A DNA stretch of 64,000 bases from Psychrobacter sp. bablab_jr014 (GTDB lineage Bacteria > Pseudomonadota > Gammaproteobacteria > Pseudomonadales > Moraxellaceae), in the NCBI RefSeq assembly GCF_016464015.1, contig NZ_JACDXT010000045.1, positions 1 to 64,000 on the forward strand, in the 5' to 3' direction. Below, in pieces: positions 1 through 64,000 of this stretch. Every line of letters begins with the position of its first letter. The first letter of the stretch is position 1. The position numbers were made by a program, and so were the translations under genes. The notes beneath the pieces were generated by a model. The model was not told where the DNA came from. It saw nothing but the letters and a program-made list of their open reading frames with translations, and did no database searches.

Positions 1-174
1 TGTCAATTTTAGTGGCGCAAGGGAAATCCTTTAAATAGATTTTAGTCCTATAATGCTAAACTTATGCCCGTCGTAAACATTTCGTACACCTTTAATAAGA
101 TTGTGTAATAGCAAGGTATGAACACGCGTAAACTCTGTATGATACGAAGACTTTTATAAATAAAGGATCATCTC

Positions 175-750
175 ATGCAAAAATCGTCAACGCTTCATAA
201 ATCTATCATTACCTTATTCAGTGTGGCCGCTATCAGCACGACTGCTATCGCAGTAGGACAAAACGCAGCGACACAAGTGAGCGTTAATGAATCGGTAGCC
301 GCTGTACAAAGCAAAATCACGCTTGAGCAAGCCATCAATATTGCACAAAAAACAGTCAAAGGCGATGTAATTGGTGCTGAATTTGACCAGTATAACCGCT
401 CAGCAAGTGGGGACTATGAGATAAAACTGGTTGCCAACGGCACTGAGTATGAAGTCAGTGTTGACGCCACTACAGGTCAAACCTCAAACAATAAGCAAGA
501 AAAGATGGATAACGAAGATGTGGCTGGATATAACGCCATGAAAAAATCTGCTATCAGCTTAAGCCAAGCCATCAAAAAAGCGAACCAAGGCATTAATGGT
601 ACAGTTGTCGAAGCAGGATTTGACATCGATGATGGCAAATCTGTGTATCAAGTTGAGATTGTCAAAGGCGATCAAGTACACGAAGTAGCGATTGATAGTA
701 TGACGGGTAAAGTCGTTCGTAGCCAAGTCGAGATGGTCGACGATGATTAA
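175..750 (+). CDS. Secreted protein with two PepSY domains
   Basis: The 191-residue protein starts with a signal peptide (about residues 1-26, basic then hydrophobic, ending near AIAVGQ). Two PepSY-like repeats follow, roughly residues 46-103 and 125-182. Each has an alpha-helical 'ITLEQAI'/'ISLSQAI' start and a beta-strand end finishing in 'D.TTGQ'/'DSMTGKV', which is the PepSY signature. PepSY domains are known from peptidase propeptides and periplasmic proteins, where they inhibit or bind proteases or act as small periplasmic ligand modules. The start is supported by AAGGA at 162-166, seven bases upstream. The gene stands alone and is followed by a strong terminator. The precise role is unknown. 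Confidence 0.8.
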   Translation: MQKSSTLHKSIITLFSVAAISTTAIAVGQNAATQVSVNESVAAVQSKITLEQAINIAQKTVKGDVIGAEFDQYNRSASGDYEIKLVANGTEYEVSVDATTGQTSNNKQEKMDNEDVAGYNAMKKSAISLSQAIKKANQGINGTVVEAGFDIDDGKSVYQVEIVKGDQVHEVAIDSMTGKVVRSQVEMVDDD

Positions 751-811
751 TCTTTGAGGTAAGTAACGAAGTAGCCGTCTTATCGTTCCTGCTTTAAGAC
801 GACTTAATAGC

Positions 812-846
812 GCTAAACGATATTATCGTATCGTTTAGCTTTTTTT
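812..846 (+). terminator. Intrinsic terminator after the PepSY gene
   Basis: An 11-bp perfect stem (GCTAAACGATA at 812-822 with its complement at 829-839) and a 6-base loop are followed by a run of seven T at 840-846. Confidence 0.85.
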
Positions 847-908
847 GACTCACAGTTACTTACTCATGGTTACTTAGATGTTATTAATAACTGAACTTAC
901 TGACACTC

Positions 909-1640
909 TTAACGCTGAGAAAATCGAATTATACGCCCGTCTTCTAGCACTAGCGTGCCTGTGGTGATGACAATAGTCACATCTTGTGCGTTACGAATGG
1001 CACGCATGACATTAATATCCTCGATACTGCTTTCTATGACCACCTTTCCTGACTGTTCAGGGGTGATAGGCGGCGTAAATGGCGTTTTTGGAATCACAAA
1101 GCGCTTGCCGATTTTTAATTTGGCGTCTTGCATGAGTAACTCTCCCTCAAAGCTTTCAATCGGCGATGTCCCGTGATTGGAGAGTACAAATTGCAGCTTG
1201 ACTTGATTGAGACTGTCACTGTCGCTCGGCTTTACAGGGAGTAGGGCGACAGGGTAGCGTTCAGCGAGTGTTAATGTATTGGTATCTTTGATTACTGGGC
1301 TTTTCTTACCCGTTGGATTATTCGGGTGCAGTCGCTCGTATTCACGTTGCTGCGTGATGGCGTTTTTGATGGTCGTACGCGGCATAGCGCCTGACTCGTA
1401 GGCTTCGCTCAGCTTCATACGCAGCATATAGCGACTAAGCAGCTGCCGTTCTTCTTCGGGTAAGGCCTCAAACGTTTCGCCCAGTTTTTGTTGCCAACGG
1501 TCTGAATCTGTAGGGATGGTGGTTTCCTCTGGCGACTTTTTGAGCACATCGCAGGCAGTGAGCGCAGGCACTGTGGCAAACACCAATAATGCAGCAAAGA
1601 TAGGAGCGTGGTCACGTCGAATAAAAGATAATAAAGTCAT
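909..1640 (-). CDS. Putative outer-membrane or periplasmic lipoprotein, function unknown
   Basis: This 243-residue protein has a basic N-terminus, a hydrophobic segment and a lipobox-like LTAC with the acylated cysteine at residue 30, so it should be a lipoprotein. The mature part begins with a helical, charged region and ends in a beta-rich region (about residues 130-243). I do not recognise the family; the C-terminal part could be a beta-sandwich of the kind found in DUF-type periplasmic proteins. The start is supported by GGAGG six bases upstream of the ATG. It converges on the PepSY gene and nothing nearby suggests a job. Confidence 0.65.
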   Translation of the reverse strand: MTLLSFIRRDHAPIFAALLVFATVPALTACDVLKKSPEETTIPTDSDRWQQKLGETFEALPEEERQLLSRYMLRMKLSEAYESGAMPRTTIKNAITQQREYERLHPNNPTGKKSPVIKDTNTLTLAERYPVALLPVKPSDSDSLNQVKLQFVLSNHGTSPIESFEGELLMQDAKLKIGKRFVIPKTPFTPPITPEQSGKVVIESSIEDINVMRAIRNAQDVTIVITTGTLVLEDGRIIRFSQR

Positions 1641-1810
1641 GATAGCCCTCCTGTGTGATGTGAATAACGTTTTGGTCTTATTTATATCCTACATCATTGT
1701 GAACATATATATTGGTTTTAGTGATTACTATAGCCTGTTTATCGGTGTTCTATACATAAGGCTTGTGGTAGGTTCTGTTACCTTTTGCAAAAAATACAAA
1801 GTAGCTCGCA

Positions 1811-1846
1811 TAAAAAAAGACCAAATCCTTAACAGACTTGGTCTTT
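1811..1846 (-). terminator. Intrinsic terminator of the ribbon-helix-helix-like gene
   Basis: A 9-bp perfect stem (1816-1824 with 1838-1846) is followed on the minus strand by a T-run (A at 1812-1818 on the plus strand). It lies 27 bases after the stop of the gene at 1873-2211. Confidence 0.75.
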
Positions 1847-1872
1847 GTGGTCATGCTTTATAATGGCAAGTG

Positions 1873-2211
1873 TTATTCTGCTTCTTTATTGCCTTGTAGC
1901 TCGCAGAGCGGCTGTGAGGTGTGCTTATTGTGCGTGACCACAATGGCTTCGTCAATGATACGCTGACTGACGCCCTTTTTGCGTAATGTCTCAATAAACA
2001 CTTCGTCGTGCGCTAGCGTATAGTCGGCGTGGTCGCGGTCTAGACCTTGACGGATATACAAACGAATCAAACCCTGAATGCGCTTAAAGCCAAGATCCTT
2101 AGACGTGGCTTCCAACAGCTCAATCATCTCTTCAGACAGACGAATACTAATAGAGCGCATTACCTTTTGAGGATGATCAGAAAACTTATTTTTTACGCGT
2201 ATTGGTATCAT
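1873..2211 (-). CDS. Small ribbon-helix-helix-like protein
   Basis: The protein has 112 residues as called. From about residue 18 it reads RSISIRLSEEMIELLE, the strand-then-helix pattern of ribbon-helix-helix (Arc/MetJ/CopG-type) DNA-binding proteins, followed by a second helix (KRIQGLIRLYIRQGL). The C-terminal 45 residues are charged and may make contacts with partners. No toxin-like gene is adjacent, so an antitoxin role is not supported; a stand-alone regulator is possible. An internal ATG at 2160 (MRSISIRL) is an alternative start, as neither start has a good ribosome binding site. The function is a fold-level inference only. Confidence 0.6.
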   Translation of the reverse strand: MIPIRVKNKFSDHPQKVMRSISIRLSEEMIELLEATSKDLGFKRIQGLIRLYIRQGLDRDHADYTLAHDEVFIETLRKKGVSQRIIDEAIVVTHNKHTSQPLCELQGNKEAE

Positions 2212-2410
2212 AATAAACCATTATGTGTAATGAATGGGAACAAATGCTGCGAGAGCGTCGTATTATCGTGTTAATAATCAACATTTTAGACGCTCATTAT
2301 AAACGAAATGTCAGGCCTGATGTGTAAGCAGCACCACAAATCATACAAAAAATGTCAACATTTCTCGTTTAATTTAATGACTGTTCATAAAGTACCAAAA
2401 AACAGACATA

Positions 2411-2444
2411 AAAAAACCTCCATCATTTTTCGATGGAGGTTTTT
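2411..2444 (-). terminator. Terminator downstream of the first tRNA-Asn
   Basis: The stem pairs CCTCCATC (2417-2424) with GATGGAGG (2432-2439). A-runs and T-runs on either side make it usable in both directions. It lies seven bases beyond the tRNA 3' end. Confidence 0.8.
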
Positions 2445-2450
2445 CATATA

Positions 2451-2526
2451 TGGCTCCTCAACCTGGGCTCGAACCAGGGACACACGGATTAACAGTCCGA
2501 TGCTCTACCAACTGAGCTATTGAGGA
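2451..2526 (-). tRNA. tRNA-Asn (anticodon GTT)
   Basis: A 76-nt cloverleaf can be read on the minus strand from TCCTCAATAGC to an encoded CCA end at 2451-2453. The anticodon GTT is at 2491-2493 (tRNA positions 34-36), the T-loop GTTCGAG is present, and the acceptor stem TCCTCAA pairs with TTGAGGA. The sequence is identical to the second copy at 2895-2970. It has its own promoter at 2590-2618 and terminator at 2411-2444, so it is transcribed on its own. Confidence 0.97.
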
Positions 2527-2589
2527 ATAGCTGTTTATAACGTTAAGATAAATGCCATTTGGCGTTTGCTATCTCGTTATGTGGGGCGT

Positions 2590-2618
2590 ATTGTAGCCAA
2601 GGGATTATAAAGTGTCAA
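2590..2618 (-). promoter_or_regulatory. Sigma-70 promoter of the first tRNA-Asn
   Basis: On the minus strand, a perfect -35 TTGACA (2618-2613), a 17-base spacer and a -10 TACAAT (2595-2590) precede the tRNA. They are followed by a GC-rich ACGCCCCAC discriminator, the type linked to stringent control of stable RNA promoters. The initiation region lies about 55-60 bases before the mature 5' end, leaving a leader for RNase P. Confidence 0.85.
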
Positions 2619-2803
2619 GAAAAAATTTAAAAAATAAGGCATTTTTTATGATTTTATTTTTTGTCTTCTCAAAATGTCTTAAAAGTAATCATCATTAAGC
2701 GGCGCGCAGCAGCTTTTTGATAATGCTGCTCAAGCGCTTGGGTATAAAAAGACCAAGAGCAAAAGAAACCAAAAGTAGCCTGTAAAACAAATCTATTAGG
2801 CAT

Positions 2804-2832
2804 AAAAAAACCCTCATCAAAGCGATGAGGGT
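2804..2832 (-). terminator. Terminator downstream of the second tRNA-Asn
   Basis: The stem pairs ACCCTCATC (2810-2818) with GATGAGGGT (2824-2832) over a 5-base loop. Seven T follow on the minus strand (A at 2804-2810). Confidence 0.85.
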
Positions 2833-2894
2833 CTTGGCATGTGCCATAATTGAATCTGGTGGAATTCAGGGGTTTGCCTAAATAGGCAAGAATT

Positions 2895-2970
2895 TGGCTC
2901 CTCAACCTGGGCTCGAACCAGGGACACACGGATTAACAGTCCGATGCTCTACCAACTGAGCTATTGAGGA
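2895..2970 (-). tRNA. tRNA-Asn (anticodon GTT), second copy
   Basis: This 76-nt gene is identical base for base to the copy at 2451-2526, including the encoded CCA (2895-2897). The anticodon GTT lies at 2935-2937. It carries its own promoter (3011-3038) and terminator (2804-2832). The pair looks like a duplicated transcription unit, because the discriminator region upstream is also shared. Confidence 0.97.
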
Positions 2971-3010
2971 ATGACTGGGCTGCGATGCTTGTCGCCGCTA
3001 AGTGGGGCGT

Positions 3011-3038
3011 ATAATAGCAAAGATAAAAAATACGTCAA
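3011..3038 (-). promoter_or_regulatory. Sigma-70 promoter of the second tRNA-Asn
   Basis: On the minus strand, TTGACG (3038-3033) and TATTAT (3016-3011) are 16 bases apart and are followed by CGCCCCAC. The same GC-rich discriminator is found upstream of the other copy. Confidence 0.75.
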
Positions 3039-3152
3039 GCATTTTTTATCACTTTTTTGCCAAAAATATTATTTTTTAGCAAAAAAGCCGTTGTTGCTCG
3101 CGTTCATGGCGCTAAATGGATAAAAAACGGGCAAAAATAATCACGTAAACGA

Positions 3153-3183
3153 ACAAAAGGCGCTCATGTTCAGCGCCTTTTGT
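3153..3183 (-). terminator. Terminator after the aspartate aminotransferase gene
   Basis: A 12-bp perfect stem pairs ACAAAAGGCGCT (3153-3164) with its complement (3172-3183) over a 7-base loop. It sits 33 bases past the stop codon. Confidence 0.75.
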
Positions 3184-3216
3184 ACTTACAAGTTTTACGT
3201 ATCTCAACCGTAAAGC

Positions 3217-4422
3217 TTATTCTTCTTCAACGTCCAGTTCAGAGACGGCTTGTTCAATACGTTTTAGCGCTTCTTTTAGCGTGGCTTCATCCGTGGCGTA
3301 TGAGATACGCATAAAGCCGCCCAAGCCAAAGGCATCGCCCGGTACGACCGCAACGCCGACCTTATCGAGTAGCCACTCGGCGAATGCGGTGCATGACTTT
3401 AGCCCTGCTGCACGGATTAGCGGCTTGATTTTTGGATAGACATAAAACGCGCCATCAGGACGCAAGCAGGTGATGCCTTTGATGCTGTTTAAGCCCTTGA
3501 CCACAAGGTCACAGCGCTGCTCAAAAGCTTTAAGCATCGGCTCAAGGACGCTTTGATCACCTGAGATTGCCACCTCTGCCGCCACTTGGCTGATAGAGGT
3601 CGGGCATGAGGTGGACTGCGATTGTACTTTTTTCATTGCACCAATCAGCTTGGCAGGGCCACCCGCGTAGCCAATGCGCCAGCCTGTCATGGCATAGGCT
3701 TTTGACACGCCATTTAGGATGATGGCGCGCTCTTTTAGCTCAGGCGCAGCGTTTAGAATGTTATAAAACTTCTCGCCCGTCCAGCGGATATGCTCGTACA
3801 TATCGTCTGAAGCAACATAGACGTGTGTGTTTTTCTTCAACACCTCAGCGATGGCTTTTAGCTCATCTAGGGTATAGATCATGCCCGTTGGGTTTGATGG
3901 GCTGTTCAACACCAGCAGTTTGGTCTTATCCGTAATGGCGTCTTCTAGCTGTTCGGCAGTGATTTTAAAGTTTTGCTCAGGCGGACATTCGACGATGACA
4001 GGCACGCCATCGGCAAGCTTGACCATATCAGGATAGCTGACCCAGTACGGGGCAGGGATAATCACTTCATCATCTTTATCAATCAAAGCTTGGGCAAGGT
4101 TAAAGAACGACTGCTTGCCACCGACCGAGACTAGGATTTCGTTGGGCTGATAGCTGATGTCATTGTCGTGCGCAAACTTATCAATAATCGCCTTTTTTAG
4201 CTCAGGCGTGCCATCGACAGCAGTGTATTTGGTAAAGCCGCTATTAATCGCCTCAATCGCTGCTTGTTTGATGTGCTCTGGGGTATCAAAATCAGGCTCA
4301 CCCGCGCCCAGACCGATGATGTCTTTGCCCGCATCTTTAAGCTCTTTGGCTTTATTGGTGATGGCGAGCGTCGGTGAGGGTTTGATGTTATTCACGCGAT
4401 TAGACAGTTGTAATTCGCTCAT
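3217..4422 (-). CDS. aspC: Aspartate aminotransferase (class I, PLP-dependent)
   Basis: The enzyme transfers the amino group between aspartate and 2-oxoglutarate, using pyridoxal phosphate in the cytoplasm. The 401 residues show GLGAGEPDFDTP near residue 37, the substrate/cofactor motif NSPSNPTG (173-180) and the PLP-binding lysine in SKAYAMTGWRIGY (Lys241). The arginine of GGFMRISYAT near residue 379 would bind the alpha-carboxylate. The pattern and length fit the Ib subgroup (AspAT of the Thermus/Bacillus type, sometimes also acting on prephenate) rather than E. coli AspC. AAGGA lies six bases before the ATG. It is monocistronic. The gene symbol is by function; aatA would be an alternative. 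Confidence 0.93.
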   Translation of the reverse strand: MSELQLSNRVNNIKPSPTLAITNKAKELKDAGKDIIGLGAGEPDFDTPEHIKQAAIEAINSGFTKYTAVDGTPELKKAIIDKFAHDNDISYQPNEILVSVGGKQSFFNLAQALIDKDDEVIIPAPYWVSYPDMVKLADGVPVIVECPPEQNFKITAEQLEDAITDKTKLLVLNSPSNPTGMIYTLDELKAIAEVLKKNTHVYVASDDMYEHIRWTGEKFYNILNAAPELKERAIILNGVSKAYAMTGWRIGYAGGPAKLIGAMKKVQSQSTSCPTSISQVAAEVAISGDQSVLEPMLKAFEQRCDLVVKGLNSIKGITCLRPDGAFYVYPKIKPLIRAAGLKSCTAFAEWLLDKVGVAVVPGDAFGLGGFMRISYATDEATLKEALKRIEQAVSELDVEEE

Positions 4423-4742
4423 TATAAATCCTTGTTATAAGTGAATGAATGTGTGATAAATGGCTTTGACCTATCAGCCATAACTTGTGCTGTTTTATAA
4501 AAAGGGCGCATTCATAGTAACTTAGTTTGTTGCAGCATTAATAAAAACCCTGCTAACGGTTACAAAAAATGCCATGAGCGCCTGTGTGCTTGCGAAGTTA
4601 CAACAGTCGTTTGTTTACAATAACTTATACTATCCAAAGGTTAATCAAGCCTTGTGCAAAGATAAGCAGAAAAATAATAAGAACAGATGCTAAGCATAAC
4701 TCAAAGGTAAGTATTTAATAAAAATAACCGACCATTTATGGT

Positions 4743-4775
4743 TTGTCATCCTATCGATTGCTATAAAAATATAAT
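4743..4775 (+). promoter_or_regulatory. Candidate promoter with a long spacer for the lipid operon
   Basis: TATAAT at 4770-4775 is a perfect -10 element. The best -35 candidate is TTGTCA (4743-4748), with a 21-base spacer. That is too long for unaided sigma-70 and is the sort of spacing that MerR-type activators correct. This is a candidate only. Confidence 0.4.
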
Positions 4776-4789
4776 AAGCCAACGCTATT

Positions 4790-4815
4790 CATAACCTATA
4801 AACATAACCTATAAA
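4790..4815 (+). repeat. Tandem 13-bp repeat in the lipid operon leader
   Basis: CATAACCTATAAA occurs twice without a gap, at 4790-4802 and 4803-4815. It lies just downstream of the -10 element and ends at the ribosome binding site (AAGGA, 4816-4820). Its place suggests an operator or a leader structure element. Confidence 0.8.
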
Positions 4816-4828
4816 AAGGAAGTCCATT

Positions 4829-5653
4829 ATGAGCGATGTCACCAAGAACACTGACGATAATCAACCCAACAAAAACCAGTCCAACAAAGACACATCTGAT
4901 AAAAAACACGTATTAAAAGACAGCAGCCATATTCTGATTACAGGCGCGACTTCAGGCATCGGCAAGCAGTTAGCGACCGACTATCTCAAAGCGGGACACA
5001 ACGTCTATGCGGTGGGACGTGATGAGGACGCGCTCGCCGAACTCGAAACCCTCGGCGCGACCAGCATCAACGTGGACCTGATGGATAGAGACAAGGTCAA
5101 AGCCGCTTTTGCGCCCATTGAGACCATTGACGTTGCCATCTGCGGCGCGGGGATGTGCGAGTATCTGGACATGCCTGATTTTGACAGTGAAGTCTTGATG
5201 AAAGTCATGTCCGTCAACATCGGCACACTGGCGCACGCTATTGATGCCGTGCTGCCTAAGCTGATTGCGTCCAAAGGTCGCCTTGTCGGTATCGGTTCAG
5301 CATCAGCGTACGTGCCCTTTGCCCGCGCCGAAGCCTACGGCAGCTCAAAGGCGGCGATTCATTACCTTATGAAAACCTTACAAATCAGCCTAGCCCCGCA
5401 TGATGTGGCGGTCAGTTTAGTCGCCCCAGGTTTTGTCGAGACACCAATGACCAAACAAAACGACTTTCCTATGCCATTTTTGCAGACGCCTGAGCAAGCG
5501 AGCCGCGCCATTCGTGAGGGTATCGAGCACGGCGATGAGGTGATTGAATTCCCCAAAAAACTCACCTTGCCATTAAAAACTTTAGGCGCATTGCCTGACT
5601 TGGTCTGGCAACAAGTCAGCGAGAAAATAAATAGAAAAAAGAACGATAAATAA
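4829..5653 (+). CDS. Short-chain dehydrogenase/reductase (SDR)
   Basis: This 274-residue cytoplasmic oxidoreductase has a Rossmann fold. It shows TGATSGIG (38-45) for NAD(P) binding, CGAG near residue 105 (the NNAG equivalent), Ser157/159, and the catalytic pair Tyr170-Lys174 in YGSSK. The first 30 residues are a polar Asn/Asp/Lys-rich extension. It is the first gene of a four-gene operon (44-bp gap to the next). SDRs head similar clusters with COG2907 flavoproteins, DUF1365 and CFA synthase in other proteobacteria, so its substrate may be a lipid or a related carbonyl compound. That assignment rests on context. AAGGA lies eight bases upstream of the ATG. Confidence 0.85.
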   Translation: MSDVTKNTDDNQPNKNQSNKDTSDKKHVLKDSSHILITGATSGIGKQLATDYLKAGHNVYAVGRDEDALAELETLGATSINVDLMDRDKVKAAFAPIETIDVAICGAGMCEYLDMPDFDSEVLMKVMSVNIGTLAHAIDAVLPKLIASKGRLVGIGSASAYVPFARAEAYGSSKAAIHYLMKTLQISLAPHDVAVSLVAPGFVETPMTKQNDFPMPFLQTPEQASRAIREGIEHGDEVIEFPKKLTLPLKTLGALPDLVWQQVSEKINRKKNDK

Positions 5654-5697
5654 GCGGTTATAAAAACAAAAAAAGACACTAAAAGGGACTGCAAAAT

Positions 5698-7464
5698 ATG
5701 TCAAGGCCACGACCGAAAATAAAACCCATAAAAACGCTAAAAAAACTACTCAATAAAAACGCGCCTATTCAAAACGCGTTGATTCAAAACGCGTTGATTC
5801 AAAGCGCGGATAACACGGCAAAAAGCCCTGTTAGGCCGCGTCTTGCCATTATTGGTTCAGGCGTTTCGGGATTGACCTGCGCGCATTATCTGCAAGCCAA
5901 CTATGACGTGACGGTTTTTGAAGCCAACGATTATATCGGCGGGCATGTAAATACCATTGATATCGCGCTACAAACGGGCAAAAAGGGCAAGGTTGAGACC
6001 AGCGCCATAGATACAGGTTTTATTGTGTTTAATGAGCGCACGTATCCTAATTTTTTGCGTTTACTGCACGACTTGGACGTGCCGTTTCAGGCGACGGATA
6101 TGAGCTTTTCTGTGAAAAACAGCGCGCGCAACTTTGAATACAACGGACATACCATCAACACCTTGGTGTCGCAGCGCAAAAATATTTTGAGTCCGCAGTT
6201 TTGGCGTTTTATTAATAATATCGTGATGTTTAATAAGCATATCCGCGATTTGCGCGCAGAGTATGACGCAGCGCGGGCAGCGGGGCAGGACACAAGCGCG
6301 CTGTCTGCGCAGACGCTGGGCGATTACTTGGCGGGGCAGCGTTACGGCGCGCTATTTACTGATAACTATCTGTTGCCGATGGTGTCTGCCATTTGGTCAA
6401 CCTCGATTAAAGACGTACAAGATTTTCCGCTGATATTTTTTGCGCAGTTTTTTGACAATCATGGGCTGCTCGACGTGGTCAATCGTCCGCAGTGGTTCAC
6501 CATTAAAGGTGGCTCAAAGCAGTATGTGAATAAGTTGGTGACGCGCTTTATCAAAGCTGGCGGCACGATACGGGTCAATAGCCCTGTGCAACGCGTGCAG
6601 CGTAATCACGATGGCGTGCGTATCGAGTTTAAAGCGCTAAGTAACACAGATGGAAAAGTCGCGCGCGCGCAGATTGAGGACTTTAACGAGGTGATATTTG
6701 CCTGTCATGCAGATACCGCGCTGCGTCTATTGGCGGATGCCAAAGGTGATGAAAAAGAAGTGCTGGGACATTTCTACTTTACGCCCAATACGGCAGTGCT
6801 ACATACCGATACCCGCGTGCTGCCCAACAAGCCTTTGGCATGGGCAAGCTGGAACTATCTGACCGACACGCCCGCCAAAGCGCCGAAGCGTAAAAACCCA
6901 GCCACGGACGAGCAAACCGTGCCCAGCAAGCCTGTCTTAACCTACCACATGAATATCTTGCAGCGCTTGACTAAGGCGCACAATTACTTGGTGACGCTCA
7001 ACGAAGACATCGACGAGCAGCATGTGATTAAGCGCATTGACTACAGTCACCCTGTATATACGAACCAGATGGTCGCCGCGCAAGGGCAGTGGTCGCGCAT
7101 ATCAGGGCAGCAGCACACGCACTTTTGCGGCGCGTATTGGTTTAATGGCTTTCATGAAGATGGCGTGCGCAGTGCGCTGCGTGTCTGTCAGGCGTTGGGC
7201 GCGGATATTGATATCAAAGACAATGTCGATGCGCAGCACATTCCTGATGCGAAGCAAACGAGCACATCGTTTCGCTATCGAGATTTGCCCATTAAAGCCG
7301 ATAAGAAGTCGCGCTCATTAATGCGCCGCCAGCTGCTGAGTGCCACCACCAATCAGGCATTAATCAAACAGATGGCGCAGATGACATCTGAGGCCGCAAG
7401 CTGCGCGCAAAAACGCAAAAAACCAAAGCGCGCTTGGTTAAAGCAGCAGCGCTCCACATCCTAA
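5698..7464 (+). CDS. FAD-dependent oxidoreductase, COG2907 type (amine oxidase/desaturase fold)
   Basis: In this 588-residue flavoprotein the FAD-binding GSGVSG lies at residues 53-58, followed by an acidic residue at the end of the second strand (VFEANDYIGGH). That is the amine-oxidase/phytoene-desaturase fold. Other family-typical parts are GFIVFNERTYPNF, the GGSKQYV segment, and a C-terminal FCGAYWFNGFHEDG block that would close over FAD. COG2907 proteins are found beside CFA synthase and DUF1365 and are thought to act on unsaturated or methylated fatty acyl chains. The first 50 residues are a basic extension encoded partly by a tandem repeat. The C-terminal tail of about 90 residues is basic. 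Operon neighbours are 44 and 40 bp away. Confidence 0.85.
   Translation: MSRPRPKIKPIKTLKKLLNKNAPIQNALIQNALIQSADNTAKSPVRPRLAIIGSGVSGLTCAHYLQANYDVTVFEANDYIGGHVNTIDIALQTGKKGKVETSAIDTGFIVFNERTYPNFLRLLHDLDVPFQATDMSFSVKNSARNFEYNGHTINTLVSQRKNILSPQFWRFINNIVMFNKHIRDLRAEYDAARAAGQDTSALSAQTLGDYLAGQRYGALFTDNYLLPMVSAIWSTSIKDVQDFPLIFFAQFFDNHGLLDVVNRPQWFTIKGGSKQYVNKLVTRFIKAGGTIRVNSPVQRVQRNHDGVRIEFKALSNTDGKVARAQIEDFNEVIFACHADTALRLLADAKGDEKEVLGHFYFTPNTAVLHTDTRVLPNKPLAWASWNYLTDTPAKAPKRKNPATDEQTVPSKPVLTYHMNILQRLTKAHNYLVTLNEDIDEQHVIKRIDYSHPVYTNQMVAAQGQWSRISGQQHTHFCGAYWFNGFHEDGVRSALRVCQALGADIDIKDNVDAQHIPDAKQTSTSFRYRDLPIKADKKSRSLMRRQLLSATTNQALIKQMAQMTSEAASCAQKRKKPKRAWLKQQRSTS
5767..5808 (+). repeat. 15-bp tandem repeat within the flavoprotein gene
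   Basis: ATTCAAAACGCGTTG is present at 5767-5781 and 5782-5796, with a third partial copy (5797-5808, one change). The period is a multiple of three, so it encodes an in-frame IQNAL repeat in the N-terminal extension and does not break the gene. Confidence 0.9.
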
Positions 7465-7504
7465 CCATTACCTACATCCTAACGATTAACAATAAGAGAG
7501 ATTT

Positions 7505-8464
7505 ATGCCCCACGCATCACGCCCCGCTCATGCTCAAGCCGCTGGTGCATACCCGCATCAGCTGTTTGCGGGCAGTACGTGGCATCAGCGGTTTTTACCG
7601 CGCGCGCATCAGTTTCATTATGCGTATCGCTATTGGGGTGTGAGTGTCCGTGCGCTGGCGGCGGGCGAGTCGTTGCCCGAAGTTAAAAGCAAATGGGGCA
7701 TTCCGCTGTTCTCAGCCACGCGCCGCGCCGTACAGCAATTTTGTCCCAGTGACTATATTTGTTTATCGGAGGAGGACGACCAATCCAGTAGCGAGACGAA
7801 GTCAAATGACAAGCAAACAGACTTTAAAGACAGTTATCAAGCAGGTTCTCGATCAGAACATCAAGCACTGTTGCTAAGACTGTGCAGCGCATTTGCCACC
7901 TACGCAGGCAGCGTGCCTGATGGCGACATTATGGCGCTGGTGGTGTACCGCAATCTGGGTATGTATTTTAGCCCTGTGAATTTTTATATTGGCTTTGATG
8001 CAGAGGGTGCGCCCAGTCATCTGCTGGCAGAAGTGTCCAATACCCCATGGAAAAAGCGCCATTACTACGGCTTTGTATTAACAGGGCAAGAAAGTGAGTT
8101 TTGTCATGGTAAAGATTTTCATGTCTCGCCCTTTAACCCGATTGATCAGCAGTATTGCTGGCAGGTCACGGTTCAGCAGCGCGAGCAAAACGAGATGGCG
8201 GGCTTATATACGCGCATTGTGATTGCCATTCATGACCAGCGCGGCGAGGTCATGCGCGCAGGCGTCAAGCTACAAGGACAAGCCATGACTGCTGATAATA
8301 TCCAGCACAGCCTACGCAAAAACCCGCTGATGAATATGACTTCGCTACTGCGTATTTATTGGCACGCGCTCAAGCTCTACGCCATCAAGCGCGTGCCCTA
8401 TGTGCAATACAACCAAACGCTAAAGGACAGCGCGCAACACTCAAAACCACAAACGGAAAAATAA
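7505..8464 (+). CDS. DUF1365 family protein
   Basis: The 319-residue protein matches DUF1365 (COG3496). It opens with a short conserved block around HQRFLPRAHQFHY, has VVYRNLGMYFSPVNFY at about residues 142-157, and continues with TPWKKRHYYGF and the FHVSPFNP motif. No transmembrane segment is evident. A Ser/Lys/Asp-rich insertion at residues 90-115 is variable. DUF1365 genes nearly always lie between a COG2907 flavoprotein and a CFA synthase, as here, so a part in making a modified fatty acid is likely, but no reaction is established. It is the third gene of the operon. Confidence 0.88.
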   Translation: MPHASRPAHAQAAGAYPHQLFAGSTWHQRFLPRAHQFHYAYRYWGVSVRALAAGESLPEVKSKWGIPLFSATRRAVQQFCPSDYICLSEEDDQSSSETKSNDKQTDFKDSYQAGSRSEHQALLLRLCSAFATYAGSVPDGDIMALVVYRNLGMYFSPVNFYIGFDAEGAPSHLLAEVSNTPWKKRHYYGFVLTGQESEFCHGKDFHVSPFNPIDQQYCWQVTVQQREQNEMAGLYTRIVIAIHDQRGEVMRAGVKLQGQAMTADNIQHSLRKNPLMNMTSLLRIYWHALKLYAIKRVPYVQYNQTLKDSAQHSKPQTEK

Positions 8465-8515
8465 AACCAAAAACACCTGATAATTAATAGACAACAAGGG
8501 ATAAGGAAACCATCT

Positions 8516-9979
8516 ATGCCAACCCGACCGACCGACCGTACGCCCAGCTCGACTTTTGAAAAAGCCACTGCCTGCATCAGTCAGACGGTCAGTAATACGG
8601 CGGTACTCAAGCCCATCAGTCAGGGGGTTAATTACGCCGCCAAGCAAGCGGTATTTCATGCGCTTAAAAACATTCGTTTTGGCAGCATTACCATTATCGA
8701 AAACTTTAAAAGGGGTAATGCAGATGAACGCAGCATTAAAGCAAAGCAAACCCATTATTTCGGGTTAGCGGCGACAGACCATAAAGGTAATGATAAGACC
8801 AAAGCAAACCAAAACAGTGACGCACCCAGTAGCTCTGAGGCGGGACACCATCGCCTTGATGTGACCTTGACCATTCACGATGATGACGTATACCGCCAGT
8901 TATTGCTCGGCGGCTCGATTGCCTTGGCAGACAGCTATATCGATGGCAAGTGGGATACCGATGATTTGACAGGGCTTATCCGTTTGGCGGCGCGCAATTT
9001 GGCAGTGATTAATTCGTTAGAGGCGCGTTTTGCAGGCATTACCAAAACTCTTGAAAAGGCAAAACATCAACTGCGCAATAATGACAAAGCCAATGCCAAG
9101 TCCAATATTTTGGCGCATTATGACTTGGGTAATGCCATGTATCAGACCTTTCTTGACCCGACCATGATGTATTCCTCGGCAGTGTATCCGAGCTTGGATA
9201 GCACGCTCGCTGAGGCACAGCAGCACAAATTGGCACTGATATGTGAGCGTCTGCAACTGACCGCAGACGATGAGGTGCTGGAGATTGGCACAGGGTGGGG
9301 CGGCTTTGCCATTTATGCCGCGACCCATTATGGCTGCCACGTGACCACGACCACCATTTCAGACGCCCAATATCAAGAAGCGGTGCGCCGCGTCGAAGCG
9401 GCGGGTTTGAGCGATAAGATTACGCTACTTCAAGAAGACTACCGCGAGCTGACAGGCACCTATGACAAGCTCGTCAGCATGGAGATGATTGAAGCGGTCG
9501 GGCATGAGTATTTGCCGACGTTTTTTGCCAAGTGTAATACGCTCTTAAAGCCAACAGGGCTGATGGTCTTACAAGCCATTACCTTTAATGATCAAAACTA
9601 CGAGCGCTATTTGCAGTCGGTAGATTTTATCCAAACGCATATTTTCCCAGGCGGCTGCCTATTGTCTAATCAAGCGCTGACCACGCAGTTCGCCGAGCAG
9701 ACCGATATGGTCATCAAGCAGCTGCACGACTACGGCTATGACTATGCCTATACCTTGCGTGATTGGCGCGCGGCATTTATGACAAAGCGTGATGAGATTA
9801 TCGCACTCGGCTATGACGAGGCATTTATTCGTTTGTGGGAGTTTTACTTTTGCTACTGCGAGGGCGGTTTTTTAGAGCGTACCATCGGCGTGGTACAAGT
9901 GACGGCGGTAAAGCCGAAAAATACAGATACATGGGGTTTTTCTAATTTGCCAAGCAATGATAAGGCAAAAGCGGTCTAA
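8516..9979 (+). CDS. cfa: Cyclopropane-fatty-acyl-phospholipid synthase family methyltransferase
   Basis: This 487-residue SAM-dependent enzyme belongs to the mycolic acid/CFA synthase family, which adds a methylene or methyl group to double bonds of membrane acyl chains. The SAM motif is VLEIGTGWGGF (254-264). NILAHYDLGNAMY (198-210) and MMYSSAVY precede it, and MIEAVGHEY and FPGG blocks of the active site follow. The N-terminal 110 residues are longer than usual and low in complexity. As the last gene of the SDR-flavoprotein-DUF1365 operon it may act together with them. The product could be a cyclopropane, methylated or furan fatty acid, which sequence cannot decide. Confidence 0.9.
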   Translation: MPTRPTDRTPSSTFEKATACISQTVSNTAVLKPISQGVNYAAKQAVFHALKNIRFGSITIIENFKRGNADERSIKAKQTHYFGLAATDHKGNDKTKANQNSDAPSSSEAGHHRLDVTLTIHDDDVYRQLLLGGSIALADSYIDGKWDTDDLTGLIRLAARNLAVINSLEARFAGITKTLEKAKHQLRNNDKANAKSNILAHYDLGNAMYQTFLDPTMMYSSAVYPSLDSTLAEAQQHKLALICERLQLTADDEVLEIGTGWGGFAIYAATHYGCHVTTTTISDAQYQEAVRRVEAAGLSDKITLLQEDYRELTGTYDKLVSMEMIEAVGHEYLPTFFAKCNTLLKPTGLMVLQAITFNDQNYERYLQSVDFIQTHIFPGGCLLSNQALTTQFAEQTDMVIKQLHDYGYDYAYTLRDWRAAFMTKRDEIIALGYDEAFIRLWEFYFCYCEGGFLERTIGVVQVTAVKPKNTDTWGFSNLPSNDKAKAV

Positions 9980-10062
9980 TGGGTCTGTGGAGGTGCGGCT
10001 TTATGATGAAACTGCACCTTCTATATCAATCACTTACGACTACGATTAACCGCAAAATGTAT

Positions 10063-11235
10063 TTATGACAACTGCGCGGCACGTTTATCAAGAGCACCTG
10101 AATAACGGGTCACCGCGATGGCAACCAAACAGAGAATCGCGCCGATCCAAGCGGTGTCTTGTAGCGACATATTTTCAACGATAGCGCCGCCAGTGACTGA
10201 GCCAAGTGCAATACCGATATTAAAGGCAGCGATGTTCAGACCAGAGGCGACATCTACGGCATTGGGCGTGTATTTTTCGGCTTGTTTGACCACATAAATC
10301 TGTAGACCGGGCACGTTACCAAAGGCAAAAGCGCCCCAAACTAAGATGGTCAGTACAGCCGCTATCTTTGATTGCATGGTGAACGTAAACAGTAGTAAGA
10401 CAAGGCTTAACACGCTAAATATGATGCTAAGGGCACTGACGGGGCCGCGTTTGTCGGCGAGCTTACCGCCCCAAATGTTACCCACTGCCACAGACACGCC
10501 ATACACGAGCATAATGATTGCGACGGCGGAAGGTGCAAAGTGGGTTTGCTGCTCCAAGATAGGCGCAAGGTAGGTAAACGCCGTAAACGTACCGCCATAA
10601 CCCAAAATGGTCATAAGATACACCAGTAGCAGCTGAGGTTTTACAAGCACTTGAAGCTGTTCTTTAAAGGTCGCGGGTAGGGATTGTTTCAGATTACTCG
10701 GGACCAACAAGGCACTGCCAATTAGAGCAATCAATCCCAGTAAAGAGACAATTAAAAAGGTGGCGCGCCAGCCAAAATGTTGCCCGACCCATGTGCCGAG
10801 CGGCACACCAGTCACTAAGGCGACGGTCAGACCCGTAAACATAATGGCAATCGCACTGGCTTCTTTTTCTTTACTGACAAGACTGGTCGCAATCATAGAG
10901 CCGATAGAGAAAAACACCCCATGTGCCAGACCCGTTAACAGGCGTGCCAGTATTAACGTGTTATAGCTTGGTGCTTTCCAAGCCAGTAAATTGCCGATGA
11001 CAAACAGACCCATGAGGCTCATCAGTAAGGTTTTTCTGTTCCAGCGTCCAGTTAAGGCGGTAAGTACGGGCGCACCAATAGCGACACCCAGCGCATATAA
11101 ACTGACGAGTAATCCTGCTGACGGTAAACTGACGCCCAAATCAGCGGCAATGGTGGGTACCAAACCAACGATAACAAATTCGGTTGTCCCGATTGCAAAT
11201 GCGCTTAACGTAAGCGCCCATAAAGCAAGTGGCAT
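10063..11235 (-). CDS. MFS exporter, DHA1 drug/sugar efflux type
   Basis: The protein has 390 residues with about 12 hydrophobic segments. It has the DHA1 opening (ALWALTLSAFAIGTTEFVIVG is the usual AraJ/YdhP-like start), a motif-A-like loop near LTGRWNRKTLL, and a motif-C-like glycine-rich helix around VALVTGVPLGTWVG. It probably exports a small molecule by proton antiport. The ATG at 11235 is preferred over longer upstream frames because an AGGA lies eight to nine bases upstream and the protein then begins at the first membrane helix. It is divergent from the LysR gene, the usual layout for an exporter and its regulator. Substrate unknown. Confidence 0.87.
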   Translation of the reverse strand: MPLALWALTLSAFAIGTTEFVIVGLVPTIAADLGVSLPSAGLLVSLYALGVAIGAPVLTALTGRWNRKTLLMSLMGLFVIGNLLAWKAPSYNTLILARLLTGLAHGVFFSIGSMIATSLVSKEKEASAIAIMFTGLTVALVTGVPLGTWVGQHFGWRATFLIVSLLGLIALIGSALLVPSNLKQSLPATFKEQLQVLVKPQLLLVYLMTILGYGGTFTAFTYLAPILEQQTHFAPSAVAIIMLVYGVSVAVGNIWGGKLADKRGPVSALSIIFSVLSLVLLLFTFTMQSKIAAVLTILVWGAFAFGNVPGLQIYVVKQAEKYTPNAVDVASGLNIAAFNIGIALGSVTGGAIVENMSLQDTAWIGAILCLVAIAVTRYSGALDKRAAQLS

Positions 11236-11343
11236 AATGACATCCTGAGCTAAAAATAATGCGCACAGTGTGACGGATTGCCGCAGTGTGAAAAACAGCA
11301 CAAATAACAAAATACTTTTGTTGTTTTTGTAGAGGTAGGTGTG
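11236..11343. promoter_or_regulatory. Divergent promoter region of the MFS exporter and LysR regulator
   Basis: These 108 bp separate two divergent starts. LysR regulators typically bind such intervals and control both genes. It is AT-rich on the LysR side. I could not single out a T-N11-A box with confidence. Confidence 0.5.
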
Positions 11344-12231
11344 ATGACAGTACAAGCGAAGACCGAAGATATAGCGATGTTTTTGACCGTGGTCGATACA
11401 GGCAGTTTTACCAGCGCCGCCAATGTGCTCAATGAACAAGTGGCAAAAATTTCGCGTTCGGTGGCACGGCTGGAGCACACACTGCAATGCACGTTGTTAA
11501 ACAGAACCACACGGCGCTTGGAGCTGACAGAAGAAGGACAGGTGTTTTTAACCTATGCACGTGAAGGGCTTAATACGTTACATACGGGTGAAGAGGCGCT
11601 GCGGTTACTAAAACAGGCGCCCAGCGGACACCTTAGAGTCGATGCTGCCAGTCCCTTTGTGCTTCATCAGCTGACGCCTATTGTCGGTGACTTTGTGCAG
11701 CAGTATCCGCACATCACGCTCGACTTGACATCGCATGACAACATTATTGATTTGCTTGAGTATAAGACGGATATTGCGATTCGGATTGGTAATTTAAAAG
11801 ACTCGAACCTGCATGCCCGTCTGCTTGGGGAGAGTAAGCTGTATATGGTGGCAAGCCCTGAATACCTACATCGTCATGGTGAGGTTACGCATATTGATGA
11901 TTTAGCCAATCATCAGTTATTGGGATTTAACGAGGCGGCCAAACTAAACCGCTGGCCAGTAGATATCGCGCATAAGCTGGACTTTCACATGACGGCGAGC
12001 AGTGGTGAGACATTACGGCAGCTTTGCTTGGCACATCAAGGCATTGCTTTATTATCGCACTTTATGGTGTATCAAGATTTGGATGCCAAGCGCTTGGTGA
12101 CGCTGTTGCCAGAAGCGGTGGTCAGACCCAACGACAGTGAAGCAATACAAGCGGTCTATTACAAAAACAGTGCCATATCATCGCGCATTTCTGCGTTTTT
12201 AGACTTTATTCAGCCGAGGTTAAGACTATAA
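11344..12231 (+). CDS. LysR family transcriptional regulator (CrgA-like)
   Basis: The protein has about 295 residues. The N-terminal winged helix-turn-helix (FLTVVDTGSFTSAANVL with ISRSVARLEHTL) is typical of LysR regulators. A periplasmic-binding-like effector domain (about residues 90-290) includes DIAIRIGNLKDSNLHAR, a hallmark of the CrgA/DsdC-like branch. It is divergent from the MFS exporter and so probably controls it. A GTG sits directly before the ATG; the ATG at 11344 is chosen because GAGGT lies about eight bases upstream. The DUF2177 gene begins 35 bp after the stop and may share its transcript. Confidence 0.88.
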   Translation: MTVQAKTEDIAMFLTVVDTGSFTSAANVLNEQVAKISRSVARLEHTLQCTLLNRTTRRLELTEEGQVFLTYAREGLNTLHTGEEALRLLKQAPSGHLRVDAASPFVLHQLTPIVGDFVQQYPHITLDLTSHDNIIDLLEYKTDIAIRIGNLKDSNLHARLLGESKLYMVASPEYLHRHGEVTHIDDLANHQLLGFNEAAKLNRWPVDIAHKLDFHMTASSGETLRQLCLAHQGIALLSHFMVYQDLDAKRLVTLLPEAVVRPNDSEAIQAVYYKNSAISSRISAFLDFIQPRLRL

Positions 12232-12266
12232 GTTCTATGTACTTTTTATCCTAAAAGGAGAACATC

Positions 12267-12677
12267 ATGGGTTACGTATTTATTTATCTTGCAGCGGTAG
12301 TGATATTTTTGGCGGTAGACGCCGTTTGGCTGACCACCATGAAAGGCGCGTTTTATGAATCGCGTATTGGTCATTTATTGGCGGACGAGCCAAACATGTT
12401 CGCTGCAGGCGCGTTTTATATGTTTTACGTTCTGGCGCTGTGTATTTTGATTTTGTACCCGCAGATTAAAGCGGGCAGCTCGGTCGGCTACATTTTCTTA
12501 TTGGGCGGTTTGATTGGTCTGATGGCATACGGCACGTATGACTTTACTAATTTGGCGCTGTACAAGGGCTTTACCTTGGATACTGCGCTCGTTGATTTTG
12601 CGTGGGGCGGCATATTAACAGGCTCAGTCAGTGCCATTGTCGCGTGGATGGCGTATCGTTTTTATTGGTTGGCATAG
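12267..12677 (+). CDS. DUF2177 family membrane protein
   Basis: The 136-residue protein has four hydrophobic segments (about residues 3-22, 42-62, 72-90, 108-130). Conserved DUF2177 features are DAVWLTTMKGAFY near residue 18, LMAYGTYDFTNLAL near 85, and DFAWGGILTG near 110. It should be an inner-membrane protein of unknown function. DUF2177 genes commonly occur with DUF1365 and CFA synthase. Here the gene is separated from that operon by the MFS/LysR pair and sits 35 bp after LysR. AAAAGGAG before the ATG gives a strong ribosome binding site. Confidence 0.88.
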   Translation: MGYVFIYLAAVVIFLAVDAVWLTTMKGAFYESRIGHLLADEPNMFAAGAFYMFYVLALCILILYPQIKAGSSVGYIFLLGGLIGLMAYGTYDFTNLALYKGFTLDTALVDFAWGGILTGSVSAIVAWMAYRFYWLA

Positions 12678-13115
12678 TTTGCTTAAAATAGCTTACTTAA
12701 AAATAATGGCATGCCAATAAGGGCGTGTCCCTAATTCAAGCGTTTATGACTAAATGGGCTAAAAATGGCTAAATCTTTGGCAAACGGTGTCAAACAGCTG
12801 GCCAATATCTTGATATTACCTGCGCTATTTTCCTTGTTTGCCTTCGATTTATCTCATTTTTATCACCATTTTTAAAATAGGGACACGCCCAAGTCATTTA
12901 AAAATTATGATAAAAATAAGACAAATCCTCGACACAACATTGGGTATGCCTTATTAAAATAAAGCCATATATTCGCGATTGCTTTAGGGCGCTGCTACTT
13001 ATGCTCAATAAGTGACAGTGTTCAAGCGTTTGAGATTGCGCTACACTAAAGTATGTAATAATGAATTATGTATATTCGTTATTTCTTATATTGATAATTA
13101 TTGATAAGGAATATC
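12678..13115. other. Intergenic region containing a MITE-like element
   Basis: Of these 438 bp, 12721-12890 is an inverted-repeat element described separately. The remaining 225 bp before the thioesterase gene are AT-rich and hold its promoter, with no other gene or clear structure. Confidence 0.6.
12721..12890. mobile_element. MITE-like 170-bp element with 13-bp terminal inverted repeats
   Basis: GGGCGTGTCCCTA (12721-12733) is matched perfectly by its complement at 12878-12890. The inside is AT-rich and has no usable reading frame. A clear target duplication is not visible (AA on both sides at most). The right 46 bp recur in degenerate form at 20422-20467, so this is a dispersed family. A non-autonomous element mobilised by an unlinked transposase is the likeliest reading. 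Confidence 0.7.
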
Positions 13116-13652
13116 ATGGCACAGACAAACACGTCTTCTACTGCAAAAAAAGCCCCAGTCAACCATGAGCTATACATGTCTGTACTGATGACACCAGACA
13201 TGGCGAACTTTACAGGCAATGTTCATGGCGGTGACTTATTAAAAATGCTCGACCAAGTGGCCTACGCGTGCGCGAGTCGTTATAGCGGCAGCTACGTGGT
13301 GACCCTATCAGTTGATCAAGTGATGTTCCGCGAGCCAATTCATGTGGGCGAGCTTGTGACCTTTGCGGCCAGTGTCAACTATGTGGGCAAGACTTCAATG
13401 GAAGTGGGCATTCGTGTTGAGGCCGAAAACGTGCAAGAGCGTACCATTCGCCATACCAACAGCTGCTACTTTACGATGGTCGCCGTGGACAGTGATGGCA
13501 AACCGACCTCTGTGCCGCCGTTAAAACTTGAAAACCCATTACAAAAATGCCGCTTTGATGCCGCACTTGAGCGTAAACGTTTGCACATGCAAGAAGCGCG
13601 TCGTCCAAGCTGTGACATTGATAGCATATCTACCACTACCAATCCATCATAA
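13116..13652 (+). CDS. Acyl-CoA thioesterase (hotdog fold, YciA/BFIT-like)
   Basis: This enzyme of 178 residues hydrolyses acyl-CoA thioesters in the cytoplasm. It contains a single hotdog domain. HGGDLLKMLDQVAYACASRY (about residues 35-54) is the helix with the catalytic Asp and the acyl-CoA pocket, followed by VDQVMFREPIHVGEL. The C-terminal 40 residues are basic (ALERKRLHMQEARR), as in BFIT-like enzymes. The ATG at 13116 is chosen over an upstream ATG at 13101 because AAGGA lies at 13106-13110. The gene stands alone before the CDF transporter. Confidence 0.9.
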   Translation: MAQTNTSSTAKKAPVNHELYMSVLMTPDMANFTGNVHGGDLLKMLDQVAYACASRYSGSYVVTLSVDQVMFREPIHVGELVTFAASVNYVGKTSMEVGIRVEAENVQERTIRHTNSCYFTMVAVDSDGKPTSVPPLKLENPLQKCRFDAALERKRLHMQEARRPSCDIDSISTTTNPS

Positions 13653-13727
13653 CGATAATTACGGATTGGTTTAGATGCCGTATATTTGCTTTAAATACGG
13701 CCTTTTTGCTTCATTGTTGAGATTATT

Positions 13728-14792
13728 ATGAGTCTAAAGCCTTCCGTCGCCAATGCACCAAAGCATATTCAAACCAGTGACACGGTGTCCAAGCGTAATA
13801 CACCTCCTGAGCATGAGCCAGAAGAAAAATCTGGTCATTCAGGGTCACTCATTACCGTTTTGATTGCGGTTGGCGCAAACCTGCTAATCGCCATCGCTAA
13901 ATCTGTCGCCGCATTTATGACAGGCTCGGCGTCGATGATTGCTGAAGCCGCGCATTCGTGGGCAGATACAGGCAATGGCACGCTACTTATCATCGCTGAA
14001 AAAAAGGCAATCAAGCCTGCCGATACCAGTCATCCGCTCGGATATGGTAAAGAGTCTTATGTATGGTCGATGATAGCGGCCTTCGGCGTGTTTACCGCTG
14101 GCGCGATTGTGTCGATTTATACAGGCATTAAAGAGTGGAACGCGCCAGAGGGTGAGACCAACTACACCATCGGTTTTATTATTCTTGCCGTCGCTTTCGT
14201 GCTTGAGGGGTTCTCACTGGTGCAGGCGTACCGTCAAAGCAAAAAACATGGCGAGGCAATGAATGTCAGTGCGCTTGGCTATGTGGTCGATACCTCAAAC
14301 CCAACCTTACGCGGGGTATTTTTTGAGGACTTGGCAGCGGTCATTGGTCTTGTTATTGCTGCCGCCGCGATGGGTATGCATGCCTATACGGGGCAGGCCT
14401 GGTGGGATGCACTTGGCTCTATTATTGTCGGTATCTTGCTGGGTGTGGTGGCGATATTCTTAATCAGTCGCAACCGTGATTTTTTGGTCGGTCTTAAGGT
14501 CAATCAGCGCATCCACGATTATGTATTGAGTGAGCTGTACGCGCACCCTGACGTGGATAGCGTTTCTTACTTGCACCTTGAATGGGTTGGGCCAAAGAAA
14601 ATCTATATGGTGGCAGCAGTGGATATTGCAGGCAATCAAAAAGAAGACAGCCTCACGCAAAAGTTTGAAAATATCGAAAACAAATTTCGCGCGCTGCCCT
14701 TATTCCAAGAGGCCATCTTAACCTTATCTGCACCGCACGCTGAGCCGCTGACTTATAACAAAACACCTGCTGATATCAGCGATTATAAATAA
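13728..14792 (+). CDS. Cation diffusion facilitator family metal exporter
   Basis: The 354-residue inner-membrane protein has about six membrane helices in residues 40-250 and a cytoplasmic C-terminal domain. The CDF signature SASMIAEAAHSWADTGN (about residues 67-83) carries the metal-binding HSxxD pair; HPLGYGKE follows in the loop after helix 2. CDF proteins exchange Zn, Co, Fe or Mn for protons and protect against metal excess. The specificity cannot be read here. The N-terminal 40 residues are polar and charged. It is 75 bp after the thioesterase gene and probably has its own promoter. Confidence 0.9.
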   Translation: MSLKPSVANAPKHIQTSDTVSKRNTPPEHEPEEKSGHSGSLITVLIAVGANLLIAIAKSVAAFMTGSASMIAEAAHSWADTGNGTLLIIAEKKAIKPADTSHPLGYGKESYVWSMIAAFGVFTAGAIVSIYTGIKEWNAPEGETNYTIGFIILAVAFVLEGFSLVQAYRQSKKHGEAMNVSALGYVVDTSNPTLRGVFFEDLAAVIGLVIAAAAMGMHAYTGQAWWDALGSIIVGILLGVVAIFLISRNRDFLVGLKVNQRIHDYVLSELYAHPDVDSVSYLHLEWVGPKKIYMVAAVDIAGNQKEDSLTQKFENIENKFRALPLFQEAILTLSAPHAEPLTYNKTPADISDYK

Positions 14793-14872
14793 TATAGCGC
14801 TCATATTGGTCTTGCTGAACTGCACTTTTAGTTGTTCAGCACTCAATCATTTAGCACATTATTGCTGCCCAT

Positions 14873-14905
14873 AAAAAAAGGCTTTAGAAAATTCTAAAGC
14901 CTTTT
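14873..14905. terminator. Bidirectional terminator between the CDF and Dps genes
   Basis: A long perfect palindrome (AAAAGGCTTTAGAA at 14876-14889 with its complement at 14892-14905) has A-runs and T-runs at its edges. It serves two convergent genes. Confidence 0.85.
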
Positions 14906-14941
14906 GTCAAACACCATTCGTCATTAAGACGTGTACATGTC

Positions 14942-15427
14942 TTATTTTTTCTGTGGCGCGTTAGCACCGATAAACCATGCATCTTTATCGACGATACGAC
15001 TGGCTTCGGTGAATAGGTCAGCGGTGTCTTCATCACCTGCTTCGCCCGCAGTGTCGATAGCTTCACGCAATACGTTGGCTACTTTTTTGTAGCGCTTAGT
15101 CAGCTCAACCACGTGGTCTTCAACATTGGTGATGTCGGTTGGGTAGTCGTCTAACACGGAATCTTTGGCAACGCGACTTGCCAAACCGTTTGGCTCGCCG
15201 CCTAGAATGACAATACGCTCAGCGATCATGTCTGATACGTCGCGGATACGCTCAGCAGTTTCGTCTAGCAGTTGGTGTACACCAATAAAGCCTACGCCTT
15301 GTAGGTTCCAGTGGCACTGTTTGCCATCAAGGGTAAGGTCAATCACGTTGGCTAGGTTTGCATTTAGTAGTTTTACCATTTCTTGTGCGGTGCTGTCGTC
15401 GATACCACTTGCGAAACGTTCTCTCAT
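14942..15427 (-). CDS. dps: Dps family ferritin-like DNA-protection protein
   Basis: The 161-residue protein is a Dps/ferritin-like helical bundle. These form 12-subunit cages that oxidise and store iron and protect DNA during starvation and peroxide stress. The ferroxidase residues lie in CHWNLQGVGFIGVHQLLDE, with the His, Asp/Glu pattern of the inter-subunit site. It has GGAGA five bases before the ATG. The gene is monocistronic; Dps genes are often OxyR- or stationary-phase-controlled, but I could not identify a site. It is convergent with the CDF exporter. Confidence 0.92.
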   Translation of the reverse strand: MRERFASGIDDSTAQEMVKLLNANLANVIDLTLDGKQCHWNLQGVGFIGVHQLLDETAERIRDVSDMIAERIVILGGEPNGLASRVAKDSVLDDYPTDITNVEDHVVELTKRYKKVANVLREAIDTAGEAGDEDTADLFTEASRIVDKDAWFIGANAPQKK

Positions 15428-15980
15428 AATGTTCTCCAGATATTAAAATTGTTTTTAGTTATTAATACATAATGCCAGCACTTACTGTTATCGCGCTTTG
15501 TCGTATGTCTGAGATGACCATAGCTAATATTTATAACAAAACGCCCAAAGGCGCTACGGATGAATAACGGTGCCACCCTATCAATACTAACTATGATTAA
15601 CTCGTGGGCCAATTGGCTCATAAGCGATAAAGCGTTTGCTGGCTGTCCTTAGCAATCAAGTACCGATGATAGCAGGTTCGACAGCGTAAGAAACCCCCAA
15701 GGGTTAGGTGTTGTTATGTGCTCGTGTAACCATACTGTTAACCGTGAAAAGCTTTGTAAAATTGACGCGATTCATTCAGGTAATTTGCGTCTGTGCGGTC
15801 AATTGCATTTATGATAAGACGAATAAATTGTAGATGGACGACAGCATAAAAGCATCGTATTTAAAATAAGAAATTAAAGTCCTATACAGTGTAAAAGGTG
15901 ACTAAAAAACAGCGCCCAACGCTTTAAAATCAAGGCATTGCCCCCATATTGTCATAAACTCAAAAAAGAAGAAAACGACT
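15428..15980. other. 553-bp gap between dps and uvrB
   Basis: This divergent spacer must hold promoters for both genes. I see no tRNA, no convincing small gene and no LexA-type CTGT-N8-ACAG box. Small AT-rich tracts occur near dps. Nothing else is supportable. Confidence 0.5.
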
Positions 15981-18092
15981 ATGCGCCAACCCGAACCCAG
16001 ATCATCACGACAACGCAAACAGCTCTCAAGTCAGCTGCAAAGTGAAGCAGAAATCACAGGCGTTAATGCCTCAGGCACGCAGATATCGAGCCGCGCCTTT
16101 GAAATGGTCACCGACTTTGAGCCTGCTGGCGACCAGCCTAAAGCCATCGAAAAATTGGTCAAGGGTGTCAATGCCAATATGGATGAGCAGCTTTTGCTTG
16201 GCGTTACAGGCTCAGGCAAGACCTATACCATGGCAAAGGTCATTAGCGAATGCCAACGTCCAACCATCATTATGGCGCATAATAAGACGCTCGCCGCGCA
16301 GCTGTATGGCGAGTTTAAAGCGTTTTTTCCCAATAACGCGGTCGAATATTTTGTCAGTTATTACGATTATTATCAGCCCGAAGCCTATGTGGCAGCGAGC
16401 GATACCTTTATTGAAAAAGACAGCGCGATTAATGACCATATTGACCAGATGCGTCTTTCCGCCACACGTGCGTTACTTGAGCGCCGCGATGCCATCATTA
16501 TCGCTTCAGTATCGTGCATTTATGGTTTGGGCGACCCTGAAAGCTATCTAAAAATGCTGCTCCATATCGTGGTCGGTGACCGCGTTGACCGCACCGCGAT
16601 GATTAAGCGTCTGGTTGAGCTGCAATACACGCGCAACGAGTTGGACTTTGAGCGCGGCACGTATCGTCTGCGCGGTGAGGTGCTGGATATTTATCCTGCC
16701 GAATCGGAAGAACTGGCAGTACGTGTGCAGCTGTTCGATGACGAGGTTGAAAAAATCACATGGTTCGACCCGTTAACAGGCAAAACCATGCGTAGCGTGC
16801 CGCGTATTACCATTTATCCCAAGTCGCACTATGTGACCCCGCGCGAAAAGTTGGAAGCGGCGAGCAAAACCATCCGCGCAGAATTGGACGAGCGCTTGGA
16901 GTACTTTCGCGAGCATGACAAGCTGATTGAGGCGCAGCGTATCAAAGAGCGCACCCAGTACGATCTTGAGATGATTCAGCAGCTCGGCTACTGTAACGGC
17001 ATCGAAAACTACTCGCAGCACTTATCAGGACGTCCCTCAGGCGAAGCGCCGCCGACCTTGTTTGATTATATTCCCGAAGACGCGTTGCTGTTTATTGACG
17101 AGTCACACGTGACCGTTCCGCAAGTGGGCGCGATGTATAAGGGTGACCGCTCGCGTAAAGAAAACTTGGTCAATTATGGTTTCCGCTTGCCCAGCGCGAT
17201 GAACAACCGCCCGATGAAGTTTGAAGAGTGGGAGCGCATTAAGCCAAAGACGATTTATGTCAGCGCCACGCCCGCGCAATACGAGCTGGAGCACAGCGAA
17301 CAAGTGGTCGAGCAGGTGGTGCGTCCGACAGGTTTGATTGACCCTGAGATTGAGATTCGTCCTGTATTGACGCAGGTCGATGACGTGCTCTCTGAAATCA
17401 TCACCCGCCGCGAAAAAGACGAGCGCGTGTTGATTACTACATTGACCAAGCGCATGGCAGAGGATTTGACAGGCTATCTCAAAGAATACGACGTCAAGGT
17501 GGCCTATTTGCACTCGGACATCGACACTGTCGAGCGTATGCAAATCATCCACGAGCTGCGTACAGGCGTGCACGATGTACTGGTCGGTATCAACCTTTTG
17601 CGTGAGGGCTTGGATATGCCTGAGGTGTCTTTGGTCGCAATATTTGATGCCGATAAAGAGGGCTTTTTGCGCTCGGAGCGCTCGCTGATTCAGACCATCG
17701 GACGTGCGGCACGTCACTTACATGGTAAGGCAATACTGTACGCCGACAAGATGACGCCGAGTATGCAAAAGGCGATTGACGAGACCGACCGCCGCCGCGA
17801 AAAGCAAATCGCCTTTAACGAAGCGCATGGCATCACGCCAAAAGGCGCACGCCGTAGCATCACCGATAAGATTGATACGGGTGAATCGGTCGATGCCAAT
17901 GACAATCAGGCAATCCCTGTGAAGAGCGACTTACCTGATGTGGATATCAGCATCTTACGCAGTCCTGATTTGCTCGCCAAAGAAATCAAGCGCCTAGAAA
18001 AAGAAATGCAGCAGTTCTCACGCGACTTGAAGTTTGAAGAAGCCGCCAAGACACGTGATAAGGTATTGCAGCTTAAGGCATATTTGGTGTAA
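15981..18092 (+). CDS. uvrB: Excinuclease ABC subunit B
   Basis: UvrB is the damage-verifying helicase-like subunit of nucleotide excision repair; it loads with UvrA and recruits UvrC. The 703 residues show Walker A GVTGSGKT (74-81), the beta-hairpin [11 protein letters not shown] near residue 128 that probes DNA, DESH near 374, the helicase motif QTIGRAARH and a C-terminal UVR domain with the typical FEEAAKTRD. The length is about 30 residues above E. coli UvrB owing to a polar N-terminal extension. The first ATG is used with a weak AAGAAG upstream. No SOS box is visible, which fits Moraxellaceae lacking LexA. Confidence 0.97.
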
Positions 18093-18120
18093 TCAGCAAT
18101 AAAGACGATAAATTTAAACG

Positions 18121-18153
18121 AGCAGGTCGACTTTGAGTTGGCCTGCTTTTTTT
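18121..18153 (+). terminator. uvrB terminator
   Basis: An 11-bp stem (18122-18132 with 18136-18146, including three G-T pairs) is followed by a T-run at 18147-18153. Confidence 0.85.
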
Positions 18154-18288
18154 ATTTTTTTACCAACAGCACACTTAGCTTTACATATCGCCCATTCACA
18201 AATGCGTATTATTTTATAAAATAAAACAAAGCATCCATGAGCCGCTTGTTTTACGGAATACCATAAGAATAAACTTAGGATAATAATT

Positions 18289-18663
18289 ATGTTTGATGTC
18301 AAATCCTTATTACAAAGAGGGGTAGAAAGAGAGTTAACCAACGTCGATGACTACATTTTCATGCCTGAGAATATTGAAATAGAGACTGAAGGCGGTGGAC
18401 AGTTAAACTGTGTACTCAACAGCGATGGCCGCGTAGATATTTTTTATAGTAGAGGCGGGGTAACCGATGTGCGCTCAGCGCCGCGCAAGCATCCGTTAAC
18501 AGCATTTGAGTATGAGCTACATCATGGTGTGTATGATGATGTGATTGAGGAGCTGATCAAGGAAGTGGATAAGACACTTGATAGCCGCTCTCGGTATTTT
18601 AATAGTAAAGTGCTGCCCATGGGCGCAGCGATAACGGCTGAACCTTTTGTGGTTAATAAATAG
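18289..18663 (+). CDS. Hypothetical 124-residue protein
   Basis: I do not recognise this family. The protein is acidic and soluble, with no signal peptide or membrane segment. An N-terminal helix is followed by likely beta strands around the glycine-rich EGGGQLNCVL and VDIFYSRGG, and then by helices. It has AGGAT upstream of the ATG and a terminator 30 bp downstream, which together support a real single-gene unit. No functional inference can be made from its neighbours. Confidence 0.65.
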   Translation: MFDVKSLLQRGVERELTNVDDYIFMPENIEIETEGGGQLNCVLNSDGRVDIFYSRGGVTDVRSAPRKHPLTAFEYELHHGVYDDVIEELIKEVDKTLDSRSRYFNSKVLPMGAAITAEPFVVNK

Positions 18664-18694
18664 AAAGTCAGCACGTAGTACTTTGTTTTTTAAT

Positions 18695-18733
18695 AAAAAG
18701 CGGACATACCAAAAAGGGTGCGTCCGCTTTTTT
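18695..18733. terminator. Terminator between two convergent genes
   Basis: AAAAAGCGGAC (18695-18705) pairs with GTCCGCTTTTTT (18722-18733). It serves the hypothetical gene at 18289 and, in reverse, the lipoprotein gene at 18751. Confidence 0.8.
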
Positions 18734-18750
18734 GTGCGGATTTGGCGGCG

Positions 18751-19146
18751 TTAATTGACCAAGCTGCCATAGCAGGTTTGAATGCTATTTACGACCACTT
18801 TGGTCACCAGCTGGTTGCGATATTGCGGGTCAACTGCCGCATTGGCCATATCGACGAGCGAGACTTGCTTGGGCGCCTGCTCACTGACGCAGCCACAAAT
18901 GCGACTTTGTAAGGCTTCTTCTTGTTGCGTCGTCATACCGACGCTGGCAATTTGCCAAAGTTGCTGGTTTTGTAGGGTAGCGCGGCATTGATTGTCAACA
19001 GCGGTTTTAAAGATACTCATGCCGATATCGGCGGCAGTGCCCGTGGGCGTGGTGTTACCTGTAGATGTGGTATTCGTGGTTGCAGCACAGCCAGTGAGCG
19101 CAACAGCAGTGATCAAGGTCATTGGGTATAGGATTTTTTTTAGCAT
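18751..19146 (-). CDS. Small Cys-containing lipoprotein, function unknown
   Basis: The 131-residue protein has a lipobox LTGC with the lipid cysteine about residue 20, a Thr/Asn-rich linker, and a mature domain with a CRATL..., CGC and TCYG pattern that may form disulfides. The ATG at 19146 is preferred to an upstream frame start at 19179, because the signal peptide then starts correctly and GAGG lies eight bases upstream. The family is not recognised. A Fur-box-like site lies about 106 bp upstream of its start, so iron-dependent expression is possible. Confidence 0.7.
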   Translation of the reverse strand: MLKKILYPMTLITAVALTGCAATTNTTSTGNTTPTGTAADIGMSIFKTAVDNQCRATLQNQQLWQIASVGMTTQQEEALQSRICGCVSEQAPKQVSLVDMANAAVDPQYRNQLVTKVVVNSIQTCYGSLVN

Positions 19147-19251
19147 AATTGCCTCGTTATCGTTTAAAACAGTAGTCAAGTGGACAGCACGGTGGTGCGC
19201 TTAGGGCTATTAAGCCGCGTAAATGCGCAAAAACATAGTCATCCACCGTAT

Positions 19252-19270
19252 TATAATGAGAATCAATTTC
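19252..19270. promoter_or_regulatory. Candidate Fur box
   Basis: The 19-mer TATAATGAGAATCAATTTC matches the classic Fur consensus GATAATGATAATCATTATC at 15 of 19 positions. It sits in the 300-bp interval between the divergent lipoprotein and LysR genes, so it could repress either in iron-rich conditions. No experimental support. Confidence 0.5.
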
Positions 19271-19309
19271 GCTTGACTGCCAGACCATTTCGGTCATACC
19301 ATCAGCGGT

Positions 19310-19325
19310 GGTATATAAATATACC
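19310..19325. promoter_or_regulatory. Short perfect palindrome upstream of the LysR gene
   Basis: GGTATATAAATATACC has 7-bp arms and a 2-base centre, and lies 121 bp upstream of the LysR start. It could be an operator, including an autoregulatory site. Confidence 0.35.
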
Positions 19326-19446
19326 CTATTACCTTATGGAATATTGAATGGTTATGTAGCGTTGTAATGACAGCGCTAGGACAAGGATAAGTCTTTGCAC
19401 GAATAGATAGGGTTTCCTTGTTCGTATCAAACAGTAAAGGAACGCC

Positions 19447-20415
19447 ATGAGCAACATCACTCGTTTACCTCCGTTAAACTCACTGCGTGTATTCAATGCC
19501 GTGATGACCTACGGCAGCTTTCGTAAAGCCTCCAGCAAATTATTGGTCTCTCCGCAGGCTGTCAGTCAGCAGGTACAGCTGTTAGAAGACAGTCTGCAAG
19601 TATCCTTATTTACCCGCAAAGGTCGTGTGATTGAGCCGACCGAGCAAGCCAAAATCCTCTCATATTTTGTCCAATCTGGGTTTGATGAGTTTTCTGAAGG
19701 GGTGCGCCGTGTGGAACGCGCCAAAGAAAACAACCGCATTAATATCAATGTCACGCCCTATTTTGCCTCACATTTTCTTATGCCGCGCTTATACGCCTTT
19801 CGCAATCAAGTTAAAGAGGTCGATATCCGTCTGACCACGATGGTGCGTGTGCGCGATTTTAATACGGACGATATTGATGTGGCGATTCAGTGGGGGTTTG
19901 ATGAAGGCTCGGACTGGGTCGTCGATGGCATCCGTGGTTGGAACAAGTATGAACCAAAGCTGCTACTACGTGACCCTAAAATCCTATGCTGCACGCCAAA
20001 GATTGCCGAGAGTATTCAGACGCCTGCGGACTTGTTAACACAAACACTGCTGTGCCCAGGCCTTAGCAAAAACTTATGGAAAAAAGTCATGCACTATCTG
20101 GGTACAGAGCTGCCCATGGACATCATCAGTGAGGTTGAATTTCATGATGCTGAGACGCTATACCACGCGACGATGGCAGGTATGGGCGTCGGGCTGGTGT
20201 CGCGCCCTGATGCGTTGATTGCCATCAAGGCGGGCAAGCTGGTTGCGCCGCTAGGCTTTGAGGCACTCACCGATATGGACGAAGGCGATATTCCAGGATT
20301 TTATTTATTAGCACCACAATCGCGTGCGCGCGTTGAATGTGTCGATGCCTTTTGCGAATGGATATTGTCAGAGCATTGGCAGCGTAATGATGAGCTCTTG
20401 CCCTCGCTGACCTAA
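19447..20415 (+). CDS. LysR family transcriptional regulator (GcvA-like)
   Basis: The 322-residue protein has an N-terminal helix-turn-helix starting LPPLNSLRVFNAVMTYGSF (about residues 7-25), the characteristic GcvA-branch opening. SPQAVSQQVQLLED forms the recognition helix, and a type 2 periplasmic-binding-like effector domain follows (about residues 95-310). The real GcvA regulates glycine cleavage, but many paralogs control other genes, so no target is assigned. The adjacent lipoprotein gene is divergent. GGAACGCC precedes the ATG. A degenerate MITE end begins 7 bp after its stop codon. Confidence 0.87.
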   Translation: MSNITRLPPLNSLRVFNAVMTYGSFRKASSKLLVSPQAVSQQVQLLEDSLQVSLFTRKGRVIEPTEQAKILSYFVQSGFDEFSEGVRRVERAKENNRININVTPYFASHFLMPRLYAFRNQVKEVDIRLTTMVRVRDFNTDDIDVAIQWGFDEGSDWVVDGIRGWNKYEPKLLLRDPKILCCTPKIAESIQTPADLLTQTLLCPGLSKNLWKKVMHYLGTELPMDIISEVEFHDAETLYHATMAGMGVGLVSRPDALIAIKAGKLVAPLGFEALTDMDEGDIPGFYLLAPQSRARVECVDAFCEWILSEHWQRNDELLPSLT

Positions 20416-20421
20416 GCTAAG

Positions 20422-20467
20422 CGATTTATCTCGTTTTTATCATTATTTTAAAATGAAGATACGCCTT
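20422..20467. repeat. Degenerate right end of the MITE-like element
   Basis: This 46-bp stretch, CGATTTATCTCGTTTTTATC onward, matches the right end of the 12721-12890 element at most positions, with one gap. It ends in ACGCCTT where the intact copy has ACGCCC. The left half is missing. Confidence 0.6.
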
Positions 20468-20488
20468 AATATGTATGCGGTTAAATGC

Positions 20489-20520
20489 AAAAAAACCAGC
20501 CTTATCAATGGCTGGTTTTT
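20489..20520. terminator. Bidirectional terminator between LysR and the DUF697-like gene
   Basis: AAAAACCAGCC (20491-20501) pairs with GGCTGGTTTTT (20510-20520) over an 8-base loop. Confidence 0.85.
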
Positions 20521-20540
20521 GAATGACTCTATGTGTTTGT

Positions 20541-21056
20541 TTATACGTTTTTACCATGTTGTTTGGTTTGGATGTCTTTAGCAAGTTTGTAGCATTCGTT
20601 GATATGATCAACCGCGATTTTTTTGAAAATCATATAGCCCATAGTAGCGGCGACCATCTGACCACCGAGCGGCACAAATTTGGTAACCTGCTTGGCAACA
20701 ATGCGTCCACCAAAACCCTGCACGGTCTTTTTCACGATACCGCGAGTCGCCATCAAGCCTGCAAAATCTACAGCGCGGTCTTTGACCTCTTTCCAATGAA
20801 CATTGCGTGTTTCTAAATCCACAGCTGCCGCACGGTCTTCGAGCAGACCAAAGCGTGCGCTAATCTCAGGCAATAGCTGGGTCAATAGGCCAGCATCAAC
20901 CGCCACATCAAAAAACGGTACAGGCACGACGGCCACGCCTGCCGATACCTTAGCGCGGCGCTTGACCATTTTGATGCACTCTTTGCGTACTTTATCCAAA
21001 TCTAAGCTTGGGTCGATGGTTTCTGGTAATTTTTCTAATGCAGGCGTGGTATTCAT
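20541..21056 (-). CDS. Hypothetical DUF697/EcsC-like membrane-associated protein
   Basis: Two hydrophobic hairpins are visible in this 171-residue protein: KVSAGVAVVPVPFFDVAVD near residue 37 and FVPLGGQMVAATMGYMIFK near residue 130. This two-hairpin pattern with PVP.FD and PLGG.. resembles the C-terminal domain of DUF697 (YcjF-like) and EcsC proteins. Those are often fused to GTPases, but here no GTPase domain is present or adjacent. Membrane association is likely; function is unknown. The assignment is by pattern only. Confidence 0.6.
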   Translation of the reverse strand: MNTTPALEKLPETIDPSLDLDKVRKECIKMVKRRAKVSAGVAVVPVPFFDVAVDAGLLTQLLPEISARFGLLEDRAAAVDLETRNVHWKEVKDRAVDFAGLMATRGIVKKTVQGFGGRIVAKQVTKFVPLGGQMVAATMGYMIFKKIAVDHINECYKLAKDIQTKQHGKNV

Positions 21057-21477
21057 AATTTATATTCCTATTAAAAATAATAATTAAACGTGTGATTCAC
21101 CAACTGAACCGGGCAATCAAAAAGGCACGTCTATAATTTTTGCAAATGGCACGTCGCAAACCAAAAGGTACTTGGTGGTTCGTAATTGGTGTCTCGTAAT
21201 AGTTATCGTCAATCACCAAAGCGACAATCGTGACATTTGTGCTTAACAGTTGTCATTTTATGGGTTCTAGATACAGATACAATCCCCGCTTTGTATCAAA
21301 ATACGAAAAACAGCGTTTTCTGTGCACAGTTTTTGTAAAAAGGGGTAACGTCGCTATTTAGATATAGGGAAAATCTAAAAATATTGAGCATAAGCAGTTA
21401 AAAATGAGACCCGAACGTATTGTGACAAGGCGCAAAATTCCATTGTGAGCCGCTATAAAAGCCAGTAAAATACGCAG
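21057..21477. other. 421-bp divergent spacer upstream of recJ
   Basis: It holds a tandem imperfect 14-bp repeat (21172-21199) and two GGCACGTC copies (21124-21131 and 21148-21155). No gene or RNA was found. Promoters of both flanking genes must lie here. Confidence 0.5.
21172..21199. repeat. Tandem imperfect 14-bp repeat
   Basis: TTGGTGGTTCGTAA (21172-21185) is followed directly by TTGGTGTCTCGTAA (21186-21199), 12 of 14 identical. An inverted CACCAA follows shortly after. This may be a regulatory site or chance. Confidence 0.6.
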
Positions 21478-23232
21478 ATGCTAAATTTAACCCCGCGATA
21501 CCCGACCTCAAGCGCTACCGCGCTGCCCCCCGATTTACAGCCCCTTGCGGCTGAATCTCCTACCTTAGCGCGTTTATTTGCCGCACGCGGCATCACCCAG
21601 TTGGATGAGCTGGACACGCACATTGCCAATCTCTTGCCCGCTGATGGACTCTACGGCGTGGATACTGCTGCTCAGCTCTTAGACCAAGCGATTGACGCAG
21701 GCGAGCGTATCCTTATCGTTGGCGACTTTGACTGTGATGGTGCGACCAGTACCGCACTGATGATGCGCGCGCTTACGGCGATGGGTGCGAATGTGGACTT
21801 TGTCGTCCCTGACCGCTTTAAATATGGTTATGGCTTAACCCCAGAAATCGTTGATTTGGGTATTGAGACCTATCAGCCCCAGTGGATTGTGACGGTGGAT
21901 AATGGTATATCGAGCCATGAAGGTGTGGCGCGTGCCAAAGCCGCTGGCGTATCGGTGATTATTACCGACCATCATTTGACCACCAAACCTGTGCCGCCAG
22001 CCAAAGCGGTGGTCAATCCCAACCAGCACGCGTGCGACTTTGCCAGTAAATCTTTGGTCGGCGTTGGCGTGGCGTTTTATGTGCTGGGACGCTTAGCCAA
22101 GCTGCGCCGTGAGGCCGACAAACCAAGCATACAAGTCAGTCAGTATCTGGACTTGGTGGCACTCGGTACGGTCGCCGATGTGGGTGTTTTGGATAAAAAC
22201 AACCGCATCTTGGTGCACTATGGTCTTGCGGCGATTCGGCAAAAGCGCTGCTCGGTCGGCATTTTGGCACTGCTTGCGCAAGCAGGGCGCGATGCGGCGA
22301 GCATCACTGCGCAGGACTTTGGCTTTGTACTCGGCCCACGTATCAATGCCGCAGGACGTATGGACAATATGCGTATCGGTATCGAGTGCTTGCTCGCGGA
22401 TGACTGGGCTGAGGCAGAGCGTTTGGCGCAGCAGTTAGAGCAATTAAACCGAGAGCGCCGTGCTGTTGAAGGCGAGATGCGTGCGCAAGCAGACGGGATT
22501 GTCCAAAATCTTGACGACGATGATCAATTAGTGGATACGGCTCGCGGCATCGTGTTGTATCAGCCGCACTGGCATCAAGGGGTGATTGGTATTGTCGCGG
22601 GGCGTTTAAAAGAGCGCTATTACCGCCCGTGCATCGTCTTTGCGCCTGCGGACACAGACAAGACCGAACCTGAGGACATGATTAAAGGCTCGGCGCGTTC
22701 TATCGCGGGCGTGCATATTCGTGATGCCATTGAGCAAGTAGCAGAGCGTTATCCGACGCTGATTAGCCACTTTGGCGGGCATGCGATGGCAGCAGGTCTG
22801 ACCTTAAAAGCGGGTAATCTATCTGCGTTTCAAGATGCGTTTAATGAAGTGCTTTGTGACTTTGAGACGTCCTTATTTACCCCGCAAGTGATGACCGATG
22901 GGGAATTACAAGCGATGGATTTTAGCCTGCATTTCGCTGATGTCTTAAAACACGCTGCTATCTGGGGACATGGTTTTGTGCCGCCTATTTTTGATGGTGT
23001 GTTTGAGGTCGCGCAAGCGAAGATATTAAAAGACAAGCATCTCAAATTGTCTTTGCGTTATCCTGACGTGCAGTATCCGATTGAGGCAATTTACTTTAAT
23101 TTTGATACCGATAAATGGGATTACCGCGCTACCAAAGTGCACGTGCTTTTTGAGCTGGATATTAATGAGTGGCAAGGCAAACAGAGCCTACAGCTGATGG
23201 TGCGTGATTTGGCGGTTGTGGCGATGGATTAA
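21478..23232 (+). CDS. recJ: Single-stranded-DNA-specific exonuclease RecJ
   Basis: RecJ degrades single-stranded DNA 5' to 3' in recombination and mismatch repair. The 584-residue protein carries the DHH phosphoesterase motifs DFDCDG (83-88), DNG near 141 and DHH (164-166), and the DHHA1 domain motif GGHAMAAG near residue 437. An OB-fold region closes the C-terminus. This is near the usual length of 570-580. The ATG directly follows an AT-poor leader without a strong ribosome binding site; the first residues LTPRYP are not conserved, so the start is less certain than the rest. Confidence 0.96.
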   Translation: MLNLTPRYPTSSATALPPDLQPLAAESPTLARLFAARGITQLDELDTHIANLLPADGLYGVDTAAQLLDQAIDAGERILIVGDFDCDGATSTALMMRALTAMGANVDFVVPDRFKYGYGLTPEIVDLGIETYQPQWIVTVDNGISSHEGVARAKAAGVSVIITDHHLTTKPVPPAKAVVNPNQHACDFASKSLVGVGVAFYVLGRLAKLRREADKPSIQVSQYLDLVALGTVADVGVLDKNNRILVHYGLAAIRQKRCSVGILALLAQAGRDAASITAQDFGFVLGPRINAAGRMDNMRIGIECLLADDWAEAERLAQQLEQLNRERRAVEGEMRAQADGIVQNLDDDDQLVDTARGIVLYQPHWHQGVIGIVAGRLKERYYRPCIVFAPADTDKTEPEDMIKGSARSIAGVHIRDAIEQVAERYPTLISHFGGHAMAAGLTLKAGNLSAFQDAFNEVLCDFETSLFTPQVMTDGELQAMDFSLHFADVLKHAAIWGHGFVPPIFDGVFEVAQAKILKDKHLKLSLRYPDVQYPIEAIYFNFDTDKWDYRATKVHVLFELDINEWQGKQSLQLMVRDLAVVAMD

Positions 23233-23263
23233 TGTTGTAGTAACGATAAAAGTGCTTTAATAC

Positions 23264-23300
23264 AAAAAGGTCTGAGCCGCAATGCGATTCAGACCTTTTT
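23264..23300. terminator. Bidirectional terminator between recJ and the first TRIC gene
   Basis: AAAAAGGTCTGA (23264-23275) pairs with TCAGACCTTTTT (23289-23300). Confidence 0.85.
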
Positions 23301-23307
23301 ATGGGGC

Positions 23308-24135
23308 TTATTTTAATTGTTTTTTGGCTTTTCTATCAATCAGGCTGATATCAGGAAACTGCCAGTCATACAAAATAGCAAAGGTGCGGATGATAAAAAT
23401 GGTTGTCATGGTGATGATTTCATTGACCCAAGCGGTCATGCCAATCGCACCGAGCGCAAAGTAAACGCCACCACCAATGAGCGCGGCAGTGATATAAATT
23501 TCTTGCTGCAACACCAGCGGAATCTCATTACAAATCATATCGCGGATGATACCACCGACGATAATGGTGATGACCCCAAGCAACAAGGACACAGGAATAT
23601 TTGCGCCCATACTTTGTGAGACTTTGATACCAATTAAGGTAAAGACCGCAAGTCCCAACGTATCGAACCATTTGAGCAGCGCATCGACGTGTTTGGCTTG
23701 CGGGTTACAAAAAATCTGAAAGCCTAAGGATGAAATGGTAATGAGCAGCAAATAGTTCATATCCACCAGCCAAAACAGCGGATTGCGATTTAAAATCACA
23801 TCACGCACCGTGCCGCCGCCGATAGCGGTCAGCATCGCCACCAGAATACAGCCGAACACATCAAAGTTTTTGTGCTTGGCAAGAATCGTCCCCGACACGC
23901 TACAAGCAAAAATCCCTAGCATATCGAGCCAAAACATAAACGACGTCGGCTCAAAAGTGGTGACGATATCAGGCGTCAGCACCACAGGCAGTCCCGTCAG
24001 TGGGTTAATTGGCACTTGATGGTCAGTCGCCACCAAGGAGGCTGCGGACCACGATATATTCATGGGTTTATCAAATAGCGCCAGCGAACAGGTATTAAAA
24101 AAAGCGTATACGTGCATCAAAAACGTCTGAATCAT
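23308..24135 (-). CDS. TRIC-type (UPF0126) cation channel, copy 1
   Basis: The protein has 275 residues. Two repeats of three helices each carry the family motifs: AIGGGTVRDVIL near residue 105 and IIVGGIIRDMICNEIP near residue 190. These GGG.RD helices line the pore in bacterial TRIC channels (YadS/YicG family), which conduct potassium or other small ions. Compared with the second copy it has about 55 additional N-terminal residues, partly hydrophobic. The start is not well supported by a ribosome binding site. It follows the second copy by 23 bp, as a likely operon. Confidence 0.87.
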   Translation of the reverse strand: MIQTFLMHVYAFFNTCSLALFDKPMNISWSAASLVATDHQVPINPLTGLPVVLTPDIVTTFEPTSFMFWLDMLGIFACSVSGTILAKHKNFDVFGCILVAMLTAIGGGTVRDVILNRNPLFWLVDMNYLLLITISSLGFQIFCNPQAKHVDALLKWFDTLGLAVFTLIGIKVSQSMGANIPVSLLLGVITIIVGGIIRDMICNEIPLVLQQEIYITAALIGGGVYFALGAIGMTAWVNEIITMTTIFIIRTFAILYDWQFPDISLIDRKAKKQLK

Positions 24136-24158
24136 GAGCGGTCACGTTATCTGATTGC

Positions 24159-24794
24159 TTATTTGACTAAGCGAATGGAAGGAAGATGCCAATCAAAGCG
24201 GAGCGCAAGCATACGCACCGAAAAGATGACGCCAAGCATGATAAACTCATTGACACCTGCATCCACGCCAAAATGAGCGAGCAGCAAGTAGGTGACAGAG
24301 CCTGCGACGCTGGCGGTGATATAAATCTCTTGCTGGAGTACCAAGGGTATCTCATTACAAATAATATCACGCAACAAGCCGCCAATAATTGCCGTCCACA
24401 CGCCCATCATTACCGCAATAACAGGCGAGACGTCTTGTGCCAATGCCACCTTAAACCCAATCACACTAAAGGCCGCCAGTCCAATGGCATCAAAAAAGTT
24501 TAATGCGTTATCTATTTTGTGATACAAATGAAAAAACATCTGCGTCAGCACCGAGGTGATGGTGATGACAATCACATAATTCAAATCAATCATCCAAAAT
24601 AAAGGATGTCTGTCTAATGCCATATCACGTAGCGTCCCGCCACCGATAGCATTGACCATAGAGATTAAAATACAGCCTGAAATATCAAAGCCTTTATGCT
24701 GCGCCAGCAGTGTCCCTGCAACGGCGCACGCAATGATGCCAATCATATCCAAAAAATACAACAGCGTCGCAGGGGATACCAGCTCATCTGCCAT
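24159..24794 (-). CDS. TRIC-type (UPF0126) cation channel, copy 2
   Basis: This protein has 211 residues, the usual length for bacterial TRIC channels, and about seven membrane helices. AIGGGTLRDMAL and IIGGLLRDIICNEIPLVLQQEIY are in the two repeats; the last segment is nearly identical in copy 1. The ATG at 24794 (MADEL) is chosen rather than one 60 bp upstream, because AAGGAG lies eight bases before it. The two copies are tandem paralogs on one strand, probably an ancient duplication, as they differ widely outside the motifs. Confidence 0.9.
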   Translation of the reverse strand: MADELVSPATLLYFLDMIGIIACAVAGTLLAQHKGFDISGCILISMVNAIGGGTLRDMALDRHPLFWMIDLNYVIVITITSVLTQMFFHLYHKIDNALNFFDAIGLAAFSVIGFKVALAQDVSPVIAVMMGVWTAIIGGLLRDIICNEIPLVLQQEIYITASVAGSVTYLLLAHFGVDAGVNEFIMLGVIFSVRMLALRFDWHLPSIRLVK

Positions 24795-24965
24795 GTAACG
24801 ACTCCTTATGGCGGGGCAACAAGATAACTTTTCAGGCAAAAAATAATCGCGCAATCAGCTTGCGCGATGAATAATAAAGTATGGTCATAAGCTGATATCA
24901 AGTTATTGATAATGGATGATTTTATCAAAATAATAAGTCAGCGATAAGACAAGCGCGTCGTTGTT

Positions 24966-26057
24966 TTAGCCATCTTTAGCAAATAAAATCAAACCAATAA
25001 TAATCAGCGCAATGCCAAACAAACCCAAGGCCGAGGGCAGAGGACTGCCAAGCAAAATCATGCCGCCAATCAGCGCAAAAATAATTTCGCTGGCTTGGGT
25101 GGCATCCACACCTGCCACTTCGCTGGAAGTTGTTGCGTGCTCACGGGCATATAAAAAAATACTGGTCGCGGCCACCCCTGAGAATAGCGCCACCAAAAAG
25201 GTATTCATGATCTGACTGAATTGTGGCAATTCAGGATGCACAATCAGACCGAGCACCAACCAAAACGGCAAACTGCCCAGCGTCATCAGCCAAACCTTGT
25301 TAAAGGCATCGGTCAAAAGCTGCGTCTCAATCACAGGAATACGCGCAATCCACGCCGACAACATGCCGCCATGTGTGTCTGTCGGTGCTGGTGGGCTTAC
25401 CGTTTGCGCCTGTTCATTGTGAGGCGTTTCGTGCATATCTAAAGCCGCCTGCGCTAATAAGGCATGCTGCTCTTGCTCAGCGGCGTTTTTCTTGGCATTA
25501 AAAGACGCCTGCCATACCAGCTGATTGCCAATCGGATAGCTGAACGCCGCAATTAAGGCGGGCAGTGCGCCATACAGCAACAAGTCAGACAATGCCACGT
25601 CATCCGTGCCGCCATGTAAGCCCTCGCTGATGTTCGCCAGCAATACGCCAAAAAACACGAACAGCGCATAAAATATAAATTTTTTATCAAAGCGTTGCCC
25701 AAAGGCGAGCAGTACCAGTAAGCTACTAACGACGGTGAACATAAAGGTCGCTGCCACCACCCAGCCGCTCACGTGGTCGGCCGCGTAGCAAATACCCGTA
25801 TAAAACACCCCAAAACCAATGCTGCCTGTCAGACACCAAAAGCGCCAATGCGCACAAAAAACATTAAACAGCTCGCTAATGCGTGCCGTGCCTGAGCGTA
25901 TGCCAATCATCAACGTTAATAATAACAGCATAAATACATAGCGTAGGCTGGCTGACCAAAACCAATGTCCGCCCGCGCTACTCATCAGCTCATTGAGCAC
26001 AAAGGTTGAGCTGAAAAACGCCCCTGAGAGCAGCCCTAATAAAATCAGCCTAATCAT
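24966..26057 (-). CDS. DMT-superfamily multidrug efflux-type transporter
   Basis: The 363-residue protein has about ten hydrophobic segments in two halves, matching the multidrug-resistance efflux family of the DMT superfamily. Family features are GLLSGAFFSSTFVLNELMS at the start, a helix with GVFYTGICYAADH, and the final repeat with SEVAGVDATQASEIIFALIGG. A charged, Ala/Gln-rich cytoplasmic loop of about 60 residues lies in the middle. The substrate is unknown. The gene is alone, and the spacer upstream is occupied by an inverted-repeat element. Confidence 0.83.
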   Translation of the reverse strand: MIRLILLGLLSGAFFSSTFVLNELMSSAGGHWFWSASLRYVFMLLLLTLMIGIRSGTARISELFNVFCAHWRFWCLTGSIGFGVFYTGICYAADHVSGWVVAATFMFTVVSSLLVLLAFGQRFDKKFIFYALFVFFGVLLANISEGLHGGTDDVALSDLLLYGALPALIAAFSYPIGNQLVWQASFNAKKNAAEQEQHALLAQAALDMHETPHNEQAQTVSPPAPTDTHGGMLSAWIARIPVIETQLLTDAFNKVWLMTLGSLPFWLVLGLIVHPELPQFSQIMNTFLVALFSGVAATSIFLYAREHATTSSEVAGVDATQASEIIFALIGGMILLGSPLPSALGLFGIALIIIGLILFAKDG

Positions 26058-26380
26058 CTAACAACGTCCTTATTGTTCTTTTATTTTTATGAGCGCGTTT
26101 TTTAGGGCGTGTTGAACATTCGACCATGGCACTGACAGCGACTATTTTTTAGACGATTTGAGGTTAAAAATAATAAGTTTAGTCACTCTAAGCGTTTATT
26201 TTTAACGATGAAGCGGCAAAAAAGAGTCCTGTCCCCTGCTTTTATCGTTGGGGCTGATGCTAAAATTGCCCCATACTGCGTTGCAAATCTCGTTAAGGCA
26301 TCTGCATTATCGTCACTTTGCGCCTTGTCTGGAACAATTTTAGCGATCAGCAGTGCCTATTTGCGAATGTTCAACACGCT
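26058..26380. other. Intergenic region almost filled by a MITE-like element
   Basis: Apart from about 45 bp beside the DMT gene start, this interval is the 26105-26381 element. The apparent 73-residue frame across it (26208-26429) reads element sequence and is not supported. Confidence 0.6.
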
Positions 26381-26381
26381 C
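26105..26381. mobile_element. MITE-like 277-bp element with 18-bp terminal inverted repeats
   Basis: GCGTGTTGAACATTCG (26107-26122) is perfectly complementary to 26364-26379, and the arms extend to 18 bp with one mismatch. A second internal palindrome pairs 26163-26173 with 26196-26206. TA flanks both ends (26103-26104 and 26382-26383), as expected for elements inserting at TA. The right end's last base is the final base of the queE stop codon. The element has no transposase. Confidence 0.7.
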
Positions 26382-27103
26382 TATTTGCCTTTGGCATCTG
26401 CCCAAATGATTTTGTGCAGCTGCAATTGAAAGCGCACAGGCAGCGCATCGGTCAATATCCATTCTGCTAAGTCTTGCGCCAGCATGGGTACATCAGGGCT
26501 GCTATCGTCGTCTGCAACATTAAACATGGGCGAGAACCACACCGTGCCCACGCGTTCATCAAGCGCGTATCTGCGTAATTGCTCAACCGACCAGTCGTAA
26601 TCGGCGCGATTCATAATCACGAATTTTAATTGGTCATGAGGGGTTAAATAGTCTAGGTTTGACCAAAGGTTTTTGTCCGCTTCACCTGAGCTTGGGGTTT
26701 TGATGTCCATCACTTTGCTGACCGCACTTGGTACATCCGCAACCGACAACGCGCCTGCGGTCTCAAGCGAAATCTCATAGTCTTTAGCGAGCAGCATCTT
26801 CATTAGAGCAATGGCATTGGGCTGCGCGAGTGGCTCGCCACCTGTTAGGCAAATGCGCTTGCACGGATAGCTGGCAACTGTAGTCATAATCTCATCAAGC
26901 GACTGCCGCTCACCGCCGACAAAGGCATATTCGGTATCGCAATACACGCAGCGCAGTGGGCAGCCTGTCAGACGAATAAAAATGGTCGGCAGCCCTGAGG
27001 TCAACGCCTCGCCTTGCAAGGAATAAAAAATCTCAGTCACACGTAGGCCTGCCGATGGGTCAGTCACAGCGATGCTGCTGTTGCGTAAAGGGTGGTCACT
27101 CAT
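26381..27103 (-). CDS. queE: 7-carboxy-7-deazaguanine synthase (radical SAM)
   Basis: QueE converts 6-carboxy-tetrahydropterin to 7-carboxy-7-deazaguanine on the way to queuosine in tRNA. Among its 240 residues the iron-sulfur cluster cysteines are in CPLRCVYC (48, 52, 55; C-x3-C-x2-C). Substrate/SAM residues follow in TGGEPL near residue 92. The N-terminal EIFYSLQGE is the QueE substrate cap. The next enzyme in the pathway, QueC, is encoded at 59900-60676. The gene ends exactly at the MITE-like element; the element may have supplied or replaced its terminator. Confidence 0.94.
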   Translation of the reverse strand: MSDHPLRNSSIAVTDPSAGLRVTEIFYSLQGEALTSGLPTIFIRLTGCPLRCVYCDTEYAFVGGERQSLDEIMTTVASYPCKRICLTGGEPLAQPNAIALMKMLLAKDYEISLETAGALSVADVPSAVSKVMDIKTPSSGEADKNLWSNLDYLTPHDQLKFVIMNRADYDWSVEQLRRYALDERVGTVWFSPMFNVADDDSSPDVPMLAQDLAEWILTDALPVRFQLQLHKIIWADAKGK

Positions 27104-27403
27104 AATAGGTCTGTCTTAAAAGGTTGGCTGCGCTGTATTTATCAAGCGGGCAAAACGTGCCATAAATACAGGGTAATCAACAAAAAGGAACGTCTCAGAC
27201 ACGTCTTGATGCGTGCTAAAACTAAACTAGAAAATCGCAAAGATTGCGGCACAAAATTATAACGTATATCAGGCACATAGACTGTAAAAAAAGACGCTGA
27301 AGTCAGCCTCAGCGTCTTTTTTTTGCACTTAGTCTTGTCAGCAGTAACATAAGCACTTAGCGAATCGTTACTGCCATTAGCCCAATCGGCTTTTCATCAA
27401 AGC
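27104..27403. other. Spacer between dapD and queE
   Basis: These 300 bp hold the dapD terminator (27286-27324) and must contain the queE promoter. Otherwise nothing is recognisable. Confidence 0.55.
27286..27324 (-). terminator. dapD terminator
   Basis: AAAAGACGCTGA pairs with TCAGCGTCTTTT (27309-27320). Poly-A on the left gives the T-run on the minus strand, and the T-run at right makes it bidirectional. Confidence 0.85.
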
Positions 27404-28225
27404 CTAGTCTAAGCGTAGCAGTTCGTTTACTGCAGTTTTGGCGCGGGTTTGTGCGTCCACTTTTTTCACAATGATGGCAGCGTATAGGCTGTGTGTGCCG
27501 TCTTCTGAAGGCAAGCTGCCTGGGACAACAACAGAGCCTGCTGGCACACGGCCACGATGAATCTCTCCTGTCTCACGGTCATAGATGCGCGTTGATTGAC
27601 CGATGTATACGCCCATAGAGATGACCGAACCTTCTTCAACGATAACGCCTTCAACGATTTCAGAGCGCGCACCGATAAAGCAGTTGTCTTCGATGATGGT
27701 TGGGTTGGCTTGTAGTGGCTCTAGTACGCCGCCGATGCCCACGCCGCCTGATAGGTGGACGTTTTTACCAATTTGTGCGCATGAGCCAACAGTCGCCCAC
27801 GTGTCTACCATCGCGCCTTGGTCAACGAATGCGCCGATGTTCACATAGGATGGCATCAGTACCGCGCCAGCGGCAACGAATGAACCTTTACGCGCAACCG
27901 CAGGTGGCACAACACGGACGCCTGCCGCTTTAAAGTCTGCTTCTGACCAGTCGGCAAATTTGGTGGGCACTTTGTCATAAAATTGTACGTGCTCGCCCGC
28001 TGGCATTGCGTAGTTGTCGTTTAGGCGGAATGACAATAGAACGGCTTTTTTCGCCCACTGATTGACGACCCATTCACCGTCTTTTTTCTCAGCGACGCGC
28101 AGGCTGCCATTGTCTAGCTGCTCAAGTACTGCGTTAATCGCATCGCGCACGTCTTGTGGCATGGTGCTTGGGCTGTAGTCGTTGCGGTTTTCAAAGGCTT
28201 CTTCGATGATTTGTTGTAGTGACAT
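27404..28225 (-). CDS. dapD: Tetrahydrodipicolinate N-succinyltransferase
   Basis: DapD transfers succinyl from succinyl-CoA to tetrahydrodipicolinate in the lysine and diaminopimelate pathway. The 273 residues match the typical length. After a helical N-terminal domain comes a left-handed beta-helix made of hexapeptide repeats, with [20 protein letters not shown] and [17 protein letters not shown] visible; the latter is strongly conserved in DapD. The C-terminus [11 protein letters not shown] is typical. It is monocistronic. Confidence 0.96.
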
Positions 28226-28422
28226 AACATATCCTAAATCAGAATAAAAACGGATGGCTGGGACGTGCCCTAGCGCATGGTTTAAAAATACGCAAAGATT
28301 GTAACATACCCATGAAATACATGGGTATCAAAGCATGGTTTATAACTATCACTCAGGCAGTTATTGTTATTTATTGAGCTATTTTTGGGATATTAAAGCC
28401 GTATAAGTAGCCGTCTCACTGA

Positions 28423-29358
28423 TTACTTACGCTTGCGGCTACGCGCTTGCATCCAGCGCAAAATGTCGCGGTAAACATTCATAGACTGACGCTCGTTCAA
28501 TGGCTCGTGACGCATATTGGGATACAGACGCGTATCGACATGGGTGAATCTTTGCTCACGTAAGCGTTTGACCACACGGCGCACACCAGCGCCCATATCG
28601 CCAACAGGGTCATTCTCACCACTGACAAACAGCATAGGAAAGTCTTTATCAATGGTCATTGCCCAGTTTTTATTGAGTCCTGCTTTCATCAGAGCAAATA
28701 GCGTCAAAAAACCATTGTTAGTAAAGTTAAAGCCCGTTAATGGGTCGTCTTCGTAAGCTTCGATATTGTCCGTATCTTCGCTGAGCCAGGCGTATTTAGA
28801 CTCATTGGTTGACGCGCCCAGCTTTTGATTAAAGCGCTGGTTCATATAATCAGCAAAGGTTGCGTTTGATTTTTTGGGGGCAGCTTTCGCCAGCATCGCA
28901 TTGACGGGTAGCATGACATTAACGAGTGGATTCAAATCCGCTGTGCCCATCAAAATCGCGCCTGAAAAGTCCTGCGCGTGGTGTTTTAGCACCGTACGCA
29001 CGATAAATGACCCCATCGAATGCCCCATAATAAAATGCGGCGCGTCAGGATAACGGGTCTTTAAGGCGTCTGCCATGATAATCACGTCTTTGAGCAAGGC
29101 TTGTACAGGATGCGCCTCGTCGAAAAAGCCAAATTCTGCCTCACTTTTGACCGTCTGCCCATGCCCAAGCTGATCATAAGTCACGACAGCGATACCATTA
29201 TCCGCCAAAAACTGCGCAAATTTATCATAACGACCGCTGTGCTCACACATGCCATGCACGATAAGTAAGGTCGCTTTGACCTCAGACTCAGGCGTAAAAA
29301 ACGTATGGTGTAAATAATGGCTTTGGTTGGACGAGGTGATTTGCTCTTGATGATTCAT
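28423..29358 (-). CDS. Alpha/beta hydrolase, monoacylglycerol lipase/lysophospholipase type
   Basis: The protein has 311 residues. The oxyanion HGMCEHSGRY motif is near residue 35, the YDQLGHG turn near 61, the nucleophile Ser114 in GHSMGS, then the acid in VSGENDPVG and the histidine in MRHEPLNE near residue 290. This is the Hydrolase_4/serine aminopeptidase S33 group that includes monoacylglycerol lipases. It probably cleaves glycerides or lysophospholipids in the cytoplasm. There is no signal peptide. The gene is alone on the minus strand, divergent from the TRAP system. Confidence 0.88.
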   Translation of the reverse strand: MNHQEQITSSNQSHYLHHTFFTPESEVKATLLIVHGMCEHSGRYDKFAQFLADNGIAVVTYDQLGHGQTVKSEAEFGFFDEAHPVQALLKDVIIMADALKTRYPDAPHFIMGHSMGSFIVRTVLKHHAQDFSGAILMGTADLNPLVNVMLPVNAMLAKAAPKKSNATFADYMNQRFNQKLGASTNESKYAWLSEDTDNIEAYEDDPLTGFNFTNNGFLTLFALMKAGLNKNWAMTIDKDFPMLFVSGENDPVGDMGAGVRRVVKRLREQRFTHVDTRLYPNMRHEPLNERQSMNVYRDILRWMQARSRKRK

Positions 29359-29780
29359 GCGCGTAGCAGTCCTTGAATTATAGCTATAATAAGATAAACG
29401 ACAAAAAAATTAATAACAAAAAATGATGCTCTATTATATAGGGGTGTTGATGGATTGTATAAACCCTTTGATTATGGCAGTCGTTATGATTTCTTGGTCA
29501 AAAAGTGAAAAATCAGAGCCATACGATGTATTAACTGTCTATCATCAACGGTGATAAAAAAACAGAAAGTTAGGAGAAAAAGTAAGTGTAGTAGCCTAAG
29601 TTATACAGTCAGGCATTTATTTATACCAAAAATTACTATAGTATAACTTTAGTGTAAAGGACTATCACGCTGAGTTTGCTGATACCCAATAGGCCACTTG
29701 TGGCTTGAAAGGTATTAACTGGCAGCACCGAACGACACGCTTTTGGTCTATATTATTGAATTATTTTCAAGGAAGAAATC
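29359..29780. other. 422-bp region upstream of the TAXI-TRAP genes
   Basis: AT-rich, non-coding. It contains a 10-bp palindrome TACTATAGTA (29634-29643). A promoter for the TRAP operon must lie here, but I could not fix it. Confidence 0.45.
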
Positions 29781-30794
29781 ATGCAAAAAATGTCAAAAAC
29801 CTCATTGCTACTTTCAGCCCTACTTGGCGCAACCTTAACCCTAAGCGCCTGCTCCTCACCAAGCTCAGAAAACAGTGAAAGCACCACAGCAGACAGCAGT
29901 GCCACTGATGAAAACAAGCTAGATACCAAGTTTTTGACCATCGCGACAGGCGGTGCGTCTGGCCCCTATAATATCATCGGTACGTCACTTGCTGAGGTTT
30001 ACAGCAAAACCTTTGGCGTTAACTCAAAAACGCAAACCACAGGTGCGTCTGTTGAAAACGTCAATCTATTGACGCAGGGTAAAGTTGACATGGCAATGGC
30101 GCTGAGCGACGTGGTCACCGATGCGATCGAGGGCAAAAACAACTTCGATAAGCCGATTGACAATATCCAACAGATCGCCGTCATGTATCCTAACGTGGTA
30201 CAAATCGTGACCACCAAAGGCACTGGCATTAAAAATATCGAAGACCTACGCGGCAAACGTATCGCCGTTGGTGACCAAGGCTCAGGTACAGAAGTAAATG
30301 CGCGTACTTTGCTTGAAGGTTTTGGTATTACTTATAATGACGTCAAAGTTGATTATCTAGGTTTTGCTGAAGCGGCCGATGGTATGAAAGCGGGCAAAAT
30401 CGAAGCGGCCTTCTTTAGTAGTGGTCTACCAAACTCATCACTAATGGAGCTGGAGCAGGGCGTCGACTTACAGCTTGTCAGCATTGACCAAAACAAGCTT
30501 AAAGAAATTATCGCCAGCAAGCCTTATTTCAACACTTTCGAAATCCCAGCAGGTACTTATGGCAACGACGCGGCAATTCCAACCGCTGCTATCATGAACG
30601 CACTATTGGTCAGCTCAGATCTGTCTGAAGAAGACGGTTATAAACTCACCAAGACTTTGTTTGAGAGCCTAGATACGCTAAAAACCGCGCACCAAGCGGC
30701 CAACGACATCAGTCTAGAGACAGCGCGTGATGGCATGGTTGCACCTATCCACCCTGGCGCGAAAAAGTACTATGATGAACAAGCTGGCAAATAA
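29781..30794 (+). CDS. TAXI-family TRAP transporter solute-binding lipoprotein
   Basis: This is the periplasmic ligand-binding component of a TRAP uptake system. The 337-residue precursor has a lipobox LSAC (acylated Cys about residue 24) and a Ser/Glu-rich linker. The TAXI domain includes LTIATGGASGPYNIIG and RGKRIAVGDQGSGTEVN, family-specific segments for solute binding. The substrate is unknown; characterised TAXI systems take up organic acids such as glutamate or 2-hydroxyglutarate-like compounds. AAGGAAG lies before the ATG. It overlaps the next gene by about 20 bp, indicating translational coupling. Confidence 0.9.
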   Translation: MQKMSKTSLLLSALLGATLTLSACSSPSSENSESTTADSSATDENKLDTKFLTIATGGASGPYNIIGTSLAEVYSKTFGVNSKTQTTGASVENVNLLTQGKVDMAMALSDVVTDAIEGKNNFDKPIDNIQQIAVMYPNVVQIVTTKGTGIKNIEDLRGKRIAVGDQGSGTEVNARTLLEGFGITYNDVKVDYLGFAEAADGMKAGKIEAAFFSSGLPNSSLMELEQGVDLQLVSIDQNKLKEIIASKPYFNTFEIPAGTYGNDAAIPTAAIMNALLVSSDLSEEDGYKLTKTLFESLDTLKTAHQAANDISLETARDGMVAPIHPGAKKYYDEQAGK

Positions 30795-31317
30795 AAGGCT
30801 TTGGCTGTTTGCTTGCGCAATACTTATTGTTTTACTGTTGTGTTTGACCCTATGGAACGCTGCAACGCGTCAACCCGTTACTGAGGTTCGCGTTGCTGGT
30901 ATTGATGGCGCGAGCGACAGCGTTTGTTATTTTAATGCGCCTAGTTTTGAGCTGCGCTGGATACATTCGGTGGAAAAACAATGGTGGGAGGAGCAGTACC
31001 AACGTCAAGAAGATGGGCTGCTACTGACCACCACTTATTTTGAAGCCTTCGGTGCTGGCACACCATCTACTGAGCCGCTCGCCTCTGTACAAAAGGCAGG
31101 CTATTTGGGTTACCAAATCAATGAAAAACTGCCTAAGCTCAACTGGGTAGTATCCAGACTGACCAAAGGTGAGATTGATTATGGTGGTCATCAGTTTCTT
31201 ATCCATGAGTGGGTGCCAGACTATTCTGAAGTTGTGATTATGCCTAAGGCGTATCATTTTATTGATAGATTTACAAAGGACTTGTGTCATGAACTCCCAA
31301 GTGACGGATCACAATAA
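30772..31317 (+). CDS. DUF1850 family protein linked to TAXI-TRAP transporters
   Basis: The 181-residue protein begins with a membrane segment (about residues 9-27) and has the DUF1850 features SFELRWIHSVEKQWWEE (about residues 56-72) and FEAFGAGTPS. DUF1850 genes lie between TAXI binding proteins and fused TRAP permeases across proteobacteria, as here; the role is not known, perhaps a third subunit. The ATG at 30772 fits the hydrophobic start better than one at 30727. It overlaps both neighbours (by 23 bp and 29 bp). Confidence 0.85.
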   Translation: MMNKLANKRLWLFACAILIVLLLCLTLWNAATRQPVTEVRVAGIDGASDSVCYFNAPSFELRWIHSVEKQWWEEQYQRQEDGLLLTTTYFEAFGAGTPSTEPLASVQKAGYLGYQINEKLPKLNWVVSRLTKGEIDYGGHQFLIHEWVPDYSEVVIMPKAYHFIDRFTKDLCHELPSDGSQ

Positions 31318-33346
31318 AGATTTACCTCTACATGCCAATACAGATTCTGACGCTAATGTGGACGCTGAACTTGAGGCGCAAGCCCATAATACCGCTATAT
31401 TAGAAAAGTACGACCGAGAATCCATCACGCGGAATATTACCCAAGGCCCTGTAAAATATATAATTGCTGGGCTGTGTATTCTGTATTCCATTTTTCATTT
31501 ATATATTACCTTTAACCCCATGCCTGCGCTGTTGCAGCGGGCGGTACACGTGGGTGTTGGTTTTGCCTTAATCTTCTTAATCTTTCCTGCCAGTAAAAAG
31601 AGTAGCCGCAAAAAAGTGGCTTGGTATGACTGGATTTGGTTTGTCCTATCCTTATCAGGTATGGGTTATTTGATTTATGAGTATCAAGATATTGTGACCT
31701 CGCGCGGCGGCATCGCCAATACCATGGATGTCATCTTTTCGATGCTTACGGTGGTTTGTGTACTTGAGGGCAGTCGCCGTATTACAGGATGGATTTTGCC
31801 AATATTGGCGGGGATATTTTTGGCGTACCCTTTTGTCAGTCACATGGACTTTATGCCTGATAGATTACTGACGCGCCCTTATGATATGGGCGATATTTTT
31901 GGGCAATTATTCCTAAAAACCGAAGGTCTGTACTCGGTCGCCATCGGTGCATCGGTGACGTTTATCTTCTTGTTCATTCTATTTGGGGCATTTTTGGCGC
32001 GCTCAGGAATGGGACAGCTGTTTAACGACTTAGCACTGGCGCTGGCAGGTCACAAAAAAGGCGGCCCTGCCAAAGTCGCGGTTATCTCCAGTGGCTTTAT
32101 GGGCAGTATCAACGGCTCTGCGTTATCCAACGTCGTTAGTACGGGCGCGTTTACCATTCCCTTAATGAAAAAGGTCGGCTATCACAAAGACTTTGCGGGT
32201 GCGGTTGAAGCCAGTGCGTCTGTGGGCGGGCAGATTTTGCCGCCGATTATGGGTGCGAGTGCCTTTATCATGGCGGAGACGACGGGCTTGCCTTATAGCA
32301 CGATTGCGCTTGCTGCGTTATTGCCAGCCATTTTGTATTATCTTGGCGTCATCGCGCAGGTGCACTTCCGCGCTGGCCGTCGCGACCTTAAGGGCATTGC
32401 TAAAGAAAGCTTGCCTGCGGTAAAAGAAGTCCTAAAAGCACGCGGTCACATGCTACTGCCGATTGTCTTTTTGATTTTCTTACTCATTCGCAATGTGCCT
32501 GTCGGTTATGCTGCTGCGTATACGATTGGTTTTACTATCGTAATTAGTATGCTGCGTAAAGAGACGCGCATGAGTTTTAAAGACATTTTGGGTGCATTTG
32601 AAGATGGCGCGCGCCAATCGCTTGCGGTGATGGCGGCGTGTGCGGTGGTCGGTGTGATTATCGGTGTGGTCAGTTTGACCAGCTTTGGTACGGTGATGAC
32701 CTCATCTATCGTGACCTTGGGTGCAGGCTCGCTGCTGCTTACCTTAATACTCACCATGCTGGCCTCTATGGTACTGGGTATGGGGTTGCCGTCGATTCCT
32801 GCCTATATCATTACCGCAACCATGGCAGCACCCGCGCTGGCAGGTTTTGACATTCCGATTTTAGCGGCGCACATGTTTGTCTTTTACTTTGGTATTTTCG
32901 CCAATATCACGCCGCCTGTGTGTCTTGCAGCCTTTGCGGGGGCGGGTATCTCTGGTGGCGATCCGATGAAGACAGGGTTCTTGTCGCTTAAGCTGGCACT
33001 GGCGGGCTTTATTGTGCCATTTATGTTTATCTATAACCCCACGATGCTGATGATTGACCCGACAGGGCTTGCAGTCACCGCAAAAGACTTCCCGTTGCCA
33101 CCGATTGTCGACATTATCACAGTTGTCGTAACCTCAATACTGGGCGTGATTGCCTTAAGCTCAGCGCTTGAGGGGTACTTTAAAGGGGAGATGAACGTCA
33201 TTACGCGTATCGTCTTAGCTGTCGGTGCTTTATTGCTGATTTATCCCGAAATCACGACAGGTATCGTAGGGGCATTTATCGTCTTGGCTATTGCGGTTTG
33301 GAATGTGCGTAGCAGTAGAGTGCCTGTAGTGGCGCAGCACAGTTAA
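31289..33346 (+). CDS. TRAP transporter fused permease (4TM+12TM)
   Basis: In this 685-residue inner-membrane protein the small (DctQ-like) and large (DctM-like) permeases of TRAP systems are joined. A polar N-terminal stretch of 45 residues precedes about 16 membrane helices. GSINGSALSNVVSTGAFTIP (about residues 264-283) and LGMGLPSIPAYII (about 497-509) are the DctM motifs that form the sodium-coupled transport site. Uptake is driven by the sodium gradient with the TAXI protein. The ATG at 31289 has AAAGGA eight bases upstream and is preferred to an earlier in-frame ATG at 31262. Confidence 0.92.
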   Translation: MNSQVTDHNKDLPLHANTDSDANVDAELEAQAHNTAILEKYDRESITRNITQGPVKYIIAGLCILYSIFHLYITFNPMPALLQRAVHVGVGFALIFLIFPASKKSSRKKVAWYDWIWFVLSLSGMGYLIYEYQDIVTSRGGIANTMDVIFSMLTVVCVLEGSRRITGWILPILAGIFLAYPFVSHMDFMPDRLLTRPYDMGDIFGQLFLKTEGLYSVAIGASVTFIFLFILFGAFLARSGMGQLFNDLALALAGHKKGGPAKVAVISSGFMGSINGSALSNVVSTGAFTIPLMKKVGYHKDFAGAVEASASVGGQILPPIMGASAFIMAETTGLPYSTIALAALLPAILYYLGVIAQVHFRAGRRDLKGIAKESLPAVKEVLKARGHMLLPIVFLIFLLIRNVPVGYAAAYTIGFTIVISMLRKETRMSFKDILGAFEDGARQSLAVMAACAVVGVIIGVVSLTSFGTVMTSSIVTLGAGSLLLTLILTMLASMVLGMGLPSIPAYIITATMAAPALAGFDIPILAAHMFVFYFGIFANITPPVCLAAFAGAGISGGDPMKTGFLSLKLALAGFIVPFMFIYNPTMLMIDPTGLAVTAKDFPLPPIVDIITVVVTSILGVIALSSALEGYFKGEMNVITRIVLAVGALLLIYPEITTGIVGAFIVLAIAVWNVRSSRVPVVAQHS

Positions 33347-33365
33347 GTACATTGATAAGCATAAG

Positions 33366-33400
33366 AAAAGGGAGCAGTGTTAATGAGTGCTCCCTTTTTT
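33366..33400 (+). terminator. Terminator of the TAXI-TRAP operon
   Basis: AAAAGGGAGCA (33366-33376) pairs with TGCTCCCTTTT (33388-33398), with T continuing to 33400. It lies between convergent genes. Confidence 0.85.
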
Positions 33401-33433
33401 ATAAGACGATTACAAGTCGATAAACTTAACCGA

Positions 33434-34480
33434 CTAGCAGCCTAATTTGCCTTCGGCTTCTAACGCTTTTTTACTTCGTATCGGTGCTGGACACTCTTCA
33501 CCGTAATATTGGCGGTCAGCGAAATAGCTTGAGCGTACCATTGGCCCTGCCCAAACATTAAAGAAGCCAATCTTTTTACCGTAGTCCATATAGCGCTGAA
33601 ATTCGTCAGGGTGGACATAGCGGTCTACAGGCGCGTGGTTTTTGCTTGGCTGTAGATACTGACCAATAGTAATCATATCCACATCGTGGGCTTTTAAGTC
33701 ATCGAGTAGCGCGTAGACCTCTTCTTCAGTCTCGCCTAGGCCGACCATAAAGCCGCACTTAGTCGCGATGTCAGGACGGCGCGCTTTGTACAGTTTTAAC
33801 AAGTCAAGTGAGTGCTGATAGTCCGAGCCTGGGCGGAATGCTTTATAAAGGCGGGGCACGGTTTCGATATTGTGGTTAAACACATCAGGCGCGGTTTCTG
33901 AGAGTAAATCAAGCGCGATGTCCATACGACCACGAAAGTCAGGCACGAGGATTTCAATCAAGCAGTTGGGGCTAAGCGCTTTTGACTCTTGGATGACTTC
34001 AACGAAATGACCTGCACCGCCGTCTTTTAAATCATCACGGTCAACGGAGGTGATGACAGCATATTTAAGCTGCAAGCCTAAAATGGTCTCCGCAGTATGA
34101 CGCGGCTCGTCAGCGTCGAGCTTGTTTGGGCGACCGTGTGCCACATCACAAAATGGACAGCGGCGGGTACAAATATCACCCATGATCATAAAGGTTGCTG
34201 TACCGTCACCAAAGCACTGCGGCAAGTTAGGGCAGGCGGCCTCTTCACAGACGGTATAGAGCTTTTGCTGACGCAAGGTCTTTTTGATGCGCTCGACTTC
34301 GGCAGGCGATGACATTTTGACACGAATCCAGTCAGGTTTTTTCTTCGCCTCAACGGTCGGAATAATCTTAATTGGGATACGGGCAACTTTATCGTAGCCG
34401 CGCAGCTTTTCACCTTGAACGGCTTTTTTGGGTTTTGGCTGGCTGGCGGGGACGTGTGTTTGTACAGCTGTTGAGCTCAT
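33434..34480 (-). CDS. lipA: Lipoyl synthase (radical SAM)
   Basis: LipA inserts two sulfur atoms into octanoyl groups on lipoyl domains of dehydrogenase complexes. In the 348-residue protein the auxiliary cluster is [12 protein letters not shown] (Cys78, 83, 89) and the radical SAM cluster is CTRRCPFC (104, 108, 111). The conserved arginine-serine pair RSSY near the C-terminus completes the auxiliary cluster. LipB is not visible here. It is single-gene and divergent from acnB. Confidence 0.97.
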
Positions 34481-34864
34481 AAACGAATCCTAAACCCTTA
34501 TAACAAAACGGGTTTTATTTATTTTGTAATGACAAGACATCGGGTGTTTAATCTGGCGATTATAACAAAATGAATCTTATTTTTCATCTTCTATCGAAAG
34601 GCGGTACGTGGTGTCGTCTTTGTTTATTTTGAATTGCATCAATAGCCATTAGAAGATAATAACGCAGGATGCGATTCATTCTTGATTATAGACAATAACA
34701 ATAGCGATATTTCTCTACTAAATATTGGCTATGCCTCAAGCTTTGTCCTTTGGTCATTAACATTATTACCGTTTTGGGCTATATTGTGCGCAACCTTTTG
34801 CCGAGCCATAGGCTTTATTGTCTATCCCCGCTCGGTGTCGCCCATCGGAATAAGGAAGATTATT
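34481..34864. other. Divergent spacer between lipA and acnB
   Basis: These 384 bp carry promoters for both genes. An in-frame extension of acnB runs back to 34682, but its translation is a hydrophobic non-family sequence, so this stretch is taken as non-coding. The acnB ribosome binding site AAGGA is at 34852-34856. Confidence 0.6.
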
Positions 34865-37468
34865 GTGTTAGAAGCTTATCGTAAGCATGTCGAAGAGCGT
34901 GCCGCACAAGGAACTGTGCCTCTACCATTAAATGAACATCAAGTCGCTGAACTGACTGAACTACTAAAAAATCCACCTGAAGGCGAAAGCGAGTTTCTAT
35001 TAGAGCTGTTGACCCAGCGCGTACCTGCGGGCGTTGACCAAGCTGCGTATGTAAAAGCGGCATTTTTGGCTGCCATCGTTAAAGGTGAAGCCGAATCCCC
35101 CCTTATTAGCCGTGAACAAGCGGTTGAGATTCTAGGCACCATGCAAGGCGGCTATAACGTCCAGCCATTGGTCGCCGCGCTCGATGATGAAGCGCTAGCC
35201 CCACACGCTGCTGAAGCATTAAAAAAGACCTTGCTCATTTTTGATGCGTTCCACGACGTGGCAGAAAAAGCCGAAGCAGGCAACGATACCGCAAAATCAG
35301 TCATCGAATCTTGGGCCAACGCAGAATGGTTCTTAAGCCGCCCTGAAGTGCCTAAGAAAACCACTTATACCACGTTCAAAGTCACTGGCGAGACCAATAC
35401 TGATGATTTGTCTCCAGCGCAGGACGCGTGGAGCCGCCCTGATATCCCGCTACATGCGTTAGCGATGCACAAAAACTCACGTGATGGCATCACTGCGGAC
35501 GAAGAGGGCGTGCGCGGCCCAATGAAGCAAATCGAAGCCCTAAAAGAAAAAGGCTATCCGCTTGCGTATGTGGGTGACGTGGTTGGTACAGGCTCAAGCC
35601 GTAAGTCTGCGACCAACTCAGTGCTATGGCTGATGGGTGAAGACATTCCAAACGTACCAAACAAACGCGCTGGTGGCCTGGTGCTGGGTAACAACATCGC
35701 ACCAATTTTCTTCAACACCATGGAAGATTCTGGCGCATTGCCTATCGAAAAAGTTGCGGTTGATAAGCTAGACATGGGTGATGTGTTCGACATCTATCCA
35801 CATGATGGCAAAATCACTAAGCACGACTCTGATGAAGTGATTTCTGAATTTAAGCTAAGCTCGCCCACGCTATTGGACGAAGTCCGCGCTGGTGGCCGTA
35901 TCCCGCTCATCGTCGGTCGTGGTCTGACCAACCGTGCGCGTGAATACATGGGTCTTGGTCATTCAGATGTGTTTGCAAAGCCAGAAGAGCCAGCAGATAC
36001 AGGTAAAGGCTACACCTTAGCACAAAAAATGGTTGGCAAAGCCTGCGGTCTAGACGGCGTACGTCCTGGCATGTACTGCGAACCAAAAATGACCACCGTC
36101 GGCTCGCAGGATACCACAGGTCCGATGACCCGTGATGAGCTAAAAGATTTGGCCTGTTTGGGTTTCCAAGCAGATCTTGTGATGCAGTCATTCTGTCACA
36201 CAGCGGCGTATCCAAAGCCTGTTGACGTTGAGACGCAGCACACCTTGCCTGACTTTATCATGAACCGTGGTGGCGTAAGCTTGCGCCCAGGCGACGGTAT
36301 CATTCACTCATGGCTAAACCGTATGCTCCTGCCTGATACCGTTGGTACAGGTGGCGACTCGCATACTCGCTTCCCAATGGGTATCTCATTCCCAGCAGGT
36401 TCTGGTTTGGTCGCGTTCGCTGCGGCGACAGGTGTTATGCCACTGGATATGCCTGAGTCGGTACGTGTGCGTTTCGTTGGTGAGCGTCAGCCTGGTATCA
36501 CCTTGCGTGACCTTGTACATGCGATTCCTTACCAAGCCATCAAAGAAGGCTACCTAACCGTTGATAAGAAAGGCAAAATCAACGAATTTAACGGTCGTAT
36601 TCTTGAGATCGAAGGTCTAGAAGACCTAACGGCTGAGCAAGCGTTTGAGCTATCTGATGCCTCAGCTGAGCGTAGTGCTGCTGGTTGTACCATCACGCTA
36701 TCTGAAGAATCGGTGACGGAGTATCTAAACTCAAACATCACCCTGCTTAAATGGATGATCTCTGAAGGCTATGGCGACGCGCGTACCATCAGCCGCCGTA
36801 TCGAGCAAATGCAAGACTGGCTGGCAAACCCAAGCCTGATGCGTGCTGATGCAGACGCTGAATACGCCATCGACATGACCATCGACATGAGCGAGATCAA
36901 AGAGCCAATACTATGCTGCCCGAACGATCCAGACGATGCGAAAACTTTGGCTGACGTCGCAGGCGACACCATCGATGAAGTATTTATCGGCTCGTGCATG
37001 ACCAACATCGGTCACTTCCGCGCGGCAGGTAAATTGCTACAAGACGTCCCAGCGGGTAGCCTGAAGACGCGTCTATGGATCGCACCACCAACTAAGATGG
37101 ATGCACGCCAGTTGATGGAAGAGGGTTACTACAACGTGTACGCACAAGCTGGCGCTCGTACTGAGATGCCAGGCTGCTCACTCTGTATGGGTAACCAAGC
37201 ACGTATCGCACCGAAGTCTACTGCGGTATCGACGTCTACTCGTAACTTCCCGAACCGTCTTGGTCAAGGCGCCAACGTTTATCTCGCGTCAGCTGAGCTT
37301 GCGGCCGTCGCTGCGGTACTGGGCAAACTGCCAACCAATGATGAATATCAGCAGTACGCAGGCATGCTAAACAGCATGGGCGATGAAGTGTATCAATACA
37401 TGAACTTCGACCGTATGAAAGAATACACCAGCGAAGCGGACAAGATTAACGTCGCACAGTTGGCGTAA
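34865..37468 (+). CDS. acnB: Aconitate hydratase B
   Basis: AcnB interconverts citrate and isocitrate in the TCA cycle, and can bind mRNA when its cluster is lost. With the GTG start at 34865 the protein has 867 residues, beginning [16 protein letters not shown], close to the known AcnB start and length (865 in E. coli). AAGGA lies eight bases before the GTG. The 4Fe-4S ligands lie in [10 protein letters not shown] (about residue 707) and [10 protein letters not shown] (about 768). Other typical parts are [12 protein letters not shown] and [10 protein letters not shown]. The earlier in-frame ATG would add 61 non-family residues. Confidence 0.97.
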
Positions 37469-37502
37469 GCGCTATCTAAACTAACTACTGGTTAAAATAA
37501 GC

Positions 37503-37532
37503 AAACCCCGTATCGAAAGATGCGGGGTTTTT
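37503..37532 (+). terminator. acnB terminator
   Basis: AAACCCCGTATC is followed by GAAA and a complementary arm with one G-T pair, then a T-run. It is a GNRA-type hairpin. Confidence 0.85.
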
Positions 37533-37711
37533 GCTGTATTTGTGAATGACCATAGCCAGTCGTTACGCACGCTGACTTCTCTCACCATTTTCTATATAAT
37601 AGACAGACATGCAGGCGGAAACCGTGGCACTGCATTTTCTCTTTTTTATCTCTCGGGACGGGCCGATACTTTATTGGGCGCTTTTTAACAAGTGCTTTGG
37701 AGTCTTGGTTA

Positions 37712-38155
37712 ATGATGTTATCTCCATTAAAACGTCGCATCGTGTATGTCATCACCTTTGAAATCATTGCCATTGCCTTATCTACCCTGATATTGATGAA
37801 GCTCAGTCATGGCGATGCTTCAGCGTCTTTATTGCTGGCCATCATTGTGTCATTGGCAGCGGTCATTTGGAACTTTTTATACAATATGGCTTTTGAGGCG
37901 TGGGAGCGTCGCAAACAGCAAATCCAGCGAACATTATGGACGCGCAGCATACATGCCATTGGCTTTGAAGGTGGCTTGGTGGTTATCTGCTTGCCGCTGT
38001 ATATGATTTGGTATGATGTTGGCTTGGCACAAGCCTTTATGATGGAAGTGGCGCTATTGCTGTTCTTTTTGGTGTACACTTTCGTGTTTACGCTGATTTT
38101 TGACAAGATATTTCCGTTGTCTTATCAGCACAAACCACGTTCTACCTACTCATAG
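37712..38155 (+). CDS. PACE-family efflux transporter (BTP domain)
   Basis: The 147-residue inner-membrane protein has four helices in two tandem bacterial transmembrane pair (BTP) repeats, as in the PACE family (AceI of Acinetobacter). Matching features are SPLKRRIVYVITFEIIAI with the conserved glutamate in helix 1, WNFLYNMAFEAWERR, and RSIHAIGFEGG with a matching glutamate. AceI-type proteins expel chlorhexidine or short-chain diamines by proton exchange. The start at 37712 has GGAG nine bases upstream; an earlier ATG at 37697 is less likely. Substrate unproven. Confidence 0.85.
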   Translation: MMLSPLKRRIVYVITFEIIAIALSTLILMKLSHGDASASLLLAIIVSLAAVIWNFLYNMAFEAWERRKQQIQRTLWTRSIHAIGFEGGLVVICLPLYMIWYDVGLAQAFMMEVALLLFFLVYTFVFTLIFDKIFPLSYQHKPRSTYS

Positions 38156-38173
38156 GGGCGTGTTAGAGATTAC

Positions 38174-38207
38174 AAAAAGCCTGTATCATAACGATATGGG
38201 TTTTTTT
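38174..38207 (+). terminator. Terminator after the PACE gene
   Basis: AAAAAGCCTGTATC and GATATGGGTTTTTTT form a stem with several G-T pairs followed by seven T. The arm quality is moderate. Confidence 0.6.
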
Positions 38208-38435
38208 ATGTCCACGATTTACTGTGTTCAAAATTTTTTACATGATATGGACGTTGCCGCCTACTAAAAACTAAACGCTTGGGCTATGCTAAGTAGTCGT
38301 TTAGATAGTTAAGAAAATTTATATAATAAACACGTAGCGCAGTAAATAACGGACAGCGGAAGGTCACAGAACAAAATCATACGGCTTATTACTGCGTGGT
38401 AATGACTTTTTACTGATAAAGATAAAGGATGCGTT

Positions 38436-39260
38436 ATGCCATACATTACCGTAAATGGTGCCAATCTCTACTTTGAGGACAGTGCACCTGACGATACGAC
38501 CAAGCCCATATTGATGTTTGCGCATGGACTGCTTTGGAGCACGCGCATGTATGACAAACAAGTGGCGTATTTTCGTGACACCTTTCGCTGCATTGCCTTT
38601 GACTTTCGGGGTCAGGGCAAATCTGAGATTACCAAAGATGGCTACGACATGGAGACGCTGACCGAAGATACCATCGCTCTGATGGATGCATTACATATTA
38701 AGCAGTGTCATTTTGTGGGTCTGTCGATGGGCGGTTTTGTTGCGCAGCGTATTGCCATTTTTCATCCCAAACGCTTATCCTCTCTTATATTGCTTGAGAC
38801 CACCGCCGATCCTGAAGACCCCACCCACATTGTCAATTATCAGCGCTTAATCAATGCCGTGCGCTGGCTTGGTGTAAAGCGGGTGAGCAGAAAAATTCTG
38901 CCTGTTTTATTTAGTGAGAGCTATTTAAAAGACCGCACACGTAAAGAAGAATGCCAATGGTGGCTTAAGCAAATCCAAGGCAATCATAAGGTGGGCGTGA
39001 TTAAAGCGGCGCAAGGGGCGATCAAACGTAAAGGCATTTATGGGCAACTGGGCAAAGTGCAAACACCCACGCTGATTGTCGTGGGTGATGAGGACAATGC
39101 CATTCCGTATAAAAACTCTGAGCGTATGCATTTTGCCATTGCAGGCTCAAAGCTCGCTATCATCCATAAAGCGGGGCACACAGTGACGGTAGAAGCGCCT
39201 GATCAGGTGAACAAGCTGCTCCGCCATTTTTTAGAATATTGTGTCAAAGTGCCCACTTAA
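38436..39260 (+). CDS. Alpha/beta fold hydrolase
   Basis: The protein has 274 residues. HGLLWSTRMYD forms the oxyanion loop, DFRGQGKSE the conserved turn, and Ser97 in GLSMGG is the nucleophile. The acid is in VVGDEDNAIP (near residue 215) and the histidine in KAGHTVTVE (near residue 248). The overall layout is that of the haloperoxidase/3-oxoadipate enol-lactonase/esterase group, so the substrate is open. There is no signal peptide. It converges on the end of the Ter-linked biosynthetic genes. Confidence 0.86.
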   Translation: MPYITVNGANLYFEDSAPDDTTKPILMFAHGLLWSTRMYDKQVAYFRDTFRCIAFDFRGQGKSEITKDGYDMETLTEDTIALMDALHIKQCHFVGLSMGGFVAQRIAIFHPKRLSSLILLETTADPEDPTHIVNYQRLINAVRWLGVKRVSRKILPVLFSESYLKDRTRKEECQWWLKQIQGNHKVGVIKAAQGAIKRKGIYGQLGKVQTPTLIVVGDEDNAIPYKNSERMHFAIAGSKLAIIHKAGHTVTVEAPDQVNKLLRHFLEYCVKVPT

Positions 39261-39314
39261 GCGCTTTTATTATTAGCAATAGCAGGCGGTGTGCGGAAGC
39301 ATCACTTTTTCCAC

Positions 39315-40337
39315 TTAATAGGCTTGCGGCGCACTATAATCATCGAGCGTACCAAAGACTTTGGCGCGCTCAATAATCTCGAACGCCCATGCGCGATGCG
39401 TGGCAGGCTCAAGCATGGTGTCATTAAACTTAAACACCGCTTTGGCTTCACTGTCCAAAATGGCTTTGGCTTCATCAAGCGTACTCATGGGTACGGCAAA
39501 GGCTTGATGTACAAAGGCAATCTGCGTTGGGTGAATGACTGTCTTGCCCACCAATCCCAAGCTAACATCCTGCGTCAACTCCTGCATAAACAGCGTTGGC
39601 TTGTCCAAATACTCAAATACAGGCGCGGTTAAATAAAAACCATGCGGCACAAAGCAGCCGAGCAGTCCGTATATCAATGTGCCAATCGGCGTCTGATACA
39701 TAATACTGTCTTTTGGGCGGCGCAGACGCAAGGTCGCTAGCAAGTCATTACCGCCAATACGCAGCGCAAAAATAGGCTGGCTGAAGGCTTCTTTAAAAGC
39801 AATCGCTAGGTTTTGATTGTGCTCGGCATCAAATAGAGCAGCGGTTTCAAGCGTTGGCATAAGTAGCTGCTTTGATGGCAGATTTTGGCAAGCAATACGC
39901 CAATCAGACAGCCGTGACATATCGACTTTGGGCAAAACAAAGCCATCGACCAAGCCGATATGACGATGCTCAGCCAGTGTTTGTAGCATCGCAGGGTGGC
40001 GCGGACGCACAAAGACCAAGGGTCGGCTGCTAATGACACCATTGACCTCATGATATTCTGCCCATGTTGCTAATAGCTCTGAGAGCTGTGCCAGCGCATA
40101 GGGGACGTCTGCTTGTGACACAGCATCTTCTAAGCAAATAATAATGCTGTTGATGCTGGTCAGTTTTTTACGGGTAATTACTTGCCAAATATCCCCACGT
40201 GTCGCAGGCATGTATAGACTTGCCCCCAGCTGATAGGGGTGATGCGCCTCGGCACGAATGATGTCATGACGCTCGGTCACATGATGAAGATAGGACTGTG
40301 GATGACTAAAAGTCGAAAAAGAAAGCTCTGACATCAT
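39315..40337 (-). CDS. CitE-like HpcH/HpaI aldolase family protein, Ter-linked
   Basis: The 340-residue TIM-barrel protein resembles citrate lyase beta/HpcH aldolases. It shows YMPATRGDIWQVI, SIIICLEDAVSQ (metal/substrate Glu-Asp pair near residue 70), FVRPRH and LPKVDM, then GKTVIHPTQIA near residue 270. Such lyases cleave or form carbon-carbon bonds of acyl-CoA or carboxylates. This one is the last gene of the set that accompanies Ter proteins (ATP-grasp, two phosphoribosyltransferases, HAD), and in that setting it is predicted to act on the ribosyl metabolite. It lies 54 bp after the next gene upstream. Confidence 0.83.
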   Translation of the reverse strand: MMSELSFSTFSHPQSYLHHVTERHDIIRAEAHHPYQLGASLYMPATRGDIWQVITRKKLTSINSIIICLEDAVSQADVPYALAQLSELLATWAEYHEVNGVISSRPLVFVRPRHPAMLQTLAEHRHIGLVDGFVLPKVDMSRLSDWRIACQNLPSKQLLMPTLETAALFDAEHNQNLAIAFKEAFSQPIFALRIGGNDLLATLRLRRPKDSIMYQTPIGTLIYGLLGCFVPHGFYLTAPVFEYLDKPTLFMQELTQDVSLGLVGKTVIHPTQIAFVHQAFAVPMSTLDEAKAILDSEAKAVFKFNDTMLEPATHRAWAFEIIERAKVFGTLDDYSAPQAY

Positions 40338-40391
40338 AGACGGTGGACTCGTAGGTCAATAAAACAAAAAAATACTATCGCTCGCTCTATG

Positions 40392-41570
40392 TTACTCAGT
40401 AGCACGAGCCTTGATAATCGTGATGGCTTGATACGGCAAAATATCTGTACCCGCGATATGCATGCTGATGTTTTTCTCAATACATAAATACCGCAGTAGC
40501 TTGGTATCAGGATGCTCGGCGCTCGCCAGCAGCACTTGCTCAGGGTCACGGCGCAAGATAGCACGCGTCGCCTCAGCGATGGTCGGCTTGATGCGATTCA
40601 GATTGTCAATCTGCTGCTCGGTCGCAATGGCGTTGACAATCGCGGCAGTGCTGTAGCGCGGCCGCTGATATGTGGGCAGTACGTGCAAGGCCTCACTTGA
40701 TGCTGGCCGTAGCGCATCGACATGCTCAATGAAAGCAAGGCTATGGTCATGCGCCATCAGATTATCATACATTACCGCACGGTGTAGGCCAGTTTCGGGC
40801 GCGGTATATAAACTGCGCGATACCAGCCCTGATACCGTGCTGTTGAGCAGTCCTGAAGGTATCAGCCAATCATCATCGCTTGCGGACAGCCACGCCACAC
40901 CTGCAGGGTCAGCTAAGGTTAATAACGGCACAACGCCCGCGCCTTGATGAAAAATTGCGGCAAAATGTGGGTGCGTGTCTGTATTATACGGCGCAAGACT
41001 GCGTGCCAGCTCGCCATAAATCGCGCCTTTGCCTGTCCAGCCATCGACGAATACGAGCTTGCTGCCTTGATGTTGCGCTAAGATTTGCGCCAACGCATTC
41101 GCGTCCAAACCACGGTCGCGGATGATGCTCATGCCGTAATGAATACTGGGCAAAGCATAATCTGCGCTAGCGTCACTGAGTGCCCGTTGCAGCAGCACGC
41201 CAACGGGCAAACCTGCACGCACCAAGCTGATTAAAATGAGCGGCGTCTGCGCGTTAGCCTCAGCGGCAAAAAGATGATGCAAGGTATGCGCCAGATGGGC
41301 AATATCGGTTGCCATGCGCTCGCCGCCAGCCGCCAGCGCTTCTTGGTACAACGCCTCATGCGCCGCGCTTGGGGCGTCTTCTAAAGTCAGCATGTCTGAA
41401 TAATGGCGCTGCCCGCTTTGGATTAAGGCTTCTTTTTCATCGACAGGCACATCATTGACGGCGTCTTTATCAACGATATCCAGCAGCAGCGTCACGTCCA
41501 TCTCAGGATAGCTGCCTGAGCCGTAGCCAGATAATGGCAGCGATGGGGTAGCGGATGGGGCAGTCGTCAT
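40392..41570 (-). CDS. StiP-like protein: phosphoribosyltransferase-type domain with C-terminal PELOTA-like RNA-binding domain
   Basis: The protein has 392 residues. The N-terminal two thirds are Rossmann-like, with ILISLVRAGLPVGVLLQRAL and LVFVDGWTGKGAIYGELAR (the PRPP-loop equivalent). The C-terminal 90 residues (RIKPTIAEATRAILRR to the end) look like the RNA-binding PELOTA-like module that Ter-associated proteins carry. Databases often name this family 'cysteine protease StiP', but its neighbours argue for a role in making or attaching a nucleoside-like compound. The ATG at 41570 has GAG eight bases upstream. An in-frame GTG at 41579 is possible. Confidence 0.75.
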   Translation of the reverse strand: MTTAPSATPSLPLSGYGSGSYPEMDVTLLLDIVDKDAVNDVPVDEKEALIQSGQRHYSDMLTLEDAPSAAHEALYQEALAAGGERMATDIAHLAHTLHHLFAAEANAQTPLILISLVRAGLPVGVLLQRALSDASADYALPSIHYGMSIIRDRGLDANALAQILAQHQGSKLVFVDGWTGKGAIYGELARSLAPYNTDTHPHFAAIFHQGAGVVPLLTLADPAGVAWLSASDDDWLIPSGLLNSTVSGLVSRSLYTAPETGLHRAVMYDNLMAHDHSLAFIEHVDALRPASSEALHVLPTYQRPRYSTAAIVNAIATEQQIDNLNRIKPTIAEATRAILRRDPEQVLLASAEHPDTKLLRYLCIEKNISMHIAGTDILPYQAITIIKARATE

Positions 41571-41621
41571 GGCAAACACTCGTAAAGTCGGGGTAAAATT
41601 AATGCGTTACTATTTAGTGCG

Positions 41622-42446
41622 TCAATGTGCCAATGACGCGGTAATATGCTCATGTAGCTGCCCACGGCTGGGCGTGCCATACCAGTCAAGACATTGTAAA
41701 AAAGGCACATCCGCCAAGCTGTCACCAAAGCCAAAGCTCGGGCGGCGCGCATCGAAATGATGGTCTAATAAAAACGTGACTGCGTGCTTTTTATGCACCG
41801 CGTGCGGCAAAATAGCCAAGTTATTGGCATTTACATGGACATAAAAATCTTGGGCAAAGTTATCTATCTGCTGTGGCAAGGTTTGTGCCAATGTCTCTAA
41901 CGCCGCATGGTCTTTGTCAGGATGCTTGATAGAAATATAAATCGCCAGTGTCTTATCATTAAAACTATCACGGTGTACACGTACACGCAGCGTGGGTTGT
42001 ACTCTTTGCAAATGCGTTTGGATTGTACAGAGGGTATCCTGTAGCGCTGCTAGCATACTGTGCATGTGCGTAGCCCACGTGCTCAGTGGCGTATGCTCAG
42101 GCGTCATAATCACCGCGCCATGCGTCAGCACCTGCCAGCTATCAAAGGGCAATTTCACGCGCTGAATCTCGCTGATATCCCGCGCTGTCACTACCACCAG
42201 CTCGGTGCTGTGCAGTAGCCAATTAAAAAATGCTGCTTGCCTTGCGCTCATAAAGCTGAGCGGCTCGCCCTCGCGGTTGACCGAAGCGCACACCAAATCA
42301 TCAGTGGTGGTGGTTGGAATGTCCCACGCCTTAATCTTACGCATGGTTTGAAACAAAGTATCATCTAAATCCATCAGCGCATAGGGCTTGATAATCGTCG
42401 CATCAGGGGTAAAAAATGACGTCATAGCGCCGTGATTCCTTATCAT
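41622..42446 (-). CDS. HAD-superfamily phosphatase, Ter-linked
   Basis: The protein has 274 residues. Motif I DLDDTLF is at about residues 22-28, motif II threonine in VVTARD near residue 92, and motif IV GFGDSLADVPF near residue 240, so it is a Cof-type HAD hydrolase likely to remove phosphate from a sugar or nucleotide. Its ATG overlaps the TAA of the upstream phosphoribosyltransferase gene by one base (TAATG), indicating coupled translation. An alternative start at 42425 has AAGGA upstream. In the Ter-linked set a HAD phosphatase is proposed to process the ribosylated product. Confidence 0.83.
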   Translation of the reverse strand: MIRNHGAMTSFFTPDATIIKPYALMDLDDTLFQTMRKIKAWDIPTTTTDDLVCASVNREGEPLSFMSARQAAFFNWLLHSTELVVVTARDISEIQRVKLPFDSWQVLTHGAVIMTPEHTPLSTWATHMHSMLAALQDTLCTIQTHLQRVQPTLRVRVHRDSFNDKTLAIYISIKHPDKDHAALETLAQTLPQQIDNFAQDFYVHVNANNLAILPHAVHKKHAVTFLLDHHFDARRPSFGFGDSLADVPFLQCLDWYGTPSRGQLHEHITASLAH

Positions 42447-43720
42447 TATTTATCCGCAATTTGCGCAGCGGGACTCACCACCAGAACATTGTCTAAACCA
42501 GCCCACAGCGCATCGACACTATCGAGCGGCGTCTCGATACATAGGACAATCAAGTCCCATGCCTTAGGGTCGACGTTGTACACAAAGTTGGTCATGCCAA
42601 GACCATAATTGTCCTGAAACGAGAGCATACACTCAATCGCGCCGCCGAGTGCAATGGGCGAGCGCGTGAGGGCGGAGAACTTAACGTCATTTTCGGGCGC
42701 TTGCTTGCTCAGCCATTCTGCCAATAAAAACGGTAACCACACAAACTCATTACTGCCCAACACCAACACACGCTCAGGCAATTTGGCACTATTAAACGAT
42801 GTATTTCCAATATACTCGGCAAATCGTGTCTGAAACGCTGCCAAATACGCCTGAAACCCAGCGCGGCTGTCATAGGTTGGCAAGCGTCCCCAAATACCCG
42901 TCGGCAATAGCGGCTGACTGCCTGCATCAGTGGTATCTACGCTCGGCATGGTGATGGCGGGCGGGTTGGGCGCATCTTGCCATTGCCATGCGCCTGACAA
43001 TAGATGATGGCGATGAAAGGCAATGCCCGCAAGCTTATCCGCCAATACTTCATCCATTGTCGCCTGTCCCAGCGACCAATCGACCAACGTGGTTAAATGG
43101 ACTTGCGCTAACTGCTCAAGCCCAGCTACGCGCAGTGCATTGACCACATTGATGCAGGTGTTGCCTGTTGAGGCTTCGTCATCGATCATAATCAAGGTCT
43201 TGCTGGCAAGGAGCTGCTTTTGCACCTCTGAGTCATTGCTTTGGTACAGCAAATGGCGGCTGGCGTGACTGTGGTCTTCACTAAAGGTGGTAAGCAAGGT
43301 CGCGTCCGCCTGCGCGTGGCGGGTTGAGTTTAATAACAAGGCATTGGGATAGCGGGTTTGTAGGGCGCTGTGTACGCCAGCAGACAAGCCCACAGCCGTC
43401 TCCGCCATACCGACGACCACAATTGGCTCGGGCAGATTGTCAGGAATCGCGTCTGCCAAATCGGTAAAGCTGCGGCGCATGGTACTGGGCGCAACAGGGA
43501 TATGCCGCCCTAAAACCTTAGAGACGAATAAAAACGCGCGCTTTGGGTTGATACGCTGGGCAAAACCGAGCAAATCACTGAGCTGATATGGCGTGCTCGT
43601 TGTGCCTACAGGCTCGCAAATACGGTAGGACAGCTGTAATGTCCCACGTGGTAAGGTGACTTGGTGCTGGGTGGGGATGTTGTCTGTAGCGTGATGACTC
43701 ATTAGTAGTGAGGGTCTCAT
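42446..43720 (-). CDS. Phosphoribosyltransferase with C-terminal TRSP-like domain, Ter-linked
   Basis: The protein has 424 residues. The type I phosphoribosyltransferase fold ends in the PRPP loop IDDEASTGNT (179-188), which is canonical. The following part, with FHRHHLLSGAW, LPTYDSRAGFQAYLA and RVLVLGSNEFVW, matches the TRSP domain that accompanies Ter systems. Proposed role: forming an N-glycosidic bond between ribose phosphate and a base. The start is uncertain between 43720 and ATG 43702. It is directly coupled to the HAD gene. Confidence 0.8.
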   Translation of the reverse strand: MRPSLLMSHHATDNIPTQHQVTLPRGTLQLSYRICEPVGTTSTPYQLSDLLGFAQRINPKRAFLFVSKVLGRHIPVAPSTMRRSFTDLADAIPDNLPEPIVVVGMAETAVGLSAGVHSALQTRYPNALLLNSTRHAQADATLLTTFSEDHSHASRHLLYQSNDSEVQKQLLASKTLIMIDDEASTGNTCINVVNALRVAGLEQLAQVHLTTLVDWSLGQATMDEVLADKLAGIAFHRHHLLSGAWQWQDAPNPPAITMPSVDTTDAGSQPLLPTGIWGRLPTYDSRAGFQAYLAAFQTRFAEYIGNTSFNSAKLPERVLVLGSNEFVWLPFLLAEWLSKQAPENDVKFSALTRSPIALGGAIECMLSFQDNYGLGMTNFVYNVDPKAWDLIVLCIETPLDSVDALWAGLDNVLVVSPAAQIADK

Positions 43721-43740
43721 AAAAAGTTATAAAAAATGTA

Positions 43741-44871
43741 TTATGCTTTGATAAGGCGAACATAGAGCGTTGAATCGACCGTTTTGGTTTCAAACAGACC
43801 CACCGCCTTGACAATATCAATCAATTTATTGTAGCCATAATCGCTCGGACAAAATGCTGGATAGTAGTCTTTAACACGTTTGCCGACCACGCCAAAATTC
43901 ACCCAGCGCTGGTCATCATAATGAGGCTGACTGGCTACCGCACGACGTAAGCTGTTTAGTAGCTTGGTGTCACACCTTAGTTGCTGCGCTCGCCATGGTG
44001 TAGAGGGCAGTGTACTGCTGGCTTGTTTTTGCTGCTGTGTTGGCGCTAGCACAGCTGCGCTATCTTTTAACCGCATACACAGTGTGTTATCCACCATTTG
44101 TACATCATATAAGCCAATGGCACGAATCAAATCCGATGACTTGGCATAGCCGTATTTTTCGAGCTTCACATTTTTGTGATGCTGTTTTATTTGACTGATG
44201 ATATAAGATAAGTGTGACCAGTTACCCTTGGCTTGCGGGTTCTCTTTTAATAGCTTGTTCAGCAATCCGATGAGATGCGTTTGGGTTTGTAATTCTGAGC
44301 TGCTCCAACGCTTTTGGCTGACTTGTTCTATCGGCTTGGGCTTTGATAAGGTCGTTGGCACAGCGACTTTGCTTGCTGTTTGGTTGACCACCGTTTGAAC
44401 AGTGGGCAGTATTTCGGTAGCAGGCGCCGCAGGGTTCATCAAAGTCTCAAGATAATAAAAGCTATCGCACGCTTGTACAAACGCAGGCACGGTGCTTTGC
44501 TTGCCAAAGCCCAAAACTGCTGCGCCCTGTTTGCGGATACGCAGTGCTAAGGCAGTAAAATCGCTGTCGCTCGATATCAAACAAAACGCATCGTAGCTGC
44601 CATCATGCAGCATATCCATAGCTTCAATCACCATGCCGATATCGGTCGTATTTTTACCTTTGACATAGGCAAAATGCTGCATCGGCTCGATAGCGTGCGT
44701 GAGTAGCGCCGCTTGCCATCCGCGAATGTGCTCATCACGCCAATCGCCGTATATTTTTTTACAGGCGATGTGTCCGAGCGTCGCAATCTTTTTCAAAACA
44801 GGGGCAATACACTGCGCTGAGGTATTATCAGCATCAATGAGTACCGCAATGTTTCGAAACGTAGATGACAT
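43741..44871 (-). CDS. NYN-domain nuclease with two LOTUS/OST-HTH domains
   Basis: The protein has 376 residues. The NYN/PIN-like domain (about residues 5-145) starts with VLIDADN and has KGKNTTDIGM and ISSDSDF; these supply the acidic residues of a metal-dependent ribonuclease. A variable linker is followed by two related C-terminal modules (about 205-275 and 305-375), each ending in 'YGYAKSSDLIRAIGLYD' or 'YGYNKLIDIVKAVGLFE', the LOTUS/OST-HTH RNA-binding signature. ATG 44871 is chosen with AAGGA upstream. It lies between the phosphoribosyltransferase and ATP-grasp genes on the same strand, so it may be part of the Ter-linked operon. Confidence 0.87.
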   Translation of the reverse strand: MSSTFRNIAVLIDADNTSAQCIAPVLKKIATLGHIACKKIYGDWRDEHIRGWQAALLTHAIEPMQHFAYVKGKNTTDIGMVIEAMDMLHDGSYDAFCLISSDSDFTALALRIRKQGAAVLGFGKQSTVPAFVQACDSFYYLETLMNPAAPATEILPTVQTVVNQTASKVAVPTTLSKPKPIEQVSQKRWSSSELQTQTHLIGLLNKLLKENPQAKGNWSHLSYIISQIKQHHKNVKLEKYGYAKSSDLIRAIGLYDVQMVDNTLCMRLKDSAAVLAPTQQQKQASSTLPSTPWRAQQLRCDTKLLNSLRRAVASQPHYDDQRWVNFGVVGKRVKDYYPAFCPSDYGYNKLIDIVKAVGLFETKTVDSTLYVRLIKA

Positions 44872-44943
44872 CACTGTCCTTAAGTTTTGAGCGTTCAGTT
44901 TTAAGTATGGTTGCGTGGCGCAAAAGGTCAGTGCACAAAAGGC

Positions 44944-46035
44944 TTATATCTGCACACTCATCATAATTGGGCGCACTTGGCAGGGGGTGATAGCCGCTTG
45001 CGCCATCTCCAGCGTGGGCTTGTCCATCAGTCCCAGCCAATAGCCAAAGCCCACTTGCGTCAAGTCTAGGCCACTATGCGTGGTGTAGCCGATACCGCCA
45101 GAGGGGCGACTGTTAATCTCCAGCACATGATGGCGACCCGCGTCATCCGCCTTGGTTTGTACGCTCACAATACCATCACAGCCAAACTCATTAATCAATG
45201 GCTGAACGACCGCCATCACGGATTCATCATAGCCAACGTGCTGGATTTTGCCCGTCTTATGACGCGTGATTGCCGCCAGCACCTTGCCTGCCTCACAGAC
45301 CATATCAATAGAGTACTCTTGCCCGTTTAAGTGCGGCATCAGCAGCATCGGAATGGGGCGCTCCTGTACCATGGCGCTGTTTTGATAGGCGTTAATAAAT
45401 TGCTCGGTAGTGATTTTTTTATTGTCCGTATGATATAGATGCTCAAAGCTGTCCCAACGCTCAGGGGGCGCACGCGCATTGTCCAAACGCCAAAACCCTT
45501 GCGCAAAAATCCCCACGATTGGCTTGACACATAGCGGCTGGTGACCGTGCTTTTCTAATAAATTTTTCAGCTCGTTGATATTGTCAAAGCGCCAGCCGTC
45601 GGCCACAGGAATGCCCGCCGTCTGACAGCGCTGGGTAAAGGCAAATTTATCATCAATAGCTGCCAAGTCCTTTACAGACAATGCCCCTGTGAGCAGACGA
45701 ATACCTGCTGCTTCAAAAGTAGCACGCTCGGCCTCGTACTCATCGCCATTGCGCCCTGTTAGCAGTACTTTGACATTGTGTGCACGGGCTTTATCCAGCA
45801 CGAATTGCCACCGCGGCGTGTCGTCGGTCGGCTCATAATAGACGGTATCTGCGAACTCAAAAATCTCAGGACGTTCGCTACGGTGCGAGGCGATAATCTC
45901 AAAGTCTGCGGCCGTTTGCGTCTTTAGTCGTTGTAAGCTGTGCAGCATATCGCGCTGGCTAGACTGTCCTTCAGCGAGCCAAACGGCAGGTCGTGTTGTC
46001 ATAGCAGCAGAATCATCCATAAAATGATCATCCAT
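44944..46035 (-). CDS. ATP-grasp domain ligase, Ter-linked
   Basis: The 363-residue protein belongs to the ATP-grasp fold (carbamoyl-phosphate synthase-like). An N-terminal Rossmann-type domain is followed by the ATP-grasp fold with LCVKPIVGIFAQGFW (about residues 168-182), LMPHLNGQEYSIDMV (about 232-246) and the metal-binding EINSRPSGGIGY (about 310-321). ATP-grasp enzymes join a carboxylate to an amine via an acyl phosphate. In Ter-linked gene sets it is expected to condense a carboxylate-bearing intermediate. Start M1 or M6; the first was kept. It is divergent from the TerA-like gene. Confidence 0.85.
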   Translation of the reverse strand: MDDHFMDDSAAMTTRPAVWLAEGQSSQRDMLHSLQRLKTQTAADFEIIASHRSERPEIFEFADTVYYEPTDDTPRWQFVLDKARAHNVKVLLTGRNGDEYEAERATFEAAGIRLLTGALSVKDLAAIDDKFAFTQRCQTAGIPVADGWRFDNINELKNLLEKHGHQPLCVKPIVGIFAQGFWRLDNARAPPERWDSFEHLYHTDNKKITTEQFINAYQNSAMVQERPIPMLLMPHLNGQEYSIDMVCEAGKVLAAITRHKTGKIQHVGYDESVMAVVQPLINEFGCDGIVSVQTKADDAGRHHVLEINSRPSGGIGYTTHSGLDLTQVGFGYWLGLMDKPTLEMAQAAITPCQVRPIMMSVQI

Positions 46036-46301
46036 TGATTATAAAAAATTGAGCACAAGTGTTTTGTAGGCACGATAGTAGCAGCTTGCCCAAGTGCCCG
46101 CAATCATTAAGATAGAGAGAGAACTGCGAAGTACGCAGCGCGTACATTTTATCGTCAATACGCGCGCTCAGTGACCTTATTGTATGAATAAGTAGCAATA
46201 ATTTTGCGGTATTTGTCTTGCACCCTGATGGCGATATCGTTATGTTTATAACACGCTTTTTTTACTCAATAACGATTATTTGATAACCACAGGAACCCAC
46301 C
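46036..46301. promoter_or_regulatory. Divergent control region of the Ter-linked biosynthetic operon and terA-like gene
   Basis: This 266-bp interval separates the minus-strand ATP-grasp gene from the plus-strand TerA-like gene. A perfect 6-bp palindrome GTACGC/GCGTAC (46131-46145) lies in its middle. It must carry promoters for both sides. I could not assign -10/-35 pairs firmly. Confidence 0.45.
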
Positions 46302-47525
46302 ATGAGCCAAACCTTGATTGCAGGGGCAAACGCACCGTTACCGACCGACAATATCAGCGTACGCATCATGAGCAATGCACCGATTGATTGCGCCGCTTAC
46401 CGCCTTGCGGCAACAGGACAAGTGCGCGGGGATGGCGACATGATTTTTTATGGGCAAACGCGCAGCGATGATGGCAGCGTTTCGTTTCGTGGTCATGACA
46501 GCGATGGTTTTTTTGATATCAATTTGCCCGCGCAGCCTGCTGCAATTGAAAAAATTGCCTTAGCCTTTTCAAACGACAAGCCCTTATCACACATTGGCGA
46601 TGTTGATATTCAAGTGTTTGTAGGCAATCAACAGCTGCTTACTGCCACGTTGCCTGCGGCAGGACGGGATGAAAAAGCCATCATTTTAGCCGAGTGCTAC
46701 CGCCGTCAAGGGGCGTGGAAATTTCGCTTTATCGCCCAAGGGTTTAACGGCGGACTCAAGCCATTGTCCGAGCACTTTGGGGTTGAGATTGCCGATGACG
46801 CGCCCAGCCAAGCCGCTCAAAACCAAAACAGTGCGCCCACACCGCCGCCAATACCGAGCGCTGCGCCAAGTAGTGTGAATCTTAATAAAATTAGCCTAAC
46901 CAAGTCGCAATCGAGCATTAACCTAAAAAAACGTGACAACTTTGGCAAAATCGCAGTCAACCTCAACTGGAATCAGCAGGGCGATACGGGTAATCAAAAC
47001 AGCAGCCCTGCGCCCAAAAGAGGCCTGCTCTCTGACTTATTCAGTCAGCATCAGAGTAAAGGGCAAAATATTGATTTGGATGTCGGTGCAATGGTACATC
47101 TGGCTAATGGCGAAAAAACGTTGATTCAGGCACTTGGCGACCGTTTTGGGCAGTTAAACGCGCCGCCGTATGTGTGTTTGCGTGCCGATGACCGTACAGG
47201 ACAAAACAAAACGGGCGAATGGCTGGACATTAACGGGGCAGAGTGGGCGAATATTAAAGAAGTGTTTATTTTTGCCTTTATTTATCAAGGTGTGCCCAAC
47301 TGGGCAAAAACCGATGGCGTGGTGACCATTGACGTACCTGAGCAGCCACCGATTGAGACGCGCTTGACCGAAGGCGCGGGCAACATGCCCATGTGCGCCA
47401 TTGCCCGCTTGGTTAACCAAAACGGCAGCATCAATGTCGAGCGTATCAATCGCTATTTTTCAGGGCACCAAGAGATGGATAAGGCGTTTGGCTGGGGCTT
47501 TCAGTGGAAGCGCGGCAGAAAATAA
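46302..47525 (+). CDS. TerA-like tellurium-resistance family protein with two TerD-type domains
   Basis: The protein has 407 residues. The first TerD-like beta-sandwich (about residues 1-170) ends in the family tail GAWKFRFIAQGFNGGLKPL. A Pro/Ser/Asn-rich linker (about 175-205) follows, and then a second domain (about 205-407) with KIAVNLNWNQ, DLDVGAMVHL and a WLDINGAEW segment typical of TerA. The acidic calcium-binding stretch of the TerD proteins is not conserved in domain 1. TerA is a stress-response partner of TerD/TerC. It is the only gene on the plus strand within the island and ends at a strong terminator. Confidence 0.85.
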   Translation: MSQTLIAGANAPLPTDNISVRIMSNAPIDCAAYRLAATGQVRGDGDMIFYGQTRSDDGSVSFRGHDSDGFFDINLPAQPAAIEKIALAFSNDKPLSHIGDVDIQVFVGNQQLLTATLPAAGRDEKAIILAECYRRQGAWKFRFIAQGFNGGLKPLSEHFGVEIADDAPSQAAQNQNSAPTPPPIPSAAPSSVNLNKISLTKSQSSINLKKRDNFGKIAVNLNWNQQGDTGNQNSSPAPKRGLLSDLFSQHQSKGQNIDLDVGAMVHLANGEKTLIQALGDRFGQLNAPPYVCLRADDRTGQNKTGEWLDINGAEWANIKEVFIFAFIYQGVPNWAKTDGVVTIDVPEQPPIETRLTEGAGNMPMCAIARLVNQNGSINVERINRYFSGHQEMDKAFGWGFQWKRGRK

Positions 47526-47562
47526 CGCGTGATTGCTCTACATTACTCTTATTAAGCATAAG

Positions 47563-47590
47563 AAAAGCCCGCTGTCTTAGCGGGCTTTTT
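47563..47590. terminator. Terminator between terA-like and terD-like genes
   Basis: AAAAGCCCGCT (47563-47573) pairs with AGCGGGCTTTT (47579-47589) over a 5-base loop. It acts in both directions. Confidence 0.9.
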
Positions 47591-47618
47591 GGTGATGACC
47601 TAATTTAAAATAAGGCGA

Positions 47619-48224
47619 TTAAGCGTGCGGTGTGACCGCAGGCATCAAATCATGGAACGTGCGCCCCTTTGCGGTTTCGCCGATGGCGTGCATTTTCCAT
47701 TCGTTATTATGACGATAGACTTTTGCCATAATCATCGCCGTGTGACTGCCTTGCGCCGATAGGTTGTAGCGAGCCACCTCTTGATTGTTATTGGCATTGA
47801 CCAAGCGGCAAAATGCATTGGCAACGCTGTCAAAGGTCTGACCCGTAAAGCTGTTGACGGTAAACACCAGCGACGTCACATTGGCAGGTACGCGTGACAA
47901 ATCAACATTAATCACTTCGTCATCACCGTCACCATCGCCAGTACGGTTGTCGCCTGTGTGGGTGATGCTGCCGTCGTTGGAATTCAGCTGCCCAAACCAA
48001 ATGGTGTCAACCACTTGTTTACTTGCATCAAACATGATGCATGAGGCGTCCAAATCAATAGATTTACCGCCACCGCCACCAAAAAGCTTGCCCAAAAAGC
48101 CGCCGCCTTGTTTGTCTGATGCGCCTGCCACGTCCCAACCCAGTCCGAGTTTGACTTTGGTTAGGTCGCCGCCTGCTTCTTTACTTAACGAAATTTTTTG
48201 TCCTTTTTGCAAACTGACTGCCAT
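47619..48224 (-). CDS. TerD-family protein with glycine-rich insertion
   Basis: The 201-residue protein has the TerD fold. It starts with LQKGQKISLSKEAGG, has a Gly-rich loop GGGFLGKLFGGGGGKSIDL near residue 41, and carries the calcium-binding stretch GDNRTGDGDGDDE near residue 93. TerD proteins bind calcium and act at the membrane in metal and phage stress responses. The glycine loop replaces the usual turn before the DLDA strand, a feature of TerX/TerZ-like members. It is convergent with the TerA-like gene and 45 bp after the AIM24 gene. Confidence 0.9.
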   Translation of the reverse strand: MAVSLQKGQKISLSKEAGGDLTKVKLGLGWDVAGASDKQGGGFLGKLFGGGGGKSIDLDASCIMFDASKQVVDTIWFGQLNSNDGSITHTGDNRTGDGDGDDEVINVDLSRVPANVTSLVFTVNSFTGQTFDSVANAFCRLVNANNNQEVARYNLSAQGSHTAMIMAKVYRHNNEWKMHAIGETAKGRTFHDLMPAVTPHA

Positions 48225-48269
48225 GATGTCTGTCCTTATAATACATAGTTATTGTTTAGAAATAGTGCG

Positions 48270-49022
48270 CTATAGTACTTGGTTTAAAAAGCCGCCATTA
48301 CCGCCGCGTCCGCCTGAGCTGCTGCCCAAGATGCTTTGTAACCAGCCTTGATAGCTGTCGCGGTTGCGTGAGCAGATGATGACTTTACCTTTGCCTGAAA
48401 AATTCAGTACCATGCCTTCGCCGCTGGTGACAGAATTGATGATATTGCCCATAAAGCCTTTTTTCTTACTGGTCGAGACTGCCAAGCGATAATCAAGGTT
48501 TGAGTCCCAGCAGACGACGTGACCATTGTCAATAATCACGTCTTTATCAGGCGTCACCTCAATCTCAAACAGTGAGCCAAAGCCTGATACCACAAGCTGT
48601 CCCTTACCTTGGGTTTGCATCACCACAAAGCCGCCAGTATCACCGAATACCGCCCCGCCAAGATTTCGCTGGATATTGGCATTGACCTGTACGCCTTGTT
48701 GCGCGGCGACAAACGCACCGTCACTTAGCGTATATTGCTGCGCGCCGACCTCAATGATTTGCATGTCACCATCTAAAGTCGGGGCGAGTAGACAATCGCC
48801 TTCGCCATGTACCGCTTCAATCTCTTGTTGAAATAGTGATTCGTCATTGGCAAAACGGCGCATCAAGGATTGCATGATACCGCCTTGCAGCTTGCCTTTT
48901 AGCTCAAGGTTCGATTCCATCATCACCATCGCATTGGCTTCGCAATAAATCGAATCGCCACGCTGTAGGTTACAATGCAAAAAAGGCTCAATCGTGCCAA
49001 TCAAGCTAAATGTCGCCGCCAT
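48270..49022 (-). CDS. AIM24/TIGR00266 family protein
   Basis: The 250-residue protein belongs to the AIM24 (DUF124) family, a beta-prism fold. Visible parts are ESNLELKGKLQGG, GEGDCLLAPTLDGD, QGKGQLVVSGFGSLFEI and a closing glycine-rich tail GSSSGGRGGNGGF. AIM24 proteins occur near Ter genes and bind membranes in a way not fully known. Here the gene sits between two terD-family genes on the same strand and probably belongs to their operon. No enzyme motif. Confidence 0.83.
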   Translation of the reverse strand: MAATFSLIGTIEPFLHCNLQRGDSIYCEANAMVMMESNLELKGKLQGGIMQSLMRRFANDESLFQQEIEAVHGEGDCLLAPTLDGDMQIIEVGAQQYTLSDGAFVAAQQGVQVNANIQRNLGGAVFGDTGGFVVMQTQGKGQLVVSGFGSLFEIEVTPDKDVIIDNGHVVCWDSNLDYRLAVSTSKKKGFMGNIINSVTSGEGMVLNFSGKGKVIICSRNRDSYQGWLQSILGSSSGGRGGNGGFLNQVL

Positions 49023-49099
49023 AACTACGCCATCCTTATATCAAGTTCAATCATCAGCAAAATAAATAATAAAGCAAGGTATTACTACTATACGCCATA

Positions 49100-49170
49100 C
49101 AAAAAAAGAGGTGCAGAACCGCAGTCATTTTAGGCAAATGCCAATAATGCTGAACCGTCCATGCACCTCT
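49100..49170 (-). terminator. Long hairpin between terD-like and AIM24 genes
   Basis: Outer arms AGAGGTGCA (49107-49115) and TGCACCTCT (49162-49170) enclose a 46-base inner region with its own small hairpin (GGCAAATGCC). T-runs follow on the minus strand. A terminator or a processing site between operon genes. Confidence 0.55.
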
Positions 49171-49227
49171 GTATCAGACAATATACGCATAAAAAATCGT
49201 ATATTTATCTAAAGCGTATCGGTAGGA

Positions 49228-49803
49228 TTACACATTCACGCCATAAGAAGCCGCTAATGGACCTAGACCGCCGTTAAAGCCTTGACCAACAGCGCGGAAT
49301 TTCCAATCGCCATTGTGGCGATACAACTCACCAAAAATCATTGCGGTCTCGGTGCTGCTGTCTTCTGATAGGTCATAGCGGGCGATTTCGCTGTTGCCAT
49401 TGTCATTGACGATACGGATATACGCGTCGCTAACTTGACCGAAGTTTTGGTTGCGGCTTTGGCCTTCATAGATGATGGCGCAGATAGCGACTTTGTTCAC
49501 ATCCGCAGGCACGCTCGCTAGGTTGACTTTAATTTGTTCATCATCGCCGTCGCCTTCGCCAGTACGGTTGTCGCCTGTGTGCTCGACTGCGCCGTTGTCA
49601 GATTTTAGATTGTTAAAAAAGATAAAGTCTTGGTCATTACGCACTTTGCCTGCATCGTTTAGCAAAAAGCCAATTGCGTCCAAATCAAAGTCTTGACCGT
49701 CGGTGGCACGTGGGTCCCAACCCAAACCAACAGTGATATTGGTTAAGCCTGGGGCTTCTTTTGATAGGTTGACGTTGCCGCCTTTGGTTAAGCTGATAGC
49801 CAT
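49228..49803 (-). CDS. TerD-family protein, copy A (TerD/TerE)
   Basis: The 191-residue protein is a full TerD domain starting [20 protein letters not shown]. It has [19 protein letters not shown] and the calcium-binding loop [13 protein letters not shown], and ends in [18 protein letters not shown]. The start at 49803 has AAGGA seven bases upstream; an upstream ATG at 49890 would add 29 non-family residues. It is close to the copy at 52493 (about the same length and many identical stretches), which suggests duplication within the island. Confidence 0.94.
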
Positions 49804-50044
49804 GGTTGTATCCTTAATCGTTATTGAATGGTGGACAAAGGACTGTGTCTCTTGCCCAAAAACACAAAATCGTACAATCTTACACCGCATGCATTCCTTT
49901 TTAGCTGTCCAATAGCCATTTGGTAAAAGGTATCACTTCGGTGACGCTTTACTATACTAAGCAGGGCGAGGGGACGCAAGGCGAATTTTGTCCTGTTACG
50001 CATTACTTATATTGCGATGAAAAGGCGATAGATTCGGGCGCTTT

Positions 50045-50980
50045 TTAGTTACCAAATACTGACCAGCCTGTCTCTTGGACGAACATCTCAAGCGCCATAG
50101 AGCCAAGCTTTGAGTTGCCGACATGGTCAAGACCAGGCGACCATACGGCAATGGCGCCTTTACCTGGTGCAACGGTCAAAATCCCGCCGCCGACCCCACT
50201 TTTGCCAGGTAGTCCGACACGATAGGCAAACTCACCTGAGCCGTCATAATGCCCGCACATCATCATTAAGGAGTTAATGCGTCGTGAACGCTGGGCATTA
50301 ATCACGCGCACCCCTGTGTGATTGTTGACACCATTAGAGACCAAAAACAGCCCCGCACGTGCCAACTGACGGCAGCTCATGGCAATAGAGCATTGGTGAA
50401 AGTACGTGCCCAATACCTTGTCTACATCGTGCTTGAGACGACCAAAGGATTTCATAAAATGGGCAAGCGAGGCATTGCGGTCTTTGTGCGCCATCTCTGA
50501 GGCGGCGACCTTGTGGTCAAAGCTGATGGTATCGTCATCGGCGATAAAGCGTACAAATTGCAAAATCTCACCCAATACCGCTTTTGGCTCATGTCCCATC
50601 ATGATGGCGTCCACCACCGCAATCGCACCAGCGTTGATAAACGGATTGCGCGGGCGACCTGATTCGTGCTCGAGCATCATAATCGAGTTAAATGGGTCAC
50701 CTGATGGCTCGCGGCCCACGTGCGTCCATAGGGCATCACCCAACTTGCCAAGGCCAATGGTTAAGGTAAATACCTTAGAGATACTTTGAATCGAAAACAG
50801 CGTATCGGCATCGCCTGCAGCATACATTTTGCCATCGGGGGTGGCAACTGCGATACCAAACTGATTGGGGTCAATGTGCGCAAGCTGCGGGATATAGTTG
50901 GCGACCTTACCACGTTCGGTCTCTTTTGCCATTTGCTTGGCAATATCATCAAGAATCTGTTGCATAGTCATATCACTCAT
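50045..50980 (-). CDS. glsA: Glutaminase (beta-lactamase-like fold)
   Basis: Glutaminase hydrolyses glutamine to glutamate and ammonia. The 311 residues contain the serine-lysine pair of the SxxK motif in SIQSISK (Ser66, Lys69) and VKNYIPQL-like [15 protein letters not shown] at the start. [13 protein letters not shown] and the C-terminal [10 protein letters not shown] complete the active site. This start (50980) matches family N-termini; a longer in-frame start at 51115 would add 45 residues. It lies between terD copy A and the DUF475 gene on the same strand, an unusual place for a glutaminase. Confidence 0.94.
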
Positions 50981-51097
50981 GATGTTACTAGGACGCAAAA
51001 AGGCAGCGCCGATACAGCGCCTGTGCCCTAATGATTGATTGCGAGTGATTGTAACCGAATATGGACGTAAGGGCAGCAAAATCCCAAAAACGCGCAT

Positions 51098-51130
51098 AAA
51101 AAAACAAGCCATCACGATTGTAATGGCTTG
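51098..51130 (-). terminator. Terminator after the DUF475 gene
   Basis: CAAGCCATcAC (51105-51115) pairs with GTaATGGCTTG (51120-51130). Poly-A upstream gives seven T on the minus strand, so the glutaminase probably starts from its own promoter. Confidence 0.8.
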
Positions 51131-51156
51131 CTATAAATGATGTTACGTAATCTGCC

Positions 51157-52227
51157 TTACTCTTTAAGCAGTGCAGCTTCTTTTTTGCGGTGCTTGAGCG
51201 AGCCCCATAGTGCTAAGCCAATAAAGGCAATACCAATCAGACCAGTAATCAGCTCAGGGACGTGGAATTTGACCGACAGCAGCATGATGATAGCAAGTGC
51301 GCCAATAGCGTAGTGCGCGCCGTGCTCAAGGTAAATAAACTCGTCCAGCGTGCCTTTGTCCACCAAAAAGATGGTCATTGAACGTACGAACATCGCACCA
51401 ATCGCCAGACCCAACATGATGATAATCACGTCATTGGTAATGGCAAACGCGCCAATCACACCATCAAAACTGAACGACGCATCTAAGATTTCTAGGTATA
51501 AGAAACCAATGATACCGCCTTTCATAATCGCGCTGGTCGCCGCGCCCGCATTACCAGATTCTTCGGCTTCTAGTTCTTCTTCAAGGTCGCCTTCCAGCAT
51601 ACCTGACACCACTTGCACACCAAGGTAGACCAAAATACCCCAAACGCCCGCAATAAGTACGGCGCTTGCTTGCTCCGTAGCCGCCTGTGAGACTGCAATC
51701 ATCAATACAATCAGCGCCACAAACACGCTCATGGCATCGACCTTGCCCAGCTTAGCAAGGCGGCTTTCTAACCACTCAAACCAATGCACGTCTTTGTCAT
51801 CAAAAACAAAGTTTAAGAACACCAGCAGCAAGAAAATACCACCAAATGCCGAAATCTCCGCATGGTGCGCCATCAGTTTGGCAGAATATTCAGTCGGCTC
51901 ATACAGCGCCAGATTGATAACTTCCATCATGCCCATGTCGGCAGTGACGGCAACGATGACAATCGGGAAGACCAAACGCATACCAAAGACGGCGATTAAA
52001 ATACCGACGGTTAAGAAAATCATTTTCCAAAAATGATCCCAGTGCTTGAGCACCGAGGCGTTGACGACCGCGTTATCAAAGGACAGTGAGATTTCCATCA
52101 CTGCCAAAATTGCGGTAATCGACAGCGCTGAAATCAGCCCACCAATGCCGCCGTGTGAATATCCCCACCATGACGCCACAATCAGGGCAATCGCGGTAAA
52201 GATAAAGTCTAAATAAAAATGCCTCAT
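51157..52227 (-). CDS. DUF475/TerC-like integral membrane protein
   Basis: The 356-residue protein has about nine membrane helices. The TerC-type acidic helix motifs are EISLSFDNAVVNASVL (about residues 46-61) and DASFSFDGVIGAFAI (about 250-264); their Asp/Glu residues are thought to bind metal. The middle cytoplasmic loop is acidic (EGDLEEELEAEESG). TerC-family proteins export manganese or help load metal on secreted proteins. This DUF475 branch is common in Ter operons. It lies between the two terD copies and the glutaminase. Confidence 0.9.
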   Translation of the reverse strand: MRHFYLDFIFTAIALIVASWWGYSHGGIGGLISALSITAILAVMEISLSFDNAVVNASVLKHWDHFWKMIFLTVGILIAVFGMRLVFPIVIVAVTADMGMMEVINLALYEPTEYSAKLMAHHAEISAFGGIFLLLVFLNFVFDDKDVHWFEWLESRLAKLGKVDAMSVFVALIVLMIAVSQAATEQASAVLIAGVWGILVYLGVQVVSGMLEGDLEEELEAEESGNAGAATSAIMKGGIIGFLYLEILDASFSFDGVIGAFAITNDVIIIMLGLAIGAMFVRSMTIFLVDKGTLDEFIYLEHGAHYAIGALAIIMLLSVKFHVPELITGLIGIAFIGLALWGSLKHRKKEAALLKE

Positions 52228-52492
52228 GACATATCCTATAAGATGGTGTAAAACGAGAGAGAGTCAGACTCAGACCCGCGCACTGTCAAATTTAGCTGCG
52301 TTATTAAGCGCTTACAAATCAGCAGTGGGTATAGCAGATGAGCAGTAGTGAACACAATTAAAGCGTGCATCAACACGCTTTAACCGTTAAAACAATACAC
52401 CTATAATGGGGGCGTTTGTGCCAAATAACATGAGCAACGATAATCTTGATAGAACGTCGTTTGACACTAAATGCTCAGTCATTTTTTAAGCA

Positions 52493-53068
52493 TTAAATAT
52501 CTACGCCATATTGATGACACATGGCTTGTAAGCCGCCTGAATACCCTTGACCCACGGCGCGGAATTTCCACTCGCCATTGTGACGATACACTTCACCAAA
52601 GACCATCGCGGTCTCGACCGAGTAGTCTTCTGCCAAATCAAAGCGTACCACTTCCGTACCTGTTTCTTCATTGACCACACGGATAAAGGCGTTCGCCACT
52701 TGACCAAAGTTTTGGTTACGTGCTGCCGCTTCGTGAATGGTCACGGTGACCACGATTTTGTCCACATCGCTGGGCACTTGGGTCAGATTGACCTTGATGA
52801 CTTCATCATCACCATCGCCTTCGCCTGTGCGATTATCGCCTGTATGCTCAACCGCGCCATTGTCAGATTTTAATTGATTATAAAAAATAAAATCATGGTC
52901 GCCGCGCACCTTGCCTGCATTGCTCAGCAAAAACACGCTGGCATCAAGGTCAAACTCCGCACCCGAGGTTGCGCGCTCATCCCAGCCCAAGCCGACCAGC
53001 AGTTTGGTTAGATTAGGGTCGGTCTTGGTTAGTGAGAGGTTGCCGCCTTTGTTTAATGATAAAGCCAT
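52493..53068 (-). CDS. TerD-family protein, copy B
   Basis: The 191-residue protein starts [20 protein letters not shown], with [19 protein letters not shown] and the calcium-binding [13 protein letters not shown], and ends in [17 protein letters not shown]. It has the same length and layout as copy A. It is the first gene on the minus strand of the island and has a promoter-like sequence upstream. The C-terminus [11 protein letters not shown] carries a cysteine absent in copy A. Confidence 0.94.
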
Positions 53069-53126
53069 AATTGAACCTTTGTTATTAGAATGAATGTTAG
53101 CGTCAGTGTTGAGGCACTGCGATATT

Positions 53127-53154
53127 ATTATAGAAAACTATAAAAATGACCCAA
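53127..53154 (-). promoter_or_regulatory. Candidate promoter of the Ter island's first gene
   Basis: On the minus strand, TTGGGT (53154-53149) and a perfect -10 TATAAT (53132-53127) are 16 bases apart. The -35 overlaps the rlmL terminator. Weak -35 suggests an activator. Confidence 0.45.
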
Positions 53155-53173
53155 TCACACAATGATTAGGTCA
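53142..53173 (-). terminator. rlmL terminator
   Basis: An 11-bp stem (53147-53157 with 53163-53173, one G-T pair when read on the minus strand) is followed by TTTTTATAG. Confidence 0.75.
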
Positions 53174-53265
53174 CCATCCTTTGTAACATATATGACTTTG
53201 ATGTACCAAACAATGTACTTTTTGCAACGCGCTTTTTTATAACAAAAGGTTTCGCAAGACATGCC

Positions 53266-55539
53266 CTAGGCTTTGTGACGCAGCTCAAAGCTCTGGTGAA
53301 TCGGTTTTTTAATATTAAAATCAAAACCAATGGTTTTTGGTGTGATATCAATCACGTCATAACGCTGGCGCAAGCGCTCATCCAACTCAAAGCGGGTAAA
53401 GTTGTTCGAGAAGAACAGCACGCCGTCTGAGCTGAGGCGGTTCATCGCACGGTTAATCAGCGCTGCATGGTCGCGCTGCACATCAAAGGTGCCTTGGAAC
53501 TTTTTCGAGTTAGAAAAGGTCGGCGGGTCAATAAAAATCACATCGTATTGCTCGGTGTTGTTTTTAATCCATTCAAACGTATCGGCGGCGATAAATTGAT
53601 AGTGACGGCGCTCGATATCAATACCGTTTAACACAAAGTTTTGCTTGCCCCAATCGAGGTAGTTTTGTGACAAATCGACGCTGGTGACGTGACTTGCGCC
53701 CGCCAATGCCGCATGGATACTGGCGGTACAGGTATAGGCGAATAGGTTCAGCACGCGCTGATTGGCACTTGCCGCCTTGATGCGCGCGCGCATATTACGG
53801 TGGTCAATAAACAGACCTGTGTCTAAATAATCGGTAAAGTTAACATAAAAATAGGCATTGTCTTCTTTTACCACATGGAACTTGCCTTTTTTGTCCGCCT
53901 GTCCTTGTTTGCTGTATTGCTCATTGCCCGATTGGCGCGCACGGGTCTTGATAAAGACTTGCTCACGGTTGACGCCGAGCACTTCACGGATGCCAAGGAG
54001 CGCAAGGTTAAAGCGTTTTTTGGCAGTCTCAGGCGGGATGCTCTTTGGTGGCGCATACTCTTGCACGTGGACATAGTCGCCATAGATATCGACCGCGACT
54101 TTAAAGTCAGGCAAGTCGGCATCGTAGATGCGCAGATTGGTCACGCCAGATTTCATTGCTTGTTTTTTGAGACGTTGCAGATTTTTTTGCAAGCGATTGA
54201 TAAAGTCTTGTGCCTCTTCGCTCTCAATCTCACGCTTTTCAAAGCGCTCAATCAGCGGAATATTTTGGCGCATCTGTAGCGCCCCGTGGCGGAAATAGAC
54301 CACAATCGCGCCGTTATGGCAGCGCAGGGTTTGAGGCTCGGTAATCGGCAAAATGTCCGCTTGCTCAACGTGCGCGGCAAGGATGCCCAGCATCGGCGTG
54401 ATGCCGCTGCCTGTAAAGCTGTCTTGTAGTTGTAGCGCCAGCGCTTGATATAACGGCTTAATCATCGCTTCATCGCCCAGACGCTCACCGTATGGTGGGT
54501 TAGTCATAATCAGCGGACGTTTGATGTTGCCTGCCGTGACCAATGGGCGCAGCTGACGGCTCAACTGCACAAGGGCGCGATTCTCAAGCGTGATGTGCGG
54601 TACGACATCGTGCAGACCTGCAGCAAGCAGGTTCTTTTGCGTGGCGATAATCGCGCCGATATCGGCATCAAAGCCCAGCACATTTGGTAGCGATTCAGGG
54701 TGTTCTTGCACTTTAGCGAGCGCCGTTTCAAAGCGGGTTTGCGCGTCTTCGACCAAACTGTCCCACAGCTCGGCATCGTGATGCTGCCAGGTATAAAAAC
54801 CAAACTGGCGCGCCGCCTTATCAATACCCACCGCGTAGTCGCAGTGCATAAGCAAAGCTTCAATCAAAAACGTGCCCGAACCGCACATTGGGTCAACCAG
54901 CGTGTCGTAATGCGGCGTGCCGTCGGCGTTCTTTTTGTGCCAGCCTGCGCTATAGAGCAGGGCAGCGGCAAGGTTTTCTTTTAGCGGCGCTTCGGTCATC
55001 GCCACGCGGTAGCCACGGCGGTGCAAACTGGTGCCTGACAAGTCCAAATACAGCTCGGCTTGCTTGTCATTGACGGTCGCAAAAATTGCAAAGTCAGGAT
55101 TGCGGCTATCGACATTGGGGCGGCTACCGCTGGCTTCATTAAAGGTATCGGCGATGGCGTCTTTGATACGCAGCATGGCAAACTGCTGATTGACCGCCAC
55201 GCGCTTATCGACCGACAGACGGATGGCAAAGGTTTCTTCAACCGAAAATTGCTCCAGCCATTCGACCGATTTTGCCAAGCCGTACAGCTGCTCGGCGACG
55301 TCATATTCTTTATTGATATTGCGGCGTTTAATGGGCATCAATACCCGCGAGGCGACACGCGACCATAGGCAAATGGTGTACAAGTCACGCAGGCTGGCAG
55401 TGACCGCGAGGCGACCAGTGCTTTTAATCTCGCTACTGATGCCAAAGCTGACAAGCTCGGTCTGTAATGGTAGCTCCAAGCCATCGGCACAAGTGATGAT
55501 AAGCTCAAAAGAAGAAGAGGGCGTGCGGGGGTCTGTCAT
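53266..55539 (-). CDS. rlmL: Bifunctional 23S rRNA methyltransferase RlmKL
   Basis: RlmL methylates G2445 at N2 and RlmK methylates G2069 at N7 of 23S rRNA (E. coli numbering). The 757 residues have a THUMP region (about 30-170), a first SAM domain with DPMCGSGTF (217-225) and NPPYGERL (347-354), and a second SAM domain with LNLFAYTCTASIHAALAG and IDPPTFSNSKKF near residue 685. This is longer than E. coli RlmL (702). The fused two-domain form is usual for gammaproteobacteria. The upstream AGG is about eight bases from the ATG. Confidence 0.95.
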   Translation of the reverse strand: MTDPRTPSSSFELIITCADGLELPLQTELVSFGISSEIKSTGRLAVTASLRDLYTICLWSRVASRVLMPIKRRNINKEYDVAEQLYGLAKSVEWLEQFSVEETFAIRLSVDKRVAVNQQFAMLRIKDAIADTFNEASGSRPNVDSRNPDFAIFATVNDKQAELYLDLSGTSLHRRGYRVAMTEAPLKENLAAALLYSAGWHKKNADGTPHYDTLVDPMCGSGTFLIEALLMHCDYAVGIDKAARQFGFYTWQHHDAELWDSLVEDAQTRFETALAKVQEHPESLPNVLGFDADIGAIIATQKNLLAAGLHDVVPHITLENRALVQLSRQLRPLVTAGNIKRPLIMTNPPYGERLGDEAMIKPLYQALALQLQDSFTGSGITPMLGILAAHVEQADILPITEPQTLRCHNGAIVVYFRHGALQMRQNIPLIERFEKREIESEEAQDFINRLQKNLQRLKKQAMKSGVTNLRIYDADLPDFKVAVDIYGDYVHVQEYAPPKSIPPETAKKRFNLALLGIREVLGVNREQVFIKTRARQSGNEQYSKQGQADKKGKFHVVKEDNAYFYVNFTDYLDTGLFIDHRNMRARIKAASANQRVLNLFAYTCTASIHAALAGASHVTSVDLSQNYLDWGKQNFVLNGIDIERRHYQFIAADTFEWIKNNTEQYDVIFIDPPTFSNSKKFQGTFDVQRDHAALINRAMNRLSSDGVLFFSNNFTRFELDERLRQRYDVIDITPKTIGFDFNIKKPIHQSFELRHKA

Positions 55540-55744
55540 ACAAATACCTGTGCCAATCGGGGCAATAATGCGGGGAGAAAATAAAAGCGAATTTTAGCAC
55601 AATTTGGTTGGATTTGCCTGAGCTTAGGCGCAGACCGATGATGATAGCGCGCACGCGGCTACTGACCAAGACTGGCAACAAAATACAAAGAAAAAGTAAG
55701 TTAAAAATAATGCCAAAAAATATTGGCGCGGGCTAAAGCGACGG

Positions 55745-56944
55745 TTAAGGCTTGTCTAAATTTGGCGCATTGTCAGTGTTGTTAGGACGACTTTTGCGGA
55801 CGACTTCTGTCGTGGTGGCAAAGGGCTTGGTCTCAATCGGATAATCCACGTCTTTTGGCATCAATAGGCGCATGTGCGGATAAGGGATAGAAATGCCCGC
55901 CGCCTCAAAACCATTTTTGATGTCTTCATACAGCCCTTCTTTAATCTTCGGCATACGTGATACCGCCGTAGGCTTGACCCAAAAGCGCACGATAAAATAC
56001 ACGCCGTATTCACCAATCTCGGCAATAGTCGCCGAAGTTTCGGGGCGGGTAAGCACCGCTTCGGTGTCTTTTAACGTATTTAAAATCACCTCGCGCGCGG
56101 CGGACACATCGGCCTCAAAGGCAATCCGTACGCGAATATCAAAGCGCACAAAATTTTTGGCAGTTAAGTTAATCACCTCGGAGGAGGCAACGTTAGAATT
56201 GGGGATAATCACTGTGATGTTGTCACGGGTCAAAATATGCGTGGTACGCAAAGAAATCAGCACCACGCGCCCCTCGCGATTATTGATGTTAATCCAGTCG
56301 CCCACCTGAAACGACTGCTCCAGCAAAATGGTAATGCCCGCGATAAAGTTGGCAAGGGTGGATTGCGCTGCAAAGCCGACTGCCAAACCGACAATTCCCA
56401 AACCTGCGACCAGTGAGACAATATCAAAGCCAAACTGCGCCATCACGCTGGCAAGTCCTAAGACTAAGATAAGCACGGAGAGAATGTTTTTTAACAGCTG
56501 CTCGATAGAAGCGCTCAGTCCGTAATGTTGCAGCACACGATGGATAATATGCCCTGAAGACGTCCACAGCACATAATAAATCCCTGCCCAAATGCTCGCT
56601 TTGGCGGTCGCTTTGATGGTGGCGGGTTCGATATTGATTTGACTCATGACCGCAATTAGACTGGCGACAATCCACACATAACGCAAAAATGAGCGGGCAA
56701 TCTTGGCGCGGCGGTCGTTAAAGTGTAGGCGCTGATGATTGTGCTTGATGATGTAAATGGCGAGCCAGTAGATAAAACCGAGTACCGCCAGCAAAATCAG
56801 AATTTTAATGCCCGTGCTGGCAAGCTCAACAGCGTGCCTTTGCCAATCGCGGGAGTCTTCTTCTAATGAGCCGCCAATCGCAAGGTACAAGCTGGTATGC
56901 AAGTCTTGAATGATTTCTTGAAAAAAATCGGTGATACCTGCCAT
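55745..56944 (-). CDS. MscS-family mechanosensitive channel
   Basis: The 399-residue protein has four membrane segments: about residues 35-60, 85-105, 120-140 and the pore-lining TM3, rich in glycine and alanine (GLGIVGLAVGFAAQSTL). The beta domain includes FQVGDWININNREGRV and NSNVASSEVINLT. MscS channels release solutes during osmotic downshock. The size lies between small MscS (286) and large MscK types, with an extra N-terminal helix and a C-terminal tail of 70 polar residues. GGGA precedes the ATG. Confidence 0.92.
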   Translation of the reverse strand: MAGITDFFQEIIQDLHTSLYLAIGGSLEEDSRDWQRHAVELASTGIKILILLAVLGFIYWLAIYIIKHNHQRLHFNDRRAKIARSFLRYVWIVASLIAVMSQINIEPATIKATAKASIWAGIYYVLWTSSGHIIHRVLQHYGLSASIEQLLKNILSVLILVLGLASVMAQFGFDIVSLVAGLGIVGLAVGFAAQSTLANFIAGITILLEQSFQVGDWININNREGRVVLISLRTTHILTRDNITVIIPNSNVASSEVINLTAKNFVRFDIRVRIAFEADVSAAREVILNTLKDTEAVLTRPETSATIAEIGEYGVYFIVRFWVKPTAVSRMPKIKEGLYEDIKNGFEAAGISIPYPHMRLLMPKDVDYPIETKPFATTTEVVRKSRPNNTDNAPNLDKP

Positions 56945-57060
56945 TGGCTTCCCTGTTTGTGTGTGACTGATGATGTGTGGTGTGCTAAATGGTTCAAGGT
57001 GACACGTTTAGGGCGCATCCTTACGCCCTAGTATATACCTATCTGTTCACCGTTGTGCCA

Positions 57061-58563
57061 TTAGGTTTGATGCGGGATAGACATTTGTGCTTGTGCGTGA
57101 CGCAAGGCGCTGCGTAGCCCCTCCAAAATGGTCGGATGATAAAAGGGCGACTCCAGCAATGCCTTGATGCTCATCTCGTGCGTAACCGCTATCGCAAGGA
57201 TATGCGCGATATATTCGGCATCGGGCGCTACCATGCACGCGCCCAAAACTTTATCCGTTTTAGCACAGGCGTAGATGTGCAGCATACCGCAGTTCACGTC
57301 CATAATGCGGCTGCGTCCTTGGTTGGCAAAGCTGACTTTACCAATCACATATTTAAGATTCTGTTCTTCAATCTCAGGCAGCGCCATGCCGACAGTCGCG
57401 ATTTGCGGTTCACAAAATACGATAGATAACGGAATGGACGGTGGGCGTAAATGGCTTTGTGAGTCATCGAGACATACCGCGTGCCCCGCGCTAAAGCCTT
57501 CATCGCTCGCCACATGTAATAATGGCAAATTAGCATTGGCGTCACCGACTATATAGACATTTAAATCGCCAATGCGCCCTGTATTTTTGTCCAAATTTTG
57601 CGGGCGGTTCTTATCATCCAGCGTGACGCCCAGATTGGTCACACCAAGGTTGTCTAAGTCATTACGGCGACCTGTGGCGACCAATACGCGCTCGCCTTGC
57701 CATTGTTTTTGATTGCCGTGATGATCACTATAATCAAGCGTTGCTTGCGATATACCGTCTTTGGTACTGCACGCCACCTTATTGATTTTACTGTCTAATT
57801 TTAAAGTCATCTCATTAGACAAACAGCTGATGGCTTGATGGTTAATTTCTTTATCTTTTAAACCGCCGATGCGCCCCACACGGTTGAATAAAGTTACTTC
57901 AACACCAAGGCGAGTAAAGGCTTGCGCCAGCTCCAAACCAATAGCGCCTGCACCGACCACAGCCAGTGAGGCAGGCAGGTCATTAAGCTCAAACACGGTA
58001 TCTGAGGTAATCAAACTATCGCCCAATGCCTCGGCCCAACCCTCAGGAATAAAAGGCGAGCTGCCAGTCGCAATGATAATATGCTCCGCCTCAATGCATT
58101 CATCACTGACTTCAATATTGCCATCGCTATTGATGTGGGCGCGCCCTGAGATTTTTTTATCGTCATCCCAACCATCGACCTGTCGTTGTGAGAAGCTAGT
58201 AAAGTGGTCACGCTCTGATTGTACGCGCTGCATCACAGCCTTACCGTCTATACTGGCAGTCGCTTGAATGCCAAATGTGTCCGCGCTCTTTACCGCGTGC
58301 GCACGTTGAGCGGCGGCAATCAGTAGTTTGCTTGGCATACAGCCAACGGTCGCACACGTCGTCGTCCAAAAGCCATCATTGATAATAACGATATTGTCGG
58401 TTTGCTTGCTGGCTTGGCGAAAGGCGTTTTGTCCTGCTGTACCCGCGCCGATGATGGCGACGGCAACTTTGCGTGTGACTTGACGCAGTGCAGTGTTGGT
58501 TTGATCGTTATTCTTACTGCTGTTTTCGCTGTTGCTGTTATTTTCGTTATTTTTATCAGTCAT
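57061..58563 (-). CDS. Dihydrolipoamide dehydrogenase-like pyridine nucleotide-disulfide oxidoreductase
   Basis: The 500-residue flavoprotein has an FAD-binding GAGTAGQNA (39-47), the redox pair CATVGC (Cys70, Cys75), an NAD-binding GAGAIGLELAQ near residue 207 and the final dimer domain with HPTILEGLRSAL, whose His-Glu pair acts as the base. In true Lpd the pair is CxNxGC; here it is CATVGC, so the enzyme may be a lipoamide dehydrogenase or a related reductase. The N-terminus carries a 30-residue Asn/Ser-rich extension. It is downstream of a peroxiredoxin gene on the same strand but separated by a terminator. Confidence 0.85.
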   Translation of the reverse strand: MTDKNNENNSNSENSSKNNDQTNTALRQVTRKVAVAIIGAGTAGQNAFRQASKQTDNIVIINDGFWTTTCATVGCMPSKLLIAAAQRAHAVKSADTFGIQATASIDGKAVMQRVQSERDHFTSFSQRQVDGWDDDKKISGRAHINSDGNIEVSDECIEAEHIIIATGSSPFIPEGWAEALGDSLITSDTVFELNDLPASLAVVGAGAIGLELAQAFTRLGVEVTLFNRVGRIGGLKDKEINHQAISCLSNEMTLKLDSKINKVACSTKDGISQATLDYSDHHGNQKQWQGERVLVATGRRNDLDNLGVTNLGVTLDDKNRPQNLDKNTGRIGDLNVYIVGDANANLPLLHVASDEGFSAGHAVCLDDSQSHLRPPSIPLSIVFCEPQIATVGMALPEIEEQNLKYVIGKVSFANQGRSRIMDVNCGMLHIYACAKTDKVLGACMVAPDAEYIAHILAIAVTHEMSIKALLESPFYHPTILEGLRSALRHAQAQMSIPHQT

Positions 58564-58604
58564 AAAAAGTCCGGACCTTACATTCAGTACGATATAAAAA
58601 GTGA

Positions 58605-58652
58605 TATAAAAGAAAACCCCAGTCTTTATTAAAATGTGTTGACTAAGGGGTT
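58605..58652 (-). terminator. Terminator between the peroxiredoxin and Lpd-like genes
   Basis: AACCCCAGTC (58615-58624) pairs with GACTAAGGGGTT (58641-58652) with a small bulge, and a T-rich tract follows on the minus strand. It overlaps the peroxiredoxin stop codon. Confidence 0.65.
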
Positions 58653-59148
58653 ATCGAGCAAGTGTTTCTAGCAAGCGTTGGACATAGCCTTTGGCGCGTA
58701 GGTTACGCTGCGCGTGGGTCAAGTTGCCATCGGCATCAAAAATAAAGGTTGAGCGTACCAAGCCAAGCGTGGTCTTACCGTACATATTCTTTTCACGAAT
58801 CACATCAAAATGTTTGCACAGCGCTTCGTCTTCATCGCTAATCAGTGCAATCTGTAAATCGTGCTTGTCCATAAACTTTTTATGCGACTCAATACTGTCA
58901 CGCGATACGCCCACCACACGGTAACCAAGCGTATCAAAGTCTTGCAAATGCGCCGTAAAATCAATCGCTTGTGTGGTGCAACCTGACGTATTGTCTTTGG
59001 GATAAAAATATAAGATAAGGCCGCGCTGGGTGTTTTTAATCATATCCGCGAGTATGACTTCATCCGTAATAAAATTGTCGTCTAGCTTGCGCACCATGGC
59101 GACAGGAAAGGTAGGTAGGTCAATGGTTTCATCGGTAGGCTTTGCCAT
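58651..59148 (-). CDS. bcp: Bcp/PrxQ-type peroxiredoxin lacking the usual resolving cysteine
   Basis: Peroxiredoxins reduce peroxides with a catalytic cysteine. The 165-residue protein has FYPKDNTSGCTTQAIDF, with the peroxidatic Cys57. The residue five positions later, normally the resolving cysteine of PrxQ, is isoleucine 62. Cys111, 54 residues after the peroxidatic one, matches Cys99 of E. coli Bcp. So the enzyme may act through Cys111, a partner thiol, or as a 1-Cys enzyme. It is 500 bp long and near the usual length. Confidence 0.92.
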   Translation of the reverse strand: MAKPTDETIDLPTFPVAMVRKLDDNFITDEVILADMIKNTQRGLILYFYPKDNTSGCTTQAIDFTAHLQDFDTLGYRVVGVSRDSIESHKKFMDKHDLQIALISDEDEALCKHFDVIREKNMYGKTTLGLVRSTFIFDADGNLTHAQRNLRAKGYVQRLLETLAR

Positions 59149-59262
59149 TATAGAGTCCTCAAATATGGTTTTATAATAGTAAAAAGGATAAGTGCTGAAT
59201 AAATATTTTAATTAGAGTAGCAGGTTCTATAGAAGCGTGCTAGCGGGGATACCAAGCAACAA

Positions 59263-59290
59263 AAAAAGACCAACCAAGGTCAGTCTTTTT
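59263..59290 (-). terminator. Terminator of the small secreted protein gene
   Basis: AAAAAGAC (59263-59270) pairs with GTCTTTTT (59283-59290); a GACC/GGTC inner alternative also exists. Confidence 0.6.
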
Positions 59291-59349
59291 GTAAAAAGGG
59301 TGTGTCGTTTTGTAGCACCTATGAGGAAAAGGCGCAGAAAATAAACGAC

Positions 59350-59679
59350 TTACGCAGGCTTTTGTGGCTGCTTTAAATCCAAACCTTGCGTGCATTGCTG
59401 CAAGTCTTTTTGCATAGTTTTTACATATGGTAGGCCTGATGGGTCTTTTTTGTTCTGCGCGTAGCTTTCGATTTCCCACATTTGACCAATAGTCATTTTG
59501 CTGCGTACACCGATAGTGCACGTACACAATTTATTAGCCGTGCTTTTATCCGCGACTTTATATTTAACCGCGCCATTGACACACTTATTAATATTGTCTT
59601 GCTTGATATCGACAGCATTCGCTTGAGTGACGCCCATCAAACCAACGATAGCGAATGGGATTAACTTTAACAGCTTCAT
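59350..59679 (-). CDS. Small secreted protein with four cysteines
   Basis: The 109-residue precursor has a clear signal peptide (KLLKLIPFAIVGLMG, cut after ANA near residue 22). The mature 87 residues contain NKCVNGAVKYKVADKSTANK, LCTCTIGVRSK and QQCTQGLD, a four-cysteine pattern compatible with disulfides or metal binding in the periplasm. I do not recognise the family. It has its own terminator and no obvious operon partner. Confidence 0.7.
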   Translation of the reverse strand: MKLLKLIPFAIVGLMGVTQANAVDIKQDNINKCVNGAVKYKVADKSTANKLCTCTIGVRSKMTIGQMWEIESYAQNKKDPSGLPYVKTMQKDLQQCTQGLDLKQPQKPA

Positions 59680-59899
59680 AATTATCCTCTACAATAAACA
59701 ATCTGGATCAGGCATCTCAGAGCCGTACAAACGGCCGTTCATAGAGATGAAAATCGTCATTACGATAGCAAGTCTACTTACCAAAGCCAACAAATAACAT
59801 GCTGTGCCTATGCAAGCAAATGTTACGCATTTGTGTAACGGCACTTCATAGGCTGTTTAGTGTGCGGCGCGTGGCTTTGATGAGTCGCTGAGTTTGTGC

Positions 59900-60676
59900 T
59901 TATGCCACTTGATAACGGGTTGGATCAGGGGTGCCTGCTTGTTCAAAGCCTTGACGACGTAGGGTGCAGCTGTCGCACACGCCGCAAGCACGACCATTGG
60001 CATCGGCTTTGTAGCACGAGATAGTTTGGCTATAATCGACGCCGAGCGATACCCCAAGCGCGATGGTTTGCGCTTTTGATAAGGTTTGTAGCGGGGTCTG
60101 AATGTGCAGTTTGTGCCCCGTTACGCCCGCTTTGGTCGCAAGGTTCGCCATGGTTTCAAAGGCCTCAATATATTCAGGGCGGCAGTCAGGATAGCCTGAA
60201 TAGTCAACTGAGCTGACGCCAATCACGATGTGCTTGGCTTCGGTGACTTCGGCCACGGCGAGCGCATAAGACAAAAAGATAGTATTGCGCGCAGGCACGT
60301 AAGTGTTTGGAATGGCGCTATTATCAGGCGCGCTGTCACCATCGGTCGTGAACTTATCGGCATCGCCATCAGGGACAATCATGCTGTGGTCGGTCAGCGA
60401 TGAGCCGCCGAGCTGGGCAATATCAATATCAATAATGCGGTGACTGACGCCTGCACGCTCAGCGATGGCTTTTGCTGCGACCAGCTCGCTGTTGTGGCGC
60501 TGACCGTAGTTAAAGCTGACCGCAGTGACCGACTGATAGCGCGCCTTTGCCCAATACAGACAGGTGACCGAGTCCAAACCGCCCGAGAGCAATACCACCG
60601 CATTGTCGCAGGCGGTGCTGTCTGTTGCGGCGTTTAAGTCAGAAAGGTTTTGGGTGCTGGGGCTGGCGTGCGTCAT
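59900..60676 (-). CDS. queC: 7-cyano-7-deazaguanine synthase
   Basis: QueC uses ATP and ammonia to turn 7-carboxy-7-deazaguanine into preQ0 for queuosine. The 258 residues have the PP-loop SGGLDS (31-36), [16 protein letters not shown] near residue 135 and the C-terminal zinc-site cysteines in [18 protein letters not shown]. The start at 60676 (MTHASPS) fits family length; an upstream frame start at 60802 adds 42 non-family residues. Its substrate is made by QueE (26381-27103), 33 kb away. It is divergent from ttcA, 214 bp away. Confidence 0.95.
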
Positions 60677-60890
60677 GGTTGGCTCTATTTTACTCAGAAA
60701 AGCCGCTATTTTACCAAACTTGCCGCCAGCACAAAACCATCGGCAGTGTACCCGTGCGCACAGAGCGTATCGCGCGCCCGATTGCGGCAGACATGCGCAC
60801 ACTATTTTTCAAAAAAGGCATTATTTTTGTTATAATCTCAAGCGCTTAGCCCCTTTGATTTGTCTTTTTTATCGTTATATTGAGTAGTTT

Positions 60891-61967
60891 ATGACCTCAG
60901 CCAGCCTTTTTGTTCCTCAGCCTGACACCACCGATGCCCCTGTAGCGACCCCCACTGACAGCGCTCAAGCGGCTACCGATACCACGAGCGAAACCGCTGC
61001 CGCCGCGACCGAGCTAAAAAAGCTACAAAAAAAGCTGCGCAAACAGGTTTCGTGGGCGATACGCGACTTTAATATGATTGAAGATGGCGATGTGGTGATG
61101 GTCTGCGTCTCAGGTGGCAAAGACAGCTACACCTTGCTCGATATTTTGCTACTGCTCAAACGCATTGCGCCGATTAACTTTGATGTGGTTGCGGTCAACC
61201 TTGACCAAAAGCAGCCAGGCTATCCTGAAGACATCTTGCCCAACTATCTTAATGAGCAAGGCATCGCGCACTATATCTTAGAAAAAGACACGTATAGCAT
61301 TGTCAAAAGTGTCGTCCCTGAAGGCAAAACCTACTGCTCAGCCTGCTCACGTTTGCGCCGCGGCTCACTATACGGCTTTGCCAAGCAAATTGGCGCAACC
61401 AAGATTGCGCTAGGGCATCATCGCGATGATATTTTGGCGACGTTTTTCTTAAACTTATTCCACGGTGGCGCACTCAAAGCCATGCCGCCCAAGCTATTAA
61501 GCGATGACAAACAAAACGTCTTGATTCGTCCGCTGGCCTATGTGGAAGAAAAAGACATCATCGAATACGCGCGTCTGCGTGAGTTTCCGATTATTCCGTG
61601 CAACCTGTGCGGCAGCCAGACCAATCTACAGCGCGCCATTATTAACGACATGCTGCGCGAATGGGATGGGGCGCATCCACAGCGTTTGGCCTCGATTTTT
61701 AAAGCCATTCAAAATGTCGCACCTTCACAGCTGGCTGACCGCGAATTGTTCGACTTTGAAAACCTAAGCCTTGACCGTGATGAAGACGAGCGCTTGTTTG
61801 AAGGGGACAATATCCAAGTCGGACAAAGTGAGCGTTTGGCGCAGATTGGCTTGCCGACCACGCCGCAAACCCAAGATTACAATCCTAAATTCGCTGAGCG
61901 CACCAATGCCAATAAAGCTGCCAATAGCGAAAGCCAAAAAATTCCTGTGATTAATCCGATGATTTAA
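60891..61967 (+). CDS. ttcA: tRNA 2-thiocytidine synthetase TtcA
   Basis: TtcA thiolates cytidine 32 of several tRNAs, using a PP-loop to adenylate the base and a 4Fe-4S cluster. The 358-residue protein has SGGKDS (74-79), and cluster cysteines in CSAC (149, 152) and PCNLC (237, 240). It is about 45 residues longer than E. coli TtcA because of an Ala/Thr/Asp-rich N-terminus and a short polar C-terminal tail. Both neighbours in this part (queC and ttcA) modify tRNA, but they are divergent and not an operon. Confidence 0.96.
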
Positions 61968-61993
61968 TCATTTGTCAGTCAACACACTTTAAT

Positions 61994-62029
61994 AAAAACC
62001 AGCGTTACTTTATCGTAAACGCTGGTTTT
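61994..62029. terminator. Terminator between ttcA and fixH
   Basis: AAAACCAGCGTT pairs with AACGCTGGTTTT (62018-62029), with a small bulge near the loop. The genes are convergent. Confidence 0.85.
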
Positions 62030-62072
62030 CTTAGAGCTTAATTTTTTGAGTGTCTTAACTTTCAAAATAAAG

Positions 62073-62675
62073 TTATTGGGCTTTGGCGGCTTCTTTAGCA
62101 AAGACTTGTAGCGGGTTAAAGCTGACCGACTCACGCGGTAATTTTGCCACATCCTGCATGCGCCAATCATCCACGCCATCATGACTGACTTGTAGATAAT
62201 ATTTTGCAGGCACGCTATCAAGCGTGACATTGGCAGTGTATTTATTGCCTTCGACGTGTTTGAGCATCACATCGCGGTCTTTGTGTACGTCGGTTGCGTG
62301 CGAGATAGACAGCGCCAGCTCAGCAGGATAGGTGAGGGGGTCGCCGTTTAACAGCTTGCCAGATTGCAGACTTTCTTGCGGATAGTCTAAATAAAACGTC
62401 ACATTGCCATTGTCCGCAAAGTTCATTCTGCCATGCAAGTCCAAGTCATAGGTCAGCTTGTCACGCGACACGTCTTGGTACAATGTCTTGCCATCCATAT
62501 ACCAATCATCACGCACCACACTGTCACGGATTTGATAAGAATAATAGACGAACCACAGACACGCCAATACTACAAACGTAGGCATACCAATGACAAAGAT
62601 AATCACCATGTAGTTTTTGTACCATGGCTGAGCATCTTTAGGTTTAAAGTCGGCTGATGAATCCGCTGAGGACAT
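62073..62675 (-). CDS. FixH family protein (cbb3 oxidase assembly)
   Basis: The 200-residue protein has a short polar N-terminus, one membrane helix (about residues 22-46), and a periplasmic beta-domain with FYLDYPQESLQSG and YYLQVSHDGVDDWRM. FixH/CcoH belongs to the fixGHIS cluster and helps assemble cbb3-type cytochrome oxidase. It lies 151 bp after ccoG on the same strand, the expected order. ccoI and ccoS are not in the window after it, since ttcA converges here. Confidence 0.86.
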   Translation of the reverse strand: MSSADSSADFKPKDAQPWYKNYMVIIFVIGMPTFVVLACLWFVYYSYQIRDSVVRDDWYMDGKTLYQDVSRDKLTYDLDLHGRMNFADNGNVTFYLDYPQESLQSGKLLNGDPLTYPAELALSISHATDVHKDRDVMLKHVEGNKYTANVTLDSVPAKYYLQVSHDGVDDWRMQDVAKLPRESVSFNPLQVFAKEAAKAQ

Positions 62676-62716
62676 AACTCACCTATATAGATAGCGACCC
62701 AAGTTATATTTGGGTC

Positions 62717-62761
62717 AAAAAGAAAAGCACCGAGCAATGATTATACGCTGATTACTCGGTG
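62717..62761 (-). terminator. Hairpin between ccoG and fixH
   Basis: CACCGAG (62728-62734) and CTCGGTG (62755-62761) form a stem with a further ATT pair. T-rich sequence follows on the minus strand. It could limit readthrough into fixH. Confidence 0.6.
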
Positions 62762-62826
62762 ACGTCATGCTAAGTGCTTGCTTTCACGGTAAATAATCAC
62801 GCTACTTAAAAAAGGGCGCACAGGTA

Positions 62827-64000
62827 CTATTGTCCTTGTGTGGTAAATACGTTTTGATGGCTCGCGCTGTACTGTCCATCTTCACTGGTCACTGTGAGCG
62901 TAACAGGCGTCTGACCCTCATTTACTACCGCAGGATCGCCGTATATACTGACAGGTAAGTCAAAGTTTTCACCCGCAACCAAAGACACGGTTTCAAAACG
63001 TGTCTGCAAGCTCAAACCATCAACAGGCTCCAGCGTCAGACGATAGTCGTGCGCTTCTTGCGTTTTATTGGTAATCTTCACCACGTAGCTGTTTTCAATC
63101 ATGCCTTCAGCATTGGTCGAAGACAATTGATTGCGGTCACGGCGAATGTCAATCTCTAATGGCACGCGATCCACAAGCGCATAAATCAAGCCCCCAAACA
63201 ATACCGCCAACACGGCCAAATACGCAAACAGACGTGGACGTAGCAGCTTGCTTTTTTTCTTCTCGACCAACTGGTGCTCGGTAGTATAGCGAATCAGTCC
63301 GCGTGGGTAGCCGACTTTGTCCATAATATCATTACACGCATCAATACAAGCCGCACATTGGATACAAGCCACCTGTAAGCCATCACGAATATCAATACCC
63401 GTTGGGCATACCTGCACACACATCGTACACTCGATACAGTCGCCCAAATTCTCAGGATGCGTGCCTTTTTTGCGCGCACCGCGTGGCTCACCGCGCTCAT
63501 AGTCATACGAGACAATCAACGTGTCTTTATCAAACATCACACTCTGAAAGCGGCCATAAGGACAAATCTGTACACACATCTGCTCACGCATGTAGCCTGC
63601 ATTGGCATAAGTTGTGAAGGTAAAAATAAACATCGCCACCCATACCCATGCTGGCCAGTCAGGTACAGGAATGCCGTTCATACTTTGCCAGCTTTGATAC
63701 ATCAAATCTGTACCCGCCACATAGCTGACAAAGGTCGTTGCGGTGACAATCGATAGAATCAACCAAATACTATAGACAAGGGCGCGCTTTGCGGCTTTGC
63801 TGGCACTCATCGGTGCTTTATCGAACTTAATACGCTTGTTTCTATCGCCGATGACCAGCTTTTCGACATACTGATACATATGCGTCCAAATGGTCTGCGG
63901 ACAGGCGTAGCCGCACCATACGCGCCCCGCATAAACGGTCACCATAAATAAGCTAAAGGCGGCAATCATCGCAAAGATGGCAATAAAATAAAAATCTTGA
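62827..64000 (-). CDS. ccoG: Cytochrome c oxidase accessory protein CcoG (partial, 5' end outside window)
   Basis: The reading frame is open to the window edge; ten residues upstream of the first internal ATG (QDFYFIAIFA) continue the helix, so the start lies beyond 64000. Visible are VWCGYACPQTIWTH, three more membrane segments, two ferredoxin motifs (CIECTMCVQVCP and CIQCAACIDACN) and a C-terminal immunoglobulin-like domain (residues about 270-380). CcoG is a copper-reducing membrane ferredoxin needed for cbb3 oxidase assembly. fixH follows it. The gene is not broken, only cut by the window. Confidence 0.95.
   Translation of the reverse strand, partial: QDFYFIAIFAMIAAFSLFMVTVYAGRVWCGYACPQTIWTHMYQYVEKLVIGDRNKRIKFDKAPMSASKAAKRALVYSIWLILSIVTATTFVSYVAGTDLMYQSWQSMNGIPVPDWPAWVWVAMFIFTFTTYANAGYMREQMCVQICPYGRFQSVMFDKDTLIVSYDYERGEPRGARKKGTHPENLGDCIECTMCVQVCPTGIDIRDGLQVACIQCAACIDACNDIMDKVGYPRGLIRYTTEHQLVEKKKSKLLRPRLFAYLAVLAVLFGGLIYALVDRVPLEIDIRRDRNQLSSTNAEGMIENSYVVKITNKTQEAHDYRLTLEPVDGLSLQTRFETVSLVAGENFDLPVSIYGDPAVVNEGQTPVTLTVTSEDGQYSASHQNVFTTQGQ

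Follow-up and report, generated by a model that had tools for sequence, protein, structure and literature searches.

A Psychrobacter Ter locus with a biosynthetic operon and a predicted NYN-OST-HTH RNase inside it

What would a Ter locus joined to small-molecule enzymes produce, and which of its proteins could respond to the product? This question is raised by positions 39,315-53,068 of the window, a 64,000-nucleotide stretch of Psychrobacter DNA. In the portions of the literature surveyed, neither the identity nor the reader of the predicted Ter metabolite is stated. Families were assigned with Pfam and NCBIfam models at curated cut-offs (Table 1); published work is cited for the part of each text that was consulted. 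All genes named by an earlier, sequence-only reading of this interval (three TerD genes, TerA-like, DUF475/TerC, AIM24, ATP-grasp, phosphoribosyltransferase (PRTase) with TRSP tail, StiP, HAD and lyase) were recovered above these cut-offs, and the IDDEASTGNT motif was found in the PRTase. Its list was incomplete, as the NYN-OST-HTH and glutaminase genes had been missed. The gene set also agrees with one predicted by others to make a nucleoside-like compound, a prediction for which later papers cite Anantharaman 2012.

Table 1. Features of the Ter locus in the 64,000-nucleotide window, with model matches (E-values or bit scores).
Feature	Position	Strand	Evidence and remarks
C-C bond lyase, TIM-barrel, CitE/HpcH-HpaI-like	39315..40337	-	PF15617 C-C_Bond_Lyase, E=1.4e-95; last gene of biosynthetic run
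StiP + PELOTA RNA-binding domain	40392..41579	-	PF11202, 1.2e-80; PF15608 PELOTA_1, 6.3e-22
HAD (Cof/IIB-type) phosphatase	41622..42446	-	PF08282 Hydrolase_3, 1.5e-5, 25.3 bits (cut-off 20.9)
PRTase_2 phosphoribosyltransferase + C-terminal TRSP	42446..43720	-	PF15609, 1.1e-53; PF12500, 4.6e-18
NYN (PIN-like nuclease) + two OST-HTH/LOTUS	43741..44874	-	PF01936, 1.9e-33; PF12872, 2e-19, two stretches
ATP-grasp ligase, Ter biosynthetic pathway	44944..46035	-	PF15632 ATPgrasp_Ter, 6.7e-32, 110.5 bits (cut-off 29.1); first gene of run
Intergenic region between divergent ATP-grasp and TerA-like genes	46036..46301	.	
TerA-like protein, TerD domain + second half	46302..47525	+	PF02342, 6.9e-26
Terminator-like hairpin where the TerA-like gene and the first TerD gene converge	47563..47589	.	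11-pair stem; consensus match only
TerD-family protein	47619..48224	-	PF02342, about 2.3e-57 to 4e-57
AIM24/TIGR00266 protein	48270..49022	-	PF01987, 2.9e-54; TIGR00266, 143.5 bits, above cut-off
TerD-family protein	49228..49803	-	PF02342, 2.8e-86; start placed at TerD match, longer ORF reaches 49890
Glutaminase, accessory, second variable spot	50045..50971	-	NCBIfam glutaminase, 488.5 bits, above cut-off; match begins at ORF residue 49
DUF475/TerC-family membrane protein	51157..52227	-	PF04332, 2e-112; PF03741, 3e-14; both above cut-off
TerD-family protein	52493..53068	-	PF02342, 2e-88

The biosynthetic genes had been described as one minus-strand unit of about 6.7 kb. The run exists, but with the NYN-OST-HTH gene lying between the ATP-grasp and PRTase genes it comprises six genes, one of which is not an obvious biosynthetic enzyme; the presence of an RNase-type gene means that the unit is not purely biosynthetic. 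Nor is a single unit general, since opposite-strand genes separate the ATP-grasp gene from the rest of the run in 17 of 37 Psychrobacter loci (36 fetched loci plus the window). The TerA-like gene and the first TerD gene converge on the hairpin, which suggests that the minus-strand genes of the Ter core and those of the biosynthetic run belong to two different units. Alignment of the ATP-grasp/TerA-like intergenic region across 31 Psychrobacter sequences shows short conserved blocks that are poorly retained in the window. In the PRTase motif D180, D181, E182, T185, G186 and T188 are invariant among 13 homologues, and the closest PDB sequence relatives of the lyase are citrate-lyase-type proteins (best E=2.4e-6).

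Synteny across Moraxellaceae, which the earlier reading had named as a check, is conserved. ATPgrasp_Ter occurs in 37 of 41 Psychrobacter genomes, and TerA-like, TerD and AIM24 genes adjoin it in all 37 loci compared, the window included. Among 149 Moraxellaceae genomes scanned, 62 carry a strong ATPgrasp_Ter match and 61 of these at least three TerD matches, including Moraxella and relatives in which the Ter and biosynthetic halves lie apart; on separate stretches the two halves are found in six genomes (L054, L055, L068, L072-L074). The order lyase-StiP-HAD-PRTase-ATP-grasp is kept in most of the 37 Psychrobacter loci, in most other fetched Moraxellaceae stretches and on one enterobacterial and one Pseudomonas plasmid. 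With TerD genes and a TerC-type membrane protein, five pathway families in one minus-strand run, and this linkage and co-occurrence, the window carries a Ter system with biosynthetic module, an assignment of anatomy and membership that we regard as nearly certain. The classical terZABCDE(F) arrangement, with terB between terD-type genes and terC, is not found here: no TerB match was obtained among the called genes of at least 90 amino acids in 39,315-53,068, where two TerD genes and the glutaminase were compared with other models only.

The system itself is already known. In Klebsiella and other enterobacteria a plasmid-borne biosynthetic operon is described opposite terZABCDEF (PMC8115787), and on a Chimaeribacter plasmid ATP-grasp, PRTase, HAD-type, StiP and HpcH/HpaI lyase genes follow the order of the window, divergent from ter genes. 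In total 2556 plasmid records match the window PRTase, 2544 of them over at least 80% of its length. Unlike the window, the enterobacterial locus has TerB and is plasmid-borne, and the one such locus examined (L197) carries no NYN-OST-HTH gene. The ter cluster published for Psychrobacter glacincola BNF20 (PMC5822837) resembles the window in its oppositely oriented terA, TerC, TerD family, TIGR00266/AIM24 and lack of terB; the words ATP-grasp, phosphoribosyltransferase, glutaminase and NYN are absent from its main text, while a different P. glacincola strain (L128) has the NYN gene. Thus the link between Ter and biosynthetic genes is not the novel part. As terZ-F was sufficient for tellurite resistance in the Klebsiella/E. 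coli work (PMC8115787), the biosynthetic half may have another role.

We read the locus, with a probability of about 0.5, as the Psychrobacter form of a Ter system in which a sensor complex is combined with a ribosylated metabolite, a TerD-coupled protease and an RNase possibly serving as accessory effectors. The membrane and sensor core would consist of the TerC-like DUF475 protein, the TerD proteins, AIM24 and the TerA-like protein, beside an operon for a ribosylated small molecule. In this operon, acting on a base-like precursor, the ATP-grasp enzyme would link an amine with a carboxylate, PRTase_2-TRSP and StiP would transfer 5-phosphoribose from PRPP, the HAD enzyme would strip phosphate, and the lyase would build or trim a carbon side chain. 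A nucleoside-like product is probable. TerD-type domains may act as detectors of the metal or of the metabolite, and the response would come from enzymes coupled to them. The accessory effector pair of Psychrobacter and Moraxella would be a TerD-type trypsin-like protease and the NYN-OST-HTH nuclease, which is TerD-fused in many species. Of this pair the window retains the nuclease alone, lacking a TerD tail and a neighbouring protease gene and placed inside the operon; control may therefore act there by co-expression or through partner Ter proteins.

The nuclease is the part that looks new: a predicted RNase taken into the Ter island of some Psychrobacter and Moraxella and often fused to the TerD sensor-type domain of the island. 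The acidic residues of its IDADN, TD and SDSDF motifs (D13, D15, D77, D102 and D104 in reference-row numbering) are invariant in six aligned homologues. Judged from its sequence, the window gene is a member of the NYN/LK-nuclease plus OST-HTH family with the acidic active-site residues present, and RNase activity is predicted. Domains and their order agree with the bacterial proteins of PMC2848206, the consulted part of which reports for such genes no conserved genomic association with other known RNA-processing systems. Unlike in that picture, one Moraxellaceae group is Ter-linked here: in a genome scan every one of the 17 loci from Psychrobacter and Moraxella (L117-L133) adjoins the Ter core or sits inside the biosynthetic run, whereas such surroundings are found for none of the remaining 63 NYN-OST-HTH loci. 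Moraxellaceae genes outside Ter stretches also exist (L108-L110, L112, L136). A TerD domain is fused to the nuclease in P. frigidicola (68.9 bits, cut-off 25.3) and M. oblonga (38.5 bits, above cut-off); on plasmids 2722 records match this fusion, none of them over 80%. In 15 of the 17 scan loci the trypsin-like protease gene lies directly upstream of the nuclease, and this pairing occurs in two distinct genomic contexts. For the protease, the TerD match is marginal, being above cut-off in one of three proteins scanned (L069), below in L081 and unreported in L097. Pseudomonas megaplasmids (NZ_MF344571.1) and the IMG/VR contig L200 present the opposite of the window, protease without nuclease, in the order ATP-grasp, TerD-type/trypsin-like protease, PRTase, HAD, StiP, lyase and TerD genes.

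Within the 37 Psychrobacter loci, however, the nuclease is patchy, being present between the PRTase and ATP-grasp genes in eight and absent from 29, among them that of L046, the relative whose proteins are most nearly identical to those of the window. The same spot holds opposite-strand cargo, namely V4R+MHYT pairs (12/37), MFS (4) and RidA-type genes (2), and is empty in seven loci; a second spot, between the second TerD gene and the TerC-type gene, holds glutaminase (16/37) or a VUT transporter (8/37). Hitchhiking is therefore possible, and nuclease and glutaminase could be passengers at insertion spots of a stable chromosomal locus with no Ter function. Nuclease identity to the window copy, mostly 45-56% (36% in L050), against about 56-72% for the five biosynthetic genes outside L046, is in line with this explanation. 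For the nuclease we nevertheless consider it unlikely in view of the confinement to Ter stretches in the scan, the recurrence behind the protease gene in two settings, the many TerD fusions, and the orientation shared with the operon in 8/8 surveyed and 14/14 Psychrobacter scan loci (overlapping sets). The glutaminase, which has none of these links, may well be a passenger. The nuclease is evolving under purifying selection as far as dN/dS values indicate (0.07-0.30 in seven pairs, synonymous sites being saturated in three); of the three Moraxella copies, two seem disrupted, one by a frame break (L098) and one by in-frame stops (L099).

An RNase could also act on its own locus, cutting or stabilising operon or ter mRNAs rather than attacking outside RNA. 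The mid-operon position is compatible with such a regulator, as are the predicted RNA binding of OST-HTH and the proposal that the fused LK/NYN nuclease degrades chosen RNAs (PMC2848206). Its absence from 29/37 loci, however, means that the gene is not generally required for operon expression, and we consider this role improbable. An effector role of the nuclease, which the Ter reading includes, is itself put forward tentatively and with more doubt than confidence. That the biosynthetic half instead makes a metal-binding or detoxifying compound, such as a tellurite or metal chelator, would suit tellurite resistance as the best-known trait of ter loci and the occurrence of ATP-grasp and CitE-like enzymes in further small-molecule pathways, but is hardly probable given a PRTase, a putative second one and a HAD phosphatase, which point towards ribosylation, and the sufficiency of terZ-F noted above.

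A bolder version of the Ter reading, which we hold to be quite improbable, is an immune system: infection or chemical damage would elicit a ribosylated signal, TerD domains would bind it, and the protease and the LOTUS-domain RNase, a relative of animal MARF1, would cleave proteins and RNA. In that case the window would represent a variant with the RNase placed directly in the signal-making operon. As precedents for the Ter reading in general, OST-HTH effector modules are described in certain conflict systems (PMC8195603), and HEPN RNase genes are coupled "on a few occasions" with a TerD-dependent anti-phage system (PMC3710099). There, as in the window, an RNase-type gene adjoins TerD genes, but the nuclease fold is another one and the setting is of McrBC type; the consulted part of that paper mentions neither NYN-OST-HTH nor a biosynthetic operon. 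None of ten proteins compared matched the PADLOC 2.0.0 anti-phage models at E<=0.01. In the Ter reading at large, the TerD-bearing nuclease and its possibly TerD-bearing companion protease are concrete, assayable candidates for reading the metabolite. The linkage would also supply a gene context for bacterial NYN-OST-HTH proteins, relatives of the LOTUS-domain RNA-control proteins of animals.

The label "StiP-like" stands as a family name (Table 1), while the domain is best read, from sequence and model, as a putative second type I phosphoribosyltransferase. The cysteine protease function given in databases was rejected, no Cys being invariant in 13 diverse homologues; the only Cys of the window protein, C366, lies in PELOTA and the StiP domain has none. 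Its VDGWTGKG loop is invariant in 13 homologues. A VIA-align comparison of the predicted structure (pTM 0.75, mean pLDDT 68.6) listed 50 entries (best Z 9.1, rmsd 3.8, 157 aligned), of which 47 have titles naming them as phosphoribosyltransferases and the other three are presumably of the same kind. Foldseek gave no match at E<=0.001 with the same model, and hhalign matched StiP weakly to PRTase_2 (E=0.011, probability 3.8). This assignment would change the chemistry to look for and correct the protease label on plasmid annotations. A related set is carried by Acinetobacter phage vB_AbaM_ME3 (PMC7824862), where, as in the window, TerD- and TerC-type genes are accompanied by genes for PRTase, HAD and StiP, arranged in the order PRTase-HAD-StiP. 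Models for ATP-grasp, lyase and nuclease gave no match over 17 kb of phage sequence, and the phage PRTase is 29% identical to that of the window.

Every gene that the sequence-only reading had listed at 39315-53068 is present with matches above the curated cut-offs. Its inventory had overlooked two further genes, namely a glutaminase and a protein with an NYN and two OST-HTH domains, hereafter called the nuclease. As had been proposed, the biosynthetic run diverges from the TerA-like gene. A single minus-strand run is present in the window (gaps from ATP-grasp to lyase: 69, 20, overlapping, 42 and 54 bases), but this arrangement does not hold throughout the genus: among 37 Psychrobacter loci (36 fetched and the window), an opposite-strand insert parts the ATP-grasp gene from the remaining run in 17. 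The stretches L045, L082 and L087 are without other biosynthetic genes, which may be lost or moved.

Features of the Ter and biosynthetic island in the window
Feature	Positions	Strand	Remark
C-C lyase	39315-40337	-	biosynthetic run, last in transcription order
StiP-PELOTA	40392-41579	-	biosynthetic run, fifth
HAD	41622-42446	-	biosynthetic run, fourth
PRTase_2-TRSP	42446-43720	-	biosynthetic run, third
NYN + two OST-HTH	43741-44874	-	biosynthetic run, second
ATP-grasp	44944-46035	-	biosynthetic run, first
TerA-like gene	46302-47525	+	divergent from biosynthetic run
TerD	47619-48224	-	Ter core, last
AIM24	48270-49022	-	Ter core
TerD	49228-49803	-	Ter core
Glutaminase	50045-50971	-	within Ter core, between TerC-like and a TerD gene
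DUF475/TerC	51157-52227	-	Ter core
TerD	52493-53068	-	Ter core, first

Chance open reading frames are ruled out by Pfam scores and synteny. A recent foreign island at this site is ruled out by the kept flanks, with rlmL on the far side of the last TerD gene in 34 of the 36 fetched loci and abH preceding the lyase in 21 (not every stretch is long enough to show this), and by the GC content of the window, which shows no jump and falls to 0.435 at about 43700-44299. Where the TerA-like and TerD genes converge, a terminator-like hairpin lies between them. In the divergent intergenic region, a footprint alignment hints at short conserved blocks, and sigma-70-like sites occur at chance level (19 found, 19.4 expected).

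The coupling of both halves was followed through 149 Moraxellaceae genomes. Strong ATPgrasp_Ter matches (E<1e-28) occur in 62 of them, comprising 37 of 41 Psychrobacter and 25 of 108 other genomes, and 61 of the 62 also hold at least three TerD matches (raw counts, kinship ignored). Besides the window, 60 of the 62 were viewed as stretches (36 Psychrobacter, 24 others; G145 left out). The sole exception, G089, shows the ATP-grasp gene alone in its stretch. Conversely, five genomes (G016, G022, G075, G090, G093) have at least three TerD matches without a strong ATPgrasp_Ter match, and the Psychrobacter genomes lacking the latter (G008, G108, G111, G130) contain one TerD match each (E about 1e-13 to 1e-14). 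In L054, L055 and L068 (Moraxella) and L072-L074 (another Moraxellaceae genus) the biosynthetic run stands without a Ter gene in stretches of up to 20 kb; Ter core genes are found at other places in the respective genomes (G025, G036, G106, G042, G033, G006). Since these six genomes with separated halves still carry both, the data support a functional link of run and Ter core for which adjacency is not required. Away from the island, genome G000 has a second Ter-type gene, a TerD domain followed by a vWA-like region (TerF-like by eye), at L004 (G000:C45:13311-13826 and on), and a weaker TerD match at L006 (G000:C55:31490-31903).

The combination of Ter genes and biosynthetic genes is an already known system, and Pfam names are tied to the pathway (ATPgrasp_Ter, PRTase_2, TRSP, StiP, C-C_Bond_Lyase). 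A tblastn search with the phosphoribosyltransferase (PRTase) matched 2556 plasmid records, and in 2544 of them the match spans 80% or more of the query; Klebsiella, Escherichia, Enterobacter and Salmonella together account for 2204 records. Similar to the window, an enterobacterial plasmid carries ATP-grasp, PRTase, HAD-type, StiP and HpcH/HpaI lyase genes divergent from the ter genes. Excerpts of PMC8115787 describe two opposite-strand operons in Klebsiella, terZABCDEF and one with a putative biosynthetic role, and cite work from 2012 in which a nucleoside-like metabolite was predicted. For Psychrobacter glacincola BNF20, an excerpt of PMC5822837 reports terA in opposite orientation, a TIGR00266 gene and no terB. 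With the PRTase as single query no match was obtained in the virus search, and PHROGs contained no family for the three pathway proteins tried.

Within this run, the StiP protein bears the database label cysteine protease. In the window its only cysteine is C366, located in the PELOTA part, and across 13 homologues ranging from Psychrobacter to phage ME3 none is invariant. This reading is therefore rejected, and the label in Pfam and in plasmid annotations appears to be wrong. RAG-P and VDGWTGKG are invariant in the 13 homologues. A first model, built on 12 close rows, could not be used (pLDDT 43.5), and a StiP domain model from 12 rows reached a mean pLDDT of 68.6 and a pTM of 0.75. The 50 entries that VIA-align 2 listed for this model are all phosphoribosyltransferases, 47 by title and three with cut titles that we take to be such; the best match has Z 9.1 and an rmsd of 3.8 over 157 aligned residues. 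Foldseek gave no match at E<=0.001, its list including unrelated folds, and hhalign of StiP against PRTase_2 only E=0.011 with a probability of 3.8. With moderate confidence, StiP may be regarded as a second PRTase. No paper linking StiP to PRTase, tellurite and cysteine protease came up in the literature search.

Two spots of the island vary in content. In the 37 Psychrobacter loci (overlapping categories; L082, a stretch without PRTase, could not be scored), the gap between PRTase and ATP-grasp holds the nuclease in 8, a trypsin-like protease gene in 22 (20 full-length, fragments only in L039 and L042), V4R and MHYT genes in 12, an MFS gene in 4 and a RidA-type gene in 2, and is empty in 7. 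Between TerD and the TerC-like gene the glutaminase was found in 16 of 37 loci, and a VUT-family transporter takes its place on the other strand in 8. This second variable spot seems to carry the glutaminase as cargo. In L057 and L058 (another Moraxellaceae genus) the PRTase/ATP-grasp gap contains protein-kinase-like, PP2C-phosphatase-like and vWA/zinc-ribbon frames (labels by eye); therefore, this spot accepts signalling genes too.

The protease, absent from the window, consists of Trypsin_2 and an N-terminal part whose TerD match is marginal: it exceeds the cut-off in L069 (27.0 bits), falls below it in L081 (21.5 bits) and is not reported for L097. The gene is no novelty, since it takes the same place in the operon on a Pseudomonas megaplasmid, on the IMG/VR contig L200 and in other Moraxellaceae. 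L200 (3840-15373), classed as viral, combines Ter and biosynthetic genes with the protease gene, and frames resembling TerB and TerC were seen there by eye; the contig may be a provirus or a misclassified plasmid.

The nuclease itself occurs fused to TerD. In P. frigidicola (L094, same contig as L117) an NYN-OST-HTH-TerD protein scores 68.9 bits for TerD against a cut-off of 25.3, and in Moraxella oblonga, whose locus L097 is on the contig of L132, the TerD domain of the fusion reaches 38.5 bits. Matches to the window nuclease are present in 40 of 149 Moraxellaceae genomes; 11 genomes, eight of Psychrobacter and three of Moraxella, have one inside a stretch with Ter or biosynthetic genes. When the genome collection was scanned with A1, the model of the fusion, at least 478 candidate stretches were confirmed; the best 80 loci were kept, and their neighbours were typed with HMMs built for this analysis. 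Among these 80, all 17 Psychrobacter and Moraxella loci L117-L133 lie with Ter or biosynthetic genes: 14 Psychrobacter copies are inside the run (no TerD gene being in view on the short contigs L119, L125 and L129) and three Moraxella copies directly after the Ter core. P. okhotskensis 5179-1A (L121) has nuclease, protease and Ter core together. A TerD/TerA-type tail was found in 12 of the 17 (9 Psychrobacter, 3 Moraxella), and the protease gene lies directly upstream in 15, counts that are not independent of the 37-locus survey as several genomes are common to both. Around the other 63 loci, a second M. oblonga paralogue (L136) included, neither TerD nor biosynthetic genes were seen over up to 10 kb, contig ends making many of the stretches shorter; an AIM24-type gene occurs in L147, and L162 matches the protease. 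Two of the three Moraxella fusion copies look interrupted (L098 by a frame break, L099 by in-frame stops), and that of M. oblonga L097 is intact.

The window nuclease has neither a TerD tail nor a neighbouring protease; its nuclease domain is closest to the other Ter-linked Psychrobacter copies (64% over 162 columns to L117). In a rough NYN tree with long branches, from which the Moraxella rows L131 and L133 were dropped, a branch with support 91/44 sets the 16 Ter-linked rows apart, adjoining Moraxellaceae paralogues; the tree does not reject one origin for this set. With dN/dS of 0.07-0.30 (seven pairs, three with saturated synonymous sites) compared to 0.04-0.12 for the PRTase, the nuclease is kept by selection and evolves faster.

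As a general Ter component the nuclease is ruled out: it was not found in 24 non-Psychrobacter Moraxellaceae stretches (L053-L076), in L197-L201, or in L212-L219, eight biosynthetic loci from elsewhere in the class, several of which are truncated at contig ends (L217 measures 3.7 kb). Among 369 genomes of the class, including only one other Moraxellaceae, A1 matched somewhere in 105, with no open frame spanning both nuclease and TerD parts; nuclease-side matches in G403, G161 and one piece of G392 pass column 290 only across stop codons. None of 2722 matching plasmid records covers 80% of the fusion, and none of 8 phages does. Ten nuclease loci on viral contigs are without Ter genes by our models, and in PHROGs the nuclease matches a single family, one without known function.

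ATP-grasp enzymes form amide- or peptide-type bonds driven by ATP, PRTases use PRPP and HAD enzymes take off phosphate. NYN domains are predicted metal-dependent RNases, and OST-HTH binds RNA. On the most likely reading of the observed gene content and order, coupling, fusions and selection, the biosynthetic run would make a ribosylated product, TerD domains would serve as sensors, and nuclease and protease would act as effectors. OST-HTH effector modules are described for certain conflict systems in an excerpt of PMC8195603. According to the excerpts, bacterial NYN-OST-HTH genes have no conserved neighbourhoods with other known RNA-processing systems (PMC2848206), and the TerD text of PMC3710099 concerns HEPN RNases, NYN occurring only in a reference; the NYN-OST-HTH link to Ter and the TerD fusion thus appear unreported in the searched literature, and the 2012 paper could mention them. 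RNases beside TerD genes as such have a precedent in the HEPN RNase genes that, according to PMC3710099, are now and then coupled with a TerD-dependent anti-phage system.
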